Position numbers and translations under genes: made by a program
The notes under the pieces: generated by a model
What the model saw: the letters and a program-made list of their open reading frames with translations, nothing else
Databases searched by the model: none
Told to the model about the DNA's origin: nothing
In this document: positions 1-64,000 of the stretch, piece after piece
Numbering within the stretch: the first letter of the stretch is position 1
Layout: each line of letters starts with the position of its first letter
NCBI GenBank assembly: GCA_015709715.1
Contig: CP054184.1
Location: 1,535,001 to 1,599,000, forward strand
Source of the DNA: Nitrospira sp.
Lineage (GTDB): Bacteria > Nitrospirota > Nitrospiria > Nitrospirales > Nitrospiraceae
DNA length: 64,000 nucleotides
Reading direction: 5' to 3'

Positions 1-1
1 T

Positions 2-1201
2 TCACTCGGCCATTTCTATTCGGCCATAACCGGCTTTCTGGGCTTCACAATGCTGGACGGCGAATACAAAATGATGGGCCTAGCCCCCTACGGCAAGCCG
101 GAGTACCTGCCCTTCATCCGCCGCAACCTGCTCGTGACGGACAGGCCCGGCTCCTACCGCCTGAACCATGCCCTGCTCGATTATCACGCCGCGCTCCGGG
201 GGCGGTTTTCGCCCGCCCTCAGGAGGATCTTCGGCGATCCCAGACAGGGCGATGAGGCTCCTTTCACGGAACGGGACCAACAGCTCGCCGCGAGCGCCCA
301 AGCGGCGTTCGAAGAAGTGGTCTTCGATTTGGCCTCGTGGGCCTTCGAGGAAGGCGGCCGGCGAAGCCACCTCGCCTTGGCCGGAGGCTGCGGGCTGAAC
401 TGCTCCGCGAACGGTCGCTTGCTGCGTGAAGGCCCCTTCAAGCAGATCTACGTCCCGCCCGCTCCGCATGACGCTGGTTGCGCGGTCGGCGCGACCCTGC
501 TGCTCTATCACGAGACGTTGGGGCAGCCGCGACGGTTCACCATGACCCACGCCGCCTATGGACCGGCCTATGACGATCACGCGATTGGCCAGACGCTGCG
601 TGCGGCCGGTCTCCACATGCAGCCGATCGCCGATGAAGAGACGCTGCTCGGAAAAACGGTGGAGGTGCTGACGGGCGGCGGCGTGGTGGGCTGGTTTCAA
701 GGGGCGATGGAGTTCGGCCCACGCGCGTTGGGCTCACGATCGTTCCTGGCCGATCCGCGCCGGGACCGAATTCGCGATACCCTCAATGCGAAGATCAAGA
801 AGCGGGAACTCTTCCGACCGTTCGCGCCCTCGGTGAAGGAGGAAGCGACAGCAGACTATTTCGAGGTGACGCAGCCGAGCCCGTTCATGAACCTAGCCCT
901 GCCGGTCCGGCAGGACAAACGCGCCGTCATTCCCGCCGTCACCCACATCGACGGCTCAGCCAGGATTCAAACCGTCAGCCGCACCGATCAGCCGCGTTAT
1001 TGGCGGCTGCTCGACCGGTTCGAACGGGCAACCGGCGTCCCAATCTTGCTGAACACGTCATTCAATATTCAAGAGCCGATCGTTTGCACACCGGAGCAGG
1101 CGCTGGCCACGTTCAACACAAGCGGCGTCGATGCGCTGGTGATAGGGAATTATTTTGTTGAGAGGGGAGGGGGGACACATAAAGCTATGTACGGCACCTA
1201 A
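2..1201 (+). CDS. Carbamoyltransferase, NodU/CmcH family (5' end missing)
   Basis: The reading frame is already open at base 2 and ends in TAA at 1201, so about 400 codons are visible and the N-terminal part lies outside the window. The upstream frame reads LGHFYSAITGFLGF before EYKMMGLAPYGKPEY, a stretch typical of the O-carbamoyltransferase family. The C-terminal domain carries EFGPRALGSRSFLADPR and LFRPFAPSV, both family hallmarks. Family members use carbamoyl phosphate to carbamoylate hydroxyls of sugars or secondary metabolites, and in bacteria they often sit in exopolysaccharide or LPS loci. The substrate cannot be told from this fragment. It lies outside the tRNA-Cys element. Confidence 0.85.
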   Translation, partial: SLGHFYSAITGFLGFTMLDGEYKMMGLAPYGKPEYLPFIRRNLLVTDRPGSYRLNHALLDYHAALRGRFSPALRRIFGDPRQGDEAPFTERDQQLAASAQAAFEEVVFDLASWAFEEGGRRSHLALAGGCGLNCSANGRLLREGPFKQIYVPPAPHDAGCAVGATLLLYHETLGQPRRFTMTHAAYGPAYDDHAIGQTLRAAGLHMQPIADEETLLGKTVEVLTGGGVVGWFQGAMEFGPRALGSRSFLADPRRDRIRDTLNAKIKKRELFRPFAPSVKEEATADYFEVTQPSPFMNLALPVRQDKRAVIPAVTHIDGSARIQTVSRTDQPRYWRLLDRFERATGVPILLNTSFNIQEPIVCTPEQALATFNTSGVDALVIGNYFVERGGGTHKAMYGT

Positions 1202-1263
1202 ACAACTACAGGACCGTAGGTGAAACAAATCGAATGACGGCTACTCCACGTTATGCTGTCCCA

Positions 1264-2059
1264 CTAGCGAGCTGTATTGCCACGGGGACAACAGTACAGA
1301 GAAAAGTCCTCCCCATAACCGCGTGGATCGTAAAAGATGCAAAAGTCAGTTGAGTACGCGGGCACCTGATCGAGTGGTTTATCCTCGCGATCATACGTGA
1401 TCGTCCCAATGTAATAAAACCACTTTTCTTTCAAAGTAATGGCTCTTGCGTCCTCTGTGGAAACAAAGAACGTACCCGTAACATCTAATGTCGAATCCCC
1501 GTTCCCTGGAAATAATACTCGCGGACCGTCCGTCCAAGGCTGTTCTTTCTGTTCTGTATTCGAGCACTCGACAAATGCAGGTGGTACATCGGGTGGCTTA
1601 GTAGAAACGCACCAACGGGCCTTGAGAACCGTACCGATTGCTGGGGAGTTTCCGGTGTTTCTCACCGCAATATAACCTCTCAACTTCTCCTTTCCCTTAA
1701 GGTGAGTAAAGACATCTGGCCGTTTGGGTTTGCAGGTCCCATCGTATCTATACTCAGACTCAGGCATGAGGCACATGCCGAGAGAACCTGGATTCCCAAG
1801 TAATGTTGAGATGACAACCCATGGGCGTTGCATCCATTCCGTCGATCGAAATGACGCTTGACTCACCCTGAGAGTTTCTTGTGTAGTCGCAAAAAATGGC
1901 CTGGTTGTGCAGGTACTGGTGGTATGAAAACAGAGCTATGAAACAACCTGGAATGACCGGAAGAAAAGCCAGCATAACTCTGAACCATGGTCTATCACTA
2001 AGCGGTGGCTTCCTTAAATCATCCTGCCTGGCGACCTCGATCGGCTTGCTCTCTTTCAC
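1264..2059 (-). pseudogene. Membrane-anchored hypothetical protein split by a frameshift
   Basis: Two overlapping frames look like one gene. The frame from the start at 2059 encodes a short cytoplasmic head and one hydrophobic segment (VMLAFLPVIPGCFIALFSY), then loses sense after about residue 50. The +1 frame ending at 1264 encodes a roughly 200-residue soluble domain. Joining them at the run of six A at 1891-1896 gives a smooth TM anchor, a stretch reading TTQETLRVSQASF, and a conserved-looking RPWVVIS strand, a layout common in anchored hypotheticals of unknown function. A one-base indel in the homopolymer, or a sequencing error there, explains the break. Alternatively the second part could start at the GTG at 1866. 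Function is unknown. The region is AT-rich. Confidence 0.5.
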
Positions 2060-2500
2060 GCTTCGACCTGACGCACTCGCTACTTCCTGCTCAAGGTTGA
2101 ATTATCAATACCCATGGCCACCTAAGAACGGATTTTCAGAAAGTACGACGACCAATTCCCTTGGTATATAGACGATTCGTTAGTCTTTGCTCTCGATCTG
2201 AAGTGGGAGCGACGAGATGGATGATCGAGGACGCAAAAATGCCAAAGCCACAGTGTACCATGATGCGGTGAGAGATTGAGGATCTTTGCCTTTTCGGCTT
2301 CCTCTATGGGTGACAGCTAGCTGTTACGCGTAGCTCGGAGTGGTTAACAGGCAGTGGAAGGGTTTATCCCGTCGCCCGGAGCAATCGAGTTGGCTCCGGG
2401 TCGAGCAAGCTTACGAAGAGTGAATCACTGGAGGGTTCTCCTCGACGGCGACATTGGGGAGAGGCTTCGCCTAAATAGCCGCCGGTACGCACGAAGTGCG
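2060..2500. other. Gene-free stretch left of the element
   Basis: No convincing gene was found. It holds a 12-bp palindrome (ACAGCTAGCTGT, 2313-2324) and a hairpin with perfect 8-bp arms, CCCGGAGC 2375-2382 and GCTCCGGG 2393-2400, without a T tract. If the element to the right were excised, this stretch would lie just downstream of the tRNA-Cys gene, so the hairpin could serve as its original terminator (inference). Confidence 0.4.
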
Positions 2501-2548
2501 GGTTGGAGGCGCCGGGCGGGTTCGAACCGCCGCATCGCAGTTTTGCAG
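2501..2548. repeat. attL, 48-bp copy of the tRNA-Cys 3' end
   Basis: Identical over 48 bp to 11832-11879; the match stops on both sides (base 2500 differs from 11831, and 2549 from 11880). It includes the T arm, acceptor 3' strand and part of the anticodon arm, but no 5' half, so it is not a functional tRNA gene. It marks the left junction of the element. Confidence 0.88.
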
Positions 2549-2664
2549 CTTGCCCGAGCGCTCTATGACGGACGAAGACCAACAGAGAGTGGTAGATACA
2601 AACAATCAAGCAGATCAATGACTTATGGCATTTTGACTGCGCCCTACTGAGACTGACTAGGACT

Positions 2665-2716
2665 CCGAACCGGGAGCAAAATCGGGAGTGGAACCGGGAG
2701 TAAAACCGGGATCAGG
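2665..2716 (+). repeat. Relic of an integrase 3' end (26-bp repeat)
   Basis: Bases 2686-2711 are identical to 11736-11761 inside the integrase gene. Around it one frame reads LRTGSKIGSGTGSKTG, the same Gly-Ser-Lys-Thr low-complexity tail as the complete integrase, but no core recombinase domain is attached. The rest of 2549-2826 holds no recognisable gene. The likely source is a decayed integrase of a second related element that used the same site, or a partial duplication. Confidence 0.5.
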
Positions 2717-2826
2717 GTTTGTACCTGTTTATATAGACTAGGACCGTATCCCTTTGGCGCCTCAATTTGCATTACAACGTATCGTCAACGCTTAACGTCT
2801 AACGATGCTCCGGATGTATACGATGT

Positions 2827-3534
2827 TCATTCGCTGAGAAACTGATCGACATGCTCAATCAAAGCTTTGAGGTCTGGAATCCGCGCTGGAAGGGTGAGGT
2901 AGAGCGTCTCATAACTCAAAGTGTTAAGGGTAAGAGAGGTGTTTGCTTTTTTCTTATCATACGAGATATTTGCTAGACTGTATATCCGCTTAAGATCCTC
3001 GGCTGGTCGGTCCCGCAATTCCAGATTGTCGTGACTAGGATCGAAACCAAACTGCGTTCTAATCCTAGGAATAGTCAGTTCGGCATTCAATCTTTCGAAA
3101 TGCGTGTATTCAGACATAAACCATGCTTCGATCTCCATTATCCCCAGGACAAACAAGACCTGTACCGGTACTGTCTTCAGCTTATAATTGAGGCCACTCC
3201 TAAGTTTTGGTATTTCGCTATGTGAAAAATCCGGGTAGACATCTCGGATCCCAATTATGAAACCGAAGCCAGCGTCTACCAGTTTGTCGTAATTGTCTCG
3301 AATGTCAGATTTGACGCGATTATCTGCACCGCAATCCACGAGCACCGCGAAATAACGATTATTCACCCCATTTGAAGTCTCAAGGGTAGTAATTTTACGA
3401 GCGCCGGATTGTCCGCCTCCGACAGCACGCCGCTTGGTAATGGTCACCCTCTTCCGCCCTGCTATTTCTTCAATCAAACGTTCGGCGAAGAGTTGTTCGG
3501 TTTGCCCTTCGACGAATATCGCAATCTTAGTCAC
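2827..3534 (-). CDS. TOPRIM-like protein, partner of the upstream ATPase (candidate defence effector)
   Basis: A 235-residue protein. The GTG at 3534 is chosen because GAGG lies 9 nt upstream and it overlaps the ATPase stop by only 8 nt; a TTG at 3564 would lengthen it by 10 residues. It starts with IAIFVEGQTEQLF (Glu9), then VLVDCGADN (Asp67, Asp71), GIRDVYPD and IMEIEAWFMSE, an arrangement seen in TOPRIM-type, DUF4276/RloB-like nucleases. Such proteins pair with AAA or ABC-type ATPases in abortive-infection systems (PARIS, AbiL, OLD/Gabija class). Translational coupling to the ATPase supports a two-gene unit. Assignment to a named system is not possible by eye, and the toxic or nuclease role is inferred. 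Confidence 0.6.
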   Translation of the reverse strand: MTKIAIFVEGQTEQLFAERLIEEIAGRKRVTITKRRAVGGGQSGARKITTLETSNGVNNRYFAVLVDCGADNRVKSDIRDNYDKLVDAGFGFIIGIRDVYPDFSHSEIPKLRSGLNYKLKTVPVQVLFVLGIMEIEAWFMSEYTHFERLNAELTIPRIRTQFGFDPSHDNLELRDRPAEDLKRIYSLANISYDKKKANTSLTLNTLSYETLYLTLPARIPDLKALIEHVDQFLSE

Positions 3535-4687
3535 TTGCGTTCGCCTCGCCAGCCTCACCGACAAAATCTACAGCAAGAAAATCAAAATTGTTCAGCCCGG
3601 TGAACTTAAAATCATCAAATATTTTCTTTGAGTTTCGATAATTATAGACTCTGCAATCCCCCCCTTCTCGACGTAGAAGCGACCAAGACTCTAAAGGCAC
3701 TGCATTCATTATAAAACGGTCATTTGTCGCCATAATGAGTTGAACGGAAGTGTGGGTAGCCTTTTCAATCAACAATTTAATTAGCTGGCAGGATCTATCG
3801 AAATCCAATCCTTCCCCAATATCATCCACGAGAATACAACTTGGGCGGCTATCCATAACTGCATAATTCAGATGAATGATCATAGACAGAACCCTAAACA
3901 TACCTTGGGACATTTCGTGCTGATAAATCATTGGTAGGAGAGTTCGCTCCTTTACGTACAATGCCACCATCTCCCCCTGGATTTGTATTTCCGGAGCTAC
4001 CTGAATAGATAGTGGTGGCGCCAACCCAACGTCCTCGATCTCGTAACCAACGGTCGCCATGTCTTTAATAATGTTTTGTTTAAATGGCTGGCCAAGTTTC
4101 GTATACCCTCTCCTATAGACTCCTGCTACCTGATTGGGATCCTTGGGGTTGAAACTGATTGGGGCTCCTTCCTTCACGATCAGCGCTAAGTGATCCTTCC
4201 CCATGGATGTTCCAAAGGCAAAAAATCTCAAGTCATTCCCCCACTGAAACAGACTCTCAAAATACGGATGTTGAATTGAATCCCTTCGAGCCGCGGAAGC
4301 TAACCGATTGGGAGGAGTCTGAAACTCAATCCACTTATTTTCTTTTACAGCATAAATTTTACCTATACCCTCGGCCCCTCGTTCTAGAAACTTTTTCCCG
4401 TCAATAGCAAATTCCTCACTTGTCACAATTTGGTCTGAATATTTCAGTGAATAGGTCAATAATTTATGGCCATCTTCGAAAACAACCTCGTAATCACCCG
4501 AAATATATTTTAGTGGGCTATCTTGAGATAGAAGACCGGCTAGGCCATTGATCACGTTAAGAGTTCTAGTCTTTCCACTAGCGTTCTTTCCTACTAATAA
4601 ATTTATCTCGTCAAAGGTGAGACCATTAACCCTCCAGGTGTTTGGCCTCCCCTCATGCTGGGAGTAACGCAGAGATTTAAGCTTCAT
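3527..4687 (-). CDS. AAA/ABC-type ATPase of a two-gene candidate defence system
   Basis: A 386-residue protein starting near a strand typical of SMC-like ATPases (INLLVGKNASGKT, Walker A at residues 33-40). It then has a signature-like EMSQGMFRVLSMI, Walker B CILVDDIGEGLD, and ATNDRFIMN. No transporter or long coiled-coil part is visible. This single-head ATPase type (AAA_15/AAA_21-like) is found in OLD, PARIS and AbiL-like phage defence modules, where it senses or restrains a TOPRIM partner. The next gene is such a partner, overlapping by 8 nt. It lies inside the tRNA-Cys element, a usual place for defence cargo. ATPase identity is firm; the defence role is inferred. Confidence 0.7.
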   Translation of the reverse strand: MKLKSLRYSQHEGRPNTWRVNGLTFDEINLLVGKNASGKTRTLNVINGLAGLLSQDSPLKYISGDYEVVFEDGHKLLTYSLKYSDQIVTSEEFAIDGKKFLERGAEGIGKIYAVKENKWIEFQTPPNRLASAARRDSIQHPYFESLFQWGNDLRFFAFGTSMGKDHLALIVKEGAPISFNPKDPNQVAGVYRRGYTKLGQPFKQNIIKDMATVGYEIEDVGLAPPLSIQVAPEIQIQGEMVALYVKERTLLPMIYQHEMSQGMFRVLSMIIHLNYAVMDSRPSCILVDDIGEGLDFDRSCQLIKLLIEKATHTSVQLIMATNDRFIMNAVPLESWSLLRREGGDCRVYNYRNSKKIFDDFKFTGLNNFDFLAVDFVGEAGEANASD

Positions 4688-5233
4688 AGTGGTAAGCCTG
4701 CCTTGCAGTGAGAGTTGAACGCTCTACTCTTGGGTTTATCCTAAAGACTGGCGTTTTCCTGGGGAAGATTGAGTGCCGGAGAATTCTACTACCTTTCCGA
4801 CTGAATGCCTATCATAGACTAGGGTTGCGCACACCTAAACCCTCGACAAAGCTGAGAGCTGATATGTCACCAATGCACAGAATGAGTTTCGTCCTACTTT
4901 GACCATATAGATCAAGTGAAGCGGGGGCTGCGCCCCCGATCCCCCCCGGCCGTCCGGTCCAGTGGTCCGGAACGGCCGGGCGGCCTCGTTGGGCGGAGTC
5001 TTTGCGTTCCTAATCTCCTCATAGTTTCAGTATTCCTCTTGTCTGCTCTGTCTTTGTAAGCAACGATCCAACAGAATAGCGGCCAAGCTGACGCATCGCC
5101 GTCACCACTTGAAAATAACCCTGCATTTCCTCCCTCTCACCCCCTGAGAAGCCAACAGGTGGTGACAGGGTGGGGCCATATAGAGCCTATAACTAAGTAT
5201 TAGAAGTAAAGATTTGTGAGTACCAGCATAGAA
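4688..5233. other. Gene-free stretch with two GC-rich hairpins
   Basis: No gene is supported. In AT-rich surroundings lies a GC block. Hairpin one has arms CGGGGGC 4922-4928 and GCCCCCG 4932-4938. Hairpin two has arms CCCGGCCGT 4945-4953 and ACGGCCGGG 4972-4980, extended inward by CCGG/CCGG. It separates the defence pair from cld. It could be a terminator pair, a dispersed repeat, or the nicking origin of the element's Rep-like protein. There is no T tract. Confidence 0.45.
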
Positions 5234-5259
5234 GTGACCACCTGTTCCCAGGTGGTCAC
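5234..5259 (-). terminator. Perfect 11-bp stem-loop after cld
   Basis: GTGACCACCTG (5234-5244), loop TTCC, then CAGGTGGTCAC (5249-5259), starting 29 nt beyond the cld stop codon. The stem is strong, but on the minus strand only a weak T-rich stretch follows, so it may be a terminator, an mRNA-stabilising end or a protein-binding palindrome. Confidence 0.45.
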
Positions 5260-5287
5260 CGTGTTCTGGAACGCGCGAGCGAATAGA

Positions 5288-6082
5288 CTAGCGACTGAGA
5301 ATATCGAGGATTTCATCCAATGGTCGAATGGTCCCCAACAGGAGAGGATCACCGAAACGCCTATTATGACGGTTCTCCTTGACCTTGAGCAATCCAGTCA
5401 CAAGATTGTTGAAATCATCCAGCTTGGATGTTTCAAAGTAGGTAATAAAATCCCAATCATCCAACCCGCTGGAGTGATAGAGCTTCCGTTTCACCGTCTT
5501 CAAGTATGCGACCGTCGCATCCGTGTGTTCCTTCATCAGGCCTGTTCGGGTGTCTTGTCCAGAAATCCACCATTCTGCGTCCTTGCGTATAGGAACCACT
5601 ATAACGTATGGGCTGCCCTGAGGTGGCGGTGTCTTCAACTCCCCCTTCAGTTCTTCTGGGAAGCTAGGGACATAATTTAGGGTTTTGGTGATGCCATTGA
5701 AGGTGTCAGTATTTTTCATATCCATCCCCATAGTGGTCCCCATGAGGTCTAACAAGAAGTTCTGATTATGAACCATCTCTTTCGAGTGAATCCTGACAAG
5801 TACATCAGCTCTCTCAGACAGACCACGAAGCAAATGCGTATCGACTATTAACTTATCGGCGTGCTTTTCGAACACCTTTTTCATTTCGGAGGCCGCCTTG
5901 ACACGCGCTTCATGATCCATCTGCCACCAGTGCTCCCCCATCTTGAACACAGCAAACGTTGCGTAGACACCAGGATCCTTTAAGAGCTTGTCGTGATCCA
6001 TGGCCGCCTCACTCACTACAGACAACATGGGAAGGAAGCATAATAGAAGCGCAACCATCGAAATCTGCCTGATTCTCTTCAT
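5288..6082 (-). CDS. cld: Chlorite dismutase, periplasmic, pentameric-type
   Basis: A heme enzyme that splits chlorite into chloride and O2. The start is set at 6082, where AAGGAG precedes the ATG and a Sec signal peptide begins (KRIRQIS, hydrophobic core to about residue 26, VSEAA cleavage region); an in-frame ATG at 6136 lacks these. Mature length (about 238) equals the long clade-1 enzymes of Nitrospira. Diagnostic residues are in register with the Nitrospira defluvii enzyme: proximal heme ligand His186 (KEHTDA), distal Arg199 (TVKRK), and Glu236 (KVKEN) that bonds the ligand. The motif LYHSSGLDD is also conserved. It sits on a tRNA-Cys element beside its own two-component genes and an operator-like array, which suggests acquisition and regulated expression. 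Function is near certain on motif grounds. Confidence 0.95.
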   Translation of the reverse strand: MKRIRQISMVALLLCFLPMLSVVSEAAMDHDKLLKDPGVYATFAVFKMGEHWWQMDHEARVKAASEMKKVFEKHADKLIVDTHLLRGLSERADVLVRIHSKEMVHNQNFLLDLMGTTMGMDMKNTDTFNGITKTLNYVPSFPEELKGELKTPPPQGSPYVIVVPIRKDAEWWISGQDTRTGLMKEHTDATVAYLKTVKRKLYHSSGLDDWDFITYFETSKLDDFNNLVTGLLKVKENRHNRRFGDPLLLGTIRPLDEILDILSR

Positions 6083-6135
6083 AAGTCCGTTCTCCTTTTC
6101 GGTTAAAAGGGCTGGTACAACCCAATGCATGGTCA

Positions 6136-6189
6136 AGCATAGCCCTGCCCCTTTACATCGATCTCACGAAATTGTCACATTTTTATCAC
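6136..6189 (-). promoter_or_regulatory. cld promoter region: three GTGA boxes at 11-bp steps and a -10-like octamer
   Basis: Read on the minus strand, GTGA occurs at 6189-6186, 6178-6175 and 6167-6164, exactly one half-site per 11 bp, the spacing used by OmpR/PhoB-type regulators. A TATGCT within the octamer AGCATAGC (plus strand 6136-6143) lies 22 nt downstream and could be the -10. The 16-bp block 6174-6189 matches 13 of 16 bases of 8482-8497 in front of the regulator gene, and the octamer is repeated there too. Confidence 0.65.
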
Positions 6190-6233
6190 GCCTGATGTGG
6201 CGAGCGGCCCGTAACGGTCGAGAACAATAGAGA

Positions 6234-7712
6234 CTAGAAGTGCACGGTGGGCAGTTCAAAGCTGATGATGGTTCCGATGTTTGGTGTACTCTCCGCTCGA
6301 ATTGTACTTCCATGTAGCTCTAGAATTCGCTTAGTAATGGCCAGCCCGAGCCCAGCTCCTCCAGGCTGATTTTGTCGATTCGCCCTATAAAAACGATCAA
6401 AAATATAAGGCAAGTCGTGATCAGCGATACCACAGCCAGTATCAGAAATTCGTATCATAACCGAGCCGGATTCGTGGCTTAACGAAATCGCAATGGTCCC
6501 TCCGCTCGGTGTATAGCGAGTAGCATTATTGATTATGTTTTCTAGCGCCCGCTCGATGAGGCCGATATCAGCCTCCACAAATGGCAGATCATCTGTAAAA
6601 CTGCTCTTTAAGGCTATCCCCCTATTTGCGACGGTGAGTTGAAACTTTTGACACACATCCTGGACAAGCTCGGCTAACGAAAATTGTTCGCATTGAATGC
6701 GAGCTTCACGCGAATCTAAGCGAGCCAATTCAAAGAGTTCCCCCACAAGCTCCCTAAGCCGTTGGCTTTGCTTGAGGGCAACGTCGAGAAACGTCCGGTA
6801 TTCCTCTCGTGTAAGCGTCCCTTCTTTCATCAGTAACGTTTCCAGATACCCATGCAAGGATGCCAGGGGGGTACGCAAATCATGGGACACATTGGCCACC
6901 AACTCACGCCGAAGGATGTCCGTCTGCTTCAAAGTGGCCACTTGCTGAAGAATTCGTTCTACCATCCCATTGAATGTGGACCGGAGCCGATCAATTTCAT
7001 CACTATTCCGCTCAGGAATAAAATCCTGAGGATGCAGCACGAGCGCCTCTGAAAAATCGCTCTTTGCGAACGTTTCCATCGTCGATGCTAGTTTGGTTAG
7101 CCTTCTGGTGAGCATGTTGAATAGAAAGAGGCCGCCCAAAAGAGCGAACAGTAAGCCGGTAAGTGCTGCCCAGAGACTCAGCCGGAAGATATAGCTCCGA
7201 TTCAGCATATCGGCGACGGAGTCATACTCCTCTCCGCCAAGAACAATGTACAGATATCCTGTTGGTTGTCCGTGTAAGGGTATGGCTGAAACAGAAAAGA
7301 CCTTCTGTCGAGTCGCATCACGGGGATCGTCACCAAGAATAGGAAATGCGTCCGCCTCGGTGAGAAAACGATGTATTGGTTCTAACGAGACAGCCGAGCG
7401 CTTGACCTTCTCAGTGGGAGCGGAGAAGTTGACTATGCCCCCATTCTCATCAAGCAAGTACATCTCAATGCTCGGATTGATAACCATAAGTAGGTGAAAC
7501 AGTTCTTTCAGAGCGTACGGACTCACCTCTCCTTGGCTGCTTAGTAACTGGTCAGTAACAATGTTTCTGGCCAGAGCACGGTTCAGCTTCTGATTCACTT
7601 CTTGCTGATACATGCGCGTCGTGAAGACCATTAGGAGGGTGTATAGAACCCCAACCGCACAAAACAGGAAGAGCAACACAAGGGCGAGTTTGCCGTAAAG
7701 TGACCGCGACAT
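6234..7712 (-). CDS. Membrane sensor histidine kinase, partner of the next regulator
   Basis: 492 residues. TM1 is at about 9-31 and an extracytoplasmic sensor region at about 32-175 has no recognised fold by eye. TM2 is at about 178-200, followed by HAMP, then HisKA with VSHDLRTPLASLHG (phospho-acceptor His277). The HATPase domain shows N box NIINNATRYTP, G1 DTGCGIAD, F box FDRFYRA and G2 GLGLAI. It starts 2 nt after the regulator stop with AAGGA upstream, so the two are co-transcribed. It lies immediately upstream of cld, on the same strand, within the tRNA-Cys element. The signal is unknown; chlorite, oxidised chlorine species or an envelope cue are guesses from context. Confidence 0.88.
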   Translation of the reverse strand: MSRSLYGKLALVLLFLFCAVGVLYTLLMVFTTRMYQQEVNQKLNRALARNIVTDQLLSSQGEVSPYALKELFHLLMVINPSIEMYLLDENGGIVNFSAPTEKVKRSAVSLEPIHRFLTEADAFPILGDDPRDATRQKVFSVSAIPLHGQPTGYLYIVLGGEEYDSVADMLNRSYIFRLSLWAALTGLLFALLGGLFLFNMLTRRLTKLASTMETFAKSDFSEALVLHPQDFIPERNSDEIDRLRSTFNGMVERILQQVATLKQTDILRRELVANVSHDLRTPLASLHGYLETLLMKEGTLTREEYRTFLDVALKQSQRLRELVGELFELARLDSREARIQCEQFSLAELVQDVCQKFQLTVANRGIALKSSFTDDLPFVEADIGLIERALENIINNATRYTPSGGTIAISLSHESGSVMIRISDTGCGIADHDLPYIFDRFYRANRQNQPGGAGLGLAITKRILELHGSTIRAESTPNIGTIISFELPTVHF

Positions 7713-7714
7713 GG

Positions 7715-8434
7715 TCAGTCCTTTAAGCCGGATCCTTCTAGTTCACAGAATTTGTATCCGACGCCCCACACAGTCAGAATAAAGTCGGGCTTGGCCGAAT
7801 CCTTTTCAATCTTGGCGCGCAATCTGTTGATATGGGAATTTACCGTGTGTTCATAGCCGTCGTGACCGTAGCCCCAGACCGAATCGAGAAGCTGACTGCG
7901 CGTATAAACTCTGCCTGGATGGGATGCAAACTGCAGGAGCAAATCGAACTCTTTGGCCGTGAGATCCCTCAAGCTGCCTCTCACTGTGACCTTCCGTTTT
8001 TCAACATCGATGAAGAGGCCCTTTGCGCGGATAGTTTTCTGAACGTCCTGCGTCTTATCTCTAAATGCTTCAGAACGGCGGAAGAGGGCCTTTACACGTG
8101 CGAGCAGTTCTCGAACACTAAATGGTTTAGTAACATAGTCGTCAGCACCAACTTCCAGCCCAAGGACCCTGTCTATTTCTGAGGATTTCGCAGTCAACAT
8201 GAGGATGGGTGTATAGGTGGGGAGCGATCGAAGCTGCCGACATATCTCTAACCCGTCGATGCCAGGCAGCATCACGTCAAGAATAATAAGGTCATATCTC
8301 TTCGAGAGCACACATTGAAGGCCATCCTCTCCGGTTTTGGCGATCTCTACGGCATATGCGGTGTCGGTCAGGTGCATCTCCAAGAGCCGACCAATATCTA
8401 AGTCGTCTTCTACGACAAGAATTTGTTTAGCCAT
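7715..8434 (-). CDS. OmpR/PhoB-family response regulator
   Basis: 239 residues from the ATG at 8434; another ATG at 8443 adds three residues. The receiver domain begins KQILVVEDDLD, the phospho-acceptor is Asp53 in IILDVMLPG, and the conserved Thr/Lys stretches are MLTAKSS and YVTKPFSVRELLAR. The C-terminal winged helix ends in the typical pattern VNSHINRLRAKIEKD and TVWGVGYKF. It precedes the kinase gene by 2 nt. Two GTGA half-sites 11 bp apart lie 48 bp upstream of the start, and three lie upstream of cld, so autoregulation and control of cld are the simplest reading (inference). It belongs to the tRNA-Cys element cargo. Confidence 0.9.
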   Translation of the reverse strand: MAKQILVVEDDLDIGRLLEMHLTDTAYAVEIAKTGEDGLQCVLSKRYDLIILDVMLPGIDGLEICRQLRSLPTYTPILMLTAKSSEIDRVLGLEVGADDYVTKPFSVRELLARVKALFRRSEAFRDKTQDVQKTIRAKGLFIDVEKRKVTVRGSLRDLTAKEFDLLLQFASHPGRVYTRSQLLDSVWGYGHDGYEHTVNSHINRLRAKIEKDSAKPDFILTVWGVGYKFCELEGSGLKD

Positions 8435-8469
8435 GAAAACCATATATTCGAGGCAGCAGGAATGCCTTT

Positions 8470-8497
8470 AGCATAGCGTCCGTCACAAATTCATCAC
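8470..8497 (-). promoter_or_regulatory. Promoter region of the regulator-kinase operon, same motif as at cld
   Basis: Minus-strand GTGA at 8497-8494 and 8486-8483 (11-bp step), then AGCATAGC (plus 8470-8477) containing a TATGCT -10 candidate 7 nt after the boxes. The 16-bp core is 13/16 identical to that at cld. The boxes would overlap the -35 position, which fits activation or autoregulation. Confidence 0.6.
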
Positions 8498-8613
8498 AGC
8501 CATAGTTTATAGACCGAACTGAAGAAAGCCGGGCATGCTGAGGAAATGTCCGCTTTCAATGCCAAGGCCTGGTTTAATCGCGCGAATATTCCATGTGTCG
8601 GTAGCCGAGAATT

Positions 8614-8865
8614 TTAAGAAGCGAGACTACGAGTGGTCAGCCCCGCACAGTCGATACAGAGCCAGATTTCGCATGTGACGTCATGCTCCCTATAATAAAA
8701 CCGCACCCACGACCGTTCAAATTGGCAGAACTCACACAGCCGTTCCTTCGTATGCTCAGGACAGAGCCAAGCTTTGCGCGCCCGGTCATAGGTGGTCGCT
8801 TCCCGTCCGCAACAGGCTGGACCGAACAGACTCGGCAGCTTCAGATCACATCGATGCCAGATCAT
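8614..8865 (-). CDS. Small Cys-rich (zinc-ribbon-like) protein of the element
   Basis: 83 residues from the ATG at 8865, chosen because it follows the Rep-like stop by 2 nt with a GGAGGT site. Cys pairs include CC at 18-19, LCPEH, CEFC and CIDC, enough for one or two structural zinc sites. No named family was recognised. It is the last gene of the xis-rep operon, so a role as accessory factor in element replication or mobilisation is a guess. The product is hydrophilic with no signal peptide or TM segment. Confidence 0.6.
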   Translation of the reverse strand: MIWHRCDLKLPSLFGPACCGREATTYDRARKAWLCPEHTKERLCEFCQFERSWVRFYYREHDVTCEIWLCIDCAGLTTRSLAS

Positions 8866-8867
8866 CC

Positions 8868-9581
8868 TCACACCTCCTGATAGACGAGTCCCTTCCCAAG
8901 CACCAGTTGCAAAATCGTGCCGCTGAACCAAATGGGATGGCCCGAGAGCAGATCCTCCCAGGTCTTGATGAACACGATCCGCGGGATCTCAATCTCGCCT
9001 CTGATCCGGCGATAGGCGTTCCGGGTGGACCATTGGTGCCGCATCTCTTCCCACAGTCGGCTAATTGGGAACCCGAGGGAGCGCTTCCAGGACCAGCACA
9101 TATTCACGTAGCCGCATTGATCCTGGACATATTGGCTGATGACGTACCGGCTGAGTCGATTGCGGGACCGATGACTCGGCTGATAGGCCTTGATCCAGAC
9201 CACCGGAGCCCCGTGGAGAGCTTGCCACTGGGACGAGAGCCATTCCTGGGAGACCCAGAACCTTCGGGCACGTTCCCCATCCGGCACCCGCCAGGCCCAG
9301 AAGATATGAAGCACGCCATGCCCCTCTTCCGTCCGGACCTGGTAATACTCCAACCCCTGAAATCCCAGCTGGCGTTCAATCCGCTGGCGCAGCTGCTTGT
9401 GGTGATAGGTCAGCTTTTCCGCATCCCCGCCTTCTGCCGTGGAGAGCGTCACCCAGAGGACTTGGAACTGGTGGCACTCCCAGAACCACAAGAGCGACCG
9501 CACCCGGTGGTAGCCTCGTTTCTGTTTCCTCGTCCATTCCCCGGCGACGGGCTCCCGCCGGAACTCCTTCCAGCGGCTCAT
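8868..9581 (-). CDS. Rep-like protein, possible degenerate HUH replication initiator
   Basis: 237 residues, rich in Trp and Arg. The middle shows EYYQVRTEEGHG followed by VLHIFWAW (His92), resembling motif 2 of rolling-circle HUH initiators, but the second His of the canonical H-U-H is not present. A later RYVISQYVQDQ (Tyr146, Tyr151) resembles the catalytic Tyr motif YxxKY. It overlaps the xis-like gene by ATGA and is coupled to the Cys-rich gene downstream, an operon layout seen in integrative elements with their own replication module. The family call rests on weak motifs; a novel or inactivated initiator, or an unrelated DNA-binding protein, remains possible. Confidence 0.45.
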   Translation of the reverse strand: MSRWKEFRREPVAGEWTRKQKRGYHRVRSLLWFWECHQFQVLWVTLSTAEGGDAEKLTYHHKQLRQRIERQLGFQGLEYYQVRTEEGHGVLHIFWAWRVPDGERARRFWVSQEWLSSQWQALHGAPVVWIKAYQPSHRSRNRLSRYVISQYVQDQCGYVNMCWSWKRSLGFPISRLWEEMRHQWSTRNAYRRIRGEIEIPRIVFIKTWEDLLSGHPIWFSGTILQLVLGKGLVYQEV

Positions 9582-9787
9582 CGGGCAGCCTCCGCTTGAG
9601 GAATGGCCGGCCTCAGGCCGGCAGCGAGAATCCGTTCCAATTCCTCAATGGGAATCCGCACGGCACGCACGGACGGCTTCACATAGGCAATCTGCCGTTT
9701 CAGGATGTATTTCCTGATCGTGCTTTCTTTGAGTCCTAAGCGTTCGGCCGCTTCTCGAATGGTGATCAATTTTGTACTCGGGACCAT
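9578..9787 (-). CDS. Excisionase/MerR-like helix-turn-helix protein
   Basis: 69 residues from the ATG at 9787, which has a strong AAGGAGGT upstream. The sequence LITIREAAERLGLKEST followed by IRKYILKR is the winged HTH_17 (excisionase) pattern: an N-terminal helix-turn-helix, then a wing with RAVRIPIEELERIL. Such proteins direct integrase toward excision and repress their own operon. It overlaps the Rep-like gene by 4 nt (ATGA) and is divergent from the zinc-finger/integrase pair across a palindrome-rich intergenic region, as expected for the directionality switch of the element. A purely repressor role is possible. Confidence 0.75.
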   Translation of the reverse strand: MVPSTKLITIREAAERLGLKESTIRKYILKRQIAYVKPSVRAVRIPIEELERILAAGLRPAIPQAEAAR

Positions 9788-9821
9788 CGGGCACCTCCTT
9801 GGTAATGAGCGAATCATTAGT

Positions 9822-9884
9822 GTTATGCCTTGTATACGTGATGCATAACGTGTCTTGACACGCATTACCATTGACGAGGTACAC
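9822..9884. promoter_or_regulatory. Divergent control region with palindromes
   Basis: GTTATGC (9822-9828) is mirrored by GCATAAC (9843-9849), and next to it lies CGTGTC-TT-GACACG (9849-9862). The second palindrome contains a consensus TTGACA -35 (9855-9860) for the rightward genes, with GTACAC 18 bp further as a weak -10. A repressor bound here would block the promoter of the regulator/integrase pair, and it faces the xis-like operon on the other side. Confidence 0.45.
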
Positions 9885-9992
9885 TTCCCAAGAGTTTTCA
9901 GTCCGAAAGTGGCTCGTTCACCTCCAGTTTTTTCGTATGAAATGGGATGGAGTAATGAAGCTGCCGAAGCCAGCTACAGAAGGAGAGGTCAG

Positions 9993-10709
9993 ATGAACAT
10001 AGACCGAGCCGCAATCTTTGAGCAGTTCTACGGCGAGATGAAGAAGGCCAGAGAGCGGATTCTCACCACAGCAGACGGCGAAGTCGGCTGGCTCTTGAAG
10101 TTTGTCCAGACCGACCTAGAAGCGCTCACGCCAAGTGAATGGATGGTTCTGGCTTTCGAGGTAGCCAGCTTTGTGGATGACGTCGCGAATCGCCATGGGG
10201 AAGAAATCGCGACGGAAGGAGGATGGAGCGTCCAATCTATCCCAGGAGAGAAGTTTCGTGGCACTATTCCAAGCCGCGCAGAGGCCAAAGAGATTCAGAC
10301 CATGGTCCTCCGCAGCTTAGAGAACTTATGGAAAAAGGCAGTGGCTGCCTTCACGTTTCCCCAATTCACGATCATTGTCACGTTGCCGGGCGCGGACCAT
10401 GAACGCAAAGGGAGTGTGTTTGTTGCCACAAAGCGAAAAGTGAAGGAGTTTGAATATCGGTTCGCCCATTTATTGGTCGACTATTCCGGGCGAATTCGGC
10501 GTTGTCCAGAATGCCAACGGATTTACCTCGCCATTCGATTTGATCAAACCTACTGCGGTCCTCGGTGCCAGACACGAGTGGCCACTCGGAAATGGCGAGA
10601 GAAACATCTACCGAAGAAACAAAAAGCCTCTGGAGATACGACTAGCACGAAGGCCGATTCGGCCAGAAAAGGGCGAAAGGGAGGGTCCGATGGCAAGGCG
10701 AAACGGTAA
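9993..10709 (+). CDS. Zinc-finger (CGNR-like) protein of the element
   Basis: 238 residues from the ATG at 9993, which has AGGAGAGG just upstream; upstream in-frame starts lack one. The N-terminal 170 residues are mostly helical and unrecognised. The C-terminal zinc finger reads CPEC, 13 residues, then CGPRC followed by RVATRKWRE, the spacing and Arg-rich tail of CGNR/RNA-polymerase-like fingers. It ends in a Lys/Ser-rich tail. It overlaps the integrase start by 20 nt, so the two are co-translated. A regulatory or nucleic-acid-binding role in integration is inferred. Confidence 0.6.
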   Translation: MNIDRAAIFEQFYGEMKKARERILTTADGEVGWLLKFVQTDLEALTPSEWMVLAFEVASFVDDVANRHGEEIATEGGWSVQSIPGEKFRGTIPSRAEAKEIQTMVLRSLENLWKKAVAAFTFPQFTIIVTLPGADHERKGSVFVATKRKVKEFEYRFAHLLVDYSGRIRRCPECQRIYLAIRFDQTYCGPRCQTRVATRKWREKHLPKKQKASGDTTSTKADSARKGRKGGSDGKAKR

Positions 10710-11892
10710 AGACCGTGGAGTGGTGTTTAAACAAGGCGGTTGGTGGGTTCGCCTGTATGTGAATGGCCGGGAGAAATGGTTCCGGGCGGACTCCAAGAGC
10801 CAAGCCAAGACGCTGTACGGTCGGTTGCGGTCCGAGGCGCGCGAGAATCGCTATTTTCCCGAGAAGTATGCCGTTTCCAAAGAGTTGACCCTCCGAGCAT
10901 GGATTGCGCGGTATCTGGAAGGAGTGACCTCGCCAGGTCTTCGGAATGTGCATCGCTATGGAAAGTTCTGGTCGAAGCTCCTAGGGCGGAAGCTTTTGAC
11001 CGAGATTACCGCCGACGACTTACGGCATATCCAAGCCAAAATGAAGCACAAGGGCACACGCACCGCCCGAACGATTAATCGCTACTTTGGAGCCCTACGA
11101 CGTATCCTGAACTTGGCGATTGCCGATGGTCTGCTTTCCGCCAATCCCATCAAAGGCGTGAAGTTCTTTTCCGAGCCTGGTGGGCGGCTTCGCTTCCTGA
11201 GTGATAAGGAAATCTCCAGCCTCCGGGATACCTTGCCTCCGGAGCACTGGTTGATTGTGGCCTTTGCACTCGAAACAGGCCTACGCCTGACCGAGCAGTT
11301 TCATTCCCGCTGGGACTGCCTGAACACGGAACAGGGCATCTTGACCATTCCATTGAGTAAGTCAGGCAAGACCCGCCACGTCATTCTGACGGATGCCGCG
11401 CTGGACATCGTCAAGGGTCTCACCTCCTGGATGCACAGCCCCTTTCTTTTCCCGAGTCCCCTCACCTCCGCACAACCGATGCAGGGGCGAAACTTTGTGG
11501 TGAAGATCTATGAACCTGCCTTGAAACGAGCAAAAATCGAAGGAGTGACCTGGCACACCCTCCGGCATACCTTCGCGTCTCGGGCTGTGATGGCAGGAGT
11601 CGATATCCGGACCGTCCAGGAATTGATGGGCCATTCCACGATCACCATGACCATGCGCTATGCGCATCTCTCCCCGGCTCATTTACGCACAGCAGTGAAT
11701 CGAGCGAGTTTGGGGGCAATTGCCGCGAAAAGTGCGAGTGGAACCGGGAGTAAAACCGGGAGTAGCGATAATCAGCGGGTTGAACAGGGTCCGGTCAGAA
11801 TCACCGAACCCTCTGAGATATTTACAGGAATGGTTGGAGGCGCCGGGCGGGTTCGAACCGCCGCATCGCAGTTTTGCAGACTGCTCCCTTAG
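10690..11892 (+). CDS. Tyrosine-type site-specific integrase
   Basis: 400 residues from the ATG at 10690 (GGGAGG upstream). It has an N-terminal arm-binding region, a SAM-like core-binding domain (about 65-155) and a catalytic domain with Arg199 (ETGLRL), His289-x-x-Arg292 (TWHTLRHTF), His315 (LMGHST) and the nucleophile Tyr324 (MRYAHLSP), so all active-site residues are present. After a Gly-Ser-Lys-Thr tail, the frame runs through the attR repeat and ends in TAG inside the tRNA-Cys gene read antisense, so the last 20 residues are encoded by att/tRNA sequence. Excision would join the frame to sequence at 2549-2621 and give a different tail. It very likely integrates the element at tRNA-Cys. 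Confidence 0.92.
   Translation: MARRNGKDRGVVFKQGGWWVRLYVNGREKWFRADSKSQAKTLYGRLRSEARENRYFPEKYAVSKELTLRAWIARYLEGVTSPGLRNVHRYGKFWSKLLGRKLLTEITADDLRHIQAKMKHKGTRTARTINRYFGALRRILNLAIADGLLSANPIKGVKFFSEPGGRLRFLSDKEISSLRDTLPPEHWLIVAFALETGLRLTEQFHSRWDCLNTEQGILTIPLSKSGKTRHVILTDAALDIVKGLTSWMHSPFLFPSPLTSAQPMQGRNFVVKIYEPALKRAKIEGVTWHTLRHTFASRAVMAGVDIRTVQELMGHSTITMTMRYAHLSPAHLRTAVNRASLGAIAAKSASGTGSKTGSSDNQRVEQGPVRITEPSEIFTGMVGGAGRVRTAASQFCRLLP
11832..11879. repeat. attR, 48-bp copy inside tRNA-Cys
   Basis: Identical to 2501-2548. It covers the 3' part of the tRNA gene from the anticodon arm to the CCA end, plus three flanking bases. The integrase frame reads through it. Confidence 0.88.
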
Positions 11893-11910
11893 CCACTTGG
11901 GTACGGCGCC
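11835..11910 (-). tRNA. tRNA-Cys (GCA)
   Basis: 76 nt with encoded CCA. The acceptor stem GGCGCCG pairs fully with CGGCGCC, the discriminator is U, and the anticodon stem GCAGT/ACTGC encloses CTGCAAA with anticodon GCA. The T arm is GCGGG/CCCGC around TTCGAA. The intact gene lies at the right border of the element. A TATAAT box 10 nt upstream indicates expression. Confidence 0.95.
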
Positions 11911-11920
11911 ACGGGGGGTG

Positions 11921-11950
11921 ATTATAGAAGGCGACGAGGGAGGAACACAA
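11921..11950 (-). promoter_or_regulatory. tRNA-Cys promoter
   Basis: On the minus strand TTGTGT (11950-11945), an 18-bp spacer and a consensus TATAAT (11926-11921) end 10 nt before the first tRNA base, placing the start of transcription near the mature 5' end. Confidence 0.7.
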
Positions 11951-12009
11951 CCGGCAAAACGGCCCTAACAAGGCCTTTGCGGGTCTTACAGCCGCTCGAA
12001 ATGCTTGGA

Positions 12010-13206
12010 TTACGGCTTCGAGGGCAACAGGGGGATGTCGCGGACGATGGTGGAATGCTCATCCGGCGCGTGGCCGATGGGCTCCCATCCGGCCTCGCTA
12101 TGGCCGTTGCCCGCCGCAGGCTCCGCTCCTCCGGCCTCGGCTTCCTTTTCCTTGGCCAGAAGTTCGACCTCGTGAATCAGGGTGTCCATGAGTTCTTCCA
12201 TGGGCACCTTACGCATCAGCTTGCCCTTCTTGAAGAGAATGCCCTTGCCCTCTCCCCCGGCAATGCCGATGTCGGCCTCCTTGCCTTCACCGATGCCGTT
12301 TACGACGCAGCCCAGCACCGAGACGTTGAGTGGCGTCTTGATATGGCCGAGTTTCTTTTCCAATTCGTTGGCCATGCGCACCACGTCGATTTCCACGCGG
12401 CCGCAGGTAGGGCAGGCGATTACGTTGATGCCCCGATGCCGCAGCTCCAGCGACTTGAGGATTTCGAAGCCGACTTTCACCTCTTCCACCGGATCGGCGG
12501 CGAGCGAAACGCGCAGCGTGTCGCCGATGCCTTGCGAGAGCAACCAACCTAGACCGATGGCGGACTTGACCGCGCCGGTCATGGCGGTGCCGGCTTCGGT
12601 GATGCCGATGTGCAGGGGATAGTTGGATTGCGTGGAGAAGAGATAGTAGGCGTCAATGGCGTGGTGCACATCGGAGGCCTTGAGCGAGACCTTCATGTTG
12701 GTGAAGCCCTCGTCCTCCAGGGCATGCACGGCATTCAACGCCGATTCCGACAGGGCTTCCGGTGACGGCCAGCCATACTTGTCGAGCAGCGGCCGTTCGA
12801 GCGAGCCGCCGTTGACGCCCACGCGGAGCGGAACCCCGCGCTCGTTGACCGCCTTGATCACCTCCTGCACCTTCCACCAGGCCCCGATATTGCCGGGATT
12901 GATGCGGACGCAGTCGACCACTGGGGCGGCCTTGAGCGCCAAACGATGGTCGAAGTGGATATCGGCGATCAAGGGCACGGTCATCGCCGCTTTGATCTGC
13001 GGCAAGGCCGCTGCGGCCTCGTCGTCCGGGACCGCTACGCGAATGACTTCGCAGCCCACTTCTTCGAGCTGGCGAATCTGCGCCACGGTGGCTTTCACGT
13101 CGCGCGTGTCGGTGGAGCACATGGACTGGACCGAGATCGGGGCGTCGCCGCCGATCTTCAGGGAGCCCACTTTGATCTGTCTGGTCTTCTTCCGCGTGAT
13201 GTGCAT
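12010..13206 (-). CDS. ispG: (E)-4-hydroxy-3-methylbut-2-enyl-diphosphate synthase
   Basis: A 398-residue [4Fe-4S] enzyme of the MEP pathway that converts ME-cPP to HMBPP. The N-terminal TIM barrel shows VQSMCSTDTRDV, PLIADIHFD and RINPGNIG. The C-terminal cluster-binding part has IACPTCGR and LGCVVNGIGEG, giving the three Cys ligands. About 40 extra hydrophilic residues follow the usual end (Glu/Ala/Gly-rich), a non-conserved tail. It starts 24 nt after dxs and shares its strand, so both precursor-supply steps are probably one transcript. Only a weak ribosome site precedes the ATG. Confidence 0.96.
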   Translation of the reverse strand: MHITRKKTRQIKVGSLKIGGDAPISVQSMCSTDTRDVKATVAQIRQLEEVGCEVIRVAVPDDEAAAALPQIKAAMTVPLIADIHFDHRLALKAAPVVDCVRINPGNIGAWWKVQEVIKAVNERGVPLRVGVNGGSLERPLLDKYGWPSPEALSESALNAVHALEDEGFTNMKVSLKASDVHHAIDAYYLFSTQSNYPLHIGITEAGTAMTGAVKSAIGLGWLLSQGIGDTLRVSLAADPVEEVKVGFEILKSLELRHRGINVIACPTCGRVEIDVVRMANELEKKLGHIKTPLNVSVLGCVVNGIGEGKEADIGIAGGEGKGILFKKGKLMRKVPMEELMDTLIHEVELLAKEKEAEAGGAEPAAGNGHSEAGWEPIGHAPDEHSTIVRDIPLLPSKP

Positions 13207-13229
13207 GGTCGTCGGCTCGTCGATTGGGC

Positions 13230-15176
13230 TTAGCTGCCCTGCTCGTCTCCGTGCGGCAAACTCCCCACGAGCGAGGCCAACCGAGCTGCCTCGTCGCTCG
13301 CTACCGCTGCGCCGAGCAACGCCTTGACACGGGTGTAGATGCCGTCTGCCGTGAGACCATACCGCTCACGCAGGAGATCCTGCGGCCCCTGCTCGATGTA
13401 CCAGTCGGGCAGGCCGACGATCTTGGTGCGTAGGTGCGAGACACCTTCGTCGGAGAGCACTTCCAGGACCGACGAGCCGAAGCCGCCCATCTTGCAACCC
13501 TCTTCGACCGTGACCAAGTAACGCACGTTCTTCGCCGTCTTCACGATCAATTCGGTATCCAATGGCTTGGCGAAGCGGGCATTGATGACGGCGGTGGAAA
13601 TGCCTTCCTGCGCCAATCGCTCGGCTGCCTGCACCGCAGGCCACACCGCCACGCCGATCGCGACGATAGCCACGTCGGTGCCTTCGCGCATGAGTTCGCC
13701 CTTGCCGATCGGCAGGACTTGGGGTTCGGGATCCATCGCCACACCGAGGCTCACGCCGCGGGCATACCGCACGGAGGCTGGCCCGTCGTAACTGGTGCAG
13801 GTCTTCACCAGATGTTGCAGTTCATTTTCATCCTTGGGCGCCGTCACCACCATGTTGGGCACATGGCGCAGGAACGCGAAGTCGAACGCGCCGTGGTGCG
13901 TGGTGCCGTCTTCTGCCACCAGCCCGCCGCGATCGATGCAGAATGTGACCGGCAGATTTTGCGTGGCGACATCGTGCACGACTTGGTCGTAGGCCCGCTG
14001 CAGGAATGTGGAATAGAGGGCAACCACCGGCTTCATGCCCTGTGCCGCCAATCCCGCGGCGAAGGTCACGGCATGTTGCTCGGCGATGCCGACATCGTAG
14101 ATGCGATCGGGGAAGGCTTTCTCGAAGGCGTTGAGGCCCGTGCCTTCGCACATGGCCGCGGTGATGGCCACGATGCGCTTGTCTTGCTTGGCCACCTTGA
14201 TGAGGGCATCGACGGCCAAGCTGGTGTAACTGGGACGCGCGGCCTTCTTGGCCGGCACACCAGTTTCGCGCACGAAGGGTGGGCAGGCATGGAACCACAC
14301 CGGGTTCTCCATCGCAGGCTCGTAGCCTAAGCCCTTCTTGGTAATCACATGGAGCAACACCGGCCCCTTCATCTTCAACACGTTTTCCAGGGTCGGGAGC
14401 AGGTGCTCGAAGTTATGCCCGTCGATCGGGCCGACGTACTGGAAGCCCAACTCCTCGAAGAGCAAGCCCGGCAGGATCGCGCCCTTGGCCAATTCCTCGG
14501 CCCGTCGGGCGATCTTTTGCATCTCCGCCCCGATGTGGGGAATCTTCCGCAACAGCTGGCCGGTTTCCTCCCGCATGCGCGCGTAGAACTCGCCGGTGAA
14601 GGTGCGGTTGAGGTAGGCCGAGATGGCGCCCACGTTGCGCGAGATGGACATTTGGTTGTCGTTGAGGACGACCAGGAAATCCTTGTTGGTGCCACCGGCA
14701 TGGTGCAACCCTTCCAAGGTCATCCCGGCCGTCATGGCGCCGTCCCCGACGACGCACACGACCTTATGGTGCTGCTGTTGCTGTTCACGCGCTTCCACCA
14801 TGCCGAAGGCGGCGGAGACGCCGGTGCCCGCATGGCCCGCGTTGAACGTATCGTAGGCGCTTTCCTCACGTTTGCAGAACCCGCTCAGCCCCCCGTATTG
14901 GCGAAGGGTATGGAATTGCTCGCGGCGGCCGGTGAGGAGCTTGTGGGTATAGGCTTGGTTGCTGGTGTCCCAGACGATCTTGTCTTTCGGTGTGTCCAAG
15001 AGATACTGCAACGCCACCGTCAATTCGACCACGCCCAAGTTGGAGGCGAGATGGCCTCCGACGTTCGAAACTACCGAGATGATTTGTTCGCGGATCTCCT
15101 GACACAACTCCGGAAACTGTTCAGGGGACAGTCGTTTCAAATCAACCGGGCTGTGGATATTTTTGAGCAATGACAT
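13230..15176 (-). CDS. dxs: 1-deoxy-D-xylulose-5-phosphate synthase
   Basis: A 648-residue thiamine-diphosphate enzyme that condenses pyruvate and glyceraldehyde-3-phosphate, the entry step of the MEP pathway. The GDGAM...NDNQM cofactor motif is at residues 144-176, SGHxxS is present as GGHLASNLG, and the transketolase-like middle and C-terminal domains are complete (IAEQHAVTFAAGLA, RYARG). The ATG at 15176 has AAGGAG 10 nt upstream. Oddity: where family members have a Gly-His just before QAYxHK, this protein has Ser72-Asn73. That His is normally conserved at the cofactor/substrate site. It heads a probable dxs-ispG operon. Confidence 0.95.
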   Translation of the reverse strand: MSLLKNIHSPVDLKRLSPEQFPELCQEIREQIISVVSNVGGHLASNLGVVELTVALQYLLDTPKDKIVWDTSNQAYTHKLLTGRREQFHTLRQYGGLSGFCKREESAYDTFNAGHAGTGVSAAFGMVEAREQQQQHHKVVCVVGDGAMTAGMTLEGLHHAGGTNKDFLVVLNDNQMSISRNVGAISAYLNRTFTGEFYARMREETGQLLRKIPHIGAEMQKIARRAEELAKGAILPGLLFEELGFQYVGPIDGHNFEHLLPTLENVLKMKGPVLLHVITKKGLGYEPAMENPVWFHACPPFVRETGVPAKKAARPSYTSLAVDALIKVAKQDKRIVAITAAMCEGTGLNAFEKAFPDRIYDVGIAEQHAVTFAAGLAAQGMKPVVALYSTFLQRAYDQVVHDVATQNLPVTFCIDRGGLVAEDGTTHHGAFDFAFLRHVPNMVVTAPKDENELQHLVKTCTSYDGPASVRYARGVSLGVAMDPEPQVLPIGKGELMREGTDVAIVAIGVAVWPAVQAAERLAQEGISTAVINARFAKPLDTELIVKTAKNVRYLVTVEEGCKMGGFGSSVLEVLSDEGVSHLRTKIVGLPDWYIEQGPQDLLRERYGLTADGIYTRVKALLGAAVASDEAARLASLVGSLPHGDEQGS

Positions 15177-15334
15177 TGCACAATCTCCTTGTCAAAGCAT
15201 GACAATTGGACGCACGTATTCGTTCGTTGGGAAATAGTCGTTTCGAGAAGGTTGCGACGAAGCAGCGAAAGAAGTTTCGTACAAGTCGGCACATCCTCAC
15301 ATATGCGACAGGCCGTGTCAAGATTCACGTGTCG

Positions 15335-15357
15335 CTAGGAGGGCCGTTCGGCCCTAG
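15335..15357 (-). terminator. Stem-loop between the DUF3187 gene and dxs
   Basis: GGGCC (15341-15345), loop GTTC, GGCCC (15350-15354), flanked by an A-T pair and further partial complementarity, directly after the stop codon at 15358. No T tract follows on the minus strand. Some 20 nt downstream a TTGACA (minus strand, 15321-15316) may be the -35 of a dxs promoter, but its -10 is poor. Confidence 0.35.
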
Positions 15358-16380
15358 TCAGGATCGGAAGCGATAGGTGAAGAGGGTCGAGGCGGTGAAG
15401 TCCGCGGCGCTTCCGGTGATGAAATCCAAATTCTCCACCCCGTACAGTTGCCAGATGAGCTGCGGCAAAATGCGATAACTCACCCCGATGACCGACTCGG
15501 TTACGCCCTTGTCCAGCACCCGCGTGCCCGTCCCATGAAACGGCGGCGAATAATAATCGAACTGGGCCGTGAACGAGAGATTGTCCGACCAAAGATACTC
15601 CACGGCGACCAGCCCGGTCATCACCGGCTGCACGCCCAGGCCGGCGATCTTGCCCGTGGGGAAAATCCCGTTCACGTTCGCATAGACGATCCAGTTGGCG
15701 GCGAAGGTCTTTTGGACAGCCACCCCGATGCCGACATCGGGATGGCCACTCCCAAACACTTCCCCCGTATCGCCCGTCGGCGCCTTGACTCCCAGCCGCA
15801 CCGCCAAGGCCGGCAGACTACTGCTTTCCCGTAGCAGCTGATACTTGCTGTAAAACGAAATGTCTCCCAGCCCGGTCGCCCCCTCGTTCCCCTGGAAGAT
15901 CGTCCTCTGTCGATTGCTGATGTTGAAGGCATAGCCGGTGTCCCGCAGGGCCGTTCGCGCCGGCGCCTCTCCGGTGGTCGCGCGCTCCACTCCCAAGATA
16001 GCCCCCTCCATGAAGCCACGATACCGGTGCAACACCGGCACTTCTGCGCCCAGTTCCAGCCGATCCGTCAACCCATACCGCAAAAACAGGCCGGAGCGCA
16101 GCGTCTCGAACTTCATGGAGACTTCGGCCTGCTCTTCGCTGTCTCTGGCGATGCTGGCGGTGTTGGCCAGTTCGAGGCGCACATCGAAGTCGCCCTTGCG
16201 CAGCACCGTGGCCTGCTCGCCCGGCATGGCCAGGACCAATTGCGCCAGCGCCTGGAAATTCCGTACGGGGAAGGGACCGAAACCTTCGGCTCCCAGGGAA
16301 GGGGCCGCGGCGCAGAGGGGCGCGAGCGCGACGAGCACCCATAGAAGCCGCCAGTTCGCTCTGGGCGTCACGTGGTCCAT
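15358..16380 (-). CDS. DUF3187-type outer membrane beta-barrel protein
   Basis: 340 residues from the ATG at 16380; a GTG at 16383 is adjacent. A signal peptide (LLWVLVALAPLCAAAP then SLGAEG) is followed by GPFPVRNFQALAQL and alternating amphipathic strands, ending in Phe-Arg-Ser after TLFTYRF, as usual for outer membrane barrels. The pattern matches DUF3187 family porin-like proteins of unknown role. It lies 6 nt downstream of the Omp85-type barrel gene and ends the Mla-type gene run, so it may be part of the same envelope system (inference). Confidence 0.7.
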   Translation of the reverse strand: MDHVTPRANWRLLWVLVALAPLCAAAPSLGAEGFGPFPVRNFQALAQLVLAMPGEQATVLRKGDFDVRLELANTASIARDSEEQAEVSMKFETLRSGLFLRYGLTDRLELGAEVPVLHRYRGFMEGAILGVERATTGEAPARTALRDTGYAFNISNRQRTIFQGNEGATGLGDISFYSKYQLLRESSSLPALAVRLGVKAPTGDTGEVFGSGHPDVGIGVAVQKTFAANWIVYANVNGIFPTGKIAGLGVQPVMTGLVAVEYLWSDNLSFTAQFDYYSPPFHGTGTRVLDKGVTESVIGVSYRILPQLIWQLYGVENLDFITGSAADFTASTLFTYRFRS

Positions 16381-16386
16381 CACCCA

Positions 16387-17592
16387 CTAATAGGGGAAAT
16401 CCAATCCTGCGAACACTGCTCCACCCTCACGGCTATAGCCATAGTCGACCCGGCCGACGACGTTGGGCCGTACGATCGCTCGAAACCCTAACCCCGGCGT
16501 CATCCGATAGTCTTGAAAGCTCACATCCTTGAATGAATTGAACACCTGCCCCGTATCGAGGAAGGGGGCCACTTCGAAATCCGCCGTCACCCCCGCGAGC
16601 TTGGTCCGCAGCACATGGATGCGTTCCTCGATGCTGAAGGCAATCAGGTGTTTGTCGATGTACCGGTCCTGGCCGAATCCGCGCAGGTTGTTTTGACCGC
16701 CCAAGGACGACTGCTCGAAAAACGGCACCTCCGACCCGAGCGTAGCCTGCAGGTCGGCGCGCACGACCAGGATGGCGCGTTTCGATTCGCTGGGAAACAG
16801 CTTCTTGACCTCGATTTCGTACCGCGAAAAGACCGGATGGTCGCCGCTCCGCAAATTCTGGTTCAGTTCGGCGTAGGCGGTGATGGCGACGCCATCGGTC
16901 GGGGTGATCAAACTGTCGCGGGTGTCGTAATAGAAGGAAGCGCGGTGCCCGATGATGATCGATTCTCCATGGATTCCCTCGACGGTCGGAAACTGGTCGA
17001 CCGAAAAGGGCAAATCCGTCGCGCCCCGTTGAAGCCGTACCTGCCGCACACGTTGCCCCACGGAAATTTGGGTCACCTCGTTTGCGTAGAGCCCCAGGCG
17101 CCAGTAGGCGCGGGCTTCGCGGGCCGTGTAGTTCGACTCATCGTTCTGCACGGTGGTTTGTCCCAGGCCGAAGAAGCGGGAGGTGGCGTTCTTGAAGAAC
17201 GTGCCGCCGAAGTTGAGGAAATACTGCCCGTTGCCGAAGGCCGGATCGACATAATCCAGAAGCACCTTCCGCTCGATCCGTTCGGTCAGCGAGGCGATGA
17301 ACCGGAGCTGCCGCCCTCCCGGCTCATACTTGAAGAAGTTGAAGACGCCCCTGGTGCCCACGATGGAATTCTGAATCAACATCGGGGCCATCAGGTATTT
17401 CAACTCGCCGTCCGGATCGGCGATCAGGATCGGGACAATGAGGCCGGCGTCGTTGCCGTCGTTCTTGGTGGTGGCCACCGAGGGGACGGGAAAAATCTGC
17501 GTGTCGGCGCGCAGATCGAGAGGGGCAAGCAGGGCAAAGAGCCCGGCCAGCGCCAGGAGAATCGGACTGGCAAACCAATAGTCACACCGCAT
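16387..17592 (-). CDS. Omp85/BamA-TamA-type barrel without POTRA domains
   Basis: 401 residues from the ATG at 17592, where a signal peptide starts (ILLALAGLFALLAP, LRADT). A longer frame upstream overlaps mlaC and is not credible. The C-terminal half has the Omp85 surface-antigen pattern: GGQNNLRGFGQDRYID, then a fixed-spacing SFQDYRMTPGLGFRAI and GRVDYGYSREGG ending in a Phe-Pro-Tyr strand. No POTRA repeats fit between the signal peptide and the barrel. It follows mlaC by 35 nt. Single-barrel Omp85 proteins next to Mla genes could form the outer membrane end of a lipid route (inference). Confidence 0.8.
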   Translation of the reverse strand: MRCDYWFASPILLALAGLFALLAPLDLRADTQIFPVPSVATTKNDGNDAGLIVPILIADPDGELKYLMAPMLIQNSIVGTRGVFNFFKYEPGGRQLRFIASLTERIERKVLLDYVDPAFGNGQYFLNFGGTFFKNATSRFFGLGQTTVQNDESNYTAREARAYWRLGLYANEVTQISVGQRVRQVRLQRGATDLPFSVDQFPTVEGIHGESIIIGHRASFYYDTRDSLITPTDGVAITAYAELNQNLRSGDHPVFSRYEIEVKKLFPSESKRAILVVRADLQATLGSEVPFFEQSSLGGQNNLRGFGQDRYIDKHLIAFSIEERIHVLRTKLAGVTADFEVAPFLDTGQVFNSFKDVSFQDYRMTPGLGFRAIVRPNVVGRVDYGYSREGGAVFAGLDFPY

Positions 17593-17627
17593 GACACTCG
17601 CCGGCAGAGGTCCCGCGCCTCGACAGG

Positions 17628-18242
17628 CTACGGGCCCTTGATCTTTTCGGATTTCTTGCGGAGTTGGTCGACGAGGTCGGAATACGAGGAGGTGTGGAGG
17701 ATCTTCGTAAACTGATCGCGGTAATTCTTGACCAGACTGACGCCGTCGACCACTACGTCGTACACGCGCCAATCGTTATTTTTGTTCAACAGCCGATAGT
17801 CCATCGGGATTTCGGTCTTTGCCGACAAAACCTTGGTGCGCACCTCCGCATATTCCTTCTCCGTCCGCTCGTTGATGTACTGCACCCGTTCGCCGGAGTA
17901 GCCCTCCACCCGATCGGCATAAGTATTGGTCAACAGCGTTCGGAACAGCTCGACGAACTCCTGGCGCTCCTTATCCGACAACTGATTCCACTGCACGCCC
18001 AGCGAGCGATGAGACATTTCGGAATAATCGAACCGCGCCGCCACCACCTTCTCCAACAGCTGCCGGCGATCTTCCTGCTTGGCTGGAGCCTTCAGTTCCT
18101 TATCGTTCAGAATCCTGAGCACCTCGTCGATCGTGGACTTGATTGAATCGGTCGCCGCCCCCGCGAGCGCGGACGGCACCCCACCCACCACTATCTGTAG
18201 CGCCAGCAGCGCCACCATGATCATCCATCGCATTCCTTGCAT
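17628..18242 (-). CDS. mlaC: Mla-type periplasmic lipid carrier (Ttg2D/MlaC)
   Basis: 204 residues, ATG preceded by GGGAGAGGTG. The signal peptide is MVALLALQIVVG up to ALAGA. The mature part has the MlaC pattern: DSIKSTIDEVLRILND, FDYSEMSHRSLG, WNQLSDKERQEFVELF and an ending in NWRVYDVVVDGVSLVKNYR. The family ferries phospholipids or other lipids between the inner membrane MCE complex and the outer membrane. The fourth gene of mlaE-F-D-C, 26 nt after mlaD. Next to hopanoid genes, so its cargo may include hopanoids (inference). Confidence 0.9.
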   Translation of the reverse strand: MQGMRWMIMVALLALQIVVGGVPSALAGAATDSIKSTIDEVLRILNDKELKAPAKQEDRRQLLEKVVAARFDYSEMSHRSLGVQWNQLSDKERQEFVELFRTLLTNTYADRVEGYSGERVQYINERTEKEYAEVRTKVLSAKTEIPMDYRLLNKNNDWRVYDVVVDGVSLVKNYRDQFTKILHTSSYSDLVDQLRKKSEKIKGP

Positions 18243-18268
18243 GCCCCACCTCTCCCTTGAGTGGCAGA

Positions 18269-18712
18269 CTACTTCACCTGGCCGTGTACATACTGGCTGA
18301 CGAGTTCTTCGAGATCAAGTCCGGATTCGGTATCGCGGATCTTGTCGCCTGGTTTCAGCTCATCGCCGCCGCCGCCGACCGATAGGGCCAGATACTTGTC
18401 TCCAATGATGCCGCGCGTCTTGATGGAGGCGATCGTGTCCGAATACAACTTCACGCCGTCTTGGATCGAGAGCGTCACCACGGCACGGTCGCTGTTCAGT
18501 CCGATCCCGCGCACCCGCCCGACTTCGACACCGGCGATCTCCACCGAGGCTCCGGCCTTGAGCCCGGAGGCCGACGTAAACTCCGCCTGCACGGCGTAGT
18601 TGTTGCCCCCGATCACTTCCAGTTTGCCCAACTTGATGGAGAGGTACCCGAGACAGGCCAGGCCCACCAGCACGAAGACCCCGACCAGCAATTCGACTTT
18701 CGCGCGCTCCAT
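18269..18712 (-). CDS. mlaD: MCE-domain protein (MlaD)
   Basis: 147 residues, start backed by GAGGAG. One N-terminal TM helix (LLVGVFVLVGLACLGYLSI) is followed by a single MCE domain (ASGLKAGASVEIAGVEVGRV, IKTRGIIGDKYLALS, LKPGDKI). This is the length of classical MlaD, which forms a hexameric ring around the permease and binds lipid in the periplasm. It lies 11 nt downstream of mlaF in one operon. Confidence 0.93.
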   Translation of the reverse strand: MERAKVELLVGVFVLVGLACLGYLSIKLGKLEVIGGNNYAVQAEFTSASGLKAGASVEIAGVEVGRVRGIGLNSDRAVVTLSIQDGVKLYSDTIASIKTRGIIGDKYLALSVGGGGDELKPGDKIRDTESGLDLEELVSQYVHGQVK

Positions 18713-18723
18713 ACCTGCTCCTC

Positions 18724-19485
18724 TCAGAGGGACGATACCGTTGCGCCTTTCACGGTGACGGTCCCTCCGACGAAAATAAATTCCCGAATCTCCTGATCCT
18801 TCGTCTTCACGAACTCGCTGGACGGCGCCATCTCGGCGATCCGCCCCTGCTTCAACATGGCGACATAGTCGGAGATGCCGAAAATCTCGGGGATCTCGTG
18901 GCTGACCATGATGGCGGTGAAGCCGAACTGCTGTTGCATCGACACGATCAGGTCATGGATCGCCTTGGCCATCAAGGGGTCAAGTCCGGTCGTCGGCTCG
19001 TCGAACAGGATGATCTCCGGCTCCATGACCAAGGCGCGCGCCAATCCCGCCCGCTTCCGCATGCCGCCGCTGAGTTCCGCAGGAAACTTATGACCCATGC
19101 CGGCCAATCCCACCTGCGACAGTTTTTCGTCGACCCGTCGCGTCACCGCCTCCCCCTTCAGCCTCAGTTTCTCACGCAACGGGAAGGCCACATTTTCGAA
19201 CACCGTCATCGAATCGAACAGCGCCGCCCCCTGAAACAGCATGGCAAACTTCTTCCGCACCTCATTGAGGGGCTTGCCCTTGAGGCGTGAAATGTCCGTT
19301 CCATCGATCAAGACCTGACCGCGATCCGGCTGCATCAGGCCGATGATGTGTTTGAGCAGCACGCTTTTCCCCTCGCCGCTGCGGCCGATGATAGTCGTCA
19401 ACTTACCTGCGGGGACCTCCAGATTCACCCCCCGCAACACCGACTGGCCGCCCAGCGTCTTTTCCACTCCCACCAGTTGAATCAT
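18724..19485 (-). CDS. mlaF: Lipid ABC transporter ATPase (MlaF)
   Basis: 253 residues from the ATG at 19485; an upstream in-frame extension overlaps mlaE and lacks a ribosome site, though the site at 19485 is also weak. Walker A GRSGEGKS, Q loop FAMLFQGAALFDSM, signature LSGGMRKR, Walker B IILFDEPTTGLDP and switch His in MVSHE are all intact. FQGAALFDSMTVFENVAFPL is typical of MCE-system ATPases. It energises the MlaE permease. Confidence 0.93.
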   Translation of the reverse strand: MIQLVGVEKTLGGQSVLRGVNLEVPAGKLTTIIGRSGEGKSVLLKHIIGLMQPDRGQVLIDGTDISRLKGKPLNEVRKKFAMLFQGAALFDSMTVFENVAFPLREKLRLKGEAVTRRVDEKLSQVGLAGMGHKFPAELSGGMRKRAGLARALVMEPEIILFDEPTTGLDPLMAKAIHDLIVSMQQQFGFTAIMVSHEIPEIFGISDYVAMLKQGRIAEMAPSSEFVKTKDQEIREFIFVGGTVTVKGATVSSL

Positions 19486-19517
19486 GACACCACGTCGAGG
19501 AAGCCCGCGCTCCGTGT

Positions 19518-20285
19518 TTACAGCAATACCGAGGTCAGGAAATAGTCCCACACGAGAATCAGCACCGCCGATAACACTACCGCTTCCGTCGTCGCCGTCC
19601 CCAGCCCTTCAGCGCTGTGCTTCGTATGGAACCCCTTGTAACAGCAGACCCAGCTGATCAGAAGCCCGAAACTGATGGATTTCAAAATGCCGCCGTACAC
19701 ATCTTTCCATTCCACGGCGGACTCGATCGAACTCCAATAGGCCCCTTCGTTCCCGTTGAGCAATTGGACACCGACCACATAGCCCCCGTAGATGCCGACG
19801 ACGTCGAACAACGCGACGAGGAGCGGCACCGCCACGATGCCGGCGACCAGCTTGGGACCGATCAAGTACTGCAGGGGATTCACCGCCATGGTGTCGAGGG
19901 CGTCGATCTGTTCCGTGATCCGCATGATGCCGATCTCCGCCGTCATAGCCGATCCCGCGCGCGCCGTCACCATGAGAGCGGCCAGCACGGGCCCCAACTC
20001 CCGAATGATGCTGAGCGCCACGGCCGACCCCAACACGGCTTCAGAACCGAACTTGCGCAAGGTGTAATACCCTTGCAGGCCCAACACCATGCCTGTAAAC
20101 ACCGCCGTGAGCACGACGACGAAGGTGGATTTGTACCCGATGAAATTGAGCTGCTTGATGATCTGATAGATCCGAAAGGGCGGGCGCGTCAGCCAGGCCA
20201 TGGACGACAGGACGAACAACATCATCCGCCCCATTTCCTCGGTGAGGTTGAGCGTGTAGCGGCCGATGCGGGTGATGGCTTCCAC
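19518..20285 (-). CDS. mlaE: MCE-system ABC permease (MlaE)
   Basis: 255 residues from a GTG at 20285 with GAGGGA upstream. It has five to six hydrophobic segments and the family stretch RELGPVLAALMVTARAGSAMTAEIG followed by QIDALDTMAVNP, diagnostic of MlaE/YrbE permeases. First gene of the mlaEFDC run, 54 nt downstream of hpnG on the same strand, so it may be co-transcribed with the hopanoid genes. Confidence 0.93.
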   Translation of the reverse strand: MEAITRIGRYTLNLTEEMGRMMLFVLSSMAWLTRPPFRIYQIIKQLNFIGYKSTFVVVLTAVFTGMVLGLQGYYTLRKFGSEAVLGSAVALSIIRELGPVLAALMVTARAGSAMTAEIGIMRITEQIDALDTMAVNPLQYLIGPKLVAGIVAVPLLVALFDVVGIYGGYVVGVQLLNGNEGAYWSSIESAVEWKDVYGGILKSISFGLLISWVCCYKGFHTKHSAEGLGTATTEAVVLSAVLILVWDYFLTSVLL

Positions 20286-20339
20286 TCCCTCTGCTCCTCT
20301 CCTCCGACTCCTTGCAGCAGCTAACCGGTCCCTCGCCGG

Positions 20340-21098
20340 TCAGGCGATGCCGTCGGCTGCAGCGAGTTGGGCGAAGGCACGAAATACCGCGGTGAGCTGC
20401 TCGCCGGCCAGGCGGCTCTGCACGCGCAGCCGATTCAGTCCGAGCAGGCTCGTCGGGTGAGCCAGGCAGGCGGCGATTCCCTTGACCCACTCAGATGGCC
20501 TGAGAAACAGGTTGAAGTCAAGCGGAAGATCCTCATCCACCAAATCCGACACGGTGCGCACGATCGCAAAAGGAATCTTCCATCGTGAGGCCACCAGGGC
20601 GAGGGCCGCGCTTTCCATGTCGAGTCCGATTGCGCCCTGGGCGACGGCCAGACGTTTCTTGTCCTCGGCCCGGCAAATGACTCGGCCGACCGAGACGAAC
20701 CGTCCGACCTGAGCACTGAGCTGCTGAGTCGCCAAGGCACGCTGCGCCCACGCCACCAGGCCGGCATCTGCGGCATAGGCAGCGCCACCGGCCCCTGGGT
20801 CATCATCCGTCACCACGTCCCTACCAACCAGCACGTCGCCGATGCGGGCCTGTCGCATCGCCCCGGCAAACCCCGTCGACCAGACTGCGGCGAACTCCTG
20901 CGCCGACAGGGCGACCTGCGCACTCTGCGTTGCCCGTTCCGGACCGACTCCCATCGGGATGATCCACCACTCGGTGGAGCCGCATCGCGCCACAACGCAG
21001 CGGAGGCTTCCCAGCGCCAGGCTCTGATTGCCTGGAAAGGCCTGGCCAACGGCATTCATCTCCCATCTGGTGGCCACGAACACACCGATCGCGGTCAC
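20340..21098 (-). CDS. hpnG: Hopanoid-associated phosphorylase (HpnG type)
   Basis: 252 residues, GTG start with GAGGAA upstream. A purine-nucleoside-phosphorylase/MTA-nucleosidase fold: MGVGPERA, WSTGFAGAM, GLDMESAALALVA and VRTVSDLVDE. The last two are the substrate and catalytic region of the family. HpnG removes adenine from adenosylhopane to give ribosylhopane phosphate in C35 hopanoid synthesis. It follows squalene-hopene cyclase by 54 nt, which supports hpnG over a generic nucleosidase. The radical-SAM enzyme hpnH that makes adenosylhopane is not in the window. Confidence 0.8.
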   Translation of the reverse strand: MTAIGVFVATRWEMNAVGQAFPGNQSLALGSLRCVVARCGSTEWWIIPMGVGPERATQSAQVALSAQEFAAVWSTGFAGAMRQARIGDVLVGRDVVTDDDPGAGGAAYAADAGLVAWAQRALATQQLSAQVGRFVSVGRVICRAEDKKRLAVAQGAIGLDMESAALALVASRWKIPFAIVRTVSDLVDEDLPLDFNLFLRPSEWVKGIAACLAHPTSLLGLNRLRVQSRLAGEQLTAVFRAFAQLAAADGIA

Positions 21099-21152
21099 GT
21101 GGGTTCCTCGGGAATGATGGCAAGGAATGTCGGAGGGAAGGGACGCACACCG

Positions 21153-23387
21153 TCAACGCGGCGACCGGAATTGTCCTGAGTGGTAGGCTTGCAAGCGCAA
21201 TTCTTCCGCCCTCGTGGTGCCACGAGTCTTCAGGTTGCGATACATCGCCAAGGCCCAGAGAGGGAAGTACTGGCAGTACCAGTGATACCGGAGATAGAAG
21301 ACGCGCGGGAAACCCGTTCCGGTATGGCGTACTTCTTCCCACGATCCATCTTTGCGCTGGTTCCGAATGAGATAGTGAATGCCGCGGGCCAAGCTGAATG
21401 AATCGGTCACACCACCCGCCATCAAGGCCAATAGGGCCCAGGCCGTCTGCGAGGGCGTGCTCTCGCCGCGCCCGCTCTGTGAGAGATCGGCGTACGAGAG
21501 GCAGGATTCTCCCCAGCCCCCGTCCGGATTCTGTTTGGATTCCAGCCAGGCCACCGCTCGACGAATAGAGGGAGACGACACATCTTCACCGATGGCGCGC
21601 AACCCCGACAACACCGACCAGGTGCCGTAGATGTAGTTGACGCCCCAGCGGCCGTACCAGCTGCCATCCGCCTCCTGATCCTTCTTCAAGAAGGCCAGGG
21701 CCGAGGCCACGGAGGGATGGGTCCAGTCATAGCCCAAGGTCGCCAGCATCTCCAGGCAGCGTCCCGCCAAATCGGCCGTGCTGGGATCCAGCAGCGCGCG
21801 GTGGTCGGCGAAGGGGATGTAATTGAAGACGATGCGATTGTTGTCGACATCGTAGGCGCCCCATCCGCCGTCGGACCCCTGCATGGACACAACCCAACGG
21901 TATCCGCGACACATCGCTTGATACTGACGCGCCTCATCCGGCAGGCGCACTTTGGCGAGAGCCATCAGGACCACGGCCGAGTCGTCCACGTCGGGATACA
22001 ATTCGTTCTCGAACTGGAAGTACCAGCCACCCGGTTCCGCGCCTGGGGAGGAAATGATCCAGTCTCCCACGGTTTTGGTTTGTTTCGACAGCAACCACTC
22101 GCCGGCCTTCTGCAGGACCGGATGGTCGGAAGGCATACCGGCCTCCACCAGCGCATTGATGAGCAACGCCGTATCCCAAATGGGCGAGTGGCAGGGCTGC
22201 AGATGCATGGCGTCGACACTCTGGCCGTTCTCCTGCACCCGATCGTGGATTTCGAGCTCTTCGATTTCCTGCATCGCCTTGACCACCAGCGGATCGTCGT
22301 TGGCATACCCGAGACAATTCAACGCCACGACGGAATTCGCCATGGCGGGATAAATCGCACCGAGGCCGCCGCTTCCCTTCATGTGGTCGAGCATCCAGGA
22401 TTCGGCGCGCTTGAGTGCCTGTTGCCTGAGCCACTCCACCGGGGAACGGTCATAGATCTTGAGCAACCCGTCCAGAGTGATGAAGAAGTTCTTGGCTGTG
22501 AACCAGGTGCGATCCTTCTTGAACGGAGGGAACGCGCTGTAATCGATCTGGTCCAGCGGCTCCTTGTACAGCTCGTCGATGCCTTGCTCCTTGGGAATTC
22601 GGCACAGCGGCCGCTTGGCAAAGATGATCAACAGCGGAATGACGACCGCGCGTGACCAATAAGAAATCGCGTAGATGCTGAAGTAGAACCGCTTGGGCAG
22701 GAGCATGATCTCGGGCGGCATGCTAGGGACACCGCGCCAGTCGTACTGCCCAAAGAGCGCCAAGGCGATCTTCGTAAACACGTTCGCCGCGGTCACGCCC
22801 CCCATGTCGAGGATGCACTTTCGCGCCGCCTCCATGAAGGGCTCGTTCGGCGAGACTCCGCTGAGCTTCAAGGCGAAGTAAGCTTTCACCGAGGCGCTGA
22901 TATCGGCCGGGCCACCGTGATAAATGGGCCAGCCCCCGCTCGGCAGTTGGGCGGACTTGAAGTACCGCACCGCCTTCTGCTCACGCTCGGGATCGACGCA
23001 ATTCATGAACCGCCGCAGCATGAGGTACTCGGAGGTGAGGGTCGTGTCGGCTTCCAGTTCGGCCACCCAGTACCCTTCGGTCGCGTTCTGGCGCGCGAGG
23101 AACCAGGTTTGGCTCTTGCGCAGCGCTTCCTCCAAGGCTTCGAGCTGACCGCTCGGATGGGACGGCGCCCGCTTCGACGAGCTATCGACCGCCACTGAAC
23201 CGTTGGATTTCCCGCCGACGAGGCGCAAGACGGGTTCCGAGGCAAAATCACGGGCAGCCCTGATCCGACTGGGCACCTGCACCAGCAGACCATCAGAGAG
23301 ACGATTGAAGAAACTCTTCAGAAGTCGCATAGCGTTGTGCCGTGAATCAGACAGAGACGGCGGGATCGATAGTCGAGACGGTTCCAT
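21153..23387 (-). CDS. shc: Squalene-hopene cyclase
   Basis: About 744 residues from the ATG at 23387; a later Met at MRLLKSFF could also serve, and neither has a good ribosome site. The cyclase hallmark DVDD (catalytic Asp box) occurs in YPDVDDSAVV, and several QW repeats are visible (SKQNPDGGWGES, SMQGSDGGWGAYD, RNQRKDGSWEE). The N-terminal FLARQNATEGYWVAELE is typical of bacterial enzymes. It cyclises squalene to hopene at the inner membrane. It heads the probable run shc-hpnG-mlaEFDC-barrels. Confidence 0.95.
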   Translation of the reverse strand: MEPSRLSIPPSLSDSRHNAMRLLKSFFNRLSDGLLVQVPSRIRAARDFASEPVLRLVGGKSNGSVAVDSSSKRAPSHPSGQLEALEEALRKSQTWFLARQNATEGYWVAELEADTTLTSEYLMLRRFMNCVDPEREQKAVRYFKSAQLPSGGWPIYHGGPADISASVKAYFALKLSGVSPNEPFMEAARKCILDMGGVTAANVFTKIALALFGQYDWRGVPSMPPEIMLLPKRFYFSIYAISYWSRAVVIPLLIIFAKRPLCRIPKEQGIDELYKEPLDQIDYSAFPPFKKDRTWFTAKNFFITLDGLLKIYDRSPVEWLRQQALKRAESWMLDHMKGSGGLGAIYPAMANSVVALNCLGYANDDPLVVKAMQEIEELEIHDRVQENGQSVDAMHLQPCHSPIWDTALLINALVEAGMPSDHPVLQKAGEWLLSKQTKTVGDWIISSPGAEPGGWYFQFENELYPDVDDSAVVLMALAKVRLPDEARQYQAMCRGYRWVVSMQGSDGGWGAYDVDNNRIVFNYIPFADHRALLDPSTADLAGRCLEMLATLGYDWTHPSVASALAFLKKDQEADGSWYGRWGVNYIYGTWSVLSGLRAIGEDVSSPSIRRAVAWLESKQNPDGGWGESCLSYADLSQSGRGESTPSQTAWALLALMAGGVTDSFSLARGIHYLIRNQRKDGSWEEVRHTGTGFPRVFYLRYHWYCQYFPLWALAMYRNLKTRGTTRAEELRLQAYHSGQFRSPR

Positions 23388-23493
23388 CAATCAAACAGAC
23401 AAAGGTCGCATAAAGCCGCAGGATATCAGCACTCACCGTTAGCGGAGTTGTATAACAAACTCATTAAGTGCAGTCAAGGGAACGACAGGACAG

Positions 23494-23516
23494 GCAGCCG
23501 GCGTCAGACCGGCTGC
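23494..23516 (-). terminator. Stem-loop across the smc stop codon
   Basis: GCAGCCGG (23494-23501), loop of 7, CCGGCTGC (23509-23516); perfect 8-bp stem that includes the last codons and stop of smc. No T tract follows, so Rho-independent termination is uncertain. Confidence 0.35.
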
Positions 23517-26500
23517 AGATCCGCCAACTTCACCGAAATCAACGTCGACACACCCGGTTCCTGCATCGTGACGCCGAACAATGAATCGGCCATGGCCATC
23601 GTCCGCTTATTGTGCGTAATGACCAGGAACTGCGCCGAAGTCGAGAGACTGCGCAGCACCGCCGTGAACCGTCCGATGTTCTCTTCGTCGAGCGGCGCGT
23701 CGATTTCGTCCAAAATGCAGAACGGCGTCGGACGAATCAGAAAGCTCGCGATCAAGAGCGCCATCGCCGTCAACGTCTTCTCCCCGCCGGACAACATGGT
23801 GATGCTCTTCAGCCGCTTGCCCGGCGGCTGCGCGACGATCTCCACGCCGGGCTCCCGCCCCCCGGCCTCCTCCGTCTCCCCTTCCGGCGGCTCTTCGATG
23901 AGCTGCAGCTCGGCGCGACCGCCCGGGAAGAATTGGGTGAAGACCTCGCGAAACTTCTCCTGCAGTTCATTGAAGGTCTCGACGAACATGTCCTTGGTCG
24001 TCCGGTTGATCCGCTGGATGATCTCCTTGAGCGAAGCGATGGAAGTCGAGAGGTCCTGCTCCTGGGTCGTCAAGAACTGATACCGCTCCTCCAGTTCGCG
24101 ATGTTCATCGATGGCGGCTAGGTTGATGGCACCCATGCGATCCAACCGCTCGCGGATCTTTTGGATCTGTTCCCGTAATTGCGGCGTCTCCAACAACGTC
24201 GGCGAGACTTGGGGCGCCTCGTCCTCTCCTGCCGCCTGACCGTCTCCCGCTGCGACAAGCAGCGAAGCAGGATCTAATTGATAGGTGCCGACCAAGGTGC
24301 TTTCGATCGTCGAGAGCTGGGTCTTGACCTCTGCCTTTCGGATCTCCGCCGCCATGCGCCGATCGTGCAGAGCGGACAGCCGCTGCCGAACCGCCGCCAA
24401 TGCCTCTTCCACCGCATGGAGCCCGGCCATTTCCTGAGCCTGTTGTTCCTGCGTAGCCACCAACTCCGCCTTGATTCCGTCGACCTCGGCCCCCAGCTCT
24501 CGGCACAGGGCCTCCTGCCGAGTCTGTTCCTCCCGGCTCTCTTCGATCGACTGGACCAACCCGGCCACCTGTTCCTCCAATTCCCGGCTTCGCTGATGCG
24601 CCGTTTCAAGCCGCTGCGTGAAGCGTGCGACATCGTTCGCACTGTGCGCCCGACGCCCGCGCATCCCCTCGAGCGCCAAGCGGACCTCAGTCAGCCGCTG
24701 CTGGACGGTCATGCTTTGGGTTTCGATCGTCTGCAGTCGTTCGCGCAAGCGGGCCAGCCCCACCTCTTGCCCGTTTTTTTCCGCCACCCATTGCGCGAGC
24801 TGAGCCTGACTGGAACGCAGTTCCTCCTCCAACTTCGCCTGCTCTGCCACCGTCTGTTGGAGTTCCTCGCCCAGGCGACCCACACGACGGTGCAACTCAC
24901 CGCACTGTCGTTCCACCCCGGCATCGTCCTTCTGGAGGGAGAGTTCCAGCATTTCCGCTTCGCGAATGGCCCGCGCAAGCCGTTGCTCGTCATCACGCAC
25001 CACGCCCAATTCGAGCGACGCGTCCTCACGGGCCGCCCTGGCTTGCTCGAGCGCCTCCACCGCCTGAGTTCGGCGCGCTTCCAACTCGAGCACTTCCCGT
25101 CGCCGCTGCAACAACCCCGCCCCGATCCCGCCCCCCCCGCCAGTCATGACACCGGCGGCGTCCAGAGTTTCGCCGGAGAGCGTGACGAAGGTCGGTCCAG
25201 GAACAGCCGCGCCCTGCTGCTCTTGCCAGAGCGAGAGGGCCACGGCCAAGGAGTCGACGATCACGATGCCGTCGAACAGATACCGGAGCGCCGTCTCCGA
25301 CTCGCCGGTCGCCCTGATTAAGTCCACCGCCCGTCCCACCACCCCGGGACGCCCCTCCAGCGCCGGCCACCATGTGGTCGAGGCTGCAGGGGAGGCCTCG
25401 GATGTCCAACGCAAGTGCTGAGGCAGGAACGAGCCCCGTCCCAAGTCTTTTCCCTTGAGAAACTCCACCGCGCGGAAGCCCTCGGCCGGCGTATCCACCA
25501 ACCACCCGTGCACACGGTCGCCGAGAATCGTCTCGACGGCACGATCGAGGCCGGGCGGAATCACCAGCCACTCAGCCAGCGCTTCATGCACGCCCTCGCA
25601 GGCCTTCAAGGCAGTGCCGTCCTCCTCTCCCTCCTTGCCGTACCCCATCTCCTCGCGCACCACCGCCTGCAGCGTCCCCAAGCGAGACTCGACACCGGCC
25701 ACCTCTTCGGAAAAACGGACGACGTCGCGATCGAGCCCGGCAATGCGGGTCCCGAGCGCGTCGATCCGCTCGGTCGCCGTCTGACGCTCGGCCATCAGCT
25801 CGCCGATCTGCCGGCCGGCCTCCTCGCGTTGCGCGCTCAGGAGTTGCCGCTGTTCATTCAAGCCGGCCACCTGCTGGGCCACAGCTTCCCGCTCCTGCGC
25901 CACCCGCTCGGCCCGAGCGGCGGCTTCCTGCCCCCGCACCGTCACCTGAGTGAGGCTTTGCTCGGTGTTGGCCGCCAACACGGCGAGATTCAACACATCA
26001 CGCCGGGCGCGTTCTTCTTCCGCCACGGCAGCGGCACGTTGGCCGGCCAGCGTCTTGGCTTCAGCGTCGGCCTGCTGGAACTGCCCCTCCTGCGCCGCAA
26101 TGTCGCCTTCCAACTGGAGCAGCAAGCCGCGAAGTTCCTCGATCTCGGCCTGTGCCTGCTCCTGCTCCCCCACGAGCCGATCCATCTCCTGCCCAGCCTG
26201 CGTCCGTTGCCGCTCGAACAGTTCCGTCCGATTCCGCTCCACCTCCGCCGCCGTCAGGGCCTGAGACTGCCGCTGCTCCGTAGCCGCCAACCGGTCACGC
26301 ACCCGCGCCATCACCTCCGCCGCTTCGGTCATACGTAGCCGAATGGCTTCCTGTTCGGTATCCAGGCGAGCCTGTTCGGTGATCTGTTCCGTTTCCTGAG
26401 CCTCCACCTCGCCCGCCTCGCGTTCGACGGCCTCCAAGTCCGCACGCATCGTCCGATAGTCGCGTGACAGCAACTCGATCTCGAGCCCGCGCACTTCCTG

Positions 26501-27184
26501 TTGGAGGGTCTGGTATGTTCGGGCCTGCCGCGCCTGCCGCTCCAGCGAGTTCAGCTGCTTTTTCACCTCGGCCACAATGTCCCGCACACGCAGCAGGTTC
26601 TGCTGTGTGGACTCCAACTTTCGAAGCGCCTCGCTTTTCTGCTTCTTGTACCGCACGATGCCGGCGGTTTCCTCGATCAGCTCGCGCCGATCTTGCGGAG
26701 ATGCCTGCAGGATCTGCTCGATCCGGCCCTGCTCGATCACCGTGTGCCCCTTCGACCCGGCTCTGGTCTCGATCAAAACATTCCGAATGTCCTTGAGTCG
26801 ACAGGGGGTCTTGTTGATGAGGTATTCACTGTCGCCGTTGCGGTAGAGCCGTCGCGTAATCATCAATTCCTGATACTCACCCAGCTGGCTGGGCAAGCCG
26901 GAGATCGAGTCCAACCGCAACTCTCCCAACCCCCCGATGATCAGGGAGACCTCCACTAGGCCCAGAGGCTTCCGAAGTTCAGTGCCGTTGAAGATCACGT
27001 CTTCCATCCGCTCACTGCGCAGTGTTTTCGTGCTCTGTTCGCCCAGCACCCAGAGAATGGAATCGACCACGTTGCTTTTGCCGCTGCCGTTCGGGCCGAC
27101 GATGGCCGTGATGCCTTTGGGAAATTGAATTTTCGCCTCTGCAAACGACTTGAAGCCGAGCATTTCCAATGACTTCAGATACAC
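23504..27184 (-). CDS. smc: Chromosome segregation SMC ATPase
   Basis: 1226 residues, GTG start with GGAGGT upstream. The N-terminal head has [20 protein letters not shown] (Walker A) and a Q loop, followed by a long coiled coil rich in Glu/Gln/Arg. A hinge lies around residues 510-660 ([32 protein letters not shown]). The returning coil leads to the C-terminal head with [15 protein letters not shown] and [13 protein letters not shown]. The length is the family norm. It loops DNA and compacts the chromosome with ScpA/ScpB, which are not in this window. Confidence 0.95.
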
Positions 27185-27370
27185 CGGCGACCTCCAGACA
27201 AGGGGGTGAGAGGGGCGTCATCGCCCGCGCGAAATCGCAGACCTTCTATCACAGCGATTCCGGCAAATCAAAACCAAAATACCCGATGTAGTAGGACAAC
27301 TGGAAGCATCCCCCAAGATATGGAGGATTTTGACAGGATCTACGTAGGTGCAACGGACGGAGCAGCCGCG

Positions 27371-28333
27371 TCAGTTCGCTGGCGCAGCGACGCGTGAAGC
27401 TGATTCGATAGTCACCAACTCCTTCGGCAGCAGGAATTCGACGTCTTCTTCAATCACGGTCAGCTCTTCGACCTCTTTCGACGACCCCAACGTCTTCAGG
27501 TAGGCCACCACCTCGGTTACCAAGACTTCCGGCGCCGACGCCCCAGCGGAAATGCCGACGGCCTTGGCATCTTTCAACCACGCCGGGTCAATGTCCGACG
27601 CGGCATCGATGAGGTAGGAGGGAATTCCGCAATGTTCGCCGAGTTCCCGAAGGCGGTTCGAGTTGGAGCTGTTGGGCGACCCGATCACGAGAATGACATC
27701 GACCAGCTTGGAGAGGGCCTTGACGGCATTTTGCCGATTCTGGGTGGCGTAACAAATATCTTCCTGGTGCGGCCCCTTGATGTTCGGAAACCGTTGATGC
27801 AGCGCCTCGACGATGTCACGGCACTCATCGACGCTGAGCGTCGTCTGCGTGACATAGGAGAGGTTTTGCGTATCCTCGACATGCAGCTTTTCGACGTCTT
27901 CGACCGACGAGACCAAATGGAACTTGTCGGGAATCTGCCCCAAGGTGCCGATCACCTCCGGATGTCCCGCATGGCCGATGAGGATCAGTTCATACCCCTG
28001 GGTGTAGTCGCGATTGACCTCGTTGTGCACCTTGATGACGAGAGGGCAGGTCGCGTCGATGACGTGGAGCCGGCGGCTCTGCGCTTCCTGCCAGACGGAC
28101 TTCGCCACGCCGTGCGCGCTGAAAATCACGACCGATCCCTCTGGCACCTCATTCAACTCCTCCACGAACACCGCGCCCTTTTGCCGGAGCGAATTGACGA
28201 CGTGGCGGCTATGGACGATTTCATGGCGCACGTAGATGGGAGCGCCGTACTTTTTCAACGAGAGGTCGACGATATCGATCGCGCGGTCAACGCCTGCGCA
28301 AAATCCGCGTGGATTCGCTAAATAGATCTTCAT
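27371..28333 (-). CDS. ispH: 4-hydroxy-3-methylbut-2-enyl diphosphate reductase
   Basis: 320 residues from the ATG at 28333; an ATG 21 nt upstream is also possible. It is the last MEP-pathway enzyme, reducing HMBPP to IPP and DMAPP with a [4Fe-4S] cluster. The three conserved Cys regions are seen as [18 protein letters not shown] and, in the third, [13 protein letters not shown] plus the later [11 protein letters not shown]. The middle [14 protein letters not shown] carries the conserved His. The third Cys position needs alignment. Divergent from phoB across about 170 bp. Confidence 0.93.
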
Positions 28334-28505
28334 GGTTGGTCCGTTTCCCTTCATCGCCCTTCAACCGCAACCATTGCCACGGACAGGGGCATCCACCTTT
28401 CCGTCGCTCACCTTACGTCAGACCCGCCCGCTCCGTCAACACTTCGGTCCCCACCTGTCTCGCCCATCGCTTGAGACGACAGGCCTATTATGGGAGAATC
28501 CCGCC

Positions 28506-29216
28506 ATGTCGACAGGCAACCACAAGAAAATACTGATCGTGGAAGACGAGAAGGACATTCTCCAACTCGTGAAACTCTACCTCGAAAAAGAAGGTTATCG
28601 GACGGTCTCGGCGATGACGGGAACCGAAGGCCTCCGCCAAGTCAAGGCCGAGCACCCCGACCTCATCATCCTTGATCTCATGCTGCCCGAAATGGACGGG
28701 CTGGAGGTCTGCAAGCGCATCCGCCTGAATCAGGACACCGCTCTCCTGCCCATTCTCATGCTGACCGCCAAGGCCGAAGAGTCCGACACGGTGATCGGTT
28801 TGGAACTCGGCGCAGACGATTACGTCACGAAACCCTTCAGCCCCAAAGCGCTGGTAGCCCGGGTGAAGGCGTTGCTCCGCAGGCTCGAATGGAACGCAGC
28901 CCATCCCCACACGCACTATCAATACGGCCCCCTGACCGTCGACCTCTCGCGCCATGAAGTTCGCCTGAACGGGCAAGAAGTCACCCTCACGGCCAAGGAG
29001 TTCGGGCTGTTGGAGCATCTGCTGCGCAATCTCGGGCGCGTGCTCACGCGCGACGTGCTGCTCAACGCGGTGTGGGGGTATGACTATTACGGCACCACCC
29101 GCACGGTCGATGTTCACGTGCGTCGGCTGAAGCAGAAGATCCCGCTTCTGAACGACGCCATCGTGTCGATCAAGTCTCTCGGATACAAGCTTCGCGAATC
29201 CGACATGCCTGCATGA
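28506..29216 (+). CDS. phoB: PhoB-type response regulator
   Basis: 236 residues from the ATG at 28506 (GGGAGA upstream). The receiver starts KILIVEDEKDI, with Asp in IILDLMLPEMDG and Lys in DYVTKPFSPKALVARVK. The C-terminal winged helix ends TVDVHVRRLKQKI and SIKSLGYKLRE. It overlaps the kinase start by ATGA. Adjacent phosphate permease genes on the other strand support a phosphate-regulon role, though a paralogous OmpR-family function cannot be excluded. Confidence 0.85.
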   Translation: MSTGNHKKILIVEDEKDILQLVKLYLEKEGYRTVSAMTGTEGLRQVKAEHPDLIILDLMLPEMDGLEVCKRIRLNQDTALLPILMLTAKAEESDTVIGLELGADDYVTKPFSPKALVARVKALLRRLEWNAAHPHTHYQYGPLTVDLSRHEVRLNGQEVTLTAKEFGLLEHLLRNLGRVLTRDVLLNAVWGYDYYGTTRTVDVHVRRLKQKIPLLNDAIVSIKSLGYKLRESDMPA

Positions 29217-31102
29217 ACCTCGGCATCCGCTGGAAAGTCACTCTCGGCACCCTGGCCGCCGTCCTTGCCGGCTTGCTCCTTGCCGGTTGGCTGGTCGTTC
29301 GTTCGATCGAACAGACGGAGATGAGTCGGATCGCGGACATGCTTGAGGTCCGCGGCGCGCTCGCCGCTATGTCCCTCCGACCGCTGTTCACCTTCCCTGG
29401 CCAGGCTGTCCCCTCGTCCCTGCTCCACAACACCGTGATGGAACTGAGCCGACAGGCGAGGGTCCGGATCACCATCATTCGGCAGGACGGCACCGTTTTG
29501 GCCGATAGTGCGGTCTCTCCTGAGGGTCTCGCGGACATCGATAACCATCTGTCTCGTCCGGAAGTGTCGATGGCGTTGGCAGCCGGCCTCGGGACGGACA
29601 TTCGAGCCAGCCAGACGACGGGCGAACGGACTTATTATGTGGCGCTGCTACTGGTGCCGCCGGCCGCCAAACAGGCCGGCACGCCGGTTGTCCGACTCGG
29701 ATTGCCGCTCACCTCGATAGATGAACGGGTCCGGTACGTTCAAGGCAACTTGGCCGCCGCATTCGGGGCGGCCTTTCTCGTCGCCATGGCGCTGAGCCTG
29801 TGGGTCTCGCGCAACCTGACGAAACCACTGTCGGATATGGCCGCCGCCGCCCGCCGGCTGGCCGGCGGCACGCTCGGCGGCAGGCTGGCCGTCTCATCGA
29901 CGGACGAGGTCGGCCTCCTGGCGGAGACCCTCAATCAGATGACCGAACAGCTGGAGTTGAAGATCAAGGAAGTGTCCGACGATCGTGCGCAACTCCTGGC
30001 GATGTTGATCGCCATGGTGGAAGGCGTAATGGTCTTGGACTATCGCGGGACGGTCGTACAGGTCAATCCGGCACTCGAACGAATGTTCTCCCTGGGGCTG
30101 ACGGAATCACGCGGGCGCCACTATGCCGACCTCATCCGACACGAAGGCCTGAATGCCCTCGTGTCGTCCGTGCTTCAGACCCGCACGGGCCAAGGCGGTG
30201 AAATCACCCTGTCGCCGAGCGGCCGCTGTCTGCGCGTGGAGGCCTCGATCGCCGGCGGGAGTCAGGAACACGAGGCCTGCGCAGTCTTCGTCTTCCACGA
30301 CATCACGGAGCTGCGGCGGCTGGAAAAGATCCGCAAGGACTTCGTGGCCAACGTGTCGCACGAACTCCGCACCCCGCTGACTTCGATCAAGGGTTACGTG
30401 GAGGCGCTGTTGGACGGCGGGAAAGACGACCCGGAGACGGCCACGGGCTTTCTGGAAATCATCATGCGGCAGAGCAATCGGCTCAACCTCATTCTGGACG
30501 ACCTCCTCCAGCTCTCCCAGATCGAATCCGGTCAGGTGTTGTTCCGGCACGAACCGGTGGAACTGCGCGCACTGTTGGAACGGACCCTGGCCGTGATTAA
30601 ACCCCTAGCCGACAAAAAGCGGCACAGGCTCGAGCTATCGCTGCCCAAGGACCCGGTCCTCGTCCTGGGCGATGAGGAGCGGCTGGTACAGGTGTTCATC
30701 AACCTGCTGGAAAATGCGGTCAAGTACACGCCCGACGACGGCCGCATTGCCATCACGCTCCATTCGGCGCCTCAAGGCACCGTCACAGCGGAGCACTCGA
30801 TGGTCGAGGTCGTGGTAGCGGACTCAGGGATCGGCATTCCGGAGGGAGACCGCCCTCGCGTGTTCGAACGGTTCTACCGTGTGGACAAGGCCCGTTCGCG
30901 TGAGCTGGGGGGCACCGGCCTGGGGCTTGCCATCGTGAAACACATTGTAGAGGCGCATCACGGACAGGTGTGGGTGGAGGGAAACGATCCCAGAGGCAGC
31001 CGATTCGTCGTGCGGCTTCCGTTGTCGCGCGAATTGTTTACGCCGCCTTCGACAAGATCAGGTAGCACACCACCGCGAGCAGGGCAGCACCCGGCAGCGT
31101 GA
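29213..31102 (+). CDS. phoR: PhoR-type sensor histidine kinase
   Basis: 629 residues. TM1 is at about 11-30 and the extracytoplasmic region at about 31-175. TM2 is at about 181-199, then HAMP (about 200-250) and a PAS domain (about 255-370). HisKA shows NVSHELRTPLTSIKG (His383), and the HATPase shows NLLENAVKYTP, DSGIGIPEG and GTGLGLAIVKH. The long periplasmic loop differs from the short one of E. coli PhoR and resembles Gram-positive PhoR types. The C-terminal 20 residues are low-complexity and encoded opposite the end of pit (65-bp overlap). Confidence 0.85.
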   Translation: MNLGIRWKVTLGTLAAVLAGLLLAGWLVVRSIEQTEMSRIADMLEVRGALAAMSLRPLFTFPGQAVPSSLLHNTVMELSRQARVRITIIRQDGTVLADSAVSPEGLADIDNHLSRPEVSMALAAGLGTDIRASQTTGERTYYVALLLVPPAAKQAGTPVVRLGLPLTSIDERVRYVQGNLAAAFGAAFLVAMALSLWVSRNLTKPLSDMAAAARRLAGGTLGGRLAVSSTDEVGLLAETLNQMTEQLELKIKEVSDDRAQLLAMLIAMVEGVMVLDYRGTVVQVNPALERMFSLGLTESRGRHYADLIRHEGLNALVSSVLQTRTGQGGEITLSPSGRCLRVEASIAGGSQEHEACAVFVFHDITELRRLEKIRKDFVANVSHELRTPLTSIKGYVEALLDGGKDDPETATGFLEIIMRQSNRLNLILDDLLQLSQIESGQVLFRHEPVELRALLERTLAVIKPLADKKRHRLELSLPKDPVLVLGDEERLVQVFINLLENAVKYTPDDGRIAITLHSAPQGTVTAEHSMVEVVVADSGIGIPEGDRPRVFERFYRVDKARSRELGGTGLGLAIVKHIVEAHHGQVWVEGNDPRGSRFVVRLPLSRELFTPPSTRSGSTPPRAGQHPAA

Positions 31103-32030
31103 ACAGCCAGGCGGAGAGAATCCGCCGCGTCACGCCCCAACGGACCGCCGACAGTCGTTTGACCGCCCCGACGCCCATCACCGTAGAGGTAATGGTGTGC
31201 GTGGTACTGACCGGAAGGCCGAAATGCGCGGTCGCCAGCAACACGATCGCCGCGCCGGTCTCGGCGGCAAACCCATGGACCGGCTCCAGCTTCACGATGC
31301 GCATGCCCAAGGTTCGCACGATGCGCCAGCCCCCGACCGCCGTCCCAAGCCCCATCGCCACGGCGCAGGATCCGATCACCCAGGTGGGGACCTCCGCCGT
31401 CTGCAACACGCCGGACGACACCAACGCCAAGGTGATGATGCCCATGGCTTTCTGCGCGTCATTGGCGCCATGGCTGAAGGCCATGAAGCTGGCGGAGATC
31501 AACTGCATCCGTGAAAACAATCGCAGGGCGATCGCCCGCGGCACGCGAAAAAAAATCCAGCTCAGGATGACCATCAGGACGAGGCCGATCGCGAAGCCGA
31601 AGAACGGAGACAACACCATGGCTTCCAGCACGGCCCGCAGTCCGGAAAACTTCACGGCCGCCGTCCCGCCGTGCGCCAAGGCCGCACCGACCAAACCGCC
31701 GATCAGGGCATGCGAAGAGCTGGTGGGAAGCCCCAGCATCAACGTCATGAAATTCCATACGATCGCACCGGCCAACGCCGAGGCCACCACCACCTGAGTG
31801 ACCGACTGGGGATCGACGATACCCGTGCCGACCATTTTGGCCACCGCCGTCGACATGAACGCTCCGGCGACGTTGAGTACTCCCGCCACGAGTACGGCCG
31901 TCGTCGGACTCACCACGCGGGTGGAAACCACCGTCGCAATGGCATTGGCGCTGTCATGCCAGCCGTTCGAAAAGTCGAAGAGTAGGGCCAGTACGACGAC
32001 GATCAACAACAGCCCGCTCAATTCAGCCAT
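31038..32030 (-). CDS. pit: Low-affinity inorganic phosphate transporter
   Basis: A 330-residue polytopic protein. Both inverted Pit signatures are present: FDFSNGWHDSANAIAT near the N-terminus and FSHGANDAQKAMG in the second half. The length fits the compact bacterial Pit form rather than the 500-residue E. coli one. The partner DUF47 gene lies 62 nt upstream. Convergent with phoR, with 65 bp of antisense overlap at the 3' ends. Confidence 0.93.
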   Translation of the reverse strand: MAELSGLLLIVVVLALLFDFSNGWHDSANAIATVVSTRVVSPTTAVLVAGVLNVAGAFMSTAVAKMVGTGIVDPQSVTQVVVASALAGAIVWNFMTLMLGLPTSSSHALIGGLVGAALAHGGTAAVKFSGLRAVLEAMVLSPFFGFAIGLVLMVILSWIFFRVPRAIALRLFSRMQLISASFMAFSHGANDAQKAMGIITLALVSSGVLQTAEVPTWVIGSCAVAMGLGTAVGGWRIVRTLGMRIVKLEPVHGFAAETGAAIVLLATAHFGLPVSTTHTITSTVMGVGAVKRLSAVRWGVTRRILSAWLFTLPGAALLAVVCYLILSKAA

Positions 32031-32092
32031 GGATGCCGATTCCTACCGTTGAGATGATTCGAAAGTGCGGTCGTTCGACCGGCCGGAGGCGC

Positions 32093-32710
32093 TCAGGTAT
32101 GTTTGAGGGCGATCCGCTCCAGAATGTTGGCCACGTCTTCGCAGCGATCGGTCCCCGCTTCGAAATTCTCGTAGATCTCTTTCCACTTGATCACCGCGAT
32201 GGGATCGGTTTCCTTTTCAAACAGGGCGGAAATGGCATCACGCGAAATTCGATCGGCTTCATTTTCAAGGCTGTTCACCCGCACGCTGCATTCCGTGACG
32301 GTGGGGTGCGATTTCCCCAGCAGATCGACCGTCGCCCCCACTTCCACTGCCGCTTGATACAACACATTGGCTAGCTTGATCGCCGCTTCGGTCGGCGCCG
32401 TCACCTTGTAGAGCACGAATCGGTCGGCAATGGCTTCGACGACGTCCAAGATGTCATCGAGCGCGCTGGCTAGGTCGTGGATGTCTTCACGATCGATGGG
32501 CGTAATGAAGGTTTGATTCAATTTCCGCGCAATCTCATGGGTGATGCCGTCACCGATGTGTTCGACTTCTTTGATGCGCTCGGCCTTCTCAACCGGATTG
32601 CGGAAATCCTCCGTCATATCCTTCAGCAAACGACTGCCCTCGATCATATTGTGCGCCGCGTTCTTGAAGAGATCGAAAAAGGCTTCTTCACGAGGAATGA
32701 GACCGAACAT
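32093..32710 (-). CDS. DUF47 / PhoU-like Pit accessory protein
   Basis: 205 residues, ATG preceded by AAAGGA. A helical bundle protein with FFDLFKNAAHNMIEGS, EHIGDGITHEIARKLN, TPIDREDIHDLASALDDILD and NEADRISRDAI, all DUF47 hallmarks; metal-binding E/D-rich helices resemble PhoU. These genes are nearly always paired with pit and are thought to modulate transport. Co-directional with pit, and preceded by the KAS III gene only 24 nt away. Confidence 0.9.
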   Translation of the reverse strand: MFGLIPREEAFFDLFKNAAHNMIEGSRLLKDMTEDFRNPVEKAERIKEVEHIGDGITHEIARKLNQTFITPIDREDIHDLASALDDILDVVEAIADRFVLYKVTAPTEAAIKLANVLYQAAVEVGATVDLLGKSHPTVTECSVRVNSLENEADRISRDAISALFEKETDPIAVIKWKEIYENFEAGTDRCEDVANILERIALKHT

Positions 32711-32734
32711 AACGTCCTTTCTACTCGAACACGG

Positions 32735-33727
32735 TCACCATCGAACCACACCGGTCGCCCACGTAAGTCCCCCGCCGAACGCCCCCATGAGGAGGACATC
32801 CCCGGCACCGAGGCGCCCTGCGCGCACGGCATCGTCCAAGGCGATGGGTAACGAAGCCGACGAGGTATTGCCGTAGCGATCGATGACCGAATGGACCGCC
32901 GACGCCGACAACGCGAGCCGCCGTTGAAGATGCTCCAAGATCCTGGCGTTGGCCTGGTGGGCCACGACGAGTTTCAGGTCTGCGACTGTCAGCCCGAATT
33001 CCTTCAATAACTCCGTGATGGCGTGCGTCAGACGACGCACCGCCGAACGGAACACCGCACTCCCTTTCATGCGCAACTGATGATCGCCGGCCTGAAGCCG
33101 ATCGGTTGACAGGGGCATACGCGAGCCTCCGGCCTGGATCTTGATGAGGTCGTGGCCCGCACCGTCCGCGTAGAGACGCAGCCCCAGGATTCCGGAAGCG
33201 TCCGGCCGGGAGTCGTCGTTTCGCCGGAGGACGACCGCCCCGGCCCCATCGCCAAACAGGATGGCGGTTTCTTTGTCCCTGAGGTCAAGCGACCGCGACT
33301 TCACTTCCGAGGCGACAACCAGGCAGGAGGCAACTTGTCCGGCTCGAATCATGGCATCAGCCATAGACAACCCATAGAGAAACCCAGAGCAGGAGGCCGA
33401 TAGGTCGAAGGCGAGCACTCCCTTGGCAGCCAGCGCTCGCTGAACATGACAGGCCGTGGAGGGAAACACGCTGTCCGGGGAGGTGGTTGAAACGAGGATG
33501 GCCTCCAGAGAACTCGGCGCGATGCCGGCAGCTTCACAGGCTTTGAGGGCTGCCGCCACGGCCAAATCGGACGATGCCTCGGCCGGCGCCGCCCAATGCC
33601 TGGTCCGGATCCCGGTCAGAGCCTCGATCTTGGCCTGGCCGAGCCCGAGCGGAGCCCCCACCTCTTCATTCTCGACGATCCGAACTGGCACACAAGAACC
33701 AGTCCCGACGATGCGACTACGCGTCAC
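32735..33727 (-). CDS. fabH: 3-oxoacyl-ACP synthase III family protein
   Basis: 330 residues from a GTG at 33727. Thiolase fold with catalytic Cys113 (DLSASCSGF), His in VVAHQANARI and Asn in DRYGNTSSAS, the KAS III triad. FabH starts fatty acid synthesis from acetyl-CoA and malonyl-ACP; close relatives make ketones or secondary metabolites. No other fab genes are nearby, so a housekeeping FabH or a specialised paralogue are both open. Confidence 0.82.
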   Translation of the reverse strand: MTRSRIVGTGSCVPVRIVENEEVGAPLGLGQAKIEALTGIRTRHWAAPAEASSDLAVAAALKACEAAGIAPSSLEAILVSTTSPDSVFPSTACHVQRALAAKGVLAFDLSASCSGFLYGLSMADAMIRAGQVASCLVVASEVKSRSLDLRDKETAILFGDGAGAVVLRRNDDSRPDASGILGLRLYADGAGHDLIKIQAGGSRMPLSTDRLQAGDHQLRMKGSAVFRSAVRRLTHAITELLKEFGLTVADLKLVVAHQANARILEHLQRRLALSASAVHSVIDRYGNTSSASLPIALDDAVRAGRLGAGDVLLMGAFGGGLTWATGVVRW

Positions 33728-33926
33728 GGACTTCCCACCGATCTCCTAAGGTTTCACGGCCCTTGCTGTCGATCACTGTATCCTCGCGCGGTGCGGCGAG
33801 ATTATAGGTCCCACGCCCGGGAGGGTCAACCGTTTCGTCAATGAATCCGTTGCTTTTCCCCTATCGATCTGCTAGAAAAATTGTGGATTTACGTTTCATC
33901 CACCCATCTGCACGAGGAGTCGCTGA

Positions 33927-34832
33927 ATGCCGCTGCATTCAAGGGGGTTGTATGTGTCGGTTGGAATTCTGTTGGCTGTCGTCTCTCTAACCGGAGGTTG
34001 CGCCAGCAAATCGGCAACAACCGCCCAAGGGAAGCCAGTCAGCGGCACGGATGAACAGATCTTCCTCGGCGATACCATCGAAAAGAACTACGATCCGAAT
34101 GTCATCATGAAGCGGGGCGAGGCTTTTTTTGAGAAGGAAGAGTTCGCCGAGGCGATCGTCGAGTACCAGCATTTCCTCGAACTGCACCGATCCCATCAGC
34201 TGGCTGTATATGCCCAATTTCGGCTGGGAGAAAGCCACCTCCGAATGGCCAAGTCCATTGACCGTGATCCTGAACCGATTCAAAAGGCCATTGCAGCATT
34301 CGAGAAATTGCGCAAGGAGTTTCCAGGCAGCAAATACGAAGGGCAAGTCCTCCAGCGCTTGGAAGATTGCCATGATTGGCTAGCTCAAACCCACCTGTTC
34401 GTCGGACACTTCTACTTCCGGCGCGCCTCGTACCTGGCCGCCGCACACCGATTCGATCAAATCATGAAGGACTATCCGGACAAGAAGGTAGCCCCCGAGG
34501 CCCTCTACCAACTCGCCTTGACCTATCGCGAGTTGGGGGCAGATGACTGGGCGGCAGAAAAACTTCGCCTCTTGGCGGAAAAATACCCGAATAGCGACTT
34601 CGTCGGCGATGGCCGCCGATTGTTGGCTAAATTGGAGAAGAAGCCGGCGACGACCCCGCCCACGTCCGTAGCAGCCGCCACTGAGCCGGCTCCTCAGCTT
34701 GCTCCGGGACTGTTGGCCTCTGCCTCCGGCATCAAGGCTGCCTCGGCTCCGAACCTCTCGACGTTACGGAGCACTCCAAATCTTTCACTGCGCCAGTCCT
34801 TCGTTTCTTGCCGCCTAGGCGCCTGGTGCTGA
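33927..34832 (+). CDS. BamD-like TPR lipoprotein
   Basis: 301 residues, ATG preceded by GAGGAG. Lipoprotein signal with lipobox LTGGC (Cys25). TPR-like helical repeats follow (MKRGEAFFEKEEFAEAIVEYQHFLELH, FRRASYLAAAHRFDQIMKDYP, ALTYRELGADDWAAEKLRLLAEKYP), matching the YfiO/BamD layout of five repeats. BamD is the essential partner of BamA in outer membrane protein assembly. The C-terminal 70 residues are Pro/Ala/Ser-rich and not part of the fold. Monocistronic, convergent with the reductase gene. Confidence 0.75.
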   Translation: MPLHSRGLYVSVGILLAVVSLTGGCASKSATTAQGKPVSGTDEQIFLGDTIEKNYDPNVIMKRGEAFFEKEEFAEAIVEYQHFLELHRSHQLAVYAQFRLGESHLRMAKSIDRDPEPIQKAIAAFEKLRKEFPGSKYEGQVLQRLEDCHDWLAQTHLFVGHFYFRRASYLAAAHRFDQIMKDYPDKKVAPEALYQLALTYRELGADDWAAEKLRLLAEKYPNSDFVGDGRRLLAKLEKKPATTPPTSVAAATEPAPQLAPGLLASASGIKAASAPNLSTLRSTPNLSLRQSFVSCRLGAWC

Positions 34833-34857
34833 CCTGCCCTTCTCCTACTCACCGACC

Positions 34858-36039
34858 TTACCGCAGGTACAAGGCTTCTAAGAGCAAGTCATTGACCGAC
34901 GCCTTTACCCGCTGTTTCGCCTCCACCAGGAACTGTTCGGCGGATATTCGGCCTTGCAATACCTCAAAATAGTACTGCACGACATCTCGATAGCGGCGCA
35001 AGAGTTTGAACCCGAGGCGTGGAAAGGCGTAGAGGACCCGGGCAATCCTGGCAGTGATCCGAAAATCGGGAAGGATCTCCCGCCCCACCGCCTGCTGGTA
35101 GGCTTGGAGCGCCGCACCGACATCCTGCGGATGAGCGAGAATCGACCTGGCAGCTAACTCGCCGGAGCACACCGCATAATAGATGCCCTCTCCGAACAGC
35201 GGATCGACGAGGTGTCCTGCATCCCCGACTAGGAGCGCACGGCCATTCGTCAGCTGGATCATCCCTCCGCCCTCTCCCTCCGAGAAAGCAGGGATCGGAT
35301 GGCCCGCCGGACGAGGCACCGTCCGTCCATTGAGCCCCTGCGCCATCTGGACAAATCGGTCAAACGTCTGATGCAAACCGGTTGATTTTCGACGAAACTC
35401 CCCCACTCCCACAGACAACCGCCCCTGCTTGGGGAAAATCCAGCCATATCCTTGCCGCGCCGCGCCGACATCGACCAAAATCGTGGCAGGACCAGGGAAA
35501 TGCGGGTCTGCCCCGATGGGTACTTCACTCTCCACCGCCGGCACACGATGTACTGCGCGGTCGGGAAACAGATTCCGCGCCACCACGCTGTTGGCACCGT
35601 CCGCGCCGATGACGATTCGACCGCGACAACGGCCACGCGCGGTGAGGATCTCGACACCGTCGACGTCCTGCCGAAGCCCGGTCACCCCCTCACCGGTCTC
35701 GATATCCGCCCCACTCTTCACAGCTTCTTGGAGCAGCCAGTGGTCGAAGCGATCACGCATCACCATGTAGGCAATCGGCTGCGATGATTCGAGCAGCAGC
35801 GGCTCTTGCCCACAGTAGACAAACTGCACGCCGGTGACGGTCTGTTCGATCACCGAGCGGAAGCCCGGATCCAGGACCCGCTCGATCCGCGCCGACAGCC
35901 CGCCGCCGCAGACCTTGTAGCGCGGGTGCCGCTCCCTGTCGATCCCCAGCACGGTCAATCCACCTCGACTCAGCACCGCTGCGGCGGCGGCCCCGGCAGG
36001 CCCCATTCCCACGATCACCACATCGTATGTCTTGTCCAT
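34858..36039 (-). CDS. Geranylgeranyl-reductase-family FAD oxidoreductase
   Basis: 393 residues. N-terminal Rossmann motif VVIVGMGPAGAAAAAVL, then RYKVCGGGLS, the family-specific CGGG stretch, VIGADGANSVVAR, and the second FAD motif ALLVGDAGHLVDPLFGEGI. The family reduces isoprenoid chains (archaeal lipids, phytyl, menaquinone side chains). With MEP and hopanoid genes in the window, a role in saturating a polyprenyl chain such as menaquinone is plausible, but the substrate is unknown. Confidence 0.82.
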   Translation of the reverse strand: MDKTYDVVIVGMGPAGAAAAAVLSRGGLTVLGIDRERHPRYKVCGGGLSARIERVLDPGFRSVIEQTVTGVQFVYCGQEPLLLESSQPIAYMVMRDRFDHWLLQEAVKSGADIETGEGVTGLRQDVDGVEILTARGRCRGRIVIGADGANSVVARNLFPDRAVHRVPAVESEVPIGADPHFPGPATILVDVGAARQGYGWIFPKQGRLSVGVGEFRRKSTGLHQTFDRFVQMAQGLNGRTVPRPAGHPIPAFSEGEGGGMIQLTNGRALLVGDAGHLVDPLFGEGIYYAVCSGELAARSILAHPQDVGAALQAYQQAVGREILPDFRITARIARVLYAFPRLGFKLLRRYRDVVQYYFEVLQGRISAEQFLVEAKQRVKASVNDLLLEALYLR

Positions 36040-36160
36040 ATCCCTGATCCCATGATCCGCCCATCACAATTGGGTTAGGCGCCGATTGTAATCGAGTCAC
36101 GGCACGTTCGCACGCGTCTGTGTAGCGGACGTACCGCGGGAGGAATGAATCGAGGCGAGG

Positions 36161-36907
36161 CTACTGACCGAGATACCAGCCGATACCGTACCGCTCCAGG
36201 AAACTCGTCACCATCGTGAGTGAATTGGCATAAATCATCACGCCCACCACGATCAGCAAGACACCGCTGACGGTCGAGACTCCCCAGAGATACGCGCGCA
36301 CTTCCTTGAAATAACCGAGGAACCGATCGACCCCCAGGGCCGTGAGGAACAGCGGGAGGGCCAGTCCTAACGAATAGCAGGTCAATAGAATAACCCCACT
36401 CAGCAAGGATTCGGTGGTGCTGGCGTAGAGCAGGATGGTGCCGAGCACCGGTCCCACGCACGGCGTCCACCCGGCCGCAAAGGCGACCCCAATCAAAAAC
36501 GACCCGAGAAGGCCGGCGGGACGGTTCCGAAACTGGTAGCGATGCTCCATCTTCAGGAAGTTCAAATTCAATACGCCCAACAGATAGAGGCCGAAGACGA
36601 TAACGACGATGCCTCCGAAGCGTCGCAGGTGCTCCTGATAGGTCATCAGGGCCTGCCCCAGCAAACTGGCGGATGCGCCGAACGCCACGAACACAGCTGA
36701 AAACCCTGCAATAAAGAGCAGAGAGTTCACCACGATGGCCTTCCGGAACTTGCTGCGTTCCGACACATCGGTCAGCTGTTCGATCGAGAGGCCCGTGATA
36801 TAGGAAATGTAGGACGGCACGAGCGGCAGCACACAGGGAGAGACGAAGGACAGCAGGCCGGCGGAAAAGGCCGCAACCAGCGAGATCGATTGCACCGATT
36901 CGGTCAT
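36161..36907 (-). CDS. ccdA: CcdA-type thiol-disulfide electron carrier
   Basis: 248 residues from the ATG at 36907, directly after the stop of the thioredoxin gene. Six predicted TM helices; redox Cys pair in FVSPCVLPLVPSY and GWTPCVGPVLG, both in the conserved Pro-Cys context of CcdA/DsbD-beta. It moves reducing power across the membrane to periplasmic thioredoxins for apocytochrome reduction. The last gene of the cytochrome maturation run resB-ccsA-tlpA-tlpA-ccdA. Confidence 0.92.
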   Translation of the reverse strand: MTESVQSISLVAAFSAGLLSFVSPCVLPLVPSYISYITGLSIEQLTDVSERSKFRKAIVVNSLLFIAGFSAVFVAFGASASLLGQALMTYQEHLRRFGGIVVIVFGLYLLGVLNLNFLKMEHRYQFRNRPAGLLGSFLIGVAFAAGWTPCVGPVLGTILLYASTTESLLSGVILLTCYSLGLALPLFLTALGVDRFLGYFKEVRAYLWGVSTVSGVLLIVVGVMIYANSLTMVTSFLERYGIGWYLGQ

Positions 36908-36909
36908 GC

Positions 36910-37467
36910 CTAGGACCCTTGTAACAGTGATTCGACGAGACGCCGGCCTTCCGGCGTATTCCAATCTCGCGCGCCTGGAATGCGGTTGCGGATAATACCC
37001 TTGCGATCGATAAGAAACGTCATCGGTAAAGTACGTGCTCCATACCGCAGGCCGATGCGGAAGTCGGCGTCATGCAGTACGGGGAAGGTGAACCCGACCT
37101 CCTGCTGAAAGGGTCGCGTGACCGCTGCCCCTTGAGCATCGGTCGACACCGCGAGGATCTCGAAATCTTTCCTGCTGAATGACCGGTACAGACGCTCCAT
37201 CGCCGGCATCTCGATCTTACAGGGCCCGCACCAAGTGGCCCAAAAGTTTAACAGCACGACCTTTCCGCGAAATTGGTCCAGCGTGACATTGAACCCTTGC
37301 GAGTCTTTCAGGAGGAAGTTCGGAGCTTCTTCGTTCAGCTGAGGAATGCGGTCGGCAACGAGCAACGGCGCGGCCTCAGGGCTGCGGATATCGTCGGCTT
37401 CGACGCCCAAGGGCCCGGCACCCGCCCACCCAAGACACAAGACCGGGATTAAGAACCAACGGTTCAT
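36910..37467 (-). CDS. Periplasmic thioredoxin-like protein (ResA/TlpA), secreted
   Basis: 185 residues from the ATG at 37467 (AGAGGG upstream); the longer frame overlaps the previous gene. The signal peptide is MNRWFLIPVLCLGWAGAG. The thioredoxin fold has KVVLLNFWATWCGPC (CxxC) and the cis-Pro region LPMTFLIDRKG. A reductant for apocytochrome c or other exported thiols, fed by CcdA encoded 2 nt downstream. A second homologue lies just upstream. Confidence 0.88.
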   Translation of the reverse strand: MNRWFLIPVLCLGWAGAGPLGVEADDIRSPEAAPLLVADRIPQLNEEAPNFLLKDSQGFNVTLDQFRGKVVLLNFWATWCGPCKIEMPAMERLYRSFSRKDFEILAVSTDAQGAAVTRPFQQEVGFTFPVLHDADFRIGLRYGARTLPMTFLIDRKGIIRNRIPGARDWNTPEGRRLVESLLQGS

Positions 37468-37475
37468 CGTGCCCT

Positions 37476-38099
37476 CTAGAGCGCGGAACCATCCTGCGAA
37501 GGAGTCAACCGGGCAGCTTTCTCGCCCGGCTTCAAGAGCTGCGTCAAGACCTTGAGATTGTCCAAGCGCGTCCAATCCCGGGGCCCGATCACCTTTTCGC
37601 GGAGGATACCTTGTTGATCGATGATGTAGGTTTCCGGGACGCCCATCAATTTATACCGTTTATCCGTCTGCCCCCACGAATCCACGAGCACGGGAAAGGT
37701 GAGGCTCAACCCCTTCACAAACGGCGGGATATCTTTCTTGGTGGTCACCCGATCGATGCTGACGGCCAGGATCACCAATCCATCCTTCTCGAAGTTCTTG
37801 TAGAGCACCTCCATGGAAGGCATCTCCTCACGGCACGGCTTGCACCACGTCGCCCAAAAATTCAAGAACACAACCTTACCGCGGTAATCAGAGAGCCGTT
37901 GATGCTTGTCGTTCAAATCAGGCAACTCGAAATCCGGCGCCTCTTTTCCCACGACCAGCGGTTCGTACTTCGAACTTTGGAGCCACACCACCAGGAACAT
38001 CACACCGAGGATGGCGGCAGCAGCGAGCACGACGATCGTGCGGGACGGACCGGTCCGGGAGGGCGAAACGACGGATTGCTGGGTGGATTGATCGGCCAT
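37476..38099 (-). CDS. Membrane-anchored thioredoxin-like protein (ResA/TlpA)
   Basis: 207 residues with one N-terminal TM helix (IVVLAAAAILGVMFLVVWL) anchoring a periplasmic domain: KVVFLNFWATWCKPC (CxxC) and VPETYIIDQQG. It lies 3 nt after ccsA and 8 nt before the second thioredoxin gene, so it is part of the same operon. WCKPC versus WCGPC in the neighbour suggests the two have different redox potentials or targets (inference). Confidence 0.9.
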   Translation of the reverse strand: MADQSTQQSVVSPSRTGPSRTIVVLAAAAILGVMFLVVWLQSSKYEPLVVGKEAPDFELPDLNDKHQRLSDYRGKVVFLNFWATWCKPCREEMPSMEVLYKNFEKDGLVILAVSIDRVTTKKDIPPFVKGLSLTFPVLVDSWGQTDKRYKLMGVPETYIIDQQGILREKVIGPRDWTRLDNLKVLTQLLKPGEKAARLTPSQDGSAL

Positions 38100-38102
38100 G
38101 GG

Positions 38103-39017
38103 TTATGCGTAGGCGTGTAAGCCGGACAGCAAGAAGTTCACGCCCCAGAAGCAAAAAATGACCATCAGAAATCCAAAGATGGCATACACCGCAGCCTTAT
38201 GCCCTTCCCACCCTCGTGTCATGCGGGCATGGATATAAGCACCATAGATCAACCACACAATCAAAGACCAGGTTTCCTTCGGGTCCCAGCTCCAGTAGCC
38301 GCCCCAGGCATAGTTCGCCCACATGGCGCCGAGAATGATGCCGAAGGCGAGTAGCGGAAAGCCCAACATAATGGCCTTATAGCCCAGCTCATCAATCGTC
38401 TCTAGGTCCGGGAAGGCCGCATAAAACCTGGATTGACTGCCCCGATTGATGGCTCGCTCCTTGAACAAGTACATCAGACCCAAACCACCCGCCATGGCAA
38501 ACGCAGCATAACTGGTCAACGTCACTGACACATGGATGTAGATCCAATAGCTGTTCAGTGCCGGCACGAGCGGCTCGGCGGTCTGGTAGCGATAGGGCAG
38601 GAGTGAGGCCGCTCCCATCGCGATGAACCCAATGCCGACGACGAAGGCCCCGACGGCCTTGATCCTGTAGCGAAACTCCAACAGCACATATCCCAGGATG
38701 ATCGCCCAGGACACGTAGGCCATGGCTTCGAACTGGTTGGACCAGGGTGCAAATGTGCCTGAGTGCTGCATGCGTTCGAATGCGCGCGTGACTAAAGCCA
38801 GCGTATTCAAGAGCCATCCGAACACGGTCACTAACGTGGCCACCTGACCCAATTGGGTCGCCCAAGCCCCGTCACGCTCTTCGAGGTTCTCGATGGGATG
38901 GCCGGCTGCCGCAAGCTGCATAGTCGGTCGCTTCGCGAACAAATACCCGACGTACAGCCCGAGCGCCGCCAGGTACAACCAGAAGGTCATATCGAAAAGA
39001 AACAATGAACGCATCAT
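38103..39017 (-). CDS. ccsA: Cytochrome c biogenesis protein CcsA/ResC
   Basis: 304 residues, ATG with GGAGGT upstream. Eight or so TM helices and the heme-handling WWD-type motif WGGYWSWDPKETWSL. Together with ResB it forms the System II cytochrome c synthetase, which delivers heme to CxxCH motifs outside the membrane. Nitrite oxidisers need many c-type cytochromes. It lies 68 nt after resB. Confidence 0.93.
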   Translation of the reverse strand: MMRSLFLFDMTFWLYLAALGLYVGYLFAKRPTMQLAAAGHPIENLEERDGAWATQLGQVATLVTVFGWLLNTLALVTRAFERMQHSGTFAPWSNQFEAMAYVSWAIILGYVLLEFRYRIKAVGAFVVGIGFIAMGAASLLPYRYQTAEPLVPALNSYWIYIHVSVTLTSYAAFAMAGGLGLMYLFKERAINRGSQSRFYAAFPDLETIDELGYKAIMLGFPLLAFGIILGAMWANYAWGGYWSWDPKETWSLIVWLIYGAYIHARMTRGWEGHKAAVYAIFGFLMVIFCFWGVNFLLSGLHAYA

Positions 39018-39085
39018 ACGGACCTCCGTCTATCGTAGGTGACAGCGCGACCGAACAACTCAGCCCCGATCGCGGCTGCAACAGC

Positions 39086-40522
39086 TTAAGAGAGGGGTTT
39101 CGCCTGGATCTTCTCGGTCAATTTCCTAAATTCTTTGTCGAAGTCGATCTGACTCTTGTGCGTCGTCCCACCCACATACACCCTGACGCCCATTTCATCA
39201 GGAACCACCTTTGCCCACAGGCGGCGGTGATAAATAAGCGACGATAAGGTCATACCTACGACCAGCATCGTACAGCCCACCCACACCATGTTGATGCCGG
39301 GATTCCTCGCAATCTGCAGCCCAGTGAACTTTTTGGGTTGGTACCCGATGAATTCGAATTGGTAGGCAGAATCCTTGATCTCGAAGAGGTCGGGATAGTG
39401 ATAGAAGACCCAGGGCGTCGACTGAACCGTGTTTCGCTCGTCGACCGCCAACCGAATGGCCGGATTCGAATGTTCGGCGGTCTTAGAGAAGACCTTTTTT
39501 TCCGTCGAATTAAAGGCGAAATCAGCCACAAAATCCGTCATTTTCACTTTTAACGGCAATCCCTCGATGGTCTTTTCCTTGTTCCATTCGAGATCCACCG
39601 TCGCCACCACTTTGTCGTTTGCCTTCTCTTTGATGTTCAACCGCGCAACCTCGATCTGATCCCACGCATCCCCATAACTCGACTGGTAGAACCAGATCCC
39701 TTTATACACGAGCGGATCATTGACCGTAATCGTCTTAGTAATCGTCGGCGTGCCTTGATCGATGACTGTCAGGGTACTGTTGTACGACTTGACGGATCCG
39801 TTTTCGTGGTAATCGATCCAGAACTTATCCACACGGAGGTCAAAATTCCCTCGTGGAATGTGGTATGTCTGCCCTTCCAGGCACACCCCAAATTCCTGGA
39901 AACCGTAATAACTCCCGATCAATCCACCTAAGACAATGACGGTCGCACTAAGGTGAGCAACGTGGGCACCGACCCGCCCCATGATCCCTTTCGTGGCATA
40001 CACCGTGACCTCGCCTGGATCACTCTTCGCGAGCACACGATACCCCTTTTCGCCGAACAACTTCACCAACCGTTCTGCAACCGGTTCGGTGGACTCACTG
40101 ACCGACAGCACCGTCTGGTTCCTCAGGCCTTGAATGAACGCCCGCGACACGCTGACCTTATCCTGGCGCATGGAACGCCAGACACCGGGAAAGCGCTTAT
40201 AGAAACAGGTCAGCGAATTCACACAGAGGAGGCCGAGCAAACCGGTGAACCACCAGGTGTGGTAGACGTCGGTGAAGCCGAGTCGAAGGAACCATCGGTA
40301 GGCTTCTTCGCCATACTCCTGAACATAGGTTTCCGCCCGTTCACCCTGCTGAATAACCGTCCCAATCGTGGCGGTCATAGCCAGGGCAATGAACAGAAAC
40401 ATCGCGAGCTTAATCGACGCAAAAAACTCTACGATTTCGCGGGAAAACTCTTCCCAACCCAGGCGGGAAGCAGAGGGGCTTGGTACAGGCTGTTCTGACA
40501 CGACGTCGGGCTTACCGTCCAT
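39086..40522 (-). CDS. resB: Cytochrome c biogenesis protein ResB/Ccs1
   Basis: 478 residues from the ATG at 40522; a GTG at 40531 adds three. TM helices near residues 40-65, 95-115 and 190-210, a large periplasmic domain with ResB features (YHIPRGNFDLRVDKFWIDYHENG, YKGIWFYQSSYGDAW), and a last TM near 420-440 (GINMVWVGCTMLVVGMTLS). Partner of CcsA. It heads the cytochrome maturation run. Confidence 0.93.
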   Translation of the reverse strand: MDGKPDVVSEQPVPSPSASRLGWEEFSREIVEFFASIKLAMFLFIALAMTATIGTVIQQGERAETYVQEYGEEAYRWFLRLGFTDVYHTWWFTGLLGLLCVNSLTCFYKRFPGVWRSMRQDKVSVSRAFIQGLRNQTVLSVSESTEPVAERLVKLFGEKGYRVLAKSDPGEVTVYATKGIMGRVGAHVAHLSATVIVLGGLIGSYYGFQEFGVCLEGQTYHIPRGNFDLRVDKFWIDYHENGSVKSYNSTLTVIDQGTPTITKTITVNDPLVYKGIWFYQSSYGDAWDQIEVARLNIKEKANDKVVATVDLEWNKEKTIEGLPLKVKMTDFVADFAFNSTEKKVFSKTAEHSNPAIRLAVDERNTVQSTPWVFYHYPDLFEIKDSAYQFEFIGYQPKKFTGLQIARNPGINMVWVGCTMLVVGMTLSSLIYHRRLWAKVVPDEMGVRVYVGGTTHKSQIDFDKEFRKLTEKIQAKPLS

Positions 40523-40531
40523 ACACCACAC

Positions 40532-40854
40532 ACACCTACCTGCTCTGAACCGGCCTTCGTGCAGACTCCATCATCATACCCGATGGGTCGCGACGTATGG
40601 GATCTGAGGCCAAGGAAGGCCGCTACCCGAGGTTGGATTGGCCGGAGCAGAGCGTTTCTATAAATAAAGAACGGGCCAAATACGCGAAAAGTAAGCTATC
40701 TTACAAGTGGTTTTGAAGGACTGTCAAGCAATGCCACCGTGCGCTGAGACTGAGCATTGAATCGCTCGAAGTGGTGGACAAATATAGGCCGGTCAGCTAC
40801 TATTGCTTCAGTTTTCTGCGGAGTTATTCACCACCCTGAACATAGCGTCTTCCA
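40532..40854. other. Divergent intergenic region resB/metK
   Basis: No gene is supported. It must hold the divergent promoters of resB (leftward) and metK (rightward). An AT-rich stretch with TCTATAAATAAAG around 40657-40669 is the best promoter-like segment, but no clear -35/-10 pair could be fixed by eye. Confidence 0.3.
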
Positions 40855-40885
40855 GGTTGGGGCGTCAGACCCAGGAAACTCAACC
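40855..40885 (+). promoter_or_regulatory. Structured metK leader (candidate)
   Basis: GGTT (40855-40858) can pair with AACC (40882-40885) and GGG (40860-40862) with CCC (40870-40872), leaving an asymmetric internal loop AGGAAACTC and a 7-nt apical loop, 37 nt before metK. The gene position suggests SAM-type feedback, but no known SAM or SAH riboswitch consensus was recognised. Confidence 0.25.
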
Positions 40886-40922
40886 GCCGAAACCTCGATT
40901 CACATCAACTCCAGGGGGAACA

Positions 40923-42071
40923 ATGAGACACAACTACCTCTTTACGTCTGAATCGGTCACCGAGGGTCATCCGGATAAGATTGCGGATCAAATTTCAGAC
41001 GGAATCTTGGACGCCATTATCGCCCAAGACAAGTTTTCGCGGGTGGCTTGCGAAACGATCCTTACGACCGGCATCGCATTCGTTGCCGGAGAAATTTCCA
41101 CCAAAGCCTACGTGGAAATCCCTGACATTATCCGAGATGTCATCAAGGACGTGGGGTACACCGATGCCTCCTGGGGTTTTGACTCGAATACCTGCTCGGT
41201 GCTTACCTCGATCCACCAGCAATCCAGCGACATCGCCATGGGAGTTGATTCCGGCGGCGCCGGTGATCAAGGCTTAATGTTCGGATACGCCACAAACGAA
41301 ACCGCGGAGCTGATGCCGACGCCGATCGTGCTGGCGCACCGTTTGACCAGGCGCTTGGCGGAGGTCCGCAAGAAGAAAATTCTCAAATGGGTCCGTCCGG
41401 ACGGGAAATCCCAGGTCACCGTCGAGTATAAGGACGGAAAACCCTTCCGGATCGATACCATCGTCGTGTCCACTCAGCATAGTCCCGACGTCACCAATAA
41501 ACAGATCGAGAAGGACCTGATGGAACATGTCATCCGCCCGGTCATGCCCAAAGGGTTGTACGACCCCGCGAGCGTGAAGCACCACATCAATCCGACCGGC
41601 CGGTTCGTCGTCGGCGGCCCGATGGGCGACACCGGCTTGACCGGCCGCAAAATCATCGTCGACACATACGGCGGACACGGCAGCCATGGCGGTGGAGCCT
41701 TTTCCGGCAAGGATCCCTCGAAGGTCGACCGCTCGGCTTCCTACATGGCCCGCTATATCGCCAAGAACATCGTGGCCGCCGGCTTGGCCTCAAAGTGCGA
41801 GGTGCAATTAGCCTATGCGATCGGTGTGGCAGATCCTGTGTCTGTCCTTGTCGATACCAAGGACACCGAACAGGTGGCACCTGAAATCCTCGACAAGTTG
41901 GTACGAAAACATTTCCCGATGACCCCCCGCGGGATCATCGACCACTTGAAACTGCGCCGCCCCATTTTCCGCAAGACGGCAGCCTATGGCCATTTCGGCC
42001 GCAACGAGCCGGAATTTACCTGGGAAAAGACCGATAAGGCGAAAGCTCTACGCAAGGACGCCAACCGATAG
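40923..42071 (+). CDS. metK: S-adenosylmethionine synthetase
   Basis: 382 residues from the ATG at 40923 (AGGGGG upstream). It makes SAM from methionine and ATP. N-terminal [19 protein letters not shown], the ATP-binding [12 protein letters not shown], and [23 protein letters not shown] plus YMARYIAKN are all present. Followed by a strong terminator and then ahcY, giving a SAM cycle unit of synthesis and by-product removal. Confidence 0.97.
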
Positions 42072-43424
<1,353 letters not shown>

Positions 43425-43589
43425 GGATTTCTATGCTCCGGCGGGGTTGCCATGTGGGCAGCCCTGCCGGCAACCCTTCAGCCACCGTCAGCCCCATCCT
43501 ATTTTCCGTTCCCCCTTCTTCTCCTCATCGCAGCGACACTTCCATCAGAGCAACGACCTGCAGCGCGTTCTGCGGGAACATCCGGCTCA

Positions 43590-45224
43590 TCAACGCACAT
43601 CCACCATCGGCAGCTCGCGCGCCCCTTCCGCCTCCTGCTGGATTCGCCGCCGCTCCGCTTTTGATTCTTCGACGACACTGTGCAGCAATTCGTCGCTCAG
43701 CTGAGTTAACTGCGCAGCCGCGTCTTTCATTTCGGCATGCTCAACAGCCCTGGACAACACCTCCGCTTTCGTCGCCCCCTTCTTTTGTCCCAAGAACGGT
43801 TTGAGGATAAGGTAAGCGACATCGCGGAACGGCATATACCGGAGGAACCGCCGTAACAATTTGAAAGTCTGCACCGGATAGCGAGTAAGTTTGTAGAGGA
43901 AGAGTTGTTTTAGTCCCTCTTGCCGAACCTTGTTGATCACTTCCCCGGGCAAACAGGTGGGATCTATCTCCGAACACTTGAAGTACTTGTACCAGTCCTT
44001 GGCATCACTCACGAGACCGCGCTTCAAGTATTCCTGCCAGAGGGGCGTACCTCGGTACACGCAGAGCCGATTAAACCCAAAGGTGTCCAATGGGAGCTTC
44101 GACGCGAAGTCGAATGTCTTCTGCATGTCCTCGACCGTTTCGTCCGGATTCCCTACCGTAAAGAAACCGTGGACGATCTCGATTCCCGCCCGCTTGGCAT
44201 TACGGACTGCCGTTTCGACCTCCTCAAGCGTTTGTTCCTTTTGGAGCCGATCCAGGATCTTCTGGCTTCCGCTTTCGATGCCGAACATGACGGTTCGACA
44301 GTGTGCCTGCGCCATGGCAGGGAAGAGGTGTTGTGCAACAGAATCAACCCGTCCCTCAATCCCCCATTGGATCGACAATTTAGCGGCCGTGATTCCCTTG
44401 CAAATGGCTTCAATTCGTTTGGGCTGCAACAGGAAATGGTCGTCGACAAAATACACGGATCCATAGCCGTTCGCTTCCAGATGCTTCAGTTCGTCGACGA
44501 CGTGCTGCGGGCTGCGCGCACGCCATTTGCCTTCATTGAAAATCGGGATATCACAAAACACGCAGGGCCAAGGACATCCGCGCGATGTCTGCATGGTCGT
44601 GAATCGTTCCATGGACAGCACGGCCGGTACATCCAACGGCATGGATTCCACAAAGTCCAGTTCCAAACTCTCCCGATCGGGGAATGGCCACTGATCGAGG
44701 TGGCGCTCAATCGAACGGTTGGGATTGTTGATGACCCGTCCGTCCTTGGCCCAGGTCAGTCCTCCGACCGCGTCCGGATCGTCCAGATGGTCAAGCAGGT
44801 CTAAGAGCAGTTGCTCGCCGTCCCCACGGCAGACAAAATTCACTTCCGGACATTGCAGCTTCACCAATCCTGCATTGAGCGTTGCAAAGACTCCGCCGAA
44901 CGCCAACTTCACCTGACTATCAGTCGCTCGAATGTGACGAGCCAGGATCTTGGCGTAGGGATAACTAGTGGTGCTGAGAAAGCTCAAGCCGACCAATGCC
45001 GGTTTCCGACGCGTGATCTCCTGAATGATGAACTCGTTCGGTGTGTCGGGATTGGCCTGGTCGAACATCACACACTCATGTCCTGCCTGCTTCAACACGG
45101 AAGACAGGGACATGATGCCGATAGGCGGGAAGCCCATGACCCGAATGCGCCCATTCTTCGCCCGCGTTTTGGCTGGCAGGGCGTAGAACTGCGGGTCGCG
45201 CACATGAATGAGAAAGACAAGCAT
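43590..45224 (-). CDS. B12-binding radical SAM protein
   Basis: 544 residues, ATG with AAAGGA upstream. The N-terminal cobalamin-binding Rossmann part (PPIGIMSLSSVLKQAGHE, IGLSFLSTT-like VGLSFLSTTSY, GGVFAT) is followed by a radical SAM domain with SRGCPWPCVFCD (Cx3Cx2C), FVDDHFLL and GIESGSQKILDRLQKEQT. The C-terminal 100 residues are hydrophilic. This class includes methyltransferases and ring-forming enzymes; the hopanoid C-3 methylase HpnR has the same architecture and would fit the hopanoid genes nearby, but nothing seen here fixes the substrate. Confidence 0.8.
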   Translation of the reverse strand: MLVFLIHVRDPQFYALPAKTRAKNGRIRVMGFPPIGIMSLSSVLKQAGHECVMFDQANPDTPNEFIIQEITRRKPALVGLSFLSTTSYPYAKILARHIRATDSQVKLAFGGVFATLNAGLVKLQCPEVNFVCRGDGEQLLLDLLDHLDDPDAVGGLTWAKDGRVINNPNRSIERHLDQWPFPDRESLELDFVESMPLDVPAVLSMERFTTMQTSRGCPWPCVFCDIPIFNEGKWRARSPQHVVDELKHLEANGYGSVYFVDDHFLLQPKRIEAICKGITAAKLSIQWGIEGRVDSVAQHLFPAMAQAHCRTVMFGIESGSQKILDRLQKEQTLEEVETAVRNAKRAGIEIVHGFFTVGNPDETVEDMQKTFDFASKLPLDTFGFNRLCVYRGTPLWQEYLKRGLVSDAKDWYKYFKCSEIDPTCLPGEVINKVRQEGLKQLFLYKLTRYPVQTFKLLRRFLRYMPFRDVAYLILKPFLGQKKGATKAEVLSRAVEHAEMKDAAAQLTQLSDELLHSVVEESKAERRRIQQEAEGARELPMVDVR

Positions 45225-45403
45225 GGGGGCATCCTTTCCTGCCGGCGGTGACCGGGGTTTGATTTCGCGTCACCATACTGTGAGCCAGCTGAAGCGCCTA
45301 GGGCCATTCGGCTCTCATCGCGTCGCACAGTAACACGTCTCTAGCCAGGGGGAAAGGAAAGATTGGGTCGCCTAAGGTGCAATGTGGCACTCGATCAAAA
45401 CGC

Positions 45404-45438
45404 AAAGAGGGCGTCGGATGAACTCCGACACCCTCTTT
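45404..45438 (-). terminator. Terminator at the end of the rTCA cluster
   Basis: AAAGAGGG-C-GTCGGA (45404-45418), loop TGAAC, TCCGAC-A-CCCTCTTT (45424-45438): 14 paired bases with one mismatch. On the minus strand it starts 22 nt after the sucD stop and ends in a T-rich run. The A/T flanks make it potentially bidirectional. Confidence 0.88.
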
Positions 45439-45459
45439 CCTTTGAAGCGTAAGTGAATG

Positions 45460-46332
45460 TCAGCGTCCGAGTGCCGTCTTCACCGCATGGCCGATCTCGG
45501 CGGGGTTCTTCACCACACGCACACCCGCAGCCTCCAGGACCTTCATCTTCTCGTTGGCGGTCCCTTTGCCGCCGGAAATGATCGCCCCCGCATGGCCCAT
45601 GCGACGACCGGGGGGTGCCGTGATCCCGGCGATGAAGCTGATCACCGGCTTCTTGACATGCTGCTTGATATATTCCGCAGCCTTTTCTTCGGCATCACCA
45701 CCGATTTCACCGATCATCACAACGGCCTGAGTTTCCGGATCCTTTTCAAACAACGGCAAGACATCCACAAAACCGGTTCCGTTGACAGGATCGCCGCCGA
45801 TTCCCACGCACGTGGTCTCCCCCAAACCGAGGGTGGACAATTGATGGACGGCCTCGTACGTCAAGGTGCCGCTGCGTGAGACGACTCCCACGACCCCGCG
45901 CTTGTGAATGAACCCAGGCATAATGCCGATTTTGGCCTCGTCCACCGTGATCACTCCTGGACAATTCGGACCGATCAGCCTCACATCCCGGCCACGGAGC
46001 GCACGTTTCACCTTGACCATATCGTTGACAGGAATACCTTCCGTGATACAGATAATGAGCTTGATACCCGCGTCGGCAGCCTCCAGAATCGCATCACCGG
46101 CAAACGGCGGCGGCACAAAGATCAGCGAGGTGTCGCACTCCGTTTTCTTCACGGCTTCGACCACGGTATTGAACACGGGAATGCCTTCGACCTCCTGCCC
46201 GGCCTTCCCCGGCGTCACCCCTGCGACCATCTTCGTGCCGTAGGCCTTGCACTGCGTCGCATGGAACGAGCCTTCCTTGCCCGTGATCCCCTGCACCACC
46301 ACCCGCGTGTTCTTATTGACGAGAATGCTCAT
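45460..46332 (-). CDS. sucD: Succinyl-CoA ligase, alpha subunit
   Basis: 290 residues, ATG with AAGGAA upstream. CoA-binding [15 protein letters not shown], then [10 protein letters not shown], and the phospho-His site in [15 protein letters not shown]. In an autotroph using the reductive TCA cycle it makes succinyl-CoA from succinate with ATP. Its N-terminal [15 protein letters not shown] resembles that of aclA here, reflecting common ancestry of the CoA ligase domains. Last gene of the cluster, but unusually split from sucC by 747 bp. Confidence 0.96.
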
Positions 46333-46351
46333 GATTTTCCTTTTGGAGTCT

Positions 46352-46906
46352 CTAAATAAAAGTGAAGAGTTCTTCCAAACGATTCTTCAACCTGATGATG
46401 TCTTCCCACCTCTGAGTTTCCAATACGAATTCTCCACTGTCCTTTTTCACACGAAAATCTCCTGTATCCCTGAACCTTTTAACACGATCAAGTTCTTTTA
46501 GGGGAATCACGATTGTTCGTTTAGCTGATTCCCAGACCTGCACAAGGACACACGTGATAGCGCTGCCATCATGGCCCACCTTCTCAAGCCTCGAAAGCCT
46601 CTCTCTGAGAGGCGGTTCGAATCGATTCCAAGCTTGGTCAGAGTATTCCCTCTTCGGATCAGGAACGAAGACCATCCCAAGGATCGCTCGCTTGTTTCCT
46701 TTGTCAGCGATTCCAAAGAAGATTCTTTTTCTCGGCTGTACGAAGCTGTTTAAATCCCATCCATCCTTAGCTTGGGAAACGAATTCGAGTCCTCTTTCCT
46801 CAGATAACTTCTTAATTTCCCCGAGAACATTTCTGTAATATCGGTCCTCGGGGGGTGAGCATTGATAGAACTTCTCCGAGTTCCATTCATTTCCCCATTT
46901 GCGGCG
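46352..46906 (-). pseudogene. Headless ORF between sucC and sucD
   Basis: The frame is open from 46906, bounded by a TGA inside the adjoining inverted repeat, to 46352, about 184 codons, but has no ATG, GTG or TTG before the ATG at 46675, which would give only 107 residues. The translated part looks like real protein (NEWNSEKFYQCSPPEDRYY, GEIKKLSEERGLEFVSQ, QPRKRIFFGIADKGN, then [16 protein letters not shown]). The first half precedes the only start codon, which suggests a gene that lost its 5' end. It is AT-richer than sucC and sucD. No family was recognised. Confidence 0.5.
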
Positions 46907-47074
46907 TCAGGCTGCCGAGAGCTACCTTGCTGAAGGAGCAGGGCCCCACCGAGGCTCGGCCGAGAGGAAAGCGGAAACTGACCGAGTCCAAGAGGGAATT
47001 TCCGAAGGCTTCCACTCGGCCGAGCCCGGAAGGGTCGCTCCGAGAGGCAGAAAGCGATCGGCAGCCTGACGCCG
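46902..47074. repeat. 173-nt nested inverted-repeat element
   Basis: Perfect 17-bp terminal inverted repeats at 46902-46918 and 47058-47074. Nested inside are GGAGC/GCTCC (46935-46939, 47037-47041), a 12-bp pair GGCTCGGCCGAG/CTCGGCCGAGCC (46953-46964, 47015-47026) and CGGAAA/TTTCCG (46972-46977, 46999-47004). It ends 5 bp from the sucC stop and touches the headless ORF. It could be a MITE-like element or a structured RNA in the sucC-sucD transcript. Confidence 0.7.
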
Positions 47075-47079
47075 TTTCT

Positions 47080-48258
47080 CTACGCTGCCTTGCCGGTCAT
47101 CTTCACAATTTTCTGCGCGGCATCCCACAGATCGTCGGCCACATCCAGCTTTAACCCAGATTGTTGGAGGAGCGACCGGCCTTCTTCGGCATTGGTACCC
47201 TGCAACCGCACGACCAGAGGGACAGCAATGTGCACTTCTTGGGCCGCTTCGATCACGCCGTGCGCAATGCGTTCGCAACGGACGATGCCGCCGAAGATGT
47301 TGATAAAGATTCCTTTGACGTTCGGATCTTTCAAGAGAATGCGAAAACCTGCCGCCACGGTCTCCTTGGTCGCCCCACCGCCGACATCCAGAAAGTTTGC
47401 CGGTTCGCTTCCGGCCAGCTTGATGACGTCCATGGTCGCCATCGCTAAACCCGCACCATTGACCATGCAACCGATGTTGCCGTCAAGTTTCACATAGTTG
47501 AGATTGTTGGCCGTAGCCTCGATTTCCAAGGGATCTTCTTCGTTGAGATCGCGCATCTTTTGCACGTCCTCATGCTTGAAGATTCCGTTGTCGTCGAAAG
47601 AAACCTTCCCGTCCAAGGCCACCAAGGTCTTCTCGTTGGTAATGATCAACGGATTGATCTCGACGAGCGCGGCATTCTTTTCCATGAAGAGTCGGTAGAG
47701 GTTGCCGAGCATCTGTACAAAGGGATTGATGACGGCTGGTTCCATTTGCTGAAGGCCCAAGGCAAAAGCCACGTTCCGGCCGTTGTGCCCTTGAAAGCCC
47801 ACGGCAGGGTCAATTGCCTCCTTGATGATCTTTTCCGGCGTCTTGGCCGCCACCTCTTCGATTTCCATCCCACCCTCGGTGCTAGCGATGAAGGTAGGCC
47901 ATCCTGTGTCACGATCCACTAGGAGGCTCAAGTACAACTCCTTGGCAATATTGGCACCTTCTTCCAGCAGCAAACGATAGACGGTTCGGCCTTTTGGTCC
48001 GGTCTGGTGGGTAACCAAGGTTTTGCCGATCAATTCTTTGGCCAAGCCGGCCACTGCAGCCTTGTCCTTGGTGATCTTGACGCCGCCTGCCTTGCCACGC
48101 CCTCCGGCATGAATTTGCGCCTTGACGACGAATACGGGAGTGTTCAATTGGGTCGCCCATTCGGTCGCCGCTTCGGGAGAGGTGATTTCCTTTCCGCGCG
48201 GCACCGGCACGCCGAATTGCGCGAACAATGACTTGGCCTGAAACTCATGAACGTTCAT
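47080..48258 (-). CDS. sucC: Succinyl-CoA ligase, beta subunit
   Basis: 392 residues. ATP-grasp N-terminus (MNVHEFQAKSLFAQFGVPVPRG, KAQIHAGGRGKAGGVK), metal and nucleotide residues in ALVEINPLII and LDGKVSFDDNG, and the C-terminal GCMVNGAGLAMATMD and INIFGGIVRCE. It pairs with SucD. Transcribed from the frdA side; the usual directly adjacent sucD is displaced by an inserted segment. Confidence 0.96.
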   Translation of the reverse strand: MNVHEFQAKSLFAQFGVPVPRGKEITSPEAATEWATQLNTPVFVVKAQIHAGGRGKAGGVKITKDKAAVAGLAKELIGKTLVTHQTGPKGRTVYRLLLEEGANIAKELYLSLLVDRDTGWPTFIASTEGGMEIEEVAAKTPEKIIKEAIDPAVGFQGHNGRNVAFALGLQQMEPAVINPFVQMLGNLYRLFMEKNAALVEINPLIITNEKTLVALDGKVSFDDNGIFKHEDVQKMRDLNEEDPLEIEATANNLNYVKLDGNIGCMVNGAGLAMATMDVIKLAGSEPANFLDVGGGATKETVAAGFRILLKDPNVKGIFINIFGGIVRCERIAHGVIEAAQEVHIAVPLVVRLQGTNAEEGRSLLQQSGLKLDVADDLWDAAQKIVKMTGKAA

Positions 48259-48395
48259 GCTTTACCTCATTCAAAAGGACTGCGGCGGGGACGGTTCTCA
48301 CTGCGCGCGTCCAACGAGCACCGCCCATGATTTACAAGTTCGATTAACCTTGTGTGCCGCGTTGCGCGAGTACAAGACATGCCTTCGTCGTAATC

Positions 48396-49979
48396 CTAGC
48401 CCACTTTCCTCGTATACGCCGGCAGCACCATCGGCGAGATGACCCCACTCGGATTGCCATGCTGTTTCGCCTCGGCGCGAAACCGTGACAGGTGCTGAAG
48501 CGTGAGTTGACCCTGGGTCATGGACTGCGCACGGGACGCGGCCGTGAGGCCGGAGCGTTTGCCGAAGACCATCAGATCCAAGAGGGAATTCCCCATGAGA
48601 CGGTTCCGCCCATGCAATCCTCCGGAGGCTTCTCCGGCCACGAAGAGGTTTTTCACATTGGTCTCGGAATTGATATCGATCTTCACCCCACCGTTCTGGT
48701 AGTGCAGCGTCGGATAGATCAGCACCGGATCCTTGCTGATATCGATGCCGAACCGTTCGAACTGCAGCATCATGGCGGGGAAGTGCTTCTCCACCGTACC
48801 GGGGCCGTGTTCGGCATCCAACAACGGGGTGTCCAACCAGACTCCCACCCGTCCGGACATCGTACGGATCCCCCGCCCTTCCTCGCACTCACGAATGATG
48901 GACGACGACACCACGTCACGGGTATCGAGTTCATTCACGAAGCGCTCCCCCCTGGCGTTGACCAAGTGGCCGCCCTCCGACCGAATCCCCTCCGTCACCA
49001 GCGCGCCGATCAGCTGTTCCGGATAGACCGCCCCGGAGGGGTGGTACTGGAAGGTATCGATGTGGGCCAACTTCGCGCCCATTCGATAGGAGAGACAGAG
49101 ACCGTCGCCGGTCGCGCCATAGTGGTTGCTGGTGGGGAACCCTTGAATGTGCAGGCGGCCGATGCCGCCGGTAGCCAAAATGACGGACTTCGCGGCTACC
49201 ACGACATAACGGTGATTGTCGAGGTCTTTGAAAATGGCGCCGCTGCAGGCCCCGTGGTCATTGCTCAACAACTCCACCGCGGCGCAGAATTCCAGCAGCT
49301 GGATTTTCTGATTGATCACCTCGTCTTTCAACACCCGCATGATCTCAAGCCCCGTGTAGTCGGAGCAGGTGACGAGTCGAGGTTTGGAACTGCCGCCGCC
49401 CTTTTTCACATGCAGGTTCCCGTCCGACTGGCGGTCAAACAACACGCCTAGCTCAATCAGCCACTTCGCGATCGACGGCCCTTCCTCGACCATCACCTTG
49501 AGCAGGTCATGGTCATTCTGCATATGGCCGCCCTTCAACGTGTCGAGGAAATGGGTGACTGGAGAATCCTCCGGGGCCACGGAGATTTGCATCCCACCCT
49601 GAGCCATAACGCTGTTGGAATCCCCCAACCGAAGTTTGGTGGCCAAGATGACCTTGGCACCGGCCGCATGGGCGTGCAGAGCGGCGGCACAACCGGCACC
49701 GCCGCCGCCGATGACCAAGACATCCGTCTGATAGTGCGGCGTGAGATCCGTGTCCTCAGAGAGAGGGCTGTCGCCCTCCAAAAGGGTCGCCAGCTCAATG
49801 GCCGTCTGCTCTCCCGCGTTCGGCCCAAACCGCAGGGGTCGGTAGGCGCTTTTGCGAAAATCCGGATGGTACTTTTCGATCAGGGCATCCCGTTCGGCCG
49901 GCGCAAACTTCTGAATCGTCTGCTTCCGTCTCGCATCCCGAGTGCGGTGAACGATCTGCTGTAATGCGTGAATGTCCAT
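48396..49979 (-). CDS. frdA: Fumarate reductase/succinate dehydrogenase flavoprotein subunit
   Basis: 527 residues. FAD-binding VLVIGGGGAGCAAALHAH begins unusually late, at about residue 88, after an N-terminal extension rich in charged residues. Then DSNSVMAQGGMQ, ILATGGIGRLHIQGFPTSNHYGATGDG, the active-site region DTFQYHPSGAVYPEQ and LFVAGEASGGLHGRNRLMGNSL follow. In the rTCA cycle it reduces fumarate to succinate. frdB lies just upstream, but there is no membrane anchor gene in the cluster, so a soluble complex with another electron donor is possible. Confidence 0.9.
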   Translation of the reverse strand: MDIHALQQIVHRTRDARRKQTIQKFAPAERDALIEKYHPDFRKSAYRPLRFGPNAGEQTAIELATLLEGDSPLSEDTDLTPHYQTDVLVIGGGGAGCAAALHAHAAGAKVILATKLRLGDSNSVMAQGGMQISVAPEDSPVTHFLDTLKGGHMQNDHDLLKVMVEEGPSIAKWLIELGVLFDRQSDGNLHVKKGGGSSKPRLVTCSDYTGLEIMRVLKDEVINQKIQLLEFCAAVELLSNDHGACSGAIFKDLDNHRYVVVAAKSVILATGGIGRLHIQGFPTSNHYGATGDGLCLSYRMGAKLAHIDTFQYHPSGAVYPEQLIGALVTEGIRSEGGHLVNARGERFVNELDTRDVVSSSIIRECEEGRGIRTMSGRVGVWLDTPLLDAEHGPGTVEKHFPAMMLQFERFGIDISKDPVLIYPTLHYQNGGVKIDINSETNVKNLFVAGEASGGLHGRNRLMGNSLLDLMVFGKRSGLTAASRAQSMTQGQLTLQHLSRFRAEAKQHGNPSGVISPMVLPAYTRKVG

Positions 49980-50054
49980 GGTCTTGCTTTCAGCTCACGG
50001 CCTTGAGCGAAATACGCGTTGAAGATGGTGAAGCAGGCGTCGTGGCACCGTGAT

Positions 50055-50765
50055 TCATTTCACGGTCGCACAGTGATCGGCCAGTTCCTTTTCGTTCATG
50101 GAAAGCACCTTCTTCCACTCATCGTTGAAGCGGCCCTCTTGAATCTCCTTGATCCGGGTATCCAGTCCTTGAGGCTTGTCTGTGAAATGAGCCCCTTGCG
50201 CACGGCTCACATAGAGCGCAACGAGATTGGGCGCGATGTCGGCGATGCAGACGGGTGTGCACATACCGCACATCACACAGTCCATGAACATTTCGGAGAC
50301 ACTCTTGAAATCACCGAAGACCGCTTTCCAGACACCTTCACGCACATCGATCTTCTGAGGGCAGGCTTCCGTGCACGCATTGCAGTTCCGGCAGAGCGGC
50401 GCTTCGGGATAGAGATTAAACAGGTCTTGCTTGGGGTCTTTGAGAGATTGAATCTCGTAGGTCGCCTTACGCGCGGGGAAAGGGGGCATCATGGTGAAGG
50501 ACATCCCGTCCTGCACGGCCATTTGACAGGCGAGGCAGGTCCGCACCTTCGGATCATCCTTCGTGCGGTAATAGGTGGCACAGGCGCCGCAGAAGCCGCC
50601 CAGGCAACCGGCGCCCCGCACGACATCTTGCCCCGTGTACCACAAGGCCTTGATCACGGTAATGCCTTCCGGCACTTCGTATTTCTTCCCCGAGATTTCG
50701 ATCGACACCATACGTGGCGTCATCACCTCGGGTTGATCAATCACATTGGTATCTTCTTGTGCCAT
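50055..50765 (-). CDS. frdB: Fumarate reductase/succinate dehydrogenase iron-sulfur subunit
   Basis: 236 residues from the ATG at 50765. N-terminal [2Fe-2S] domain with GAGCLGGFCGACATYY and RTCLACQ, then a C-terminal ferredoxin-type domain with CRNCNACTEACP and CVMCGMCTPVC for the 4Fe-4S and 3Fe-4S/4Fe-4S clusters. It passes electrons to FrdA, encoded 75 nt downstream. The order of the 2Fe-2S ligands is slightly different from classical SdhB, in line with the divergent, anchor-free enzymes. Confidence 0.87.
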   Translation of the reverse strand: MAQEDTNVIDQPEVMTPRMVSIEISGKKYEVPEGITVIKALWYTGQDVVRGAGCLGGFCGACATYYRTKDDPKVRTCLACQMAVQDGMSFTMMPPFPARKATYEIQSLKDPKQDLFNLYPEAPLCRNCNACTEACPQKIDVREGVWKAVFGDFKSVSEMFMDCVMCGMCTPVCIADIAPNLVALYVSRAQGAHFTDKPQGLDTRIKEIQEGRFNDEWKKVLSMNEKELADHCATVK

Positions 50766-50885
50766 AGCGCTCTTACCCTCGCTCTCGAAAGAGCAATCCA
50801 TCCGGCCCGCCGGCTGCCGCCGAGTTGACGACGGTGCGGGGCAGTCCACCACTTGGACCACCCCGCTCAGTCAGTGACGACACCC

Positions 50886-55384
<4,499 letters not shown>

Positions 55385-55481
55385 GGTTTATCTCCGTCTT
55401 GGAATAAATGCCTCGCCGCCGCTCGCAACCCGTAGGAAGAATACGTCATCACAACCGGCAGGCGACGCGTCAGAGTCCTCG

Positions 55482-57302
55482 TTACTTCAGCGGCGGCACT
55501 TCGCGACGCTTGGGCGCCGCATAATTGACCAAATAATCGAACAGCCGAATCAAACGGCTCTCCTGGCGTTTCTGGTCGACCCAATGTCCGATCAACCCGA
55601 TAGTGCGCGAGAGGATAAAGAACCCGTTCAGGCTGTCCACCGGGAATCCGATATCCACGAGCACCGCAGCCATCGTCCCATCGACGTTCAGAATCAGGTT
55701 ATCCTTCTTGGCTGCCGTGACCTTCTCGACCTCCAACGCGAAGTCGAGGCACGGGGTCTTGATGTTCAGGCTCTTCACGTACCCGACCAGCTCTTTCACA
55801 CGCTTGTCCGGATTACGCAGGCTCTTCACACGATGGCCGATACCCGGCACCGGGCCGTGATTTTTCTTCATGTAGGCCAGGAATTCATCCACCGACATCT
55901 TATTATCGACGGCATACTTGAAGAACCGCCCGGCATCCGTCACCGCTCCCCCGAAGCGCGGGCCGATCATGATCAACCCGGCGGCCACAGCCTGAGAAAG
56001 CCCGATTCCCGCACAGGCCGCAAGAATCGTGGCATAGGCGCCGCTGACGCAAGGGCCATGGTCGGCCGATAGCATCATGATGCGCTTGATGATCTCAGCC
56101 TCCTGTTTGGAAATCAGACGCTTGTCCCACAACAAGCCGATCACGTGGGGGATTTCATAACCTTTATTGATCAATTCTGAGGCAGGATACCCGTCGTAAC
56201 AGGGTTCATCACCCCTGTCATCGCTGATCGTGGTGCGGATCAACGGCGCAACCATCACCTCGTCTGCCTTCATCGCCTCTTCTACCGTCTTCGGCAACTT
56301 GGGCAAGGAAGCCGGCTCCACCGGCGCCTTCACCTGACCGGACTTGAGCAACTCTTCGTAGGTCTCCTTGATCGCCGGACCCAGCGCGCCGAAGGTGGCC
56401 GGCACAATGGCACCGGCTTTTTTCAGCGCATCCGACTTCGAACGCGCCGAGCCTTCACCCTTCATGCCTTCCTTCGCGCCCGCATGGCCGAACTTCATCC
56501 CCTTGGGCAGGCTTTCTTGACAGAAGCCGGACACGACGCCGATCAACTTGACCCGTCGCTTCTTGGCGCCGTACCACTCTGCCGCGCGCTCCTCCAGATC
56601 GCCGCCCATTTCACCGACGATCACAACCGCCTTCGTCTGCAGGTCGTTTTCAAACATTTCGAGATAGCTGACATAGTCGGTCCCGGGGTATGCATCACCG
56701 CCGATACCGATGGCCGTGGTAATACCGTCGGCGAACTGCGAACAGATCCAAATGATTTCATTTGAGAGACCGCCGGACTTGGTAATGACGCCGAAGGACC
56801 CCTCTCGATAGAGTTTCGAGAGTACCAAGTTGTCGAACGCACCGCCGATGACGCCCAAACGGCAGGCGCCGGCCGAAATAATGCCGATGGAGGATGGCCC
56901 GTTGAAGACCTTTCCGAGCTTGCGTGCATGGGCCCCGAGCAGCTTGGCGTCTTTCTCCGGCACGCCTTCGGTGATCATGGAGACGACCTTAATGTGCGGA
57001 TCGTCCAGAGCTTCCATCCCGCCCTTCATCGCACGATCGGCTCCGATGTAGACCAGGCTGGTATTGATCGAGGGGTGATGCTTCGTCGCTTCGGCAATAG
57101 TCTTGTAAACGGGAATGGCAATGAGGCCGCTGCCATAGGGGATTTCGTTCGTCTTGCCCGCGTCCGGCGGATAGACAAAGGCTTCGACATTCAGTGGTCG
57201 CTTGATCAGATAACAGAATTCGGCCATGCGCCGTGCGGCATTGACACCGGCCTGCCCGCCTTGAATCACGACGCGGGTGTCCTTGTTTGCCAGAATACTC
57301 AT
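55482..57302 (-). CDS. aclA: ATP-citrate lyase, alpha subunit
   Basis: 606 residues. N-terminal CoA-ligase-like part (MSILANKDTRVVIQGGQ, GGLSNEIIW, phospho-His in MKFGHAGAKEG) fused to a citrate-synthase-like C-terminal half (GCRIGHR-like GIGHRVKSLRNPDKRV, DHGPCVSGAYATI). With AclB it cleaves citrate to acetyl-CoA and oxaloacetate using ATP, the marker reaction of the rTCA cycle. Start preceded by GGGGAGAG. The split alpha/beta form is that of Chlorobi, Aquificae-like and Nitrospira enzymes. Confidence 0.97.
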   Translation of the reverse strand: MSILANKDTRVVIQGGQAGVNAARRMAEFCYLIKRPLNVEAFVYPPDAGKTNEIPYGSGLIAIPVYKTIAEATKHHPSINTSLVYIGADRAMKGGMEALDDPHIKVVSMITEGVPEKDAKLLGAHARKLGKVFNGPSSIGIISAGACRLGVIGGAFDNLVLSKLYREGSFGVITKSGGLSNEIIWICSQFADGITTAIGIGGDAYPGTDYVSYLEMFENDLQTKAVVIVGEMGGDLEERAAEWYGAKKRRVKLIGVVSGFCQESLPKGMKFGHAGAKEGMKGEGSARSKSDALKKAGAIVPATFGALGPAIKETYEELLKSGQVKAPVEPASLPKLPKTVEEAMKADEVMVAPLIRTTISDDRGDEPCYDGYPASELINKGYEIPHVIGLLWDKRLISKQEAEIIKRIMMLSADHGPCVSGAYATILAACAGIGLSQAVAAGLIMIGPRFGGAVTDAGRFFKYAVDNKMSVDEFLAYMKKNHGPVPGIGHRVKSLRNPDKRVKELVGYVKSLNIKTPCLDFALEVEKVTAAKKDNLILNVDGTMAAVLVDIGFPVDSLNGFFILSRTIGLIGHWVDQKRQESRLIRLFDYLVNYAAPKRREVPPLK

Positions 57303-57356
57303 CGGGCTCTCCCCTTATTTTGCATTGTCGCAGTTCGTATGGTTGATCGCGGCGGG

Positions 57357-58559
57357 CTACCCCTTCGATTGGACCGCCTTATCCACAATATCCGTCAAGG
57401 GCGTGTTCCGATCGAACACATGGATGTCGAACCCTTCGTCTTTCAGCGCGCGCATGGCATCCAGACCTTCTTTCTCCCGCGGCCCACCTCGACGCACCCA
57501 AATTTTGACGCCCTTCAGCTTCCCGTCGGCCTTCGCCTTCCGGAATCCATTGATGATGCCCCCGAACGTCTTCTTCACGTCGGTGAAGTTGGCGATGGCG
57601 CCACCGACGATGATGTTCTTGATGCCCGGCAGCGAACAGACTTTCTCCGTGAGGACTTCGACGGCCCAATCCGGCGGATCGCCCGAGTACTCGGCATAGT
57701 TGGCAAGCTTCCCTCCCCGAGCCACCACCGCATCGGAATAATAGACGCTGGCACCGCCGCCCGCCGGCAGCATCGCAGTATCTCCACCGGGGATCTCGAT
57801 GAATTTGACCGAGCCCTTGATTTTGCTGTCGACTGCCATGACTTCCAGTTCGTCCTTCGAATAGGCGCGGCCAAATTCTGCGGCGAAGGAGAAACTCCAG
57901 TCGGGGTGACGAAATTTGGCATCGCCGTCCAACAGCGTCACGGCATCCAATGCCACTAGTTCACCGTCGCTCTCGCGCAGCACGACGGGATTTACTTCCA
58001 GATATTGGGCATCTTCGCTGTCGAAGCAAGTGAACATCTTTCCGGCAAACTCAGCCATCTTCTTGGCAAGTGCCCCACTGAAACCCGCTTCCCCGGCCAC
58101 TTTGTTCAGCTGGTCAGGCGTCGGGGCCTGGCCGACATCGAGCGTCAAGCGCTTCACCCGATCCCAGTTCGATTCGACCTCGATGCCGCCACAGTTCGCA
58201 ACAAGCACTTCAGCCCCTTCGCGGGTCGACTTCACCGCACAATAGTATTCTTCCTTGTGCGGGATCATTTCCGACACAATCACCTGCGACACGGTGATGC
58301 TCCCGACCTGACGGCCGATCATCTCCTTCACTGCGGCCTCTGCGCCCTTCAGATCGAGATCGATCTTCACTAGGCCGAGCTTAAACCGTGAGCCCAGTGC
58401 TTCATGGGCCTTTGCGACCAACTTCGACTTCTTCAGCCAGTCATTGACTTGGCCCAGCTTGGCCAATTCCTCAGCAGACGTGACTACTGCATAGTTGGGG
58501 ACGTTGATCCCCCACTTCTTCATCAGTCCCATGCCGGGACCTTCAAGCACTTTCGCCAT
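57357..58559 (-). CDS. aclB: ATP-citrate lyase, beta subunit
   Basis: 400 residues, ATG with AAGGAG upstream. ATP-grasp-like and CoA-ligase-beta-like features: LEVNPVVLRESDGELVALDAVTLLD, EIPGGDTAMLPAGGGASV and KIWVRRGGPREKEGLDAM. First gene of the aclB-aclA-acn-icd-frdBA-sucC run, 54 nt before aclA. The 183-bp region upstream holds the likely promoter and a short leader ORF (58671-58697). Confidence 0.96.
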   Translation of the reverse strand: MAKVLEGPGMGLMKKWGINVPNYAVVTSAEELAKLGQVNDWLKKSKLVAKAHEALGSRFKLGLVKIDLDLKGAEAAVKEMIGRQVGSITVSQVIVSEMIPHKEEYYCAVKSTREGAEVLVANCGGIEVESNWDRVKRLTLDVGQAPTPDQLNKVAGEAGFSGALAKKMAEFAGKMFTCFDSEDAQYLEVNPVVLRESDGELVALDAVTLLDGDAKFRHPDWSFSFAAEFGRAYSKDELEVMAVDSKIKGSVKFIEIPGGDTAMLPAGGGASVYYSDAVVARGGKLANYAEYSGDPPDWAVEVLTEKVCSLPGIKNIIVGGAIANFTDVKKTFGGIINGFRKAKADGKLKGVKIWVRRGGPREKEGLDAMRALKDEGFDIHVFDRNTPLTDIVDKAVQSKG

Positions 58560-58742
58560 GGTGGACGACTCCTTGAATATGTGAGCGGGCAGAGAAAAGG
58601 ACCGCCAGAGTACCGAAATCTAGGGTTTAGCTCAATCCGCCAAAGGGCCTACATTTCGAGATCAGAAGTCCTACCACAAGGGGCACCGAAGATTCATCAC
58701 CCTAACTCCTTGAAACAACTGTTAATGCAGACCACCCACGTC

Positions 58743-59615
58743 TTATCTTGTTCCCCGCAAGGTTCGGCCTTTTCCCGCAGACCGGCGACATCTCCGCTGG
58801 CACATCGGACAGTAAAACGAACTGCGTTCGCCGACGGCTCGCTGTATGACGGATCCACAGACATTCGGACAGGGTTGTCCTGCCTTGGCATACACTAAAT
58901 GTTTCCGCTTGTACTGGCCTTCACGACCATCAGGCGCAAAATAGTCGCGTACACTTGATCCTCCCAACGCGATCGCTTCGCGCAACACCTCGCCCATGGT
59001 CCGGTACAGCAGCATGATCGCATCATCTCGCAGTCGATTCGCCGCCTGGTCGGGATGAAGTTTGGCGCGGAAGAGAATCTCGTTCGCATAGATGTTGCCG
59101 ATTCCTGCAATCACCTGTTGGTGCATCAAGAGGGGTTTCAGTCGCCTACGCGTGGTCTCGAGAATTTGGCGGAAGGCTTCATACCCGATTGCCAAGGGAT
59201 CCGGACCGAAACGGCGCATGAGATACTGATCGAGCCCCTCCCGATCGAGCAGCGATAGGCGTCCAAACCGCCTAGGGTTCCAGTATCGCAGCTCCGATTC
59301 CGCGCATCCCTCCAGGGACAGAACGAAATGAACATGTTGCGGCGAATGAACCGGCACCGATTGAAACAATAACAGCCCCGTCATCCCAAGTTCCGCCACC
59401 AAAAACCGTGGCTGCCCATTACGAGTCAGGGTCAGGATAACGCTCTTGCCCTTACGCTCAATAGCCGTAATGCGAGCCTGCCGGTACCATTCCAGGGTAG
59501 AGAGCCCTTCCCTGACAATGTCCCCACGACCGATCCAGCAGTCCCGCACGGTGGCGCCAAGCACACGTTCACGCAAGAGACGCGCGGCAACCTCGGCTTC
59601 CGGCAATTCAGGCAT
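58743..59615 (-). CDS. mutM: Formamidopyrimidine-DNA glycosylase
   Basis: 290 residues from the ATG at 59615; a longer upstream frame overlaps the phosphatase gene and can be dismissed. The start MPELPEAE provides the catalytic Pro1 and Glu2 of the mature enzyme; conserved Lys in ERKGKSVIL, the helix-two-turn-helix GIGNIYANEILFRAKLHP, and a C-terminal zinc finger (CPNVC...CPMC). It removes 8-oxoguanine and nicks the abasic site. Confidence 0.95.
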   Translation of the reverse strand: MPELPEAEVAARLLRERVLGATVRDCWIGRGDIVREGLSTLEWYRQARITAIERKGKSVILTLTRNGQPRFLVAELGMTGLLLFQSVPVHSPQHVHFVLSLEGCAESELRYWNPRRFGRLSLLDREGLDQYLMRRFGPDPLAIGYEAFRQILETTRRRLKPLLMHQQVIAGIGNIYANEILFRAKLHPDQAANRLRDDAIMLLYRTMGEVLREAIALGGSSVRDYFAPDGREGQYKRKHLVYAKAGQPCPNVCGSVIQRAVGERSSFYCPMCQRRCRRSAGKGRTLRGTR

Positions 59616-59719
59616 GGCTGACCAATTTGGGGATAGGGAAACGGCAACGAATGGGAAGATTACGCCACGATCGTGCAGGGAATTGCAACAGCTACGCCGA
59701 CCACGCGGAGCAGTTGGCG

Positions 59720-60130
59720 CTAGCGGATCCGGCGAGCGAGCTGGACGCCCTGGATCACTTCCTCCAGACGAGGCAACGGCATGCCTCCAGGACGACGGGT
59801 CAGAACCAGCTTGAGGGAATCGGCATAGGCCATCCCTTCGACGCAACAGAGGTAGGCAATGATGACCGAGACCGATCGACCCATCCCGGCACGGCAACAA
59901 ACCAGGACCCGATTCTCCCCAACATGGGACTCGATCCACGCCACCGCCTCGGCCAAGGCCTGGATCGTCGGCTCCCCAAATTCTTTCATCGGGACCTTGG
60001 CATAATGCACCCGAGATGGCACGGTGATGTTCTGCTCCTCCGCCACCATGAGGACTGCTCCGACTTGCGGTGGAGGATTGGTCGCGTCCTGGGCGTTCCC
60101 GACGAGTAATCGTCTGTTAATGAGATGCAT
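59720..60130 (-). CDS. Small dual-specificity-type protein phosphatase
   Basis: 136 residues. The P loop reads VCCRAGMGRSVSV: the Cx5R signature (Cys79 to Arg85, followed by Ser) is intact, but the usual His before the Cys is Cys78. The preceding helix AEAVAWIESHVGENRVLV fits the DSP fold. The substrate is unknown. Located between mutM and a divergent zinc-ribbon gene. Confidence 0.75.
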   Translation of the reverse strand: MHLINRRLLVGNAQDATNPPPQVGAVLMVAEEQNITVPSRVHYAKVPMKEFGEPTIQALAEAVAWIESHVGENRVLVCCRAGMGRSVSVIIAYLCCVEGMAYADSLKLVLTRRPGGMPLPRLEEVIQGVQLARRIR

Positions 60131-60242
60131 GGGTACCTAACTATAGGCAGTCCCGATTGTTGGTCAAGACTTCCCGCCGGCCCGGCAGTTGAAGATCACC
60201 ACGTCGATGCGTATACTGCCCTCACCATTCGAGGAAATTCCT

Positions 60243-60602
60243 GTGGCTCATCTTTCGATCGAGGACGTTGAAAAGCGCCTATCCGCCGTCACCTGCGCTG
60301 TCTGCAAGACAAACCGCTTCGGAATCGACCGACGGACCCTGCAGGCGGACGGTGAATGCCGTGGAGTCTGCCTGCAATGCCGGTATAACTTTCCCGTCTA
60401 TACGGACATGGAATTTTATCTTCGGACACAACCGGATGTGCAATATCGACTCAAGGAAATATCATGCCCCCATTGCCGGCATCGGGGTGTCCGGTTAGAC
60501 TTTCGTGCAACATTGTCGGTCCGGGAGGCGGTCTACTTCGTCACCTGTTCCGCATGCAACGCCGAGTTTCCTGAGCGATCTTCGCTTGAGGCCTTTGAAT
60601 AA
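60243..60602 (+). CDS. Small zinc-ribbon protein
   Basis: 119 residues if it starts at the GTG at 60243, which has GAGGAA 7 nt upstream; an ATG at 60207 or TTG at 60189 in the same frame is possible. Cys pairs: TCAVCK, CRGVCLQCR, SCPHCR and TCSACN, enough for two zinc ribbons, separated by a conserved-looking YNFPVYTDMEFYL. No named family was recognised; a nucleic-acid or protein-binding adaptor is likely. Confidence 0.55.
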   Translation: MAHLSIEDVEKRLSAVTCAVCKTNRFGIDRRTLQADGECRGVCLQCRYNFPVYTDMEFYLRTQPDVQYRLKEISCPHCRHRGVRLDFRATLSVREAVYFVTCSACNAEFPERSSLEAFE

Positions 60603-60631
60603 CGCAGTCCGAATTGGTGTATACTGAACTT

Positions 60632-60829
60632 ATGGCTGATAGACCACAACCAGACTCCTCGTCACCCGCAGGCTCTCTCCCGGCCGACCAGGGGAACAAA
60701 CCTCGGAAGGAAATCCCCCTGATCTCCGTCCCGAATGACCGCGACATGATCGCCAACGAAATGGCGGAGCTTTTCGATGAAGATCGTGTCACGCATCAAC
60801 ACGGAAGTTCAGAGCCGGAGTCGGATTAA
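60632..60829 (+). CDS. Small hypothetical protein
   Basis: 65 residues from an ATG at 60632. Pro/Ser-rich start, then IPLISVPNDRDMIANEMAELFDED, which looks like a conserved helix, and an acidic tail. No clear ribosome site. It lies 29 nt after the zinc-ribbon gene, same strand. Function unknown. Confidence 0.35.
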   Translation: MADRPQPDSSSPAGSLPADQGNKPRKEIPLISVPNDRDMIANEMAELFDEDRVTHQHGSSEPESD

Positions 60830-60835
60830 CCGGCC

Positions 60836-62053
60836 TCAGGCCGGCCGAACAATCTCCGCTGTTCCGGAGAGTGGAATTCGGCCCACTGTTCCAGGCTTTC
60901 CCTTGCGATTTTTGCGAGAGATCTCGCTCACCCGCACGATGGCTCCACGATGCCACTCGTCGAACGGAGCATTGCTGGAAGAGCGCTCCCGATCCAGGCG
61001 GCCGATTTCCACCCGTCCCCCCTCGTCGCACCACCACACGCGTCGCTCCCCTTTCATCACCCGAAGTTCGCTCACCACCCTGTGGAGTTCGGGACTCCAT
61101 GGCACCAAGGTCTTTCCATCTTTGCGAAGAATGAGGTAGGAAAATTTCAGCGCGTCCTTGATGAAGCCGACGACTCGGTCCATCTGTTGGATCCAAATCG
61201 GCCTGATCCATGGTCGCTCCTCATGACACCAATCGTCATCTTTGCCCAAAGCAGGGCAAGAGCGGGCATGCAGACAAGGGCTGTAAAGGGTGGCTTGCCC
61301 CTGACTCAGAAGGGTATCCCTCACGCCATGGAGGCTTCGAGAAACTGTCCGAAGGGCCGGCTCAATGATCATGAGCGTACCTTCCGGAGAAAGCAGAGTC
61401 AGCAGATTGCCGACGAGCTGGGCACGCCGCTCTTGAGCATCTGGCCGATCGCAATAGATCTCTGACAGCAAGTTCTGGACGACGATCAGATCGTATGGCC
61501 GCCGACTGTTTCCTTCCAGCAAATCGCGTGGCAACCCTTTTTCGATGTTGCATTCGTAGAGATGGAGAATCGGCGCAGCGGTCACTCCCTCGCCGGCGCG
61601 GTAATTCCTCAGGAGCTGACCACACAGTCGGAGGGCCTTGGATGAACAATCGACTCCCGTGGCTTCAAATGCTTGAGTTCCTCCAGCTTCATGACGTCGC
61701 ACCCAGTCCAGTATACCCAACAAGCCAGTCCCTGGCCCGCAGCCCACATCGAGCACTCGAAAGGGCCTCTCGTTTCCCCCGACGCCCAGCACCGGAGCTG
61801 ATTCATTCAGAAGCAGTTGCACCTTGGCGAGATTGACCGGCAAAAAATAAGTGAGATACCCGGCACGAAGCGTGGGATCGTCCAGGTAGGGAGGCCCCTC
61901 ACGCAATCCTTCTCGCGTGAACATGAGCGAAAGTCGAGAGACCGCTTCGGCGATGGAGCGTGGAATGCTGGAGTCCGGCGTGCGGAGGTCAAATCCGCTC
62001 ACCGTCGACAGGGTATCAAGGACTGGTCGGGAGATTTCATAGGACCGGGGCAT
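60836..62053 (-). CDS. Rsm22-type methyltransferase
   Basis: 405 residues. N-terminal helical region with RAGYLTYFLPVNLAKV, then a SAM-binding fold: FRVLDVGCGPGTGLLG, ATGVDCSSKAL, YDLIVVQNLLSEIY and TLMIIEPALR. The region CLHARSCPALGKDDDWCHEERPW carries the Cys cluster typical of the mitochondrial small-subunit Rsm22 family, thought to hold a metal centre. A role in ribosomal RNA or ribosome maturation is known for eukaryotic members; the bacterial role is less clear. Confidence 0.75.
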   Translation of the reverse strand: MPRSYEISRPVLDTLSTVSGFDLRTPDSSIPRSIAEAVSRLSLMFTREGLREGPPYLDDPTLRAGYLTYFLPVNLAKVQLLLNESAPVLGVGGNERPFRVLDVGCGPGTGLLGILDWVRRHEAGGTQAFEATGVDCSSKALRLCGQLLRNYRAGEGVTAAPILHLYECNIEKGLPRDLLEGNSRRPYDLIVVQNLLSEIYCDRPDAQERRAQLVGNLLTLLSPEGTLMIIEPALRTVSRSLHGVRDTLLSQGQATLYSPCLHARSCPALGKDDDWCHEERPWIRPIWIQQMDRVVGFIKDALKFSYLILRKDGKTLVPWSPELHRVVSELRVMKGERRVWWCDEGGRVEIGRLDRERSSSNAPFDEWHRGAIVRVSEISRKNRKGKPGTVGRIPLSGTAEIVRPA

Positions 62054-62112
62054 GCAACCTGTTGACCCCTCAAAAGAAGCTAGAGTATCTTACCTGAAGA
62101 AAGGAAACAATC

Positions 62113-62361
62113 ATGAATGACGCCATCCTGCAGGCCTATCGAGAGATCGAGATGGCCATGGAACGGTATACCATCCTGCTGGACGAGCATGTACGCACCC
62201 TCGAAACGGCACAGCCCAAGGATTCGGTAAAACTGGAGCGCATGACCCACGGTGCCAAGGCGATGCGTGATAGCAGCATCATTTTCCTGTCCTACGCCAA
62301 ATTCATCGCCCACGGCATGCCGGAAAGCCCGGATATGATCGAAGAGGACCTGCAGGGTTAG
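62113..62361 (+). CDS. Small helical hypothetical protein
   Basis: 82 residues from an ATG at 62113 with AAGGAAAC upstream. All helical, charged, with MERYTILLDEHVRTLE and DSSIIFLSYAKFIAHG. No signal or TM segment. Monocistronic, followed by a bidirectional terminator. Function unknown. Confidence 0.6.
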   Translation: MNDAILQAYREIEMAMERYTILLDEHVRTLETAQPKDSVKLERMTHGAKAMRDSSIIFLSYAKFIAHGMPESPDMIEEDLQG

Positions 62362-62423
62362 CTACTCGCATAGCCCGCACCTTTGCAGTTGGTGACAGGA
62401 CACCCCAACCGCTTCTCAAATGA

Positions 62424-62455
62424 AAAGAGCCTGCCTTTTTACAGGCAGGCTCTTT
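62424..62455. terminator. Bidirectional terminator
   Basis: AAAGAGCCTGCCT (62424-62436), loop TTTTAC, AGGCAGGCTCTTT (62443-62455): a perfect 13-bp stem with A and T flanks between two convergent genes, so it can serve both. Confidence 0.93.
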
Positions 62456-62479
62456 CACTTTCAGGCGACCACGCAGTAC

Positions 62480-63811
62480 TTAGATGCTGCGCATAAAATG
62501 TCCCATCGCCTCATGGTCTGCGCCGGTCGCACCCATGACTTGAGACATCGCGACGTTGGTAGACTTTTTCCCGGTCACGCCGGACTCCACTTCGTCGACG
62601 ATCAATTCCACCGGCATGGATTGCCCACCATAGACCCGAGGCCCGCCGATGATCTTCGCGTTGGAATAGCCGTAAATCGCCGTAGCGACTTCTTTCGCCA
62701 GCCACCCGACGTAATTGAATTCGGGCACGACAATGAGCTTCGCCTTCCCACATAGTTGTCGCAGTTCTTGAGTCGGAAATGGGCGCAGGGAGCGAATCTT
62801 GATAAGACCGACCTTGAGGCCCTTCTCTGCGCACAACCGAACTGCCTCACGAGATTGCGCGGCAGCGCTGCCCGAAGCCACGATGATAACCTCGGCATCT
62901 TCGACGTTTTCAGGCGTCAGCAGCCCCCCCAAATACTTGTTGATGTATTTCCTGGAACGTTCGACTGCAGCCCACACTTCCTGCTGCCACACAGCATGGA
63001 TGTTGTAGGCCATGAAGTTGGACTTCTGAACCGGGGCATCGCGGGATAAGCGAGCGGGCGGATTCTCTGCATCGAGCACCGGCACGGCACCCCGCCAGGG
63101 TTCCCGAGGCGGCAATTTGATGCTACGATCCTGCATCCGCACATACCCACGGGCATGAGTCACAAAGAACCCGTCGCAGCAGACGCCGACCGGTAACGTC
63201 ACGTCGTTCTTTTCACTGATCGTGAACCCGGCCATAGTGAAATCAAACATGTCCTGTTGATTCTCAGCATGGAAGACGATCATGCCGCAATTCAGCAGAT
63301 AGGAGACTTCGATATTGTCCGGTTGAATGGCCAAGGGCGCATTGACGACGCGGCAGGTGAACATCGCCACGACGGGCAGGCGATGACCAGGCCATGAGGC
63401 AATCCCTTCGAGGCCGCGAAGCGTCCCAGGCCCAGCCGTTGCCGTGTAGCAACGCACACCTGCGCGGGATCCACCGGCAATCGCCGCCATCACACCGACC
63501 TCTTCCTCTCCTCGGTAGTATTCCTTCACATACCCTTCACCGTACAGAACGCCGACCAACTGCATGGTCTCGCTCTGAGGCGTGATGGGATAGGCGATGG
63601 CAAGGTCGACGTTGGAGCGTCGAATCGCTTCTTTCGCTGCTTCGCTGCCCGTAATAAATTCCTTCGTCCGCGGGGCTTCCAGGAACATGTATTCCGGCGT
63701 GACGACCTGTTGCTTCTTGGCTTCCGCATGCGGATCCTTCTTCACCTCGACCTTCGGAGCCACGCTCGTGGTAGGGTCGCCCTGCGGATTGGTCTTTTGC
63801 GTTTCACTCAT
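62480..63811 (-). CDS. porA: 2-oxoacid:ferredoxin oxidoreductase, alpha subunit
   Basis: 443 residues, ATG with GAGGTG upstream. Transketolase-pyrimidine domain motif LAIAYPITPQSE, then EYYRGEEEVGVMAAIAGG and ATAGPGTLRGLEGI, as in pyruvate or 2-oxoglutarate ferredoxin oxidoreductase alpha subunits. The enzyme carboxylates acetyl-CoA or succinyl-CoA with reduced ferredoxin in the rTCA cycle. Nitrospira-type enzymes have several subunits; here the next gene upstream is cut by the window edge. Pyruvate versus 2-oxoglutarate cannot be decided, so the symbol is provisional. Confidence 0.87.
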   Translation of the reverse strand: MSETQKTNPQGDPTTSVAPKVEVKKDPHAEAKKQQVVTPEYMFLEAPRTKEFITGSEAAKEAIRRSNVDLAIAYPITPQSETMQLVGVLYGEGYVKEYYRGEEEVGVMAAIAGGSRAGVRCYTATAGPGTLRGLEGIASWPGHRLPVVAMFTCRVVNAPLAIQPDNIEVSYLLNCGMIVFHAENQQDMFDFTMAGFTISEKNDVTLPVGVCCDGFFVTHARGYVRMQDRSIKLPPREPWRGAVPVLDAENPPARLSRDAPVQKSNFMAYNIHAVWQQEVWAAVERSRKYINKYLGGLLTPENVEDAEVIIVASGSAAAQSREAVRLCAEKGLKVGLIKIRSLRPFPTQELRQLCGKAKLIVVPEFNYVGWLAKEVATAIYGYSNAKIIGGPRVYGGQSMPVELIVDEVESGVTGKKSTNVAMSQVMGATGADHEAMGHFMRSI

Positions 63812-63852
63812 GGTTACACCTCTATGGCTATATCGCCCTCTGCCTCTCGGTC

Positions 63853-63999
63853 CTATCCTTCCCGCTTCATTTGCTCGGCTGTATGGCCGAAGGCGCTTGC
63901 GCTACCGGCGCCGGCCGCAGAAGGCATGAAGGTGAGGGGATTGGTGTGAGTCTTGCCACCGTGAACTTTCGACTGCGTACCGGTGAACCGGACGTTCTC
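63853..63999 (-). CDS. C-terminal end of the gene before porA (partial)
   Basis: An open frame from the window edge to TAG at 63853, about 48 codons, same strand as porA and 41 nt before it. The visible part reads VRFTGTQSKVHGGKTHTN then Ala/Gly-rich residues and a short charged end. The position suggests another subunit of the same oxidoreductase (for example a delta/ferredoxin-like or extra subunit), but no cluster motif is visible. Confidence 0.5.
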   Translation of the reverse strand, partial: ENVRFTGTQSKVHGGKTHTNPLTFMPSAAGAGSASAFGHTAEQMKREG

Positions 64000-64000
64000 G

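Follow-up and report, generated by a model that had tools for sequence, protein, structure and literature searches.

A tyrosine integrase gene overlapping its own attP in a Nitrospira tRNA-Cys island, with different reconstructed C-termini in the integrated and circular states

The window analysed here is a stretch of 64,000 nucleotides from a Nitrospira genome of 4.16 Mb on a single contig. It holds an integrated element of 9.3 kb sitting in a tRNA-Cys gene (2501-11879), an assignment that is conclusive because an attL/attR pair, an exact 48-bp direct repeat with copies at 2501-2548 and 11832-11879, lies around the tRNA gene. The features concerned are the following.

2501..2548, no strand: attL core, 48 bp, a displaced 3' fragment of tRNA-Cys
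2549..2621, plus: circle-only 3' end of int, 24 codons past the core (SLPERSMTDEDQQRVVDTNNQADQ) and TGA at 2619-2621, in frame only in the excised circle
2668..2713, plus: arm-type-like repeat array on the other side of the core, 4 units with a period of about 12 bp, at +120 to +165
9581..9871, minus: small HTH_17 protein (PF12728, E=3e-9), candidate excisionase (RDF) by its putative role
9855..10709, plus: gene of unknown function upstream of int, overlapping the int start, without Pfam match
10690..11892, plus: tyrosine integrase Int in its integrated-state form, 400 aa, from ATG 10690 to TAG 11890-11892 inside tRNA-Cys
11725..11889, plus: post-catalytic tail of Int, codons 346-400, predicted disordered, overlying the attP arm sites and core
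11742..11763, plus: two arm-type-like repeats (AACCGGGAGT) at -90 and -78 from the core, within the int coding region, encoding GTGSKTGS
11832..11879, no strand: attR core, 48 bp, the tRNA-Cys 3' half supplied by the element, read in frame by int as GGAGRVRTAASQFC
11835..11910, minus: tRNA-Cys(GCA), the integration target, restored by the element

The element also carries, between its att sites, a chlorite dismutase gene (5288-6136, minus strand; PF06778, E=1.4e-31), which is here mobile cargo in Nitrospira, together with a histidine kinase and a response regulator (6234-8443, minus strand). At its attL end lies a pair encoding an AAA_21 ATPase and a DUF4276 (TOPRIM-like) protein (2827-4687, minus strand), with AbiLi/AriA/HEC-01-like matches in PADLOC, making it a candidate defence pair. 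The genome as a whole has some 20 integrase-like matches, many of them adjoining tRNA genes, a heavy island load.

Int is a tyrosine recombinase both by its Pfam domain (PF00589, E=2.5e-29, 102.7 bits against a cutoff of 27.1) and by its catalytic R-K-H-R-H-Y residues. These are R199, K224 and R292, invariant among 56 relatives, and H289, H315 and Y324, nearly invariant in the same set. A sequence-only reading of this DNA had proposed that the int frame runs through attR and ends antisense in tRNA-Cys, and this was reproduced: the gene passes through the 48-bp core and stops at TAG 11890-11892. That reading placed the last 20 codons in att/tRNA sequence; its stop codon was correct, and the count is 19 codons and one base. 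Its expectation of about 24 other residues in the circle became exactly 24 when we joined position 11879 to 2549 in silico, the frame staying open to TGA 2619-2621. Hence the protein would differ between the two states, as had been suggested. After the shared ...SQFC, the integrated form ends in RLLP (400 aa) and the reconstructed circle form continues with SLPERSMTDEDQQRVVDTNNQADQ (420 aa). Residues 1-396, including the catalytic Y324, are common to both, and the ends alone differ. Predicted tryptic peptides could tell them apart: TAASQFCR marks the integrated form, TAASQFCSLPER and SMTDEDQQR the circle form. In the structure prediction, the fold ends near residue 349 and pLDDT is below 50 from residue 350 onward.

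The long form of Int, with the circle tail, is reconstructed and not observed. We found no circular or tandem copy with int and the circle tail in Nitrospiraceae genomes, a search of IMG/VR returned only an integrated relative, and among plasmids the best-covering matches were only about 30% identical. One could also argue that the translation of the int tail is irrelevant, an earlier true stop or the end of the transcript excluding it from the protein; the first of these had been named beforehand as a result that would overturn the proposal. The sequence gives this no support. There is no in-frame stop before 11890 on inspection, the frame being open to the tRNA, and a plus-strand scan revealed no terminator-like site between int and the core. 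Furthermore, the selection on the tail of tRNA-Arg(UCG) relatives described below requires translation. We thus regard this explanation as extremely improbable.

The overlap between int and its attachment site is not peculiar to this element. Searches in the genus and the family identified Int relatives; in the closest genomes their identity is 93-100%, in other genera 67-77%. At least 14 Nitrospiraceae tRNA-Cys integrases (67-100% identical) have the same overlap layout, and the 14/14 in our tree form one clade in which all end in RLLP inside the tRNA. The layout recurs in relatives at tRNA-Arg, -Lys and -Gln; those in tRNA-Arg genes (UCG, UCU, CCG, ACG), about 50% identical, likewise extend into their tRNA. 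The comparison of C-termini among related elements that the sequence-only reading called for thus gives the same tail overlap in more than 20 records. In the Gln(UUG) clade, int ends before or at the core edge. This clade probably lost the overlap, since the tree places it inside core-crossing clades. We located attL in about 25 related elements, taking these ends from family genomes, fragmented ones included, and built the circle frame for each. In one genome (G015), a Cys-type attL core and tail at 2529198 (plus strand) and the integrase at 3378536-3379675 (minus strand), with its attR end, are about 850 kb apart and in opposite orientation. This could be the trace of a large inversion that broke within an element of this type, or the two may be separate remnants.

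Why should an integrase gene lie over its own attachment site? In most of about 37 elements, repeats of the AACCGKGAST type stand on the int side at -67/-55 or -92/-80 from the core and on the other side at about +133/+144/+156. They look like arm-type integrase sites. This anatomy is conserved, and neither the target (Arg, Gln, Cys, Lys, Gly or Met) nor core crossing by int alters the fixed arm-core-arm spacing. The int-side repeats are coding, reading GTGSKTGS or GTVTKTVT, and hence the int tail is laid over attP; the overlap follows from an attP, arm-type repeats and core, that is packed into the int 3' end. A further recurring DNA motif, like GAYTGAGTGTGAYTG, occurs about +30 to +45 right of the core in several lineages and is perhaps an excisionase or host-factor site. 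Core crossing itself was considered as a sign of selection and rejected. Tallied by lineage among integrase frames reaching the core, the frame is open through it in about 9/14 lineages, where the count of open frames in each core predicts about 8. Crossing is therefore close to chance, and the overlap alone is no evidence of selection.

These observations suit a rival explanation, that the swap is a pure by-product of a compact element. Both tails would then be inert, and whatever is conserved to the right of the core would be conserved as DNA (arm, Xis or host-factor sites). Crossing occurs at chance frequency, the DNA spacing is fixed through and past the stop codon, and the Int tail is predicted to be disordered. 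The tails of two lineages, tRNA-Cys and tRNA-Arg(UCU), add to this with an omega near 1. We give this explanation considerable weight, somewhat short of an even chance; what speaks against it comes from the frame of the Cys tails, from tRNA-Gln relics and from the Arg(UCG) lineage.

Homologues of the circle-only tail SLPERSMTDEDQQRVVDTNNQADQ were found in 15 distinct tRNA-Cys elements. Codon maximum likelihood on these 15 tails gives an omega of 0.88 (p=0.54), with no detectable amino-acid constraint, and there is no third-position enrichment. The stop codon wanders, mostly between codons 21 and 25, and the DNA register continues beyond it. We accordingly dropped the similarity of these tails as a case of protein conservation. 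The frame itself tells a different story from pure by-product: none of the 15 tails has a stop within 20 codons, where redistributing the observed per-site changes over the tree predicts 5.35 (P=0.010); beyond the tail end, 11/15 have a stop. This is suggestive of an open frame being maintained. The possibility that Int is a built-in state sensor, raised by the sequence-only reading, is plausible and right in principle for the family, as the Arg(UCG) tail indicates. In the tRNA-Cys lineage the tail is nearly neutral and its spacing is explained by the attP architecture; only the maintenance of the frame is suggestive there, and a sensor in the window's element is unproven. The Cys tail may have no function at all.

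A stronger version would make the swap a dedicated directionality switch in this element, the circle tail being needed for integration or blocking excision, so that without this tail the element would be locked in place, a model already put forward for the Myxococcus phage Mx8. The two C-termini in the sequence and the open frame in 15/15 distinct Cys tails are compatible with this, and Mx8 provides a precedent, its integrated-form enzyme being described as less active (PMC4701971) or as having a changed site specificity (PMC6070905). We nevertheless think it unlikely: the Cys tail lacks amino-acid constraint, and the excisionase-like HTH_17 gene could give ordinary directionality control.

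The sister lineage at tRNA-Arg(UCG) differs. Its circle tail (for example GAQSTLETDSDQGGQMDMFSL, followed by the stop) has an omega of 0.26 by codon maximum likelihood on 13 distinct, related tails of 21 codons (LRT 20.7, p=5e-6); the catalytic domain stands at 0.04 and the linker before the core at 0.66, not significant. Third positions are enriched for change in the last 10 codons (P=0.001). The simulation of frame maintenance is by itself not significant in this lineage (P=0.19). This codon evidence indicates purifying selection on the circle-only tail of the Arg(UCG) elements. The tRNA-Arg(UCU) tails, by comparison, have an omega of 1.24, not significant, and show no constraint. Two controls provided by nature fit selection on the Arg(UCG) tail. 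In the tRNA-Gln clade, homologous tail relics carry in-frame stops in 3/4 cases. Five Arg(UCG) elements (L166, L167, L170, L171, L281) carry the tail twice: besides the one joined to the core, a detached copy with degenerate flanks lies about 840 bp inward of attL, which we read as an old left-end relic within the element. These copies are untranslated because upstream indels shift the frame. In the same five genomes, the core-joined tails have an omega of 0.32 (p=0.019) against 0.92 for the detached copies, which removes the latter as a threat to the claim of selection. The low omega and the third-position enrichment of the Arg(UCG) tail, absent from the detached copies, argue against a pure by-product, as do the loss of frame in the Gln relics and the open Cys frame. 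The state-dependent integrase is thus real in sequence and probably functional in the sister lineage.

What could the Arg(UCG) tail do? It ends in QMDMFSL before the stop and resembles the sliding-clamp motif QL(S/D)LF, which is typically C-terminal (PMC9690074). The conserved end reads QMDMF, QLDMF or QMDIF, close variants of that motif in the same C-terminal position, and the pattern Q[LMI][SD][LMI]F matched 10/10 variant tails tried; when one tail was shuffled, the chance of a match was 0.0015. QTSIF is present in the host DnaE, around residue 932. Recombinases with such an end are known: IS transposases (e.g., IS1634) have C-terminal beta-clamp motifs, Q-L-x-L-F-like (PMC4549789). In these the motif is constitutive, whereas in the Arg(UCG) elements it would be present only in the free circle, and it is absent from the window's tail. 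The likeliest reading of the tail is a short linear protein-binding motif present only in the circle state. More doubtfully, the free-circle integrase could have a clamp-binding C-terminus that integration removes, so that it is recruited to replicating DNA only while extrachromosomal; the window's relatives would share the layout with another tail function. If true, this would be a recombination-edited recombinase coupling integration to the replication fork.

The explanation we prefer, and think probable, is that attP is packed in the int 3' end and recombination swaps the tail, mostly as a by-product in the Cys lineage and under selection in Arg(UCG). Everything that concerns function in it is what we infer. 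Two arm-type sites are codons of the disordered Int tail, with the core as the last in-frame stretch. Since attP occupies the int 3' end, recombination therefore swaps the last residues of the enzyme. The integrated Int ends 4 residues past the core in the tRNA (RLLP), and the circle Int would end after 24 element-encoded residues. The cell would presumably contain the circle-encoded version when the element integrates and the prophage-encoded version when it leaves. In the window's lineage, the frame would be kept open while the sequence is free. For the Arg(UCG) elements, the tail found only in the circle would be a selected functional C-terminus, probably a short protein-binding motif (QMDMF, sliding-clamp-like), which integration takes away and excision restores.

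Integrases altered by their own reaction are already known, and the state sensor is not a new principle: Mx8 (IntP/IntR, intX) already does so. Its attP lies inside a tyrosine integrase gene, and when the phage integrates, 112 residues are replaced by 13 (PMC6070905, PMC4701971, PMC4383910); the Mx8 and SSV integrases both extend across attP (Islander paper, PMC4383910). The Nitrospira Int is of this kind, with the core (11832-11879) inside the int frame, the circle frame open to 2619-2621, and the C-terminus replaced while the catalytic domain stays whole (residues 1-396 shared), the enzyme being changed and not destroyed. The swap is smaller: about 24 residues give way to 4, and they lie in a disordered tail far beyond the catalytic Tyr. 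Unlike Mx8, the Nitrospira element is a 9.3-kb island at tRNA-Cys, and in a lineage related to it the circle-only tail shows selection at the codon level. In streptococcal ICEs integrated in rumA, att also lies inside the integrase gene and the excised form encodes a different C-terminus (PMC4701971), but these use a serine integrase and a protein-coding target instead of a tyrosine integrase and a tRNA. Archaeal suicidal integrases (SSV1, pTN3, pT26-2) have attP in the integrase gene, which is split on integration (PMC8371274). They are inactivated by this split, whereas the integrated Nitrospira Int, with 400 aa, retains its full catalytic domain, which is whole in both states.

Mycobacteriophage BPs resembles our case in having attP inside a gene whose C-terminus is changed by integration; there the gene encodes the repressor, integration shortens it and switches its function, and the lost tail is an ssrA-like degron (PMC4557955). 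By analogy, the Int circle tail could be a degron, the protein being unstable in the circle and stabilised by integration. The free form is likewise the longer one, and the Arg(UCG) tail ends in a hydrophobic FSL. Here attP lies in int, however, and the circle form ends in NQADQ without an ssrA-like tag; neither this end nor ...DMFSL resembles the ssrA-like ...AA, and the conserved part is the Q-x-D-x-F pattern. We therefore consider a degron quite improbable.

The kind was known from Mx8 and the rumA ICEs; what our analysis adds is a family with a conserved arm-core layout, codon-level evidence and a candidate clamp motif. The short list of integrases altered by their own reaction thereby comes to include a broad Nitrospirota family, whose islands target tRNA genes and share one attP architecture. 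One of its lineages has a tail that only the free circle encodes and that evolution appears to protect, and close lineages provide natural controls. Hence, the question of whether an integration-coupled exchange of the C-terminus regulates recombination becomes directly testable.

Follow-up and report, generated by a model that had tools for sequence, protein, structure and literature searches.

A covarying family of dispersed structured repeats in Nitrospiraceae, with a member directly behind the sucC stop codon

The 173-nt sequence located between the succinyl-CoA synthetase genes sucC and sucD in the 64,000-nt stretch of Nitrospira sp. DNA analysed here (the window; contig CP054184.1 of assembly GCA_015709715.1) belongs to a dispersed family of structured repeats of ~175 nt that is maintained vertically and was confined to the Nitrospiraceae in the searches conducted. 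Each copy consists of a conserved core closed by a locus-specific stem of 17–20 bp, the two sides of which change together, and copies tend to sit a few nucleotides behind a stop codon in one orientation to the gene ending there, as a statistical bias. We tentatively favour the explanation that this covarying family resembles the REP, ERIC and YPAL repeats and acts on the upstream gene as a hairpin close to its stop codon, a mode of action that we infer. The family was previously unlisted and has no match in Rfam. Bacteria of the Nitrospira type drive nitrite oxidation and complete ammonia oxidation, and the open-licence literature searched offered little on their repeats or RNAs; searches in it for Nitrospira repeats, structured RNAs and noncoding RNAs turned up no account of this hairpin family.

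The hairpin at the sucC-sucD junction

The element (46902-47074) forms a single long imperfect hairpin on the + strand of the window, which we use as the model sense and which is opposite to the sucC mRNA. Its 17-nt 5′ outer arm (46902-46918, + strand), with a locus-specific sequence, is the perfect complement of the 17-nt 3′ outer arm (47058-47074, + strand), and the arms enclose the conserved core common to the dispersed copies (46919-47057, + strand; alignments A1 and A2, and searches with the core model R1). Within the core, fold and covariation both indicate a central 12-bp helix on the + strand (46953-46964 with 47015-47026), and nested helices of 5 bp (46935-46939 with 47037-47041) and 6 bp (46972-46977 with 46999-47004) can be read from the sequence. 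All four repeat pairs listed in an earlier, sequence-only reading of this DNA (perfect 17-bp terminal repeats with nested pairs of 5, 12 and 6 bp in 173 nt) are present, and repeat finding in the window recovered the two long arm pairs. The apical part (46972-47004, + strand), CGGAAACTGACYGAGTC...GGAATTTCCG, is the most conserved sequence, with invariant alignment columns, and its CY-GA...GA-RG arrangement could allow tandem G.A pairs on the + strand.

Fold prediction, which had been proposed as a check, gave -116.2 kcal/mol for the RNA of 46890-47090 (z = -8.29), and as none of 200 dinucleotide shuffles was as stable (0/200), the stability of the hairpin is far beyond chance. The covariance model matched the window at 46919-47057 with 141 bits (E 2.5e-35, whole-genome search). 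Rfam 15 at gathering score recognised only tRNA in the window and left the element without a match, and at E values up to 5 there were only sub-threshold chance matches of microRNA and lncRNA type, with nothing credible among them.

The sucC gene (47080-48258, minus strand; Pfam ATP-grasp_2 and Ligase_CoA) abuts the element with its stop codon at 47080-47082, which places the element 5 nt behind that stop, as had been read from the sequence. The location between sucC and the downstream sucD (45460-46332, minus strand; Pfam CoA_binding and Ligase_CoA) was also correct, but the two genes are not directly joined across the element, as the 747-nt spacer also holds an AT-rich gene-like frame. This 107-aa ORF between element and sucD (46352-46675, minus strand), without a Pfam family above cut-off, represents the C-terminal portion of a gene in the region 46352-46901 (minus strand), whose homologue, a 177-aa ORF, occupies the corresponding position in a related genome (G006; L004:1534-2067; 75% identity over 166 residues). 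On the minus strand, the homologous frame can be followed without a stop to about 46852. An in-phase start as in G006 would span a run of six G (46850-46855), so either a frameshift has occurred there or the gene starts elsewhere.

The spacer between sucC and sucD was 11 nt in 16 of the 30 junctions fetched, -4 to -1 nt in three, 149–169 nt in six, 532–747 nt in three and unmeasurable in two; with a usual spacer of 11 nt versus 747 nt in the window, the junction studied here has been opened. A second palindromic family, with the core GCTCGCGCAACGCGCGG and variable arms, was seen directly after sucC at two other loci (L034 in G001 and L035 in G033), and has up to 81 motif matches per genome in the 16 genomes searched, with five in the window's own genome (G000:C1).

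Covariation and distribution of the family

A search for further copies in the genome and its relatives, as the sequence-only reading had suggested, showed one copy in the own 4.16-Mb genome, both by DNA search (in which the second row was the reverse complement of the element itself) and by covariance model with 18 candidates scored, and a dispersed family elsewhere. DNA searches of 100 relatives gave matches in 31, and the R1 model matched in 97 of 175 Nitrospiraceae genomes; several of these have >10 copies, up to at least 18 per genome, where the counts are lower bounds with 18 candidates scored per genome. Loci L001-L002, the sucC-search loci L033-L062 and several loci representing duplicate places were excluded from the model search. 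A scan of the phylum found matches in 44/295 genomes, all from the same bacterial family among the matches listed, and an exact 22-nt core motif occurred in 94 stretches from named genomes, with all of the 80 matches listed titled Nitrospira, Nitrospiraceae, Nitrospirae or Nitrospirota. A related exact 21-nt motif was absent from the viral contigs scanned, and a phage origin was rejected on this basis.

Copies come as type A (~140 nt) and a type-B variant of ~159 nt with a longer apical hairpin. Two copies (L024 and L026) contain an extra internal hairpin of the ACCCGTTGC or ACCCATTGC type at the same position of the stem, and a similar hairpin was also present in a MITE-like unit of genome G040. 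The element occupies the same intergenic place in four genomes of three genera (L017, L094, L106 and L118), where the start of the downstream gene is, we presume, similar to that of trpC.

In an alignment of 21 copies, compensatory double changes affected 33 of 54 pairs, in 149 cells compared with 49 for shuffles, with all 12 outer-stem pairs tested covarying (12/12), and sliding the partners abolished the signal. When 65 copies were aligned to the model, 29/42 pairs covaried (337 cells versus 88) and 96.5% of the cells were paired, in an alignment that leans toward its own model. The suggestion that the element might be a large structured RNA thus received strong support from covariation of the copies in relatives. 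A single copy combined with a lack of covariation had been named as the outcome that would speak against the sequence-only reading: the single copy is what the own genome contains, while the copies in relatives do covary.

A core of roughly 140 nt is conserved, whereas the outer stem of 17–20 bp varies between loci yet stays complementary. This complementarity of the arms is specific to the locus (mean longest match 9.70 versus 4.71, sd 0.18), and the outer arms belong to the element, since sequence common to unrelated loci generally stops ~16–20 nt outside the core; as exceptions, one group of copies shares a further 80–100 nt with a second hairpin. An origin of the arms by palindromic target duplication was rejected, since their self-complementarity was at chance level (3.90 versus 3.80, sd 0.08), as was their match as direct repeats (4.09 versus 4.07, sd 0.10). 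The far arm of two sucC copies (L098 and L077) runs on as an inverted duplicate of the 3′ end of sucC, a feature that is weaker in L004; we read this as a later extension of the palindrome and not as the general origin of the arms.

Place behind stop codons and possible modes of action

At 57 of 78 independent loci, a gene running opposite to the model strand ended between -10 and 150 nt from the core, compared with 13/78 on the mirror side, and a stop codon was located within 35 nt of the core (about 17 nt of the outer stem) at 31/78 versus 2/78. The raw context count over 111 copies was 75 versus 15 on the mirror side; six of the 117 model matches (two duplicate places and four partial or weak matches) were excluded from the context counts, and genes in the relatives were called by our own ORF and codon score. 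With this heuristic gene caller, 21 of the 78 independent loci had no same-strand stop within 150 nt. Insertion into the sole non-coding gap of a tight operon could also place copies near stop codons, but does not explain their single orientation.

Other palindromes were seen in comparable places. A third family, AGGCTGCTSAAAAAGGC...GCCTTTTTGAGCAGCCT, starts 0–1 nt after the stop codon of a ychF-like gene (L189, L195, L198, L199 and L202), with up to 83 motif matches per genome in the 16 genomes searched and none in the window's genome, and in L189 this repeat directly adjoins a main-element copy that is truncated. In some genera, a shared hairpin of the GACAGGCCGCTTnnAAGCCTGTC type lies 30–60 nt past the far arm (L019, L069, L078, L093, L096, L103, L114 and others); it often has a T-run and is terminator-like.

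On the stop-proximal reading, the long GC-rich hairpin in the mRNA of the upstream gene would begin inside or just beyond the footprint of the terminating ribosome, where it may slow termination or release, form a barrier or processing site at the 3′ end of the mRNA, or both; the E. coli REPs located within 15 nt of a stop codon serve as model for such action. At sucC-sucD, the element breaks the usual 11-nt (or overlapping) junction, and the output of the two genes would no longer be directly coupled. Such a covarying family behind stop codons would provide many natural sites to test whether translation is tuned by hairpins close to the stop, and would reveal how a junction as tightly coupled as sucC-sucD can be pried open, while the locus-specific complementary arms allow upkeep of the palindrome by selection on folding to be tested against template-switch repair.

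The main unexplained result, which speaks against a hairpin acting on the mRNA, is a strand asymmetry in favour of the strand antisense to the upstream mRNA. Among de-replicated copies, mismatches of the G.T kind outnumbered those of the A.C kind by 65 to 24 on the window + strand and by 60 to 34 in the outer arms; for pairs predicted on both strands, the counts on this antisense strand were 69 G.T versus 30 A.C, and the + strand folded better in 71/80 copies. The union of pairs from both strands gave the reverse (A.C 340, exceeding G.T 163), as it is dominated by pairs that the gene strand alone predicts, near-constant wobble pairs among them; only the intersection, core and outer-arm counts favour the + strand, with a model alignment that was itself built on the + strand. 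We regard this as moderate evidence for a past or present constraint on folding of the + strand. A wider interpretation, which we consider unlikely, is a new class of strand-specific elements, large covarying hairpins that have long been retained behind stop codons with their working fold antisense to the preceding gene, and that act through a convergent RNA or as a site of folded single-stranded DNA; on this view, the niche at stop codons is shared by several palindromic families of these bacteria that are unrelated to each other.

An alternative that we regard as doubtful is an old non-autonomous mobile palindrome of MITE-like type without a role for the host, where the hairpin mattered for past mobility and the copies persist passively. 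At some earlier time the family became dispersed, with copies at many unrelated loci, and both the type-B copy inside a 583-bp unit at three near-identical places in G040 and the occupation of the same sucC and ychF-like junctions by other palindromic families fit this alternative. Against it, no target-site duplications were found over 93 loci (4.78 versus 4.73, sd 0.10), where old duplications could have decayed, and the terminal arms lack a fixed sequence common to different loci, so that no transposase could recognise them by sequence. Moreover, 51 of 53 copies had their nearest relative in a different genome, and the core was more identical than 500 nt of adjacent upstream coding DNA in 32/34 ortholog pairs, which were chosen, overlap one another and are not independent. 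Concerted evolution between copies is possible in copy-rich genomes; the window genome holds one copy. The lack of target-site duplications, of a shared terminal sequence and of recent amplification leaves a classical MITE unsupported, and with one copy in its own genome, the element does not bear out the suggestion of a MITE in the sequence-only reading. The G040 unit (L109:1937-2519 and L110:1937-2517) carries its type-B hairpin between terminal repeats of about 26 bp, with 8-bp direct repeats, in three near-identical full copies and one partial copy (89%). At the ychF-like locus, comparison of empty sites gave no clean empty site, as sites lacking the element held other sequences, often palindromic repeats. 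Pairs of type-A and type-B copies on opposite strands suggested the ends of a larger transposon, which was rejected since each copy is a complete hairpin with its own arms, the spacing varies between 95 nt and more than 1 kb, and ten ORFs located within or next to such pairs at seven loci were ordinary or unknown, including GST, PilZ, cytochrome c, MlaD and a YchF-type GTPase.

The strand asymmetry bears directly on two further alternatives. A functional RNA read from the other strand (window +) in the direction of the 3′ end of the gene, and acting as antisense or protein-binding RNA, would account for the G.T excess and the better folding of that strand, and the alignment shows purine-rich internal loops with a possible tandem G.A motif on it; we nevertheless find this quite unlikely, as a scan of 46300-47400 for σ70-like promoters, the one promoter type covered, found none, and conservation past the 5′ arm is poor among sucC orthologs (56–77% over 300 nt). 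Decidedly unlikely is a folded single-stranded DNA that serves as substrate for recombination or transposition, with a logic like that of REP/IS200-type elements or attC and the strand choice reflecting the folded strand: its strand-specific structure, fixed orientation to genes and hairpin with conserved core and variable arms agree with this, whereas recent copies and a shared terminal recombination motif are lacking. The Y1 transposase family PF01797 was detected in 20/30 genomes and undetected in 10/30, including the copy-rich G032, G051, G046 and G213, which is also inconsistent with dependence on a RAYT. Finally, a bidirectional terminator or simple RNase-resistant mRNA end, for which the specific core would be unneeded, matches the very stable hairpin at gene ends and the further hairpin with T-run that follows some copies in the sense of the upstream gene. 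This appears very improbable, with no T-run terminator found at the sucC-sucD locus, copies inside operons such as sucC-sucD, and a nearly invariant core loop that a plain barrier does not need.

Comparison with known repeat systems

A MITE has terminal inverted repeats whose sequence is fixed and common to its copies, unlike the arms of the element, which are complementary within a copy and differ between loci; the copy number of the element is one in the own genome and >10 in several relatives. The 583-bp unit of G040, which we take to be of the 'ISL3' type from the style of its terminal repeats, has its own ~26-bp terminal repeats, and the hairpin is its cargo. Integron attC sites have conserved 7-bp core sites at their ends, unlike the outer arms described here, which share no fixed terminal sequence.

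ERIC (also IRU or RU-1) is a palindrome of about 127 bp that is co-transcribed with its neighbours and has a reported orientation-dependent effect on the stability of upstream mRNA (PMC2229807). It has TA termini and a target duplication, and the element differs from it in its length of 173 nt, its ends (CGGCG...CGCCG) and the absence of a duplication. The YPAL or RU-2 repeat of Yersinia is a 168-bp intergenic palindrome that is not A+T-rich and has termini without TA (PMC2229807), with reported target duplications of 3–26 bp, empty and filled sites and recent mobility. The element is like YPAL in its similar length, long palindrome, intergenic location, non-TA termini and lack of A+T-richness, a likeness judged from the description of YPAL, and differs in that no target duplications or recent mobility were found, with YPAL belonging to a different phylum.

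In E. coli, REPs located no more than 15 nt from a stop codon are reported to cause ribosome stalling and to decrease translation (PMC12306157), and like the REPs and BIMEs covered there the family consists of dispersed intergenic palindromes with a subset close behind stop codons; the 31/78 loci with a stop within about 17 nt of the stem are in such a REP-like position (~15 nt). REPs measure 20–40 nt and have a short terminal tag (PMC3733652), unlike the 173-nt element with its variable ends and no shared tag. A further difference from REPs is that the Y1 (RAYT-type) transposase is missing in several copy-rich genomes and that the arms of the element are locus-specific and covarying. As the element lacks tested defining features of MITE, REP, ERIC, YPAL and attC, it was filed as a new family within the broad kind of dispersed structured intergenic repeats, which we tentatively propose may work like a stop-proximal REP.
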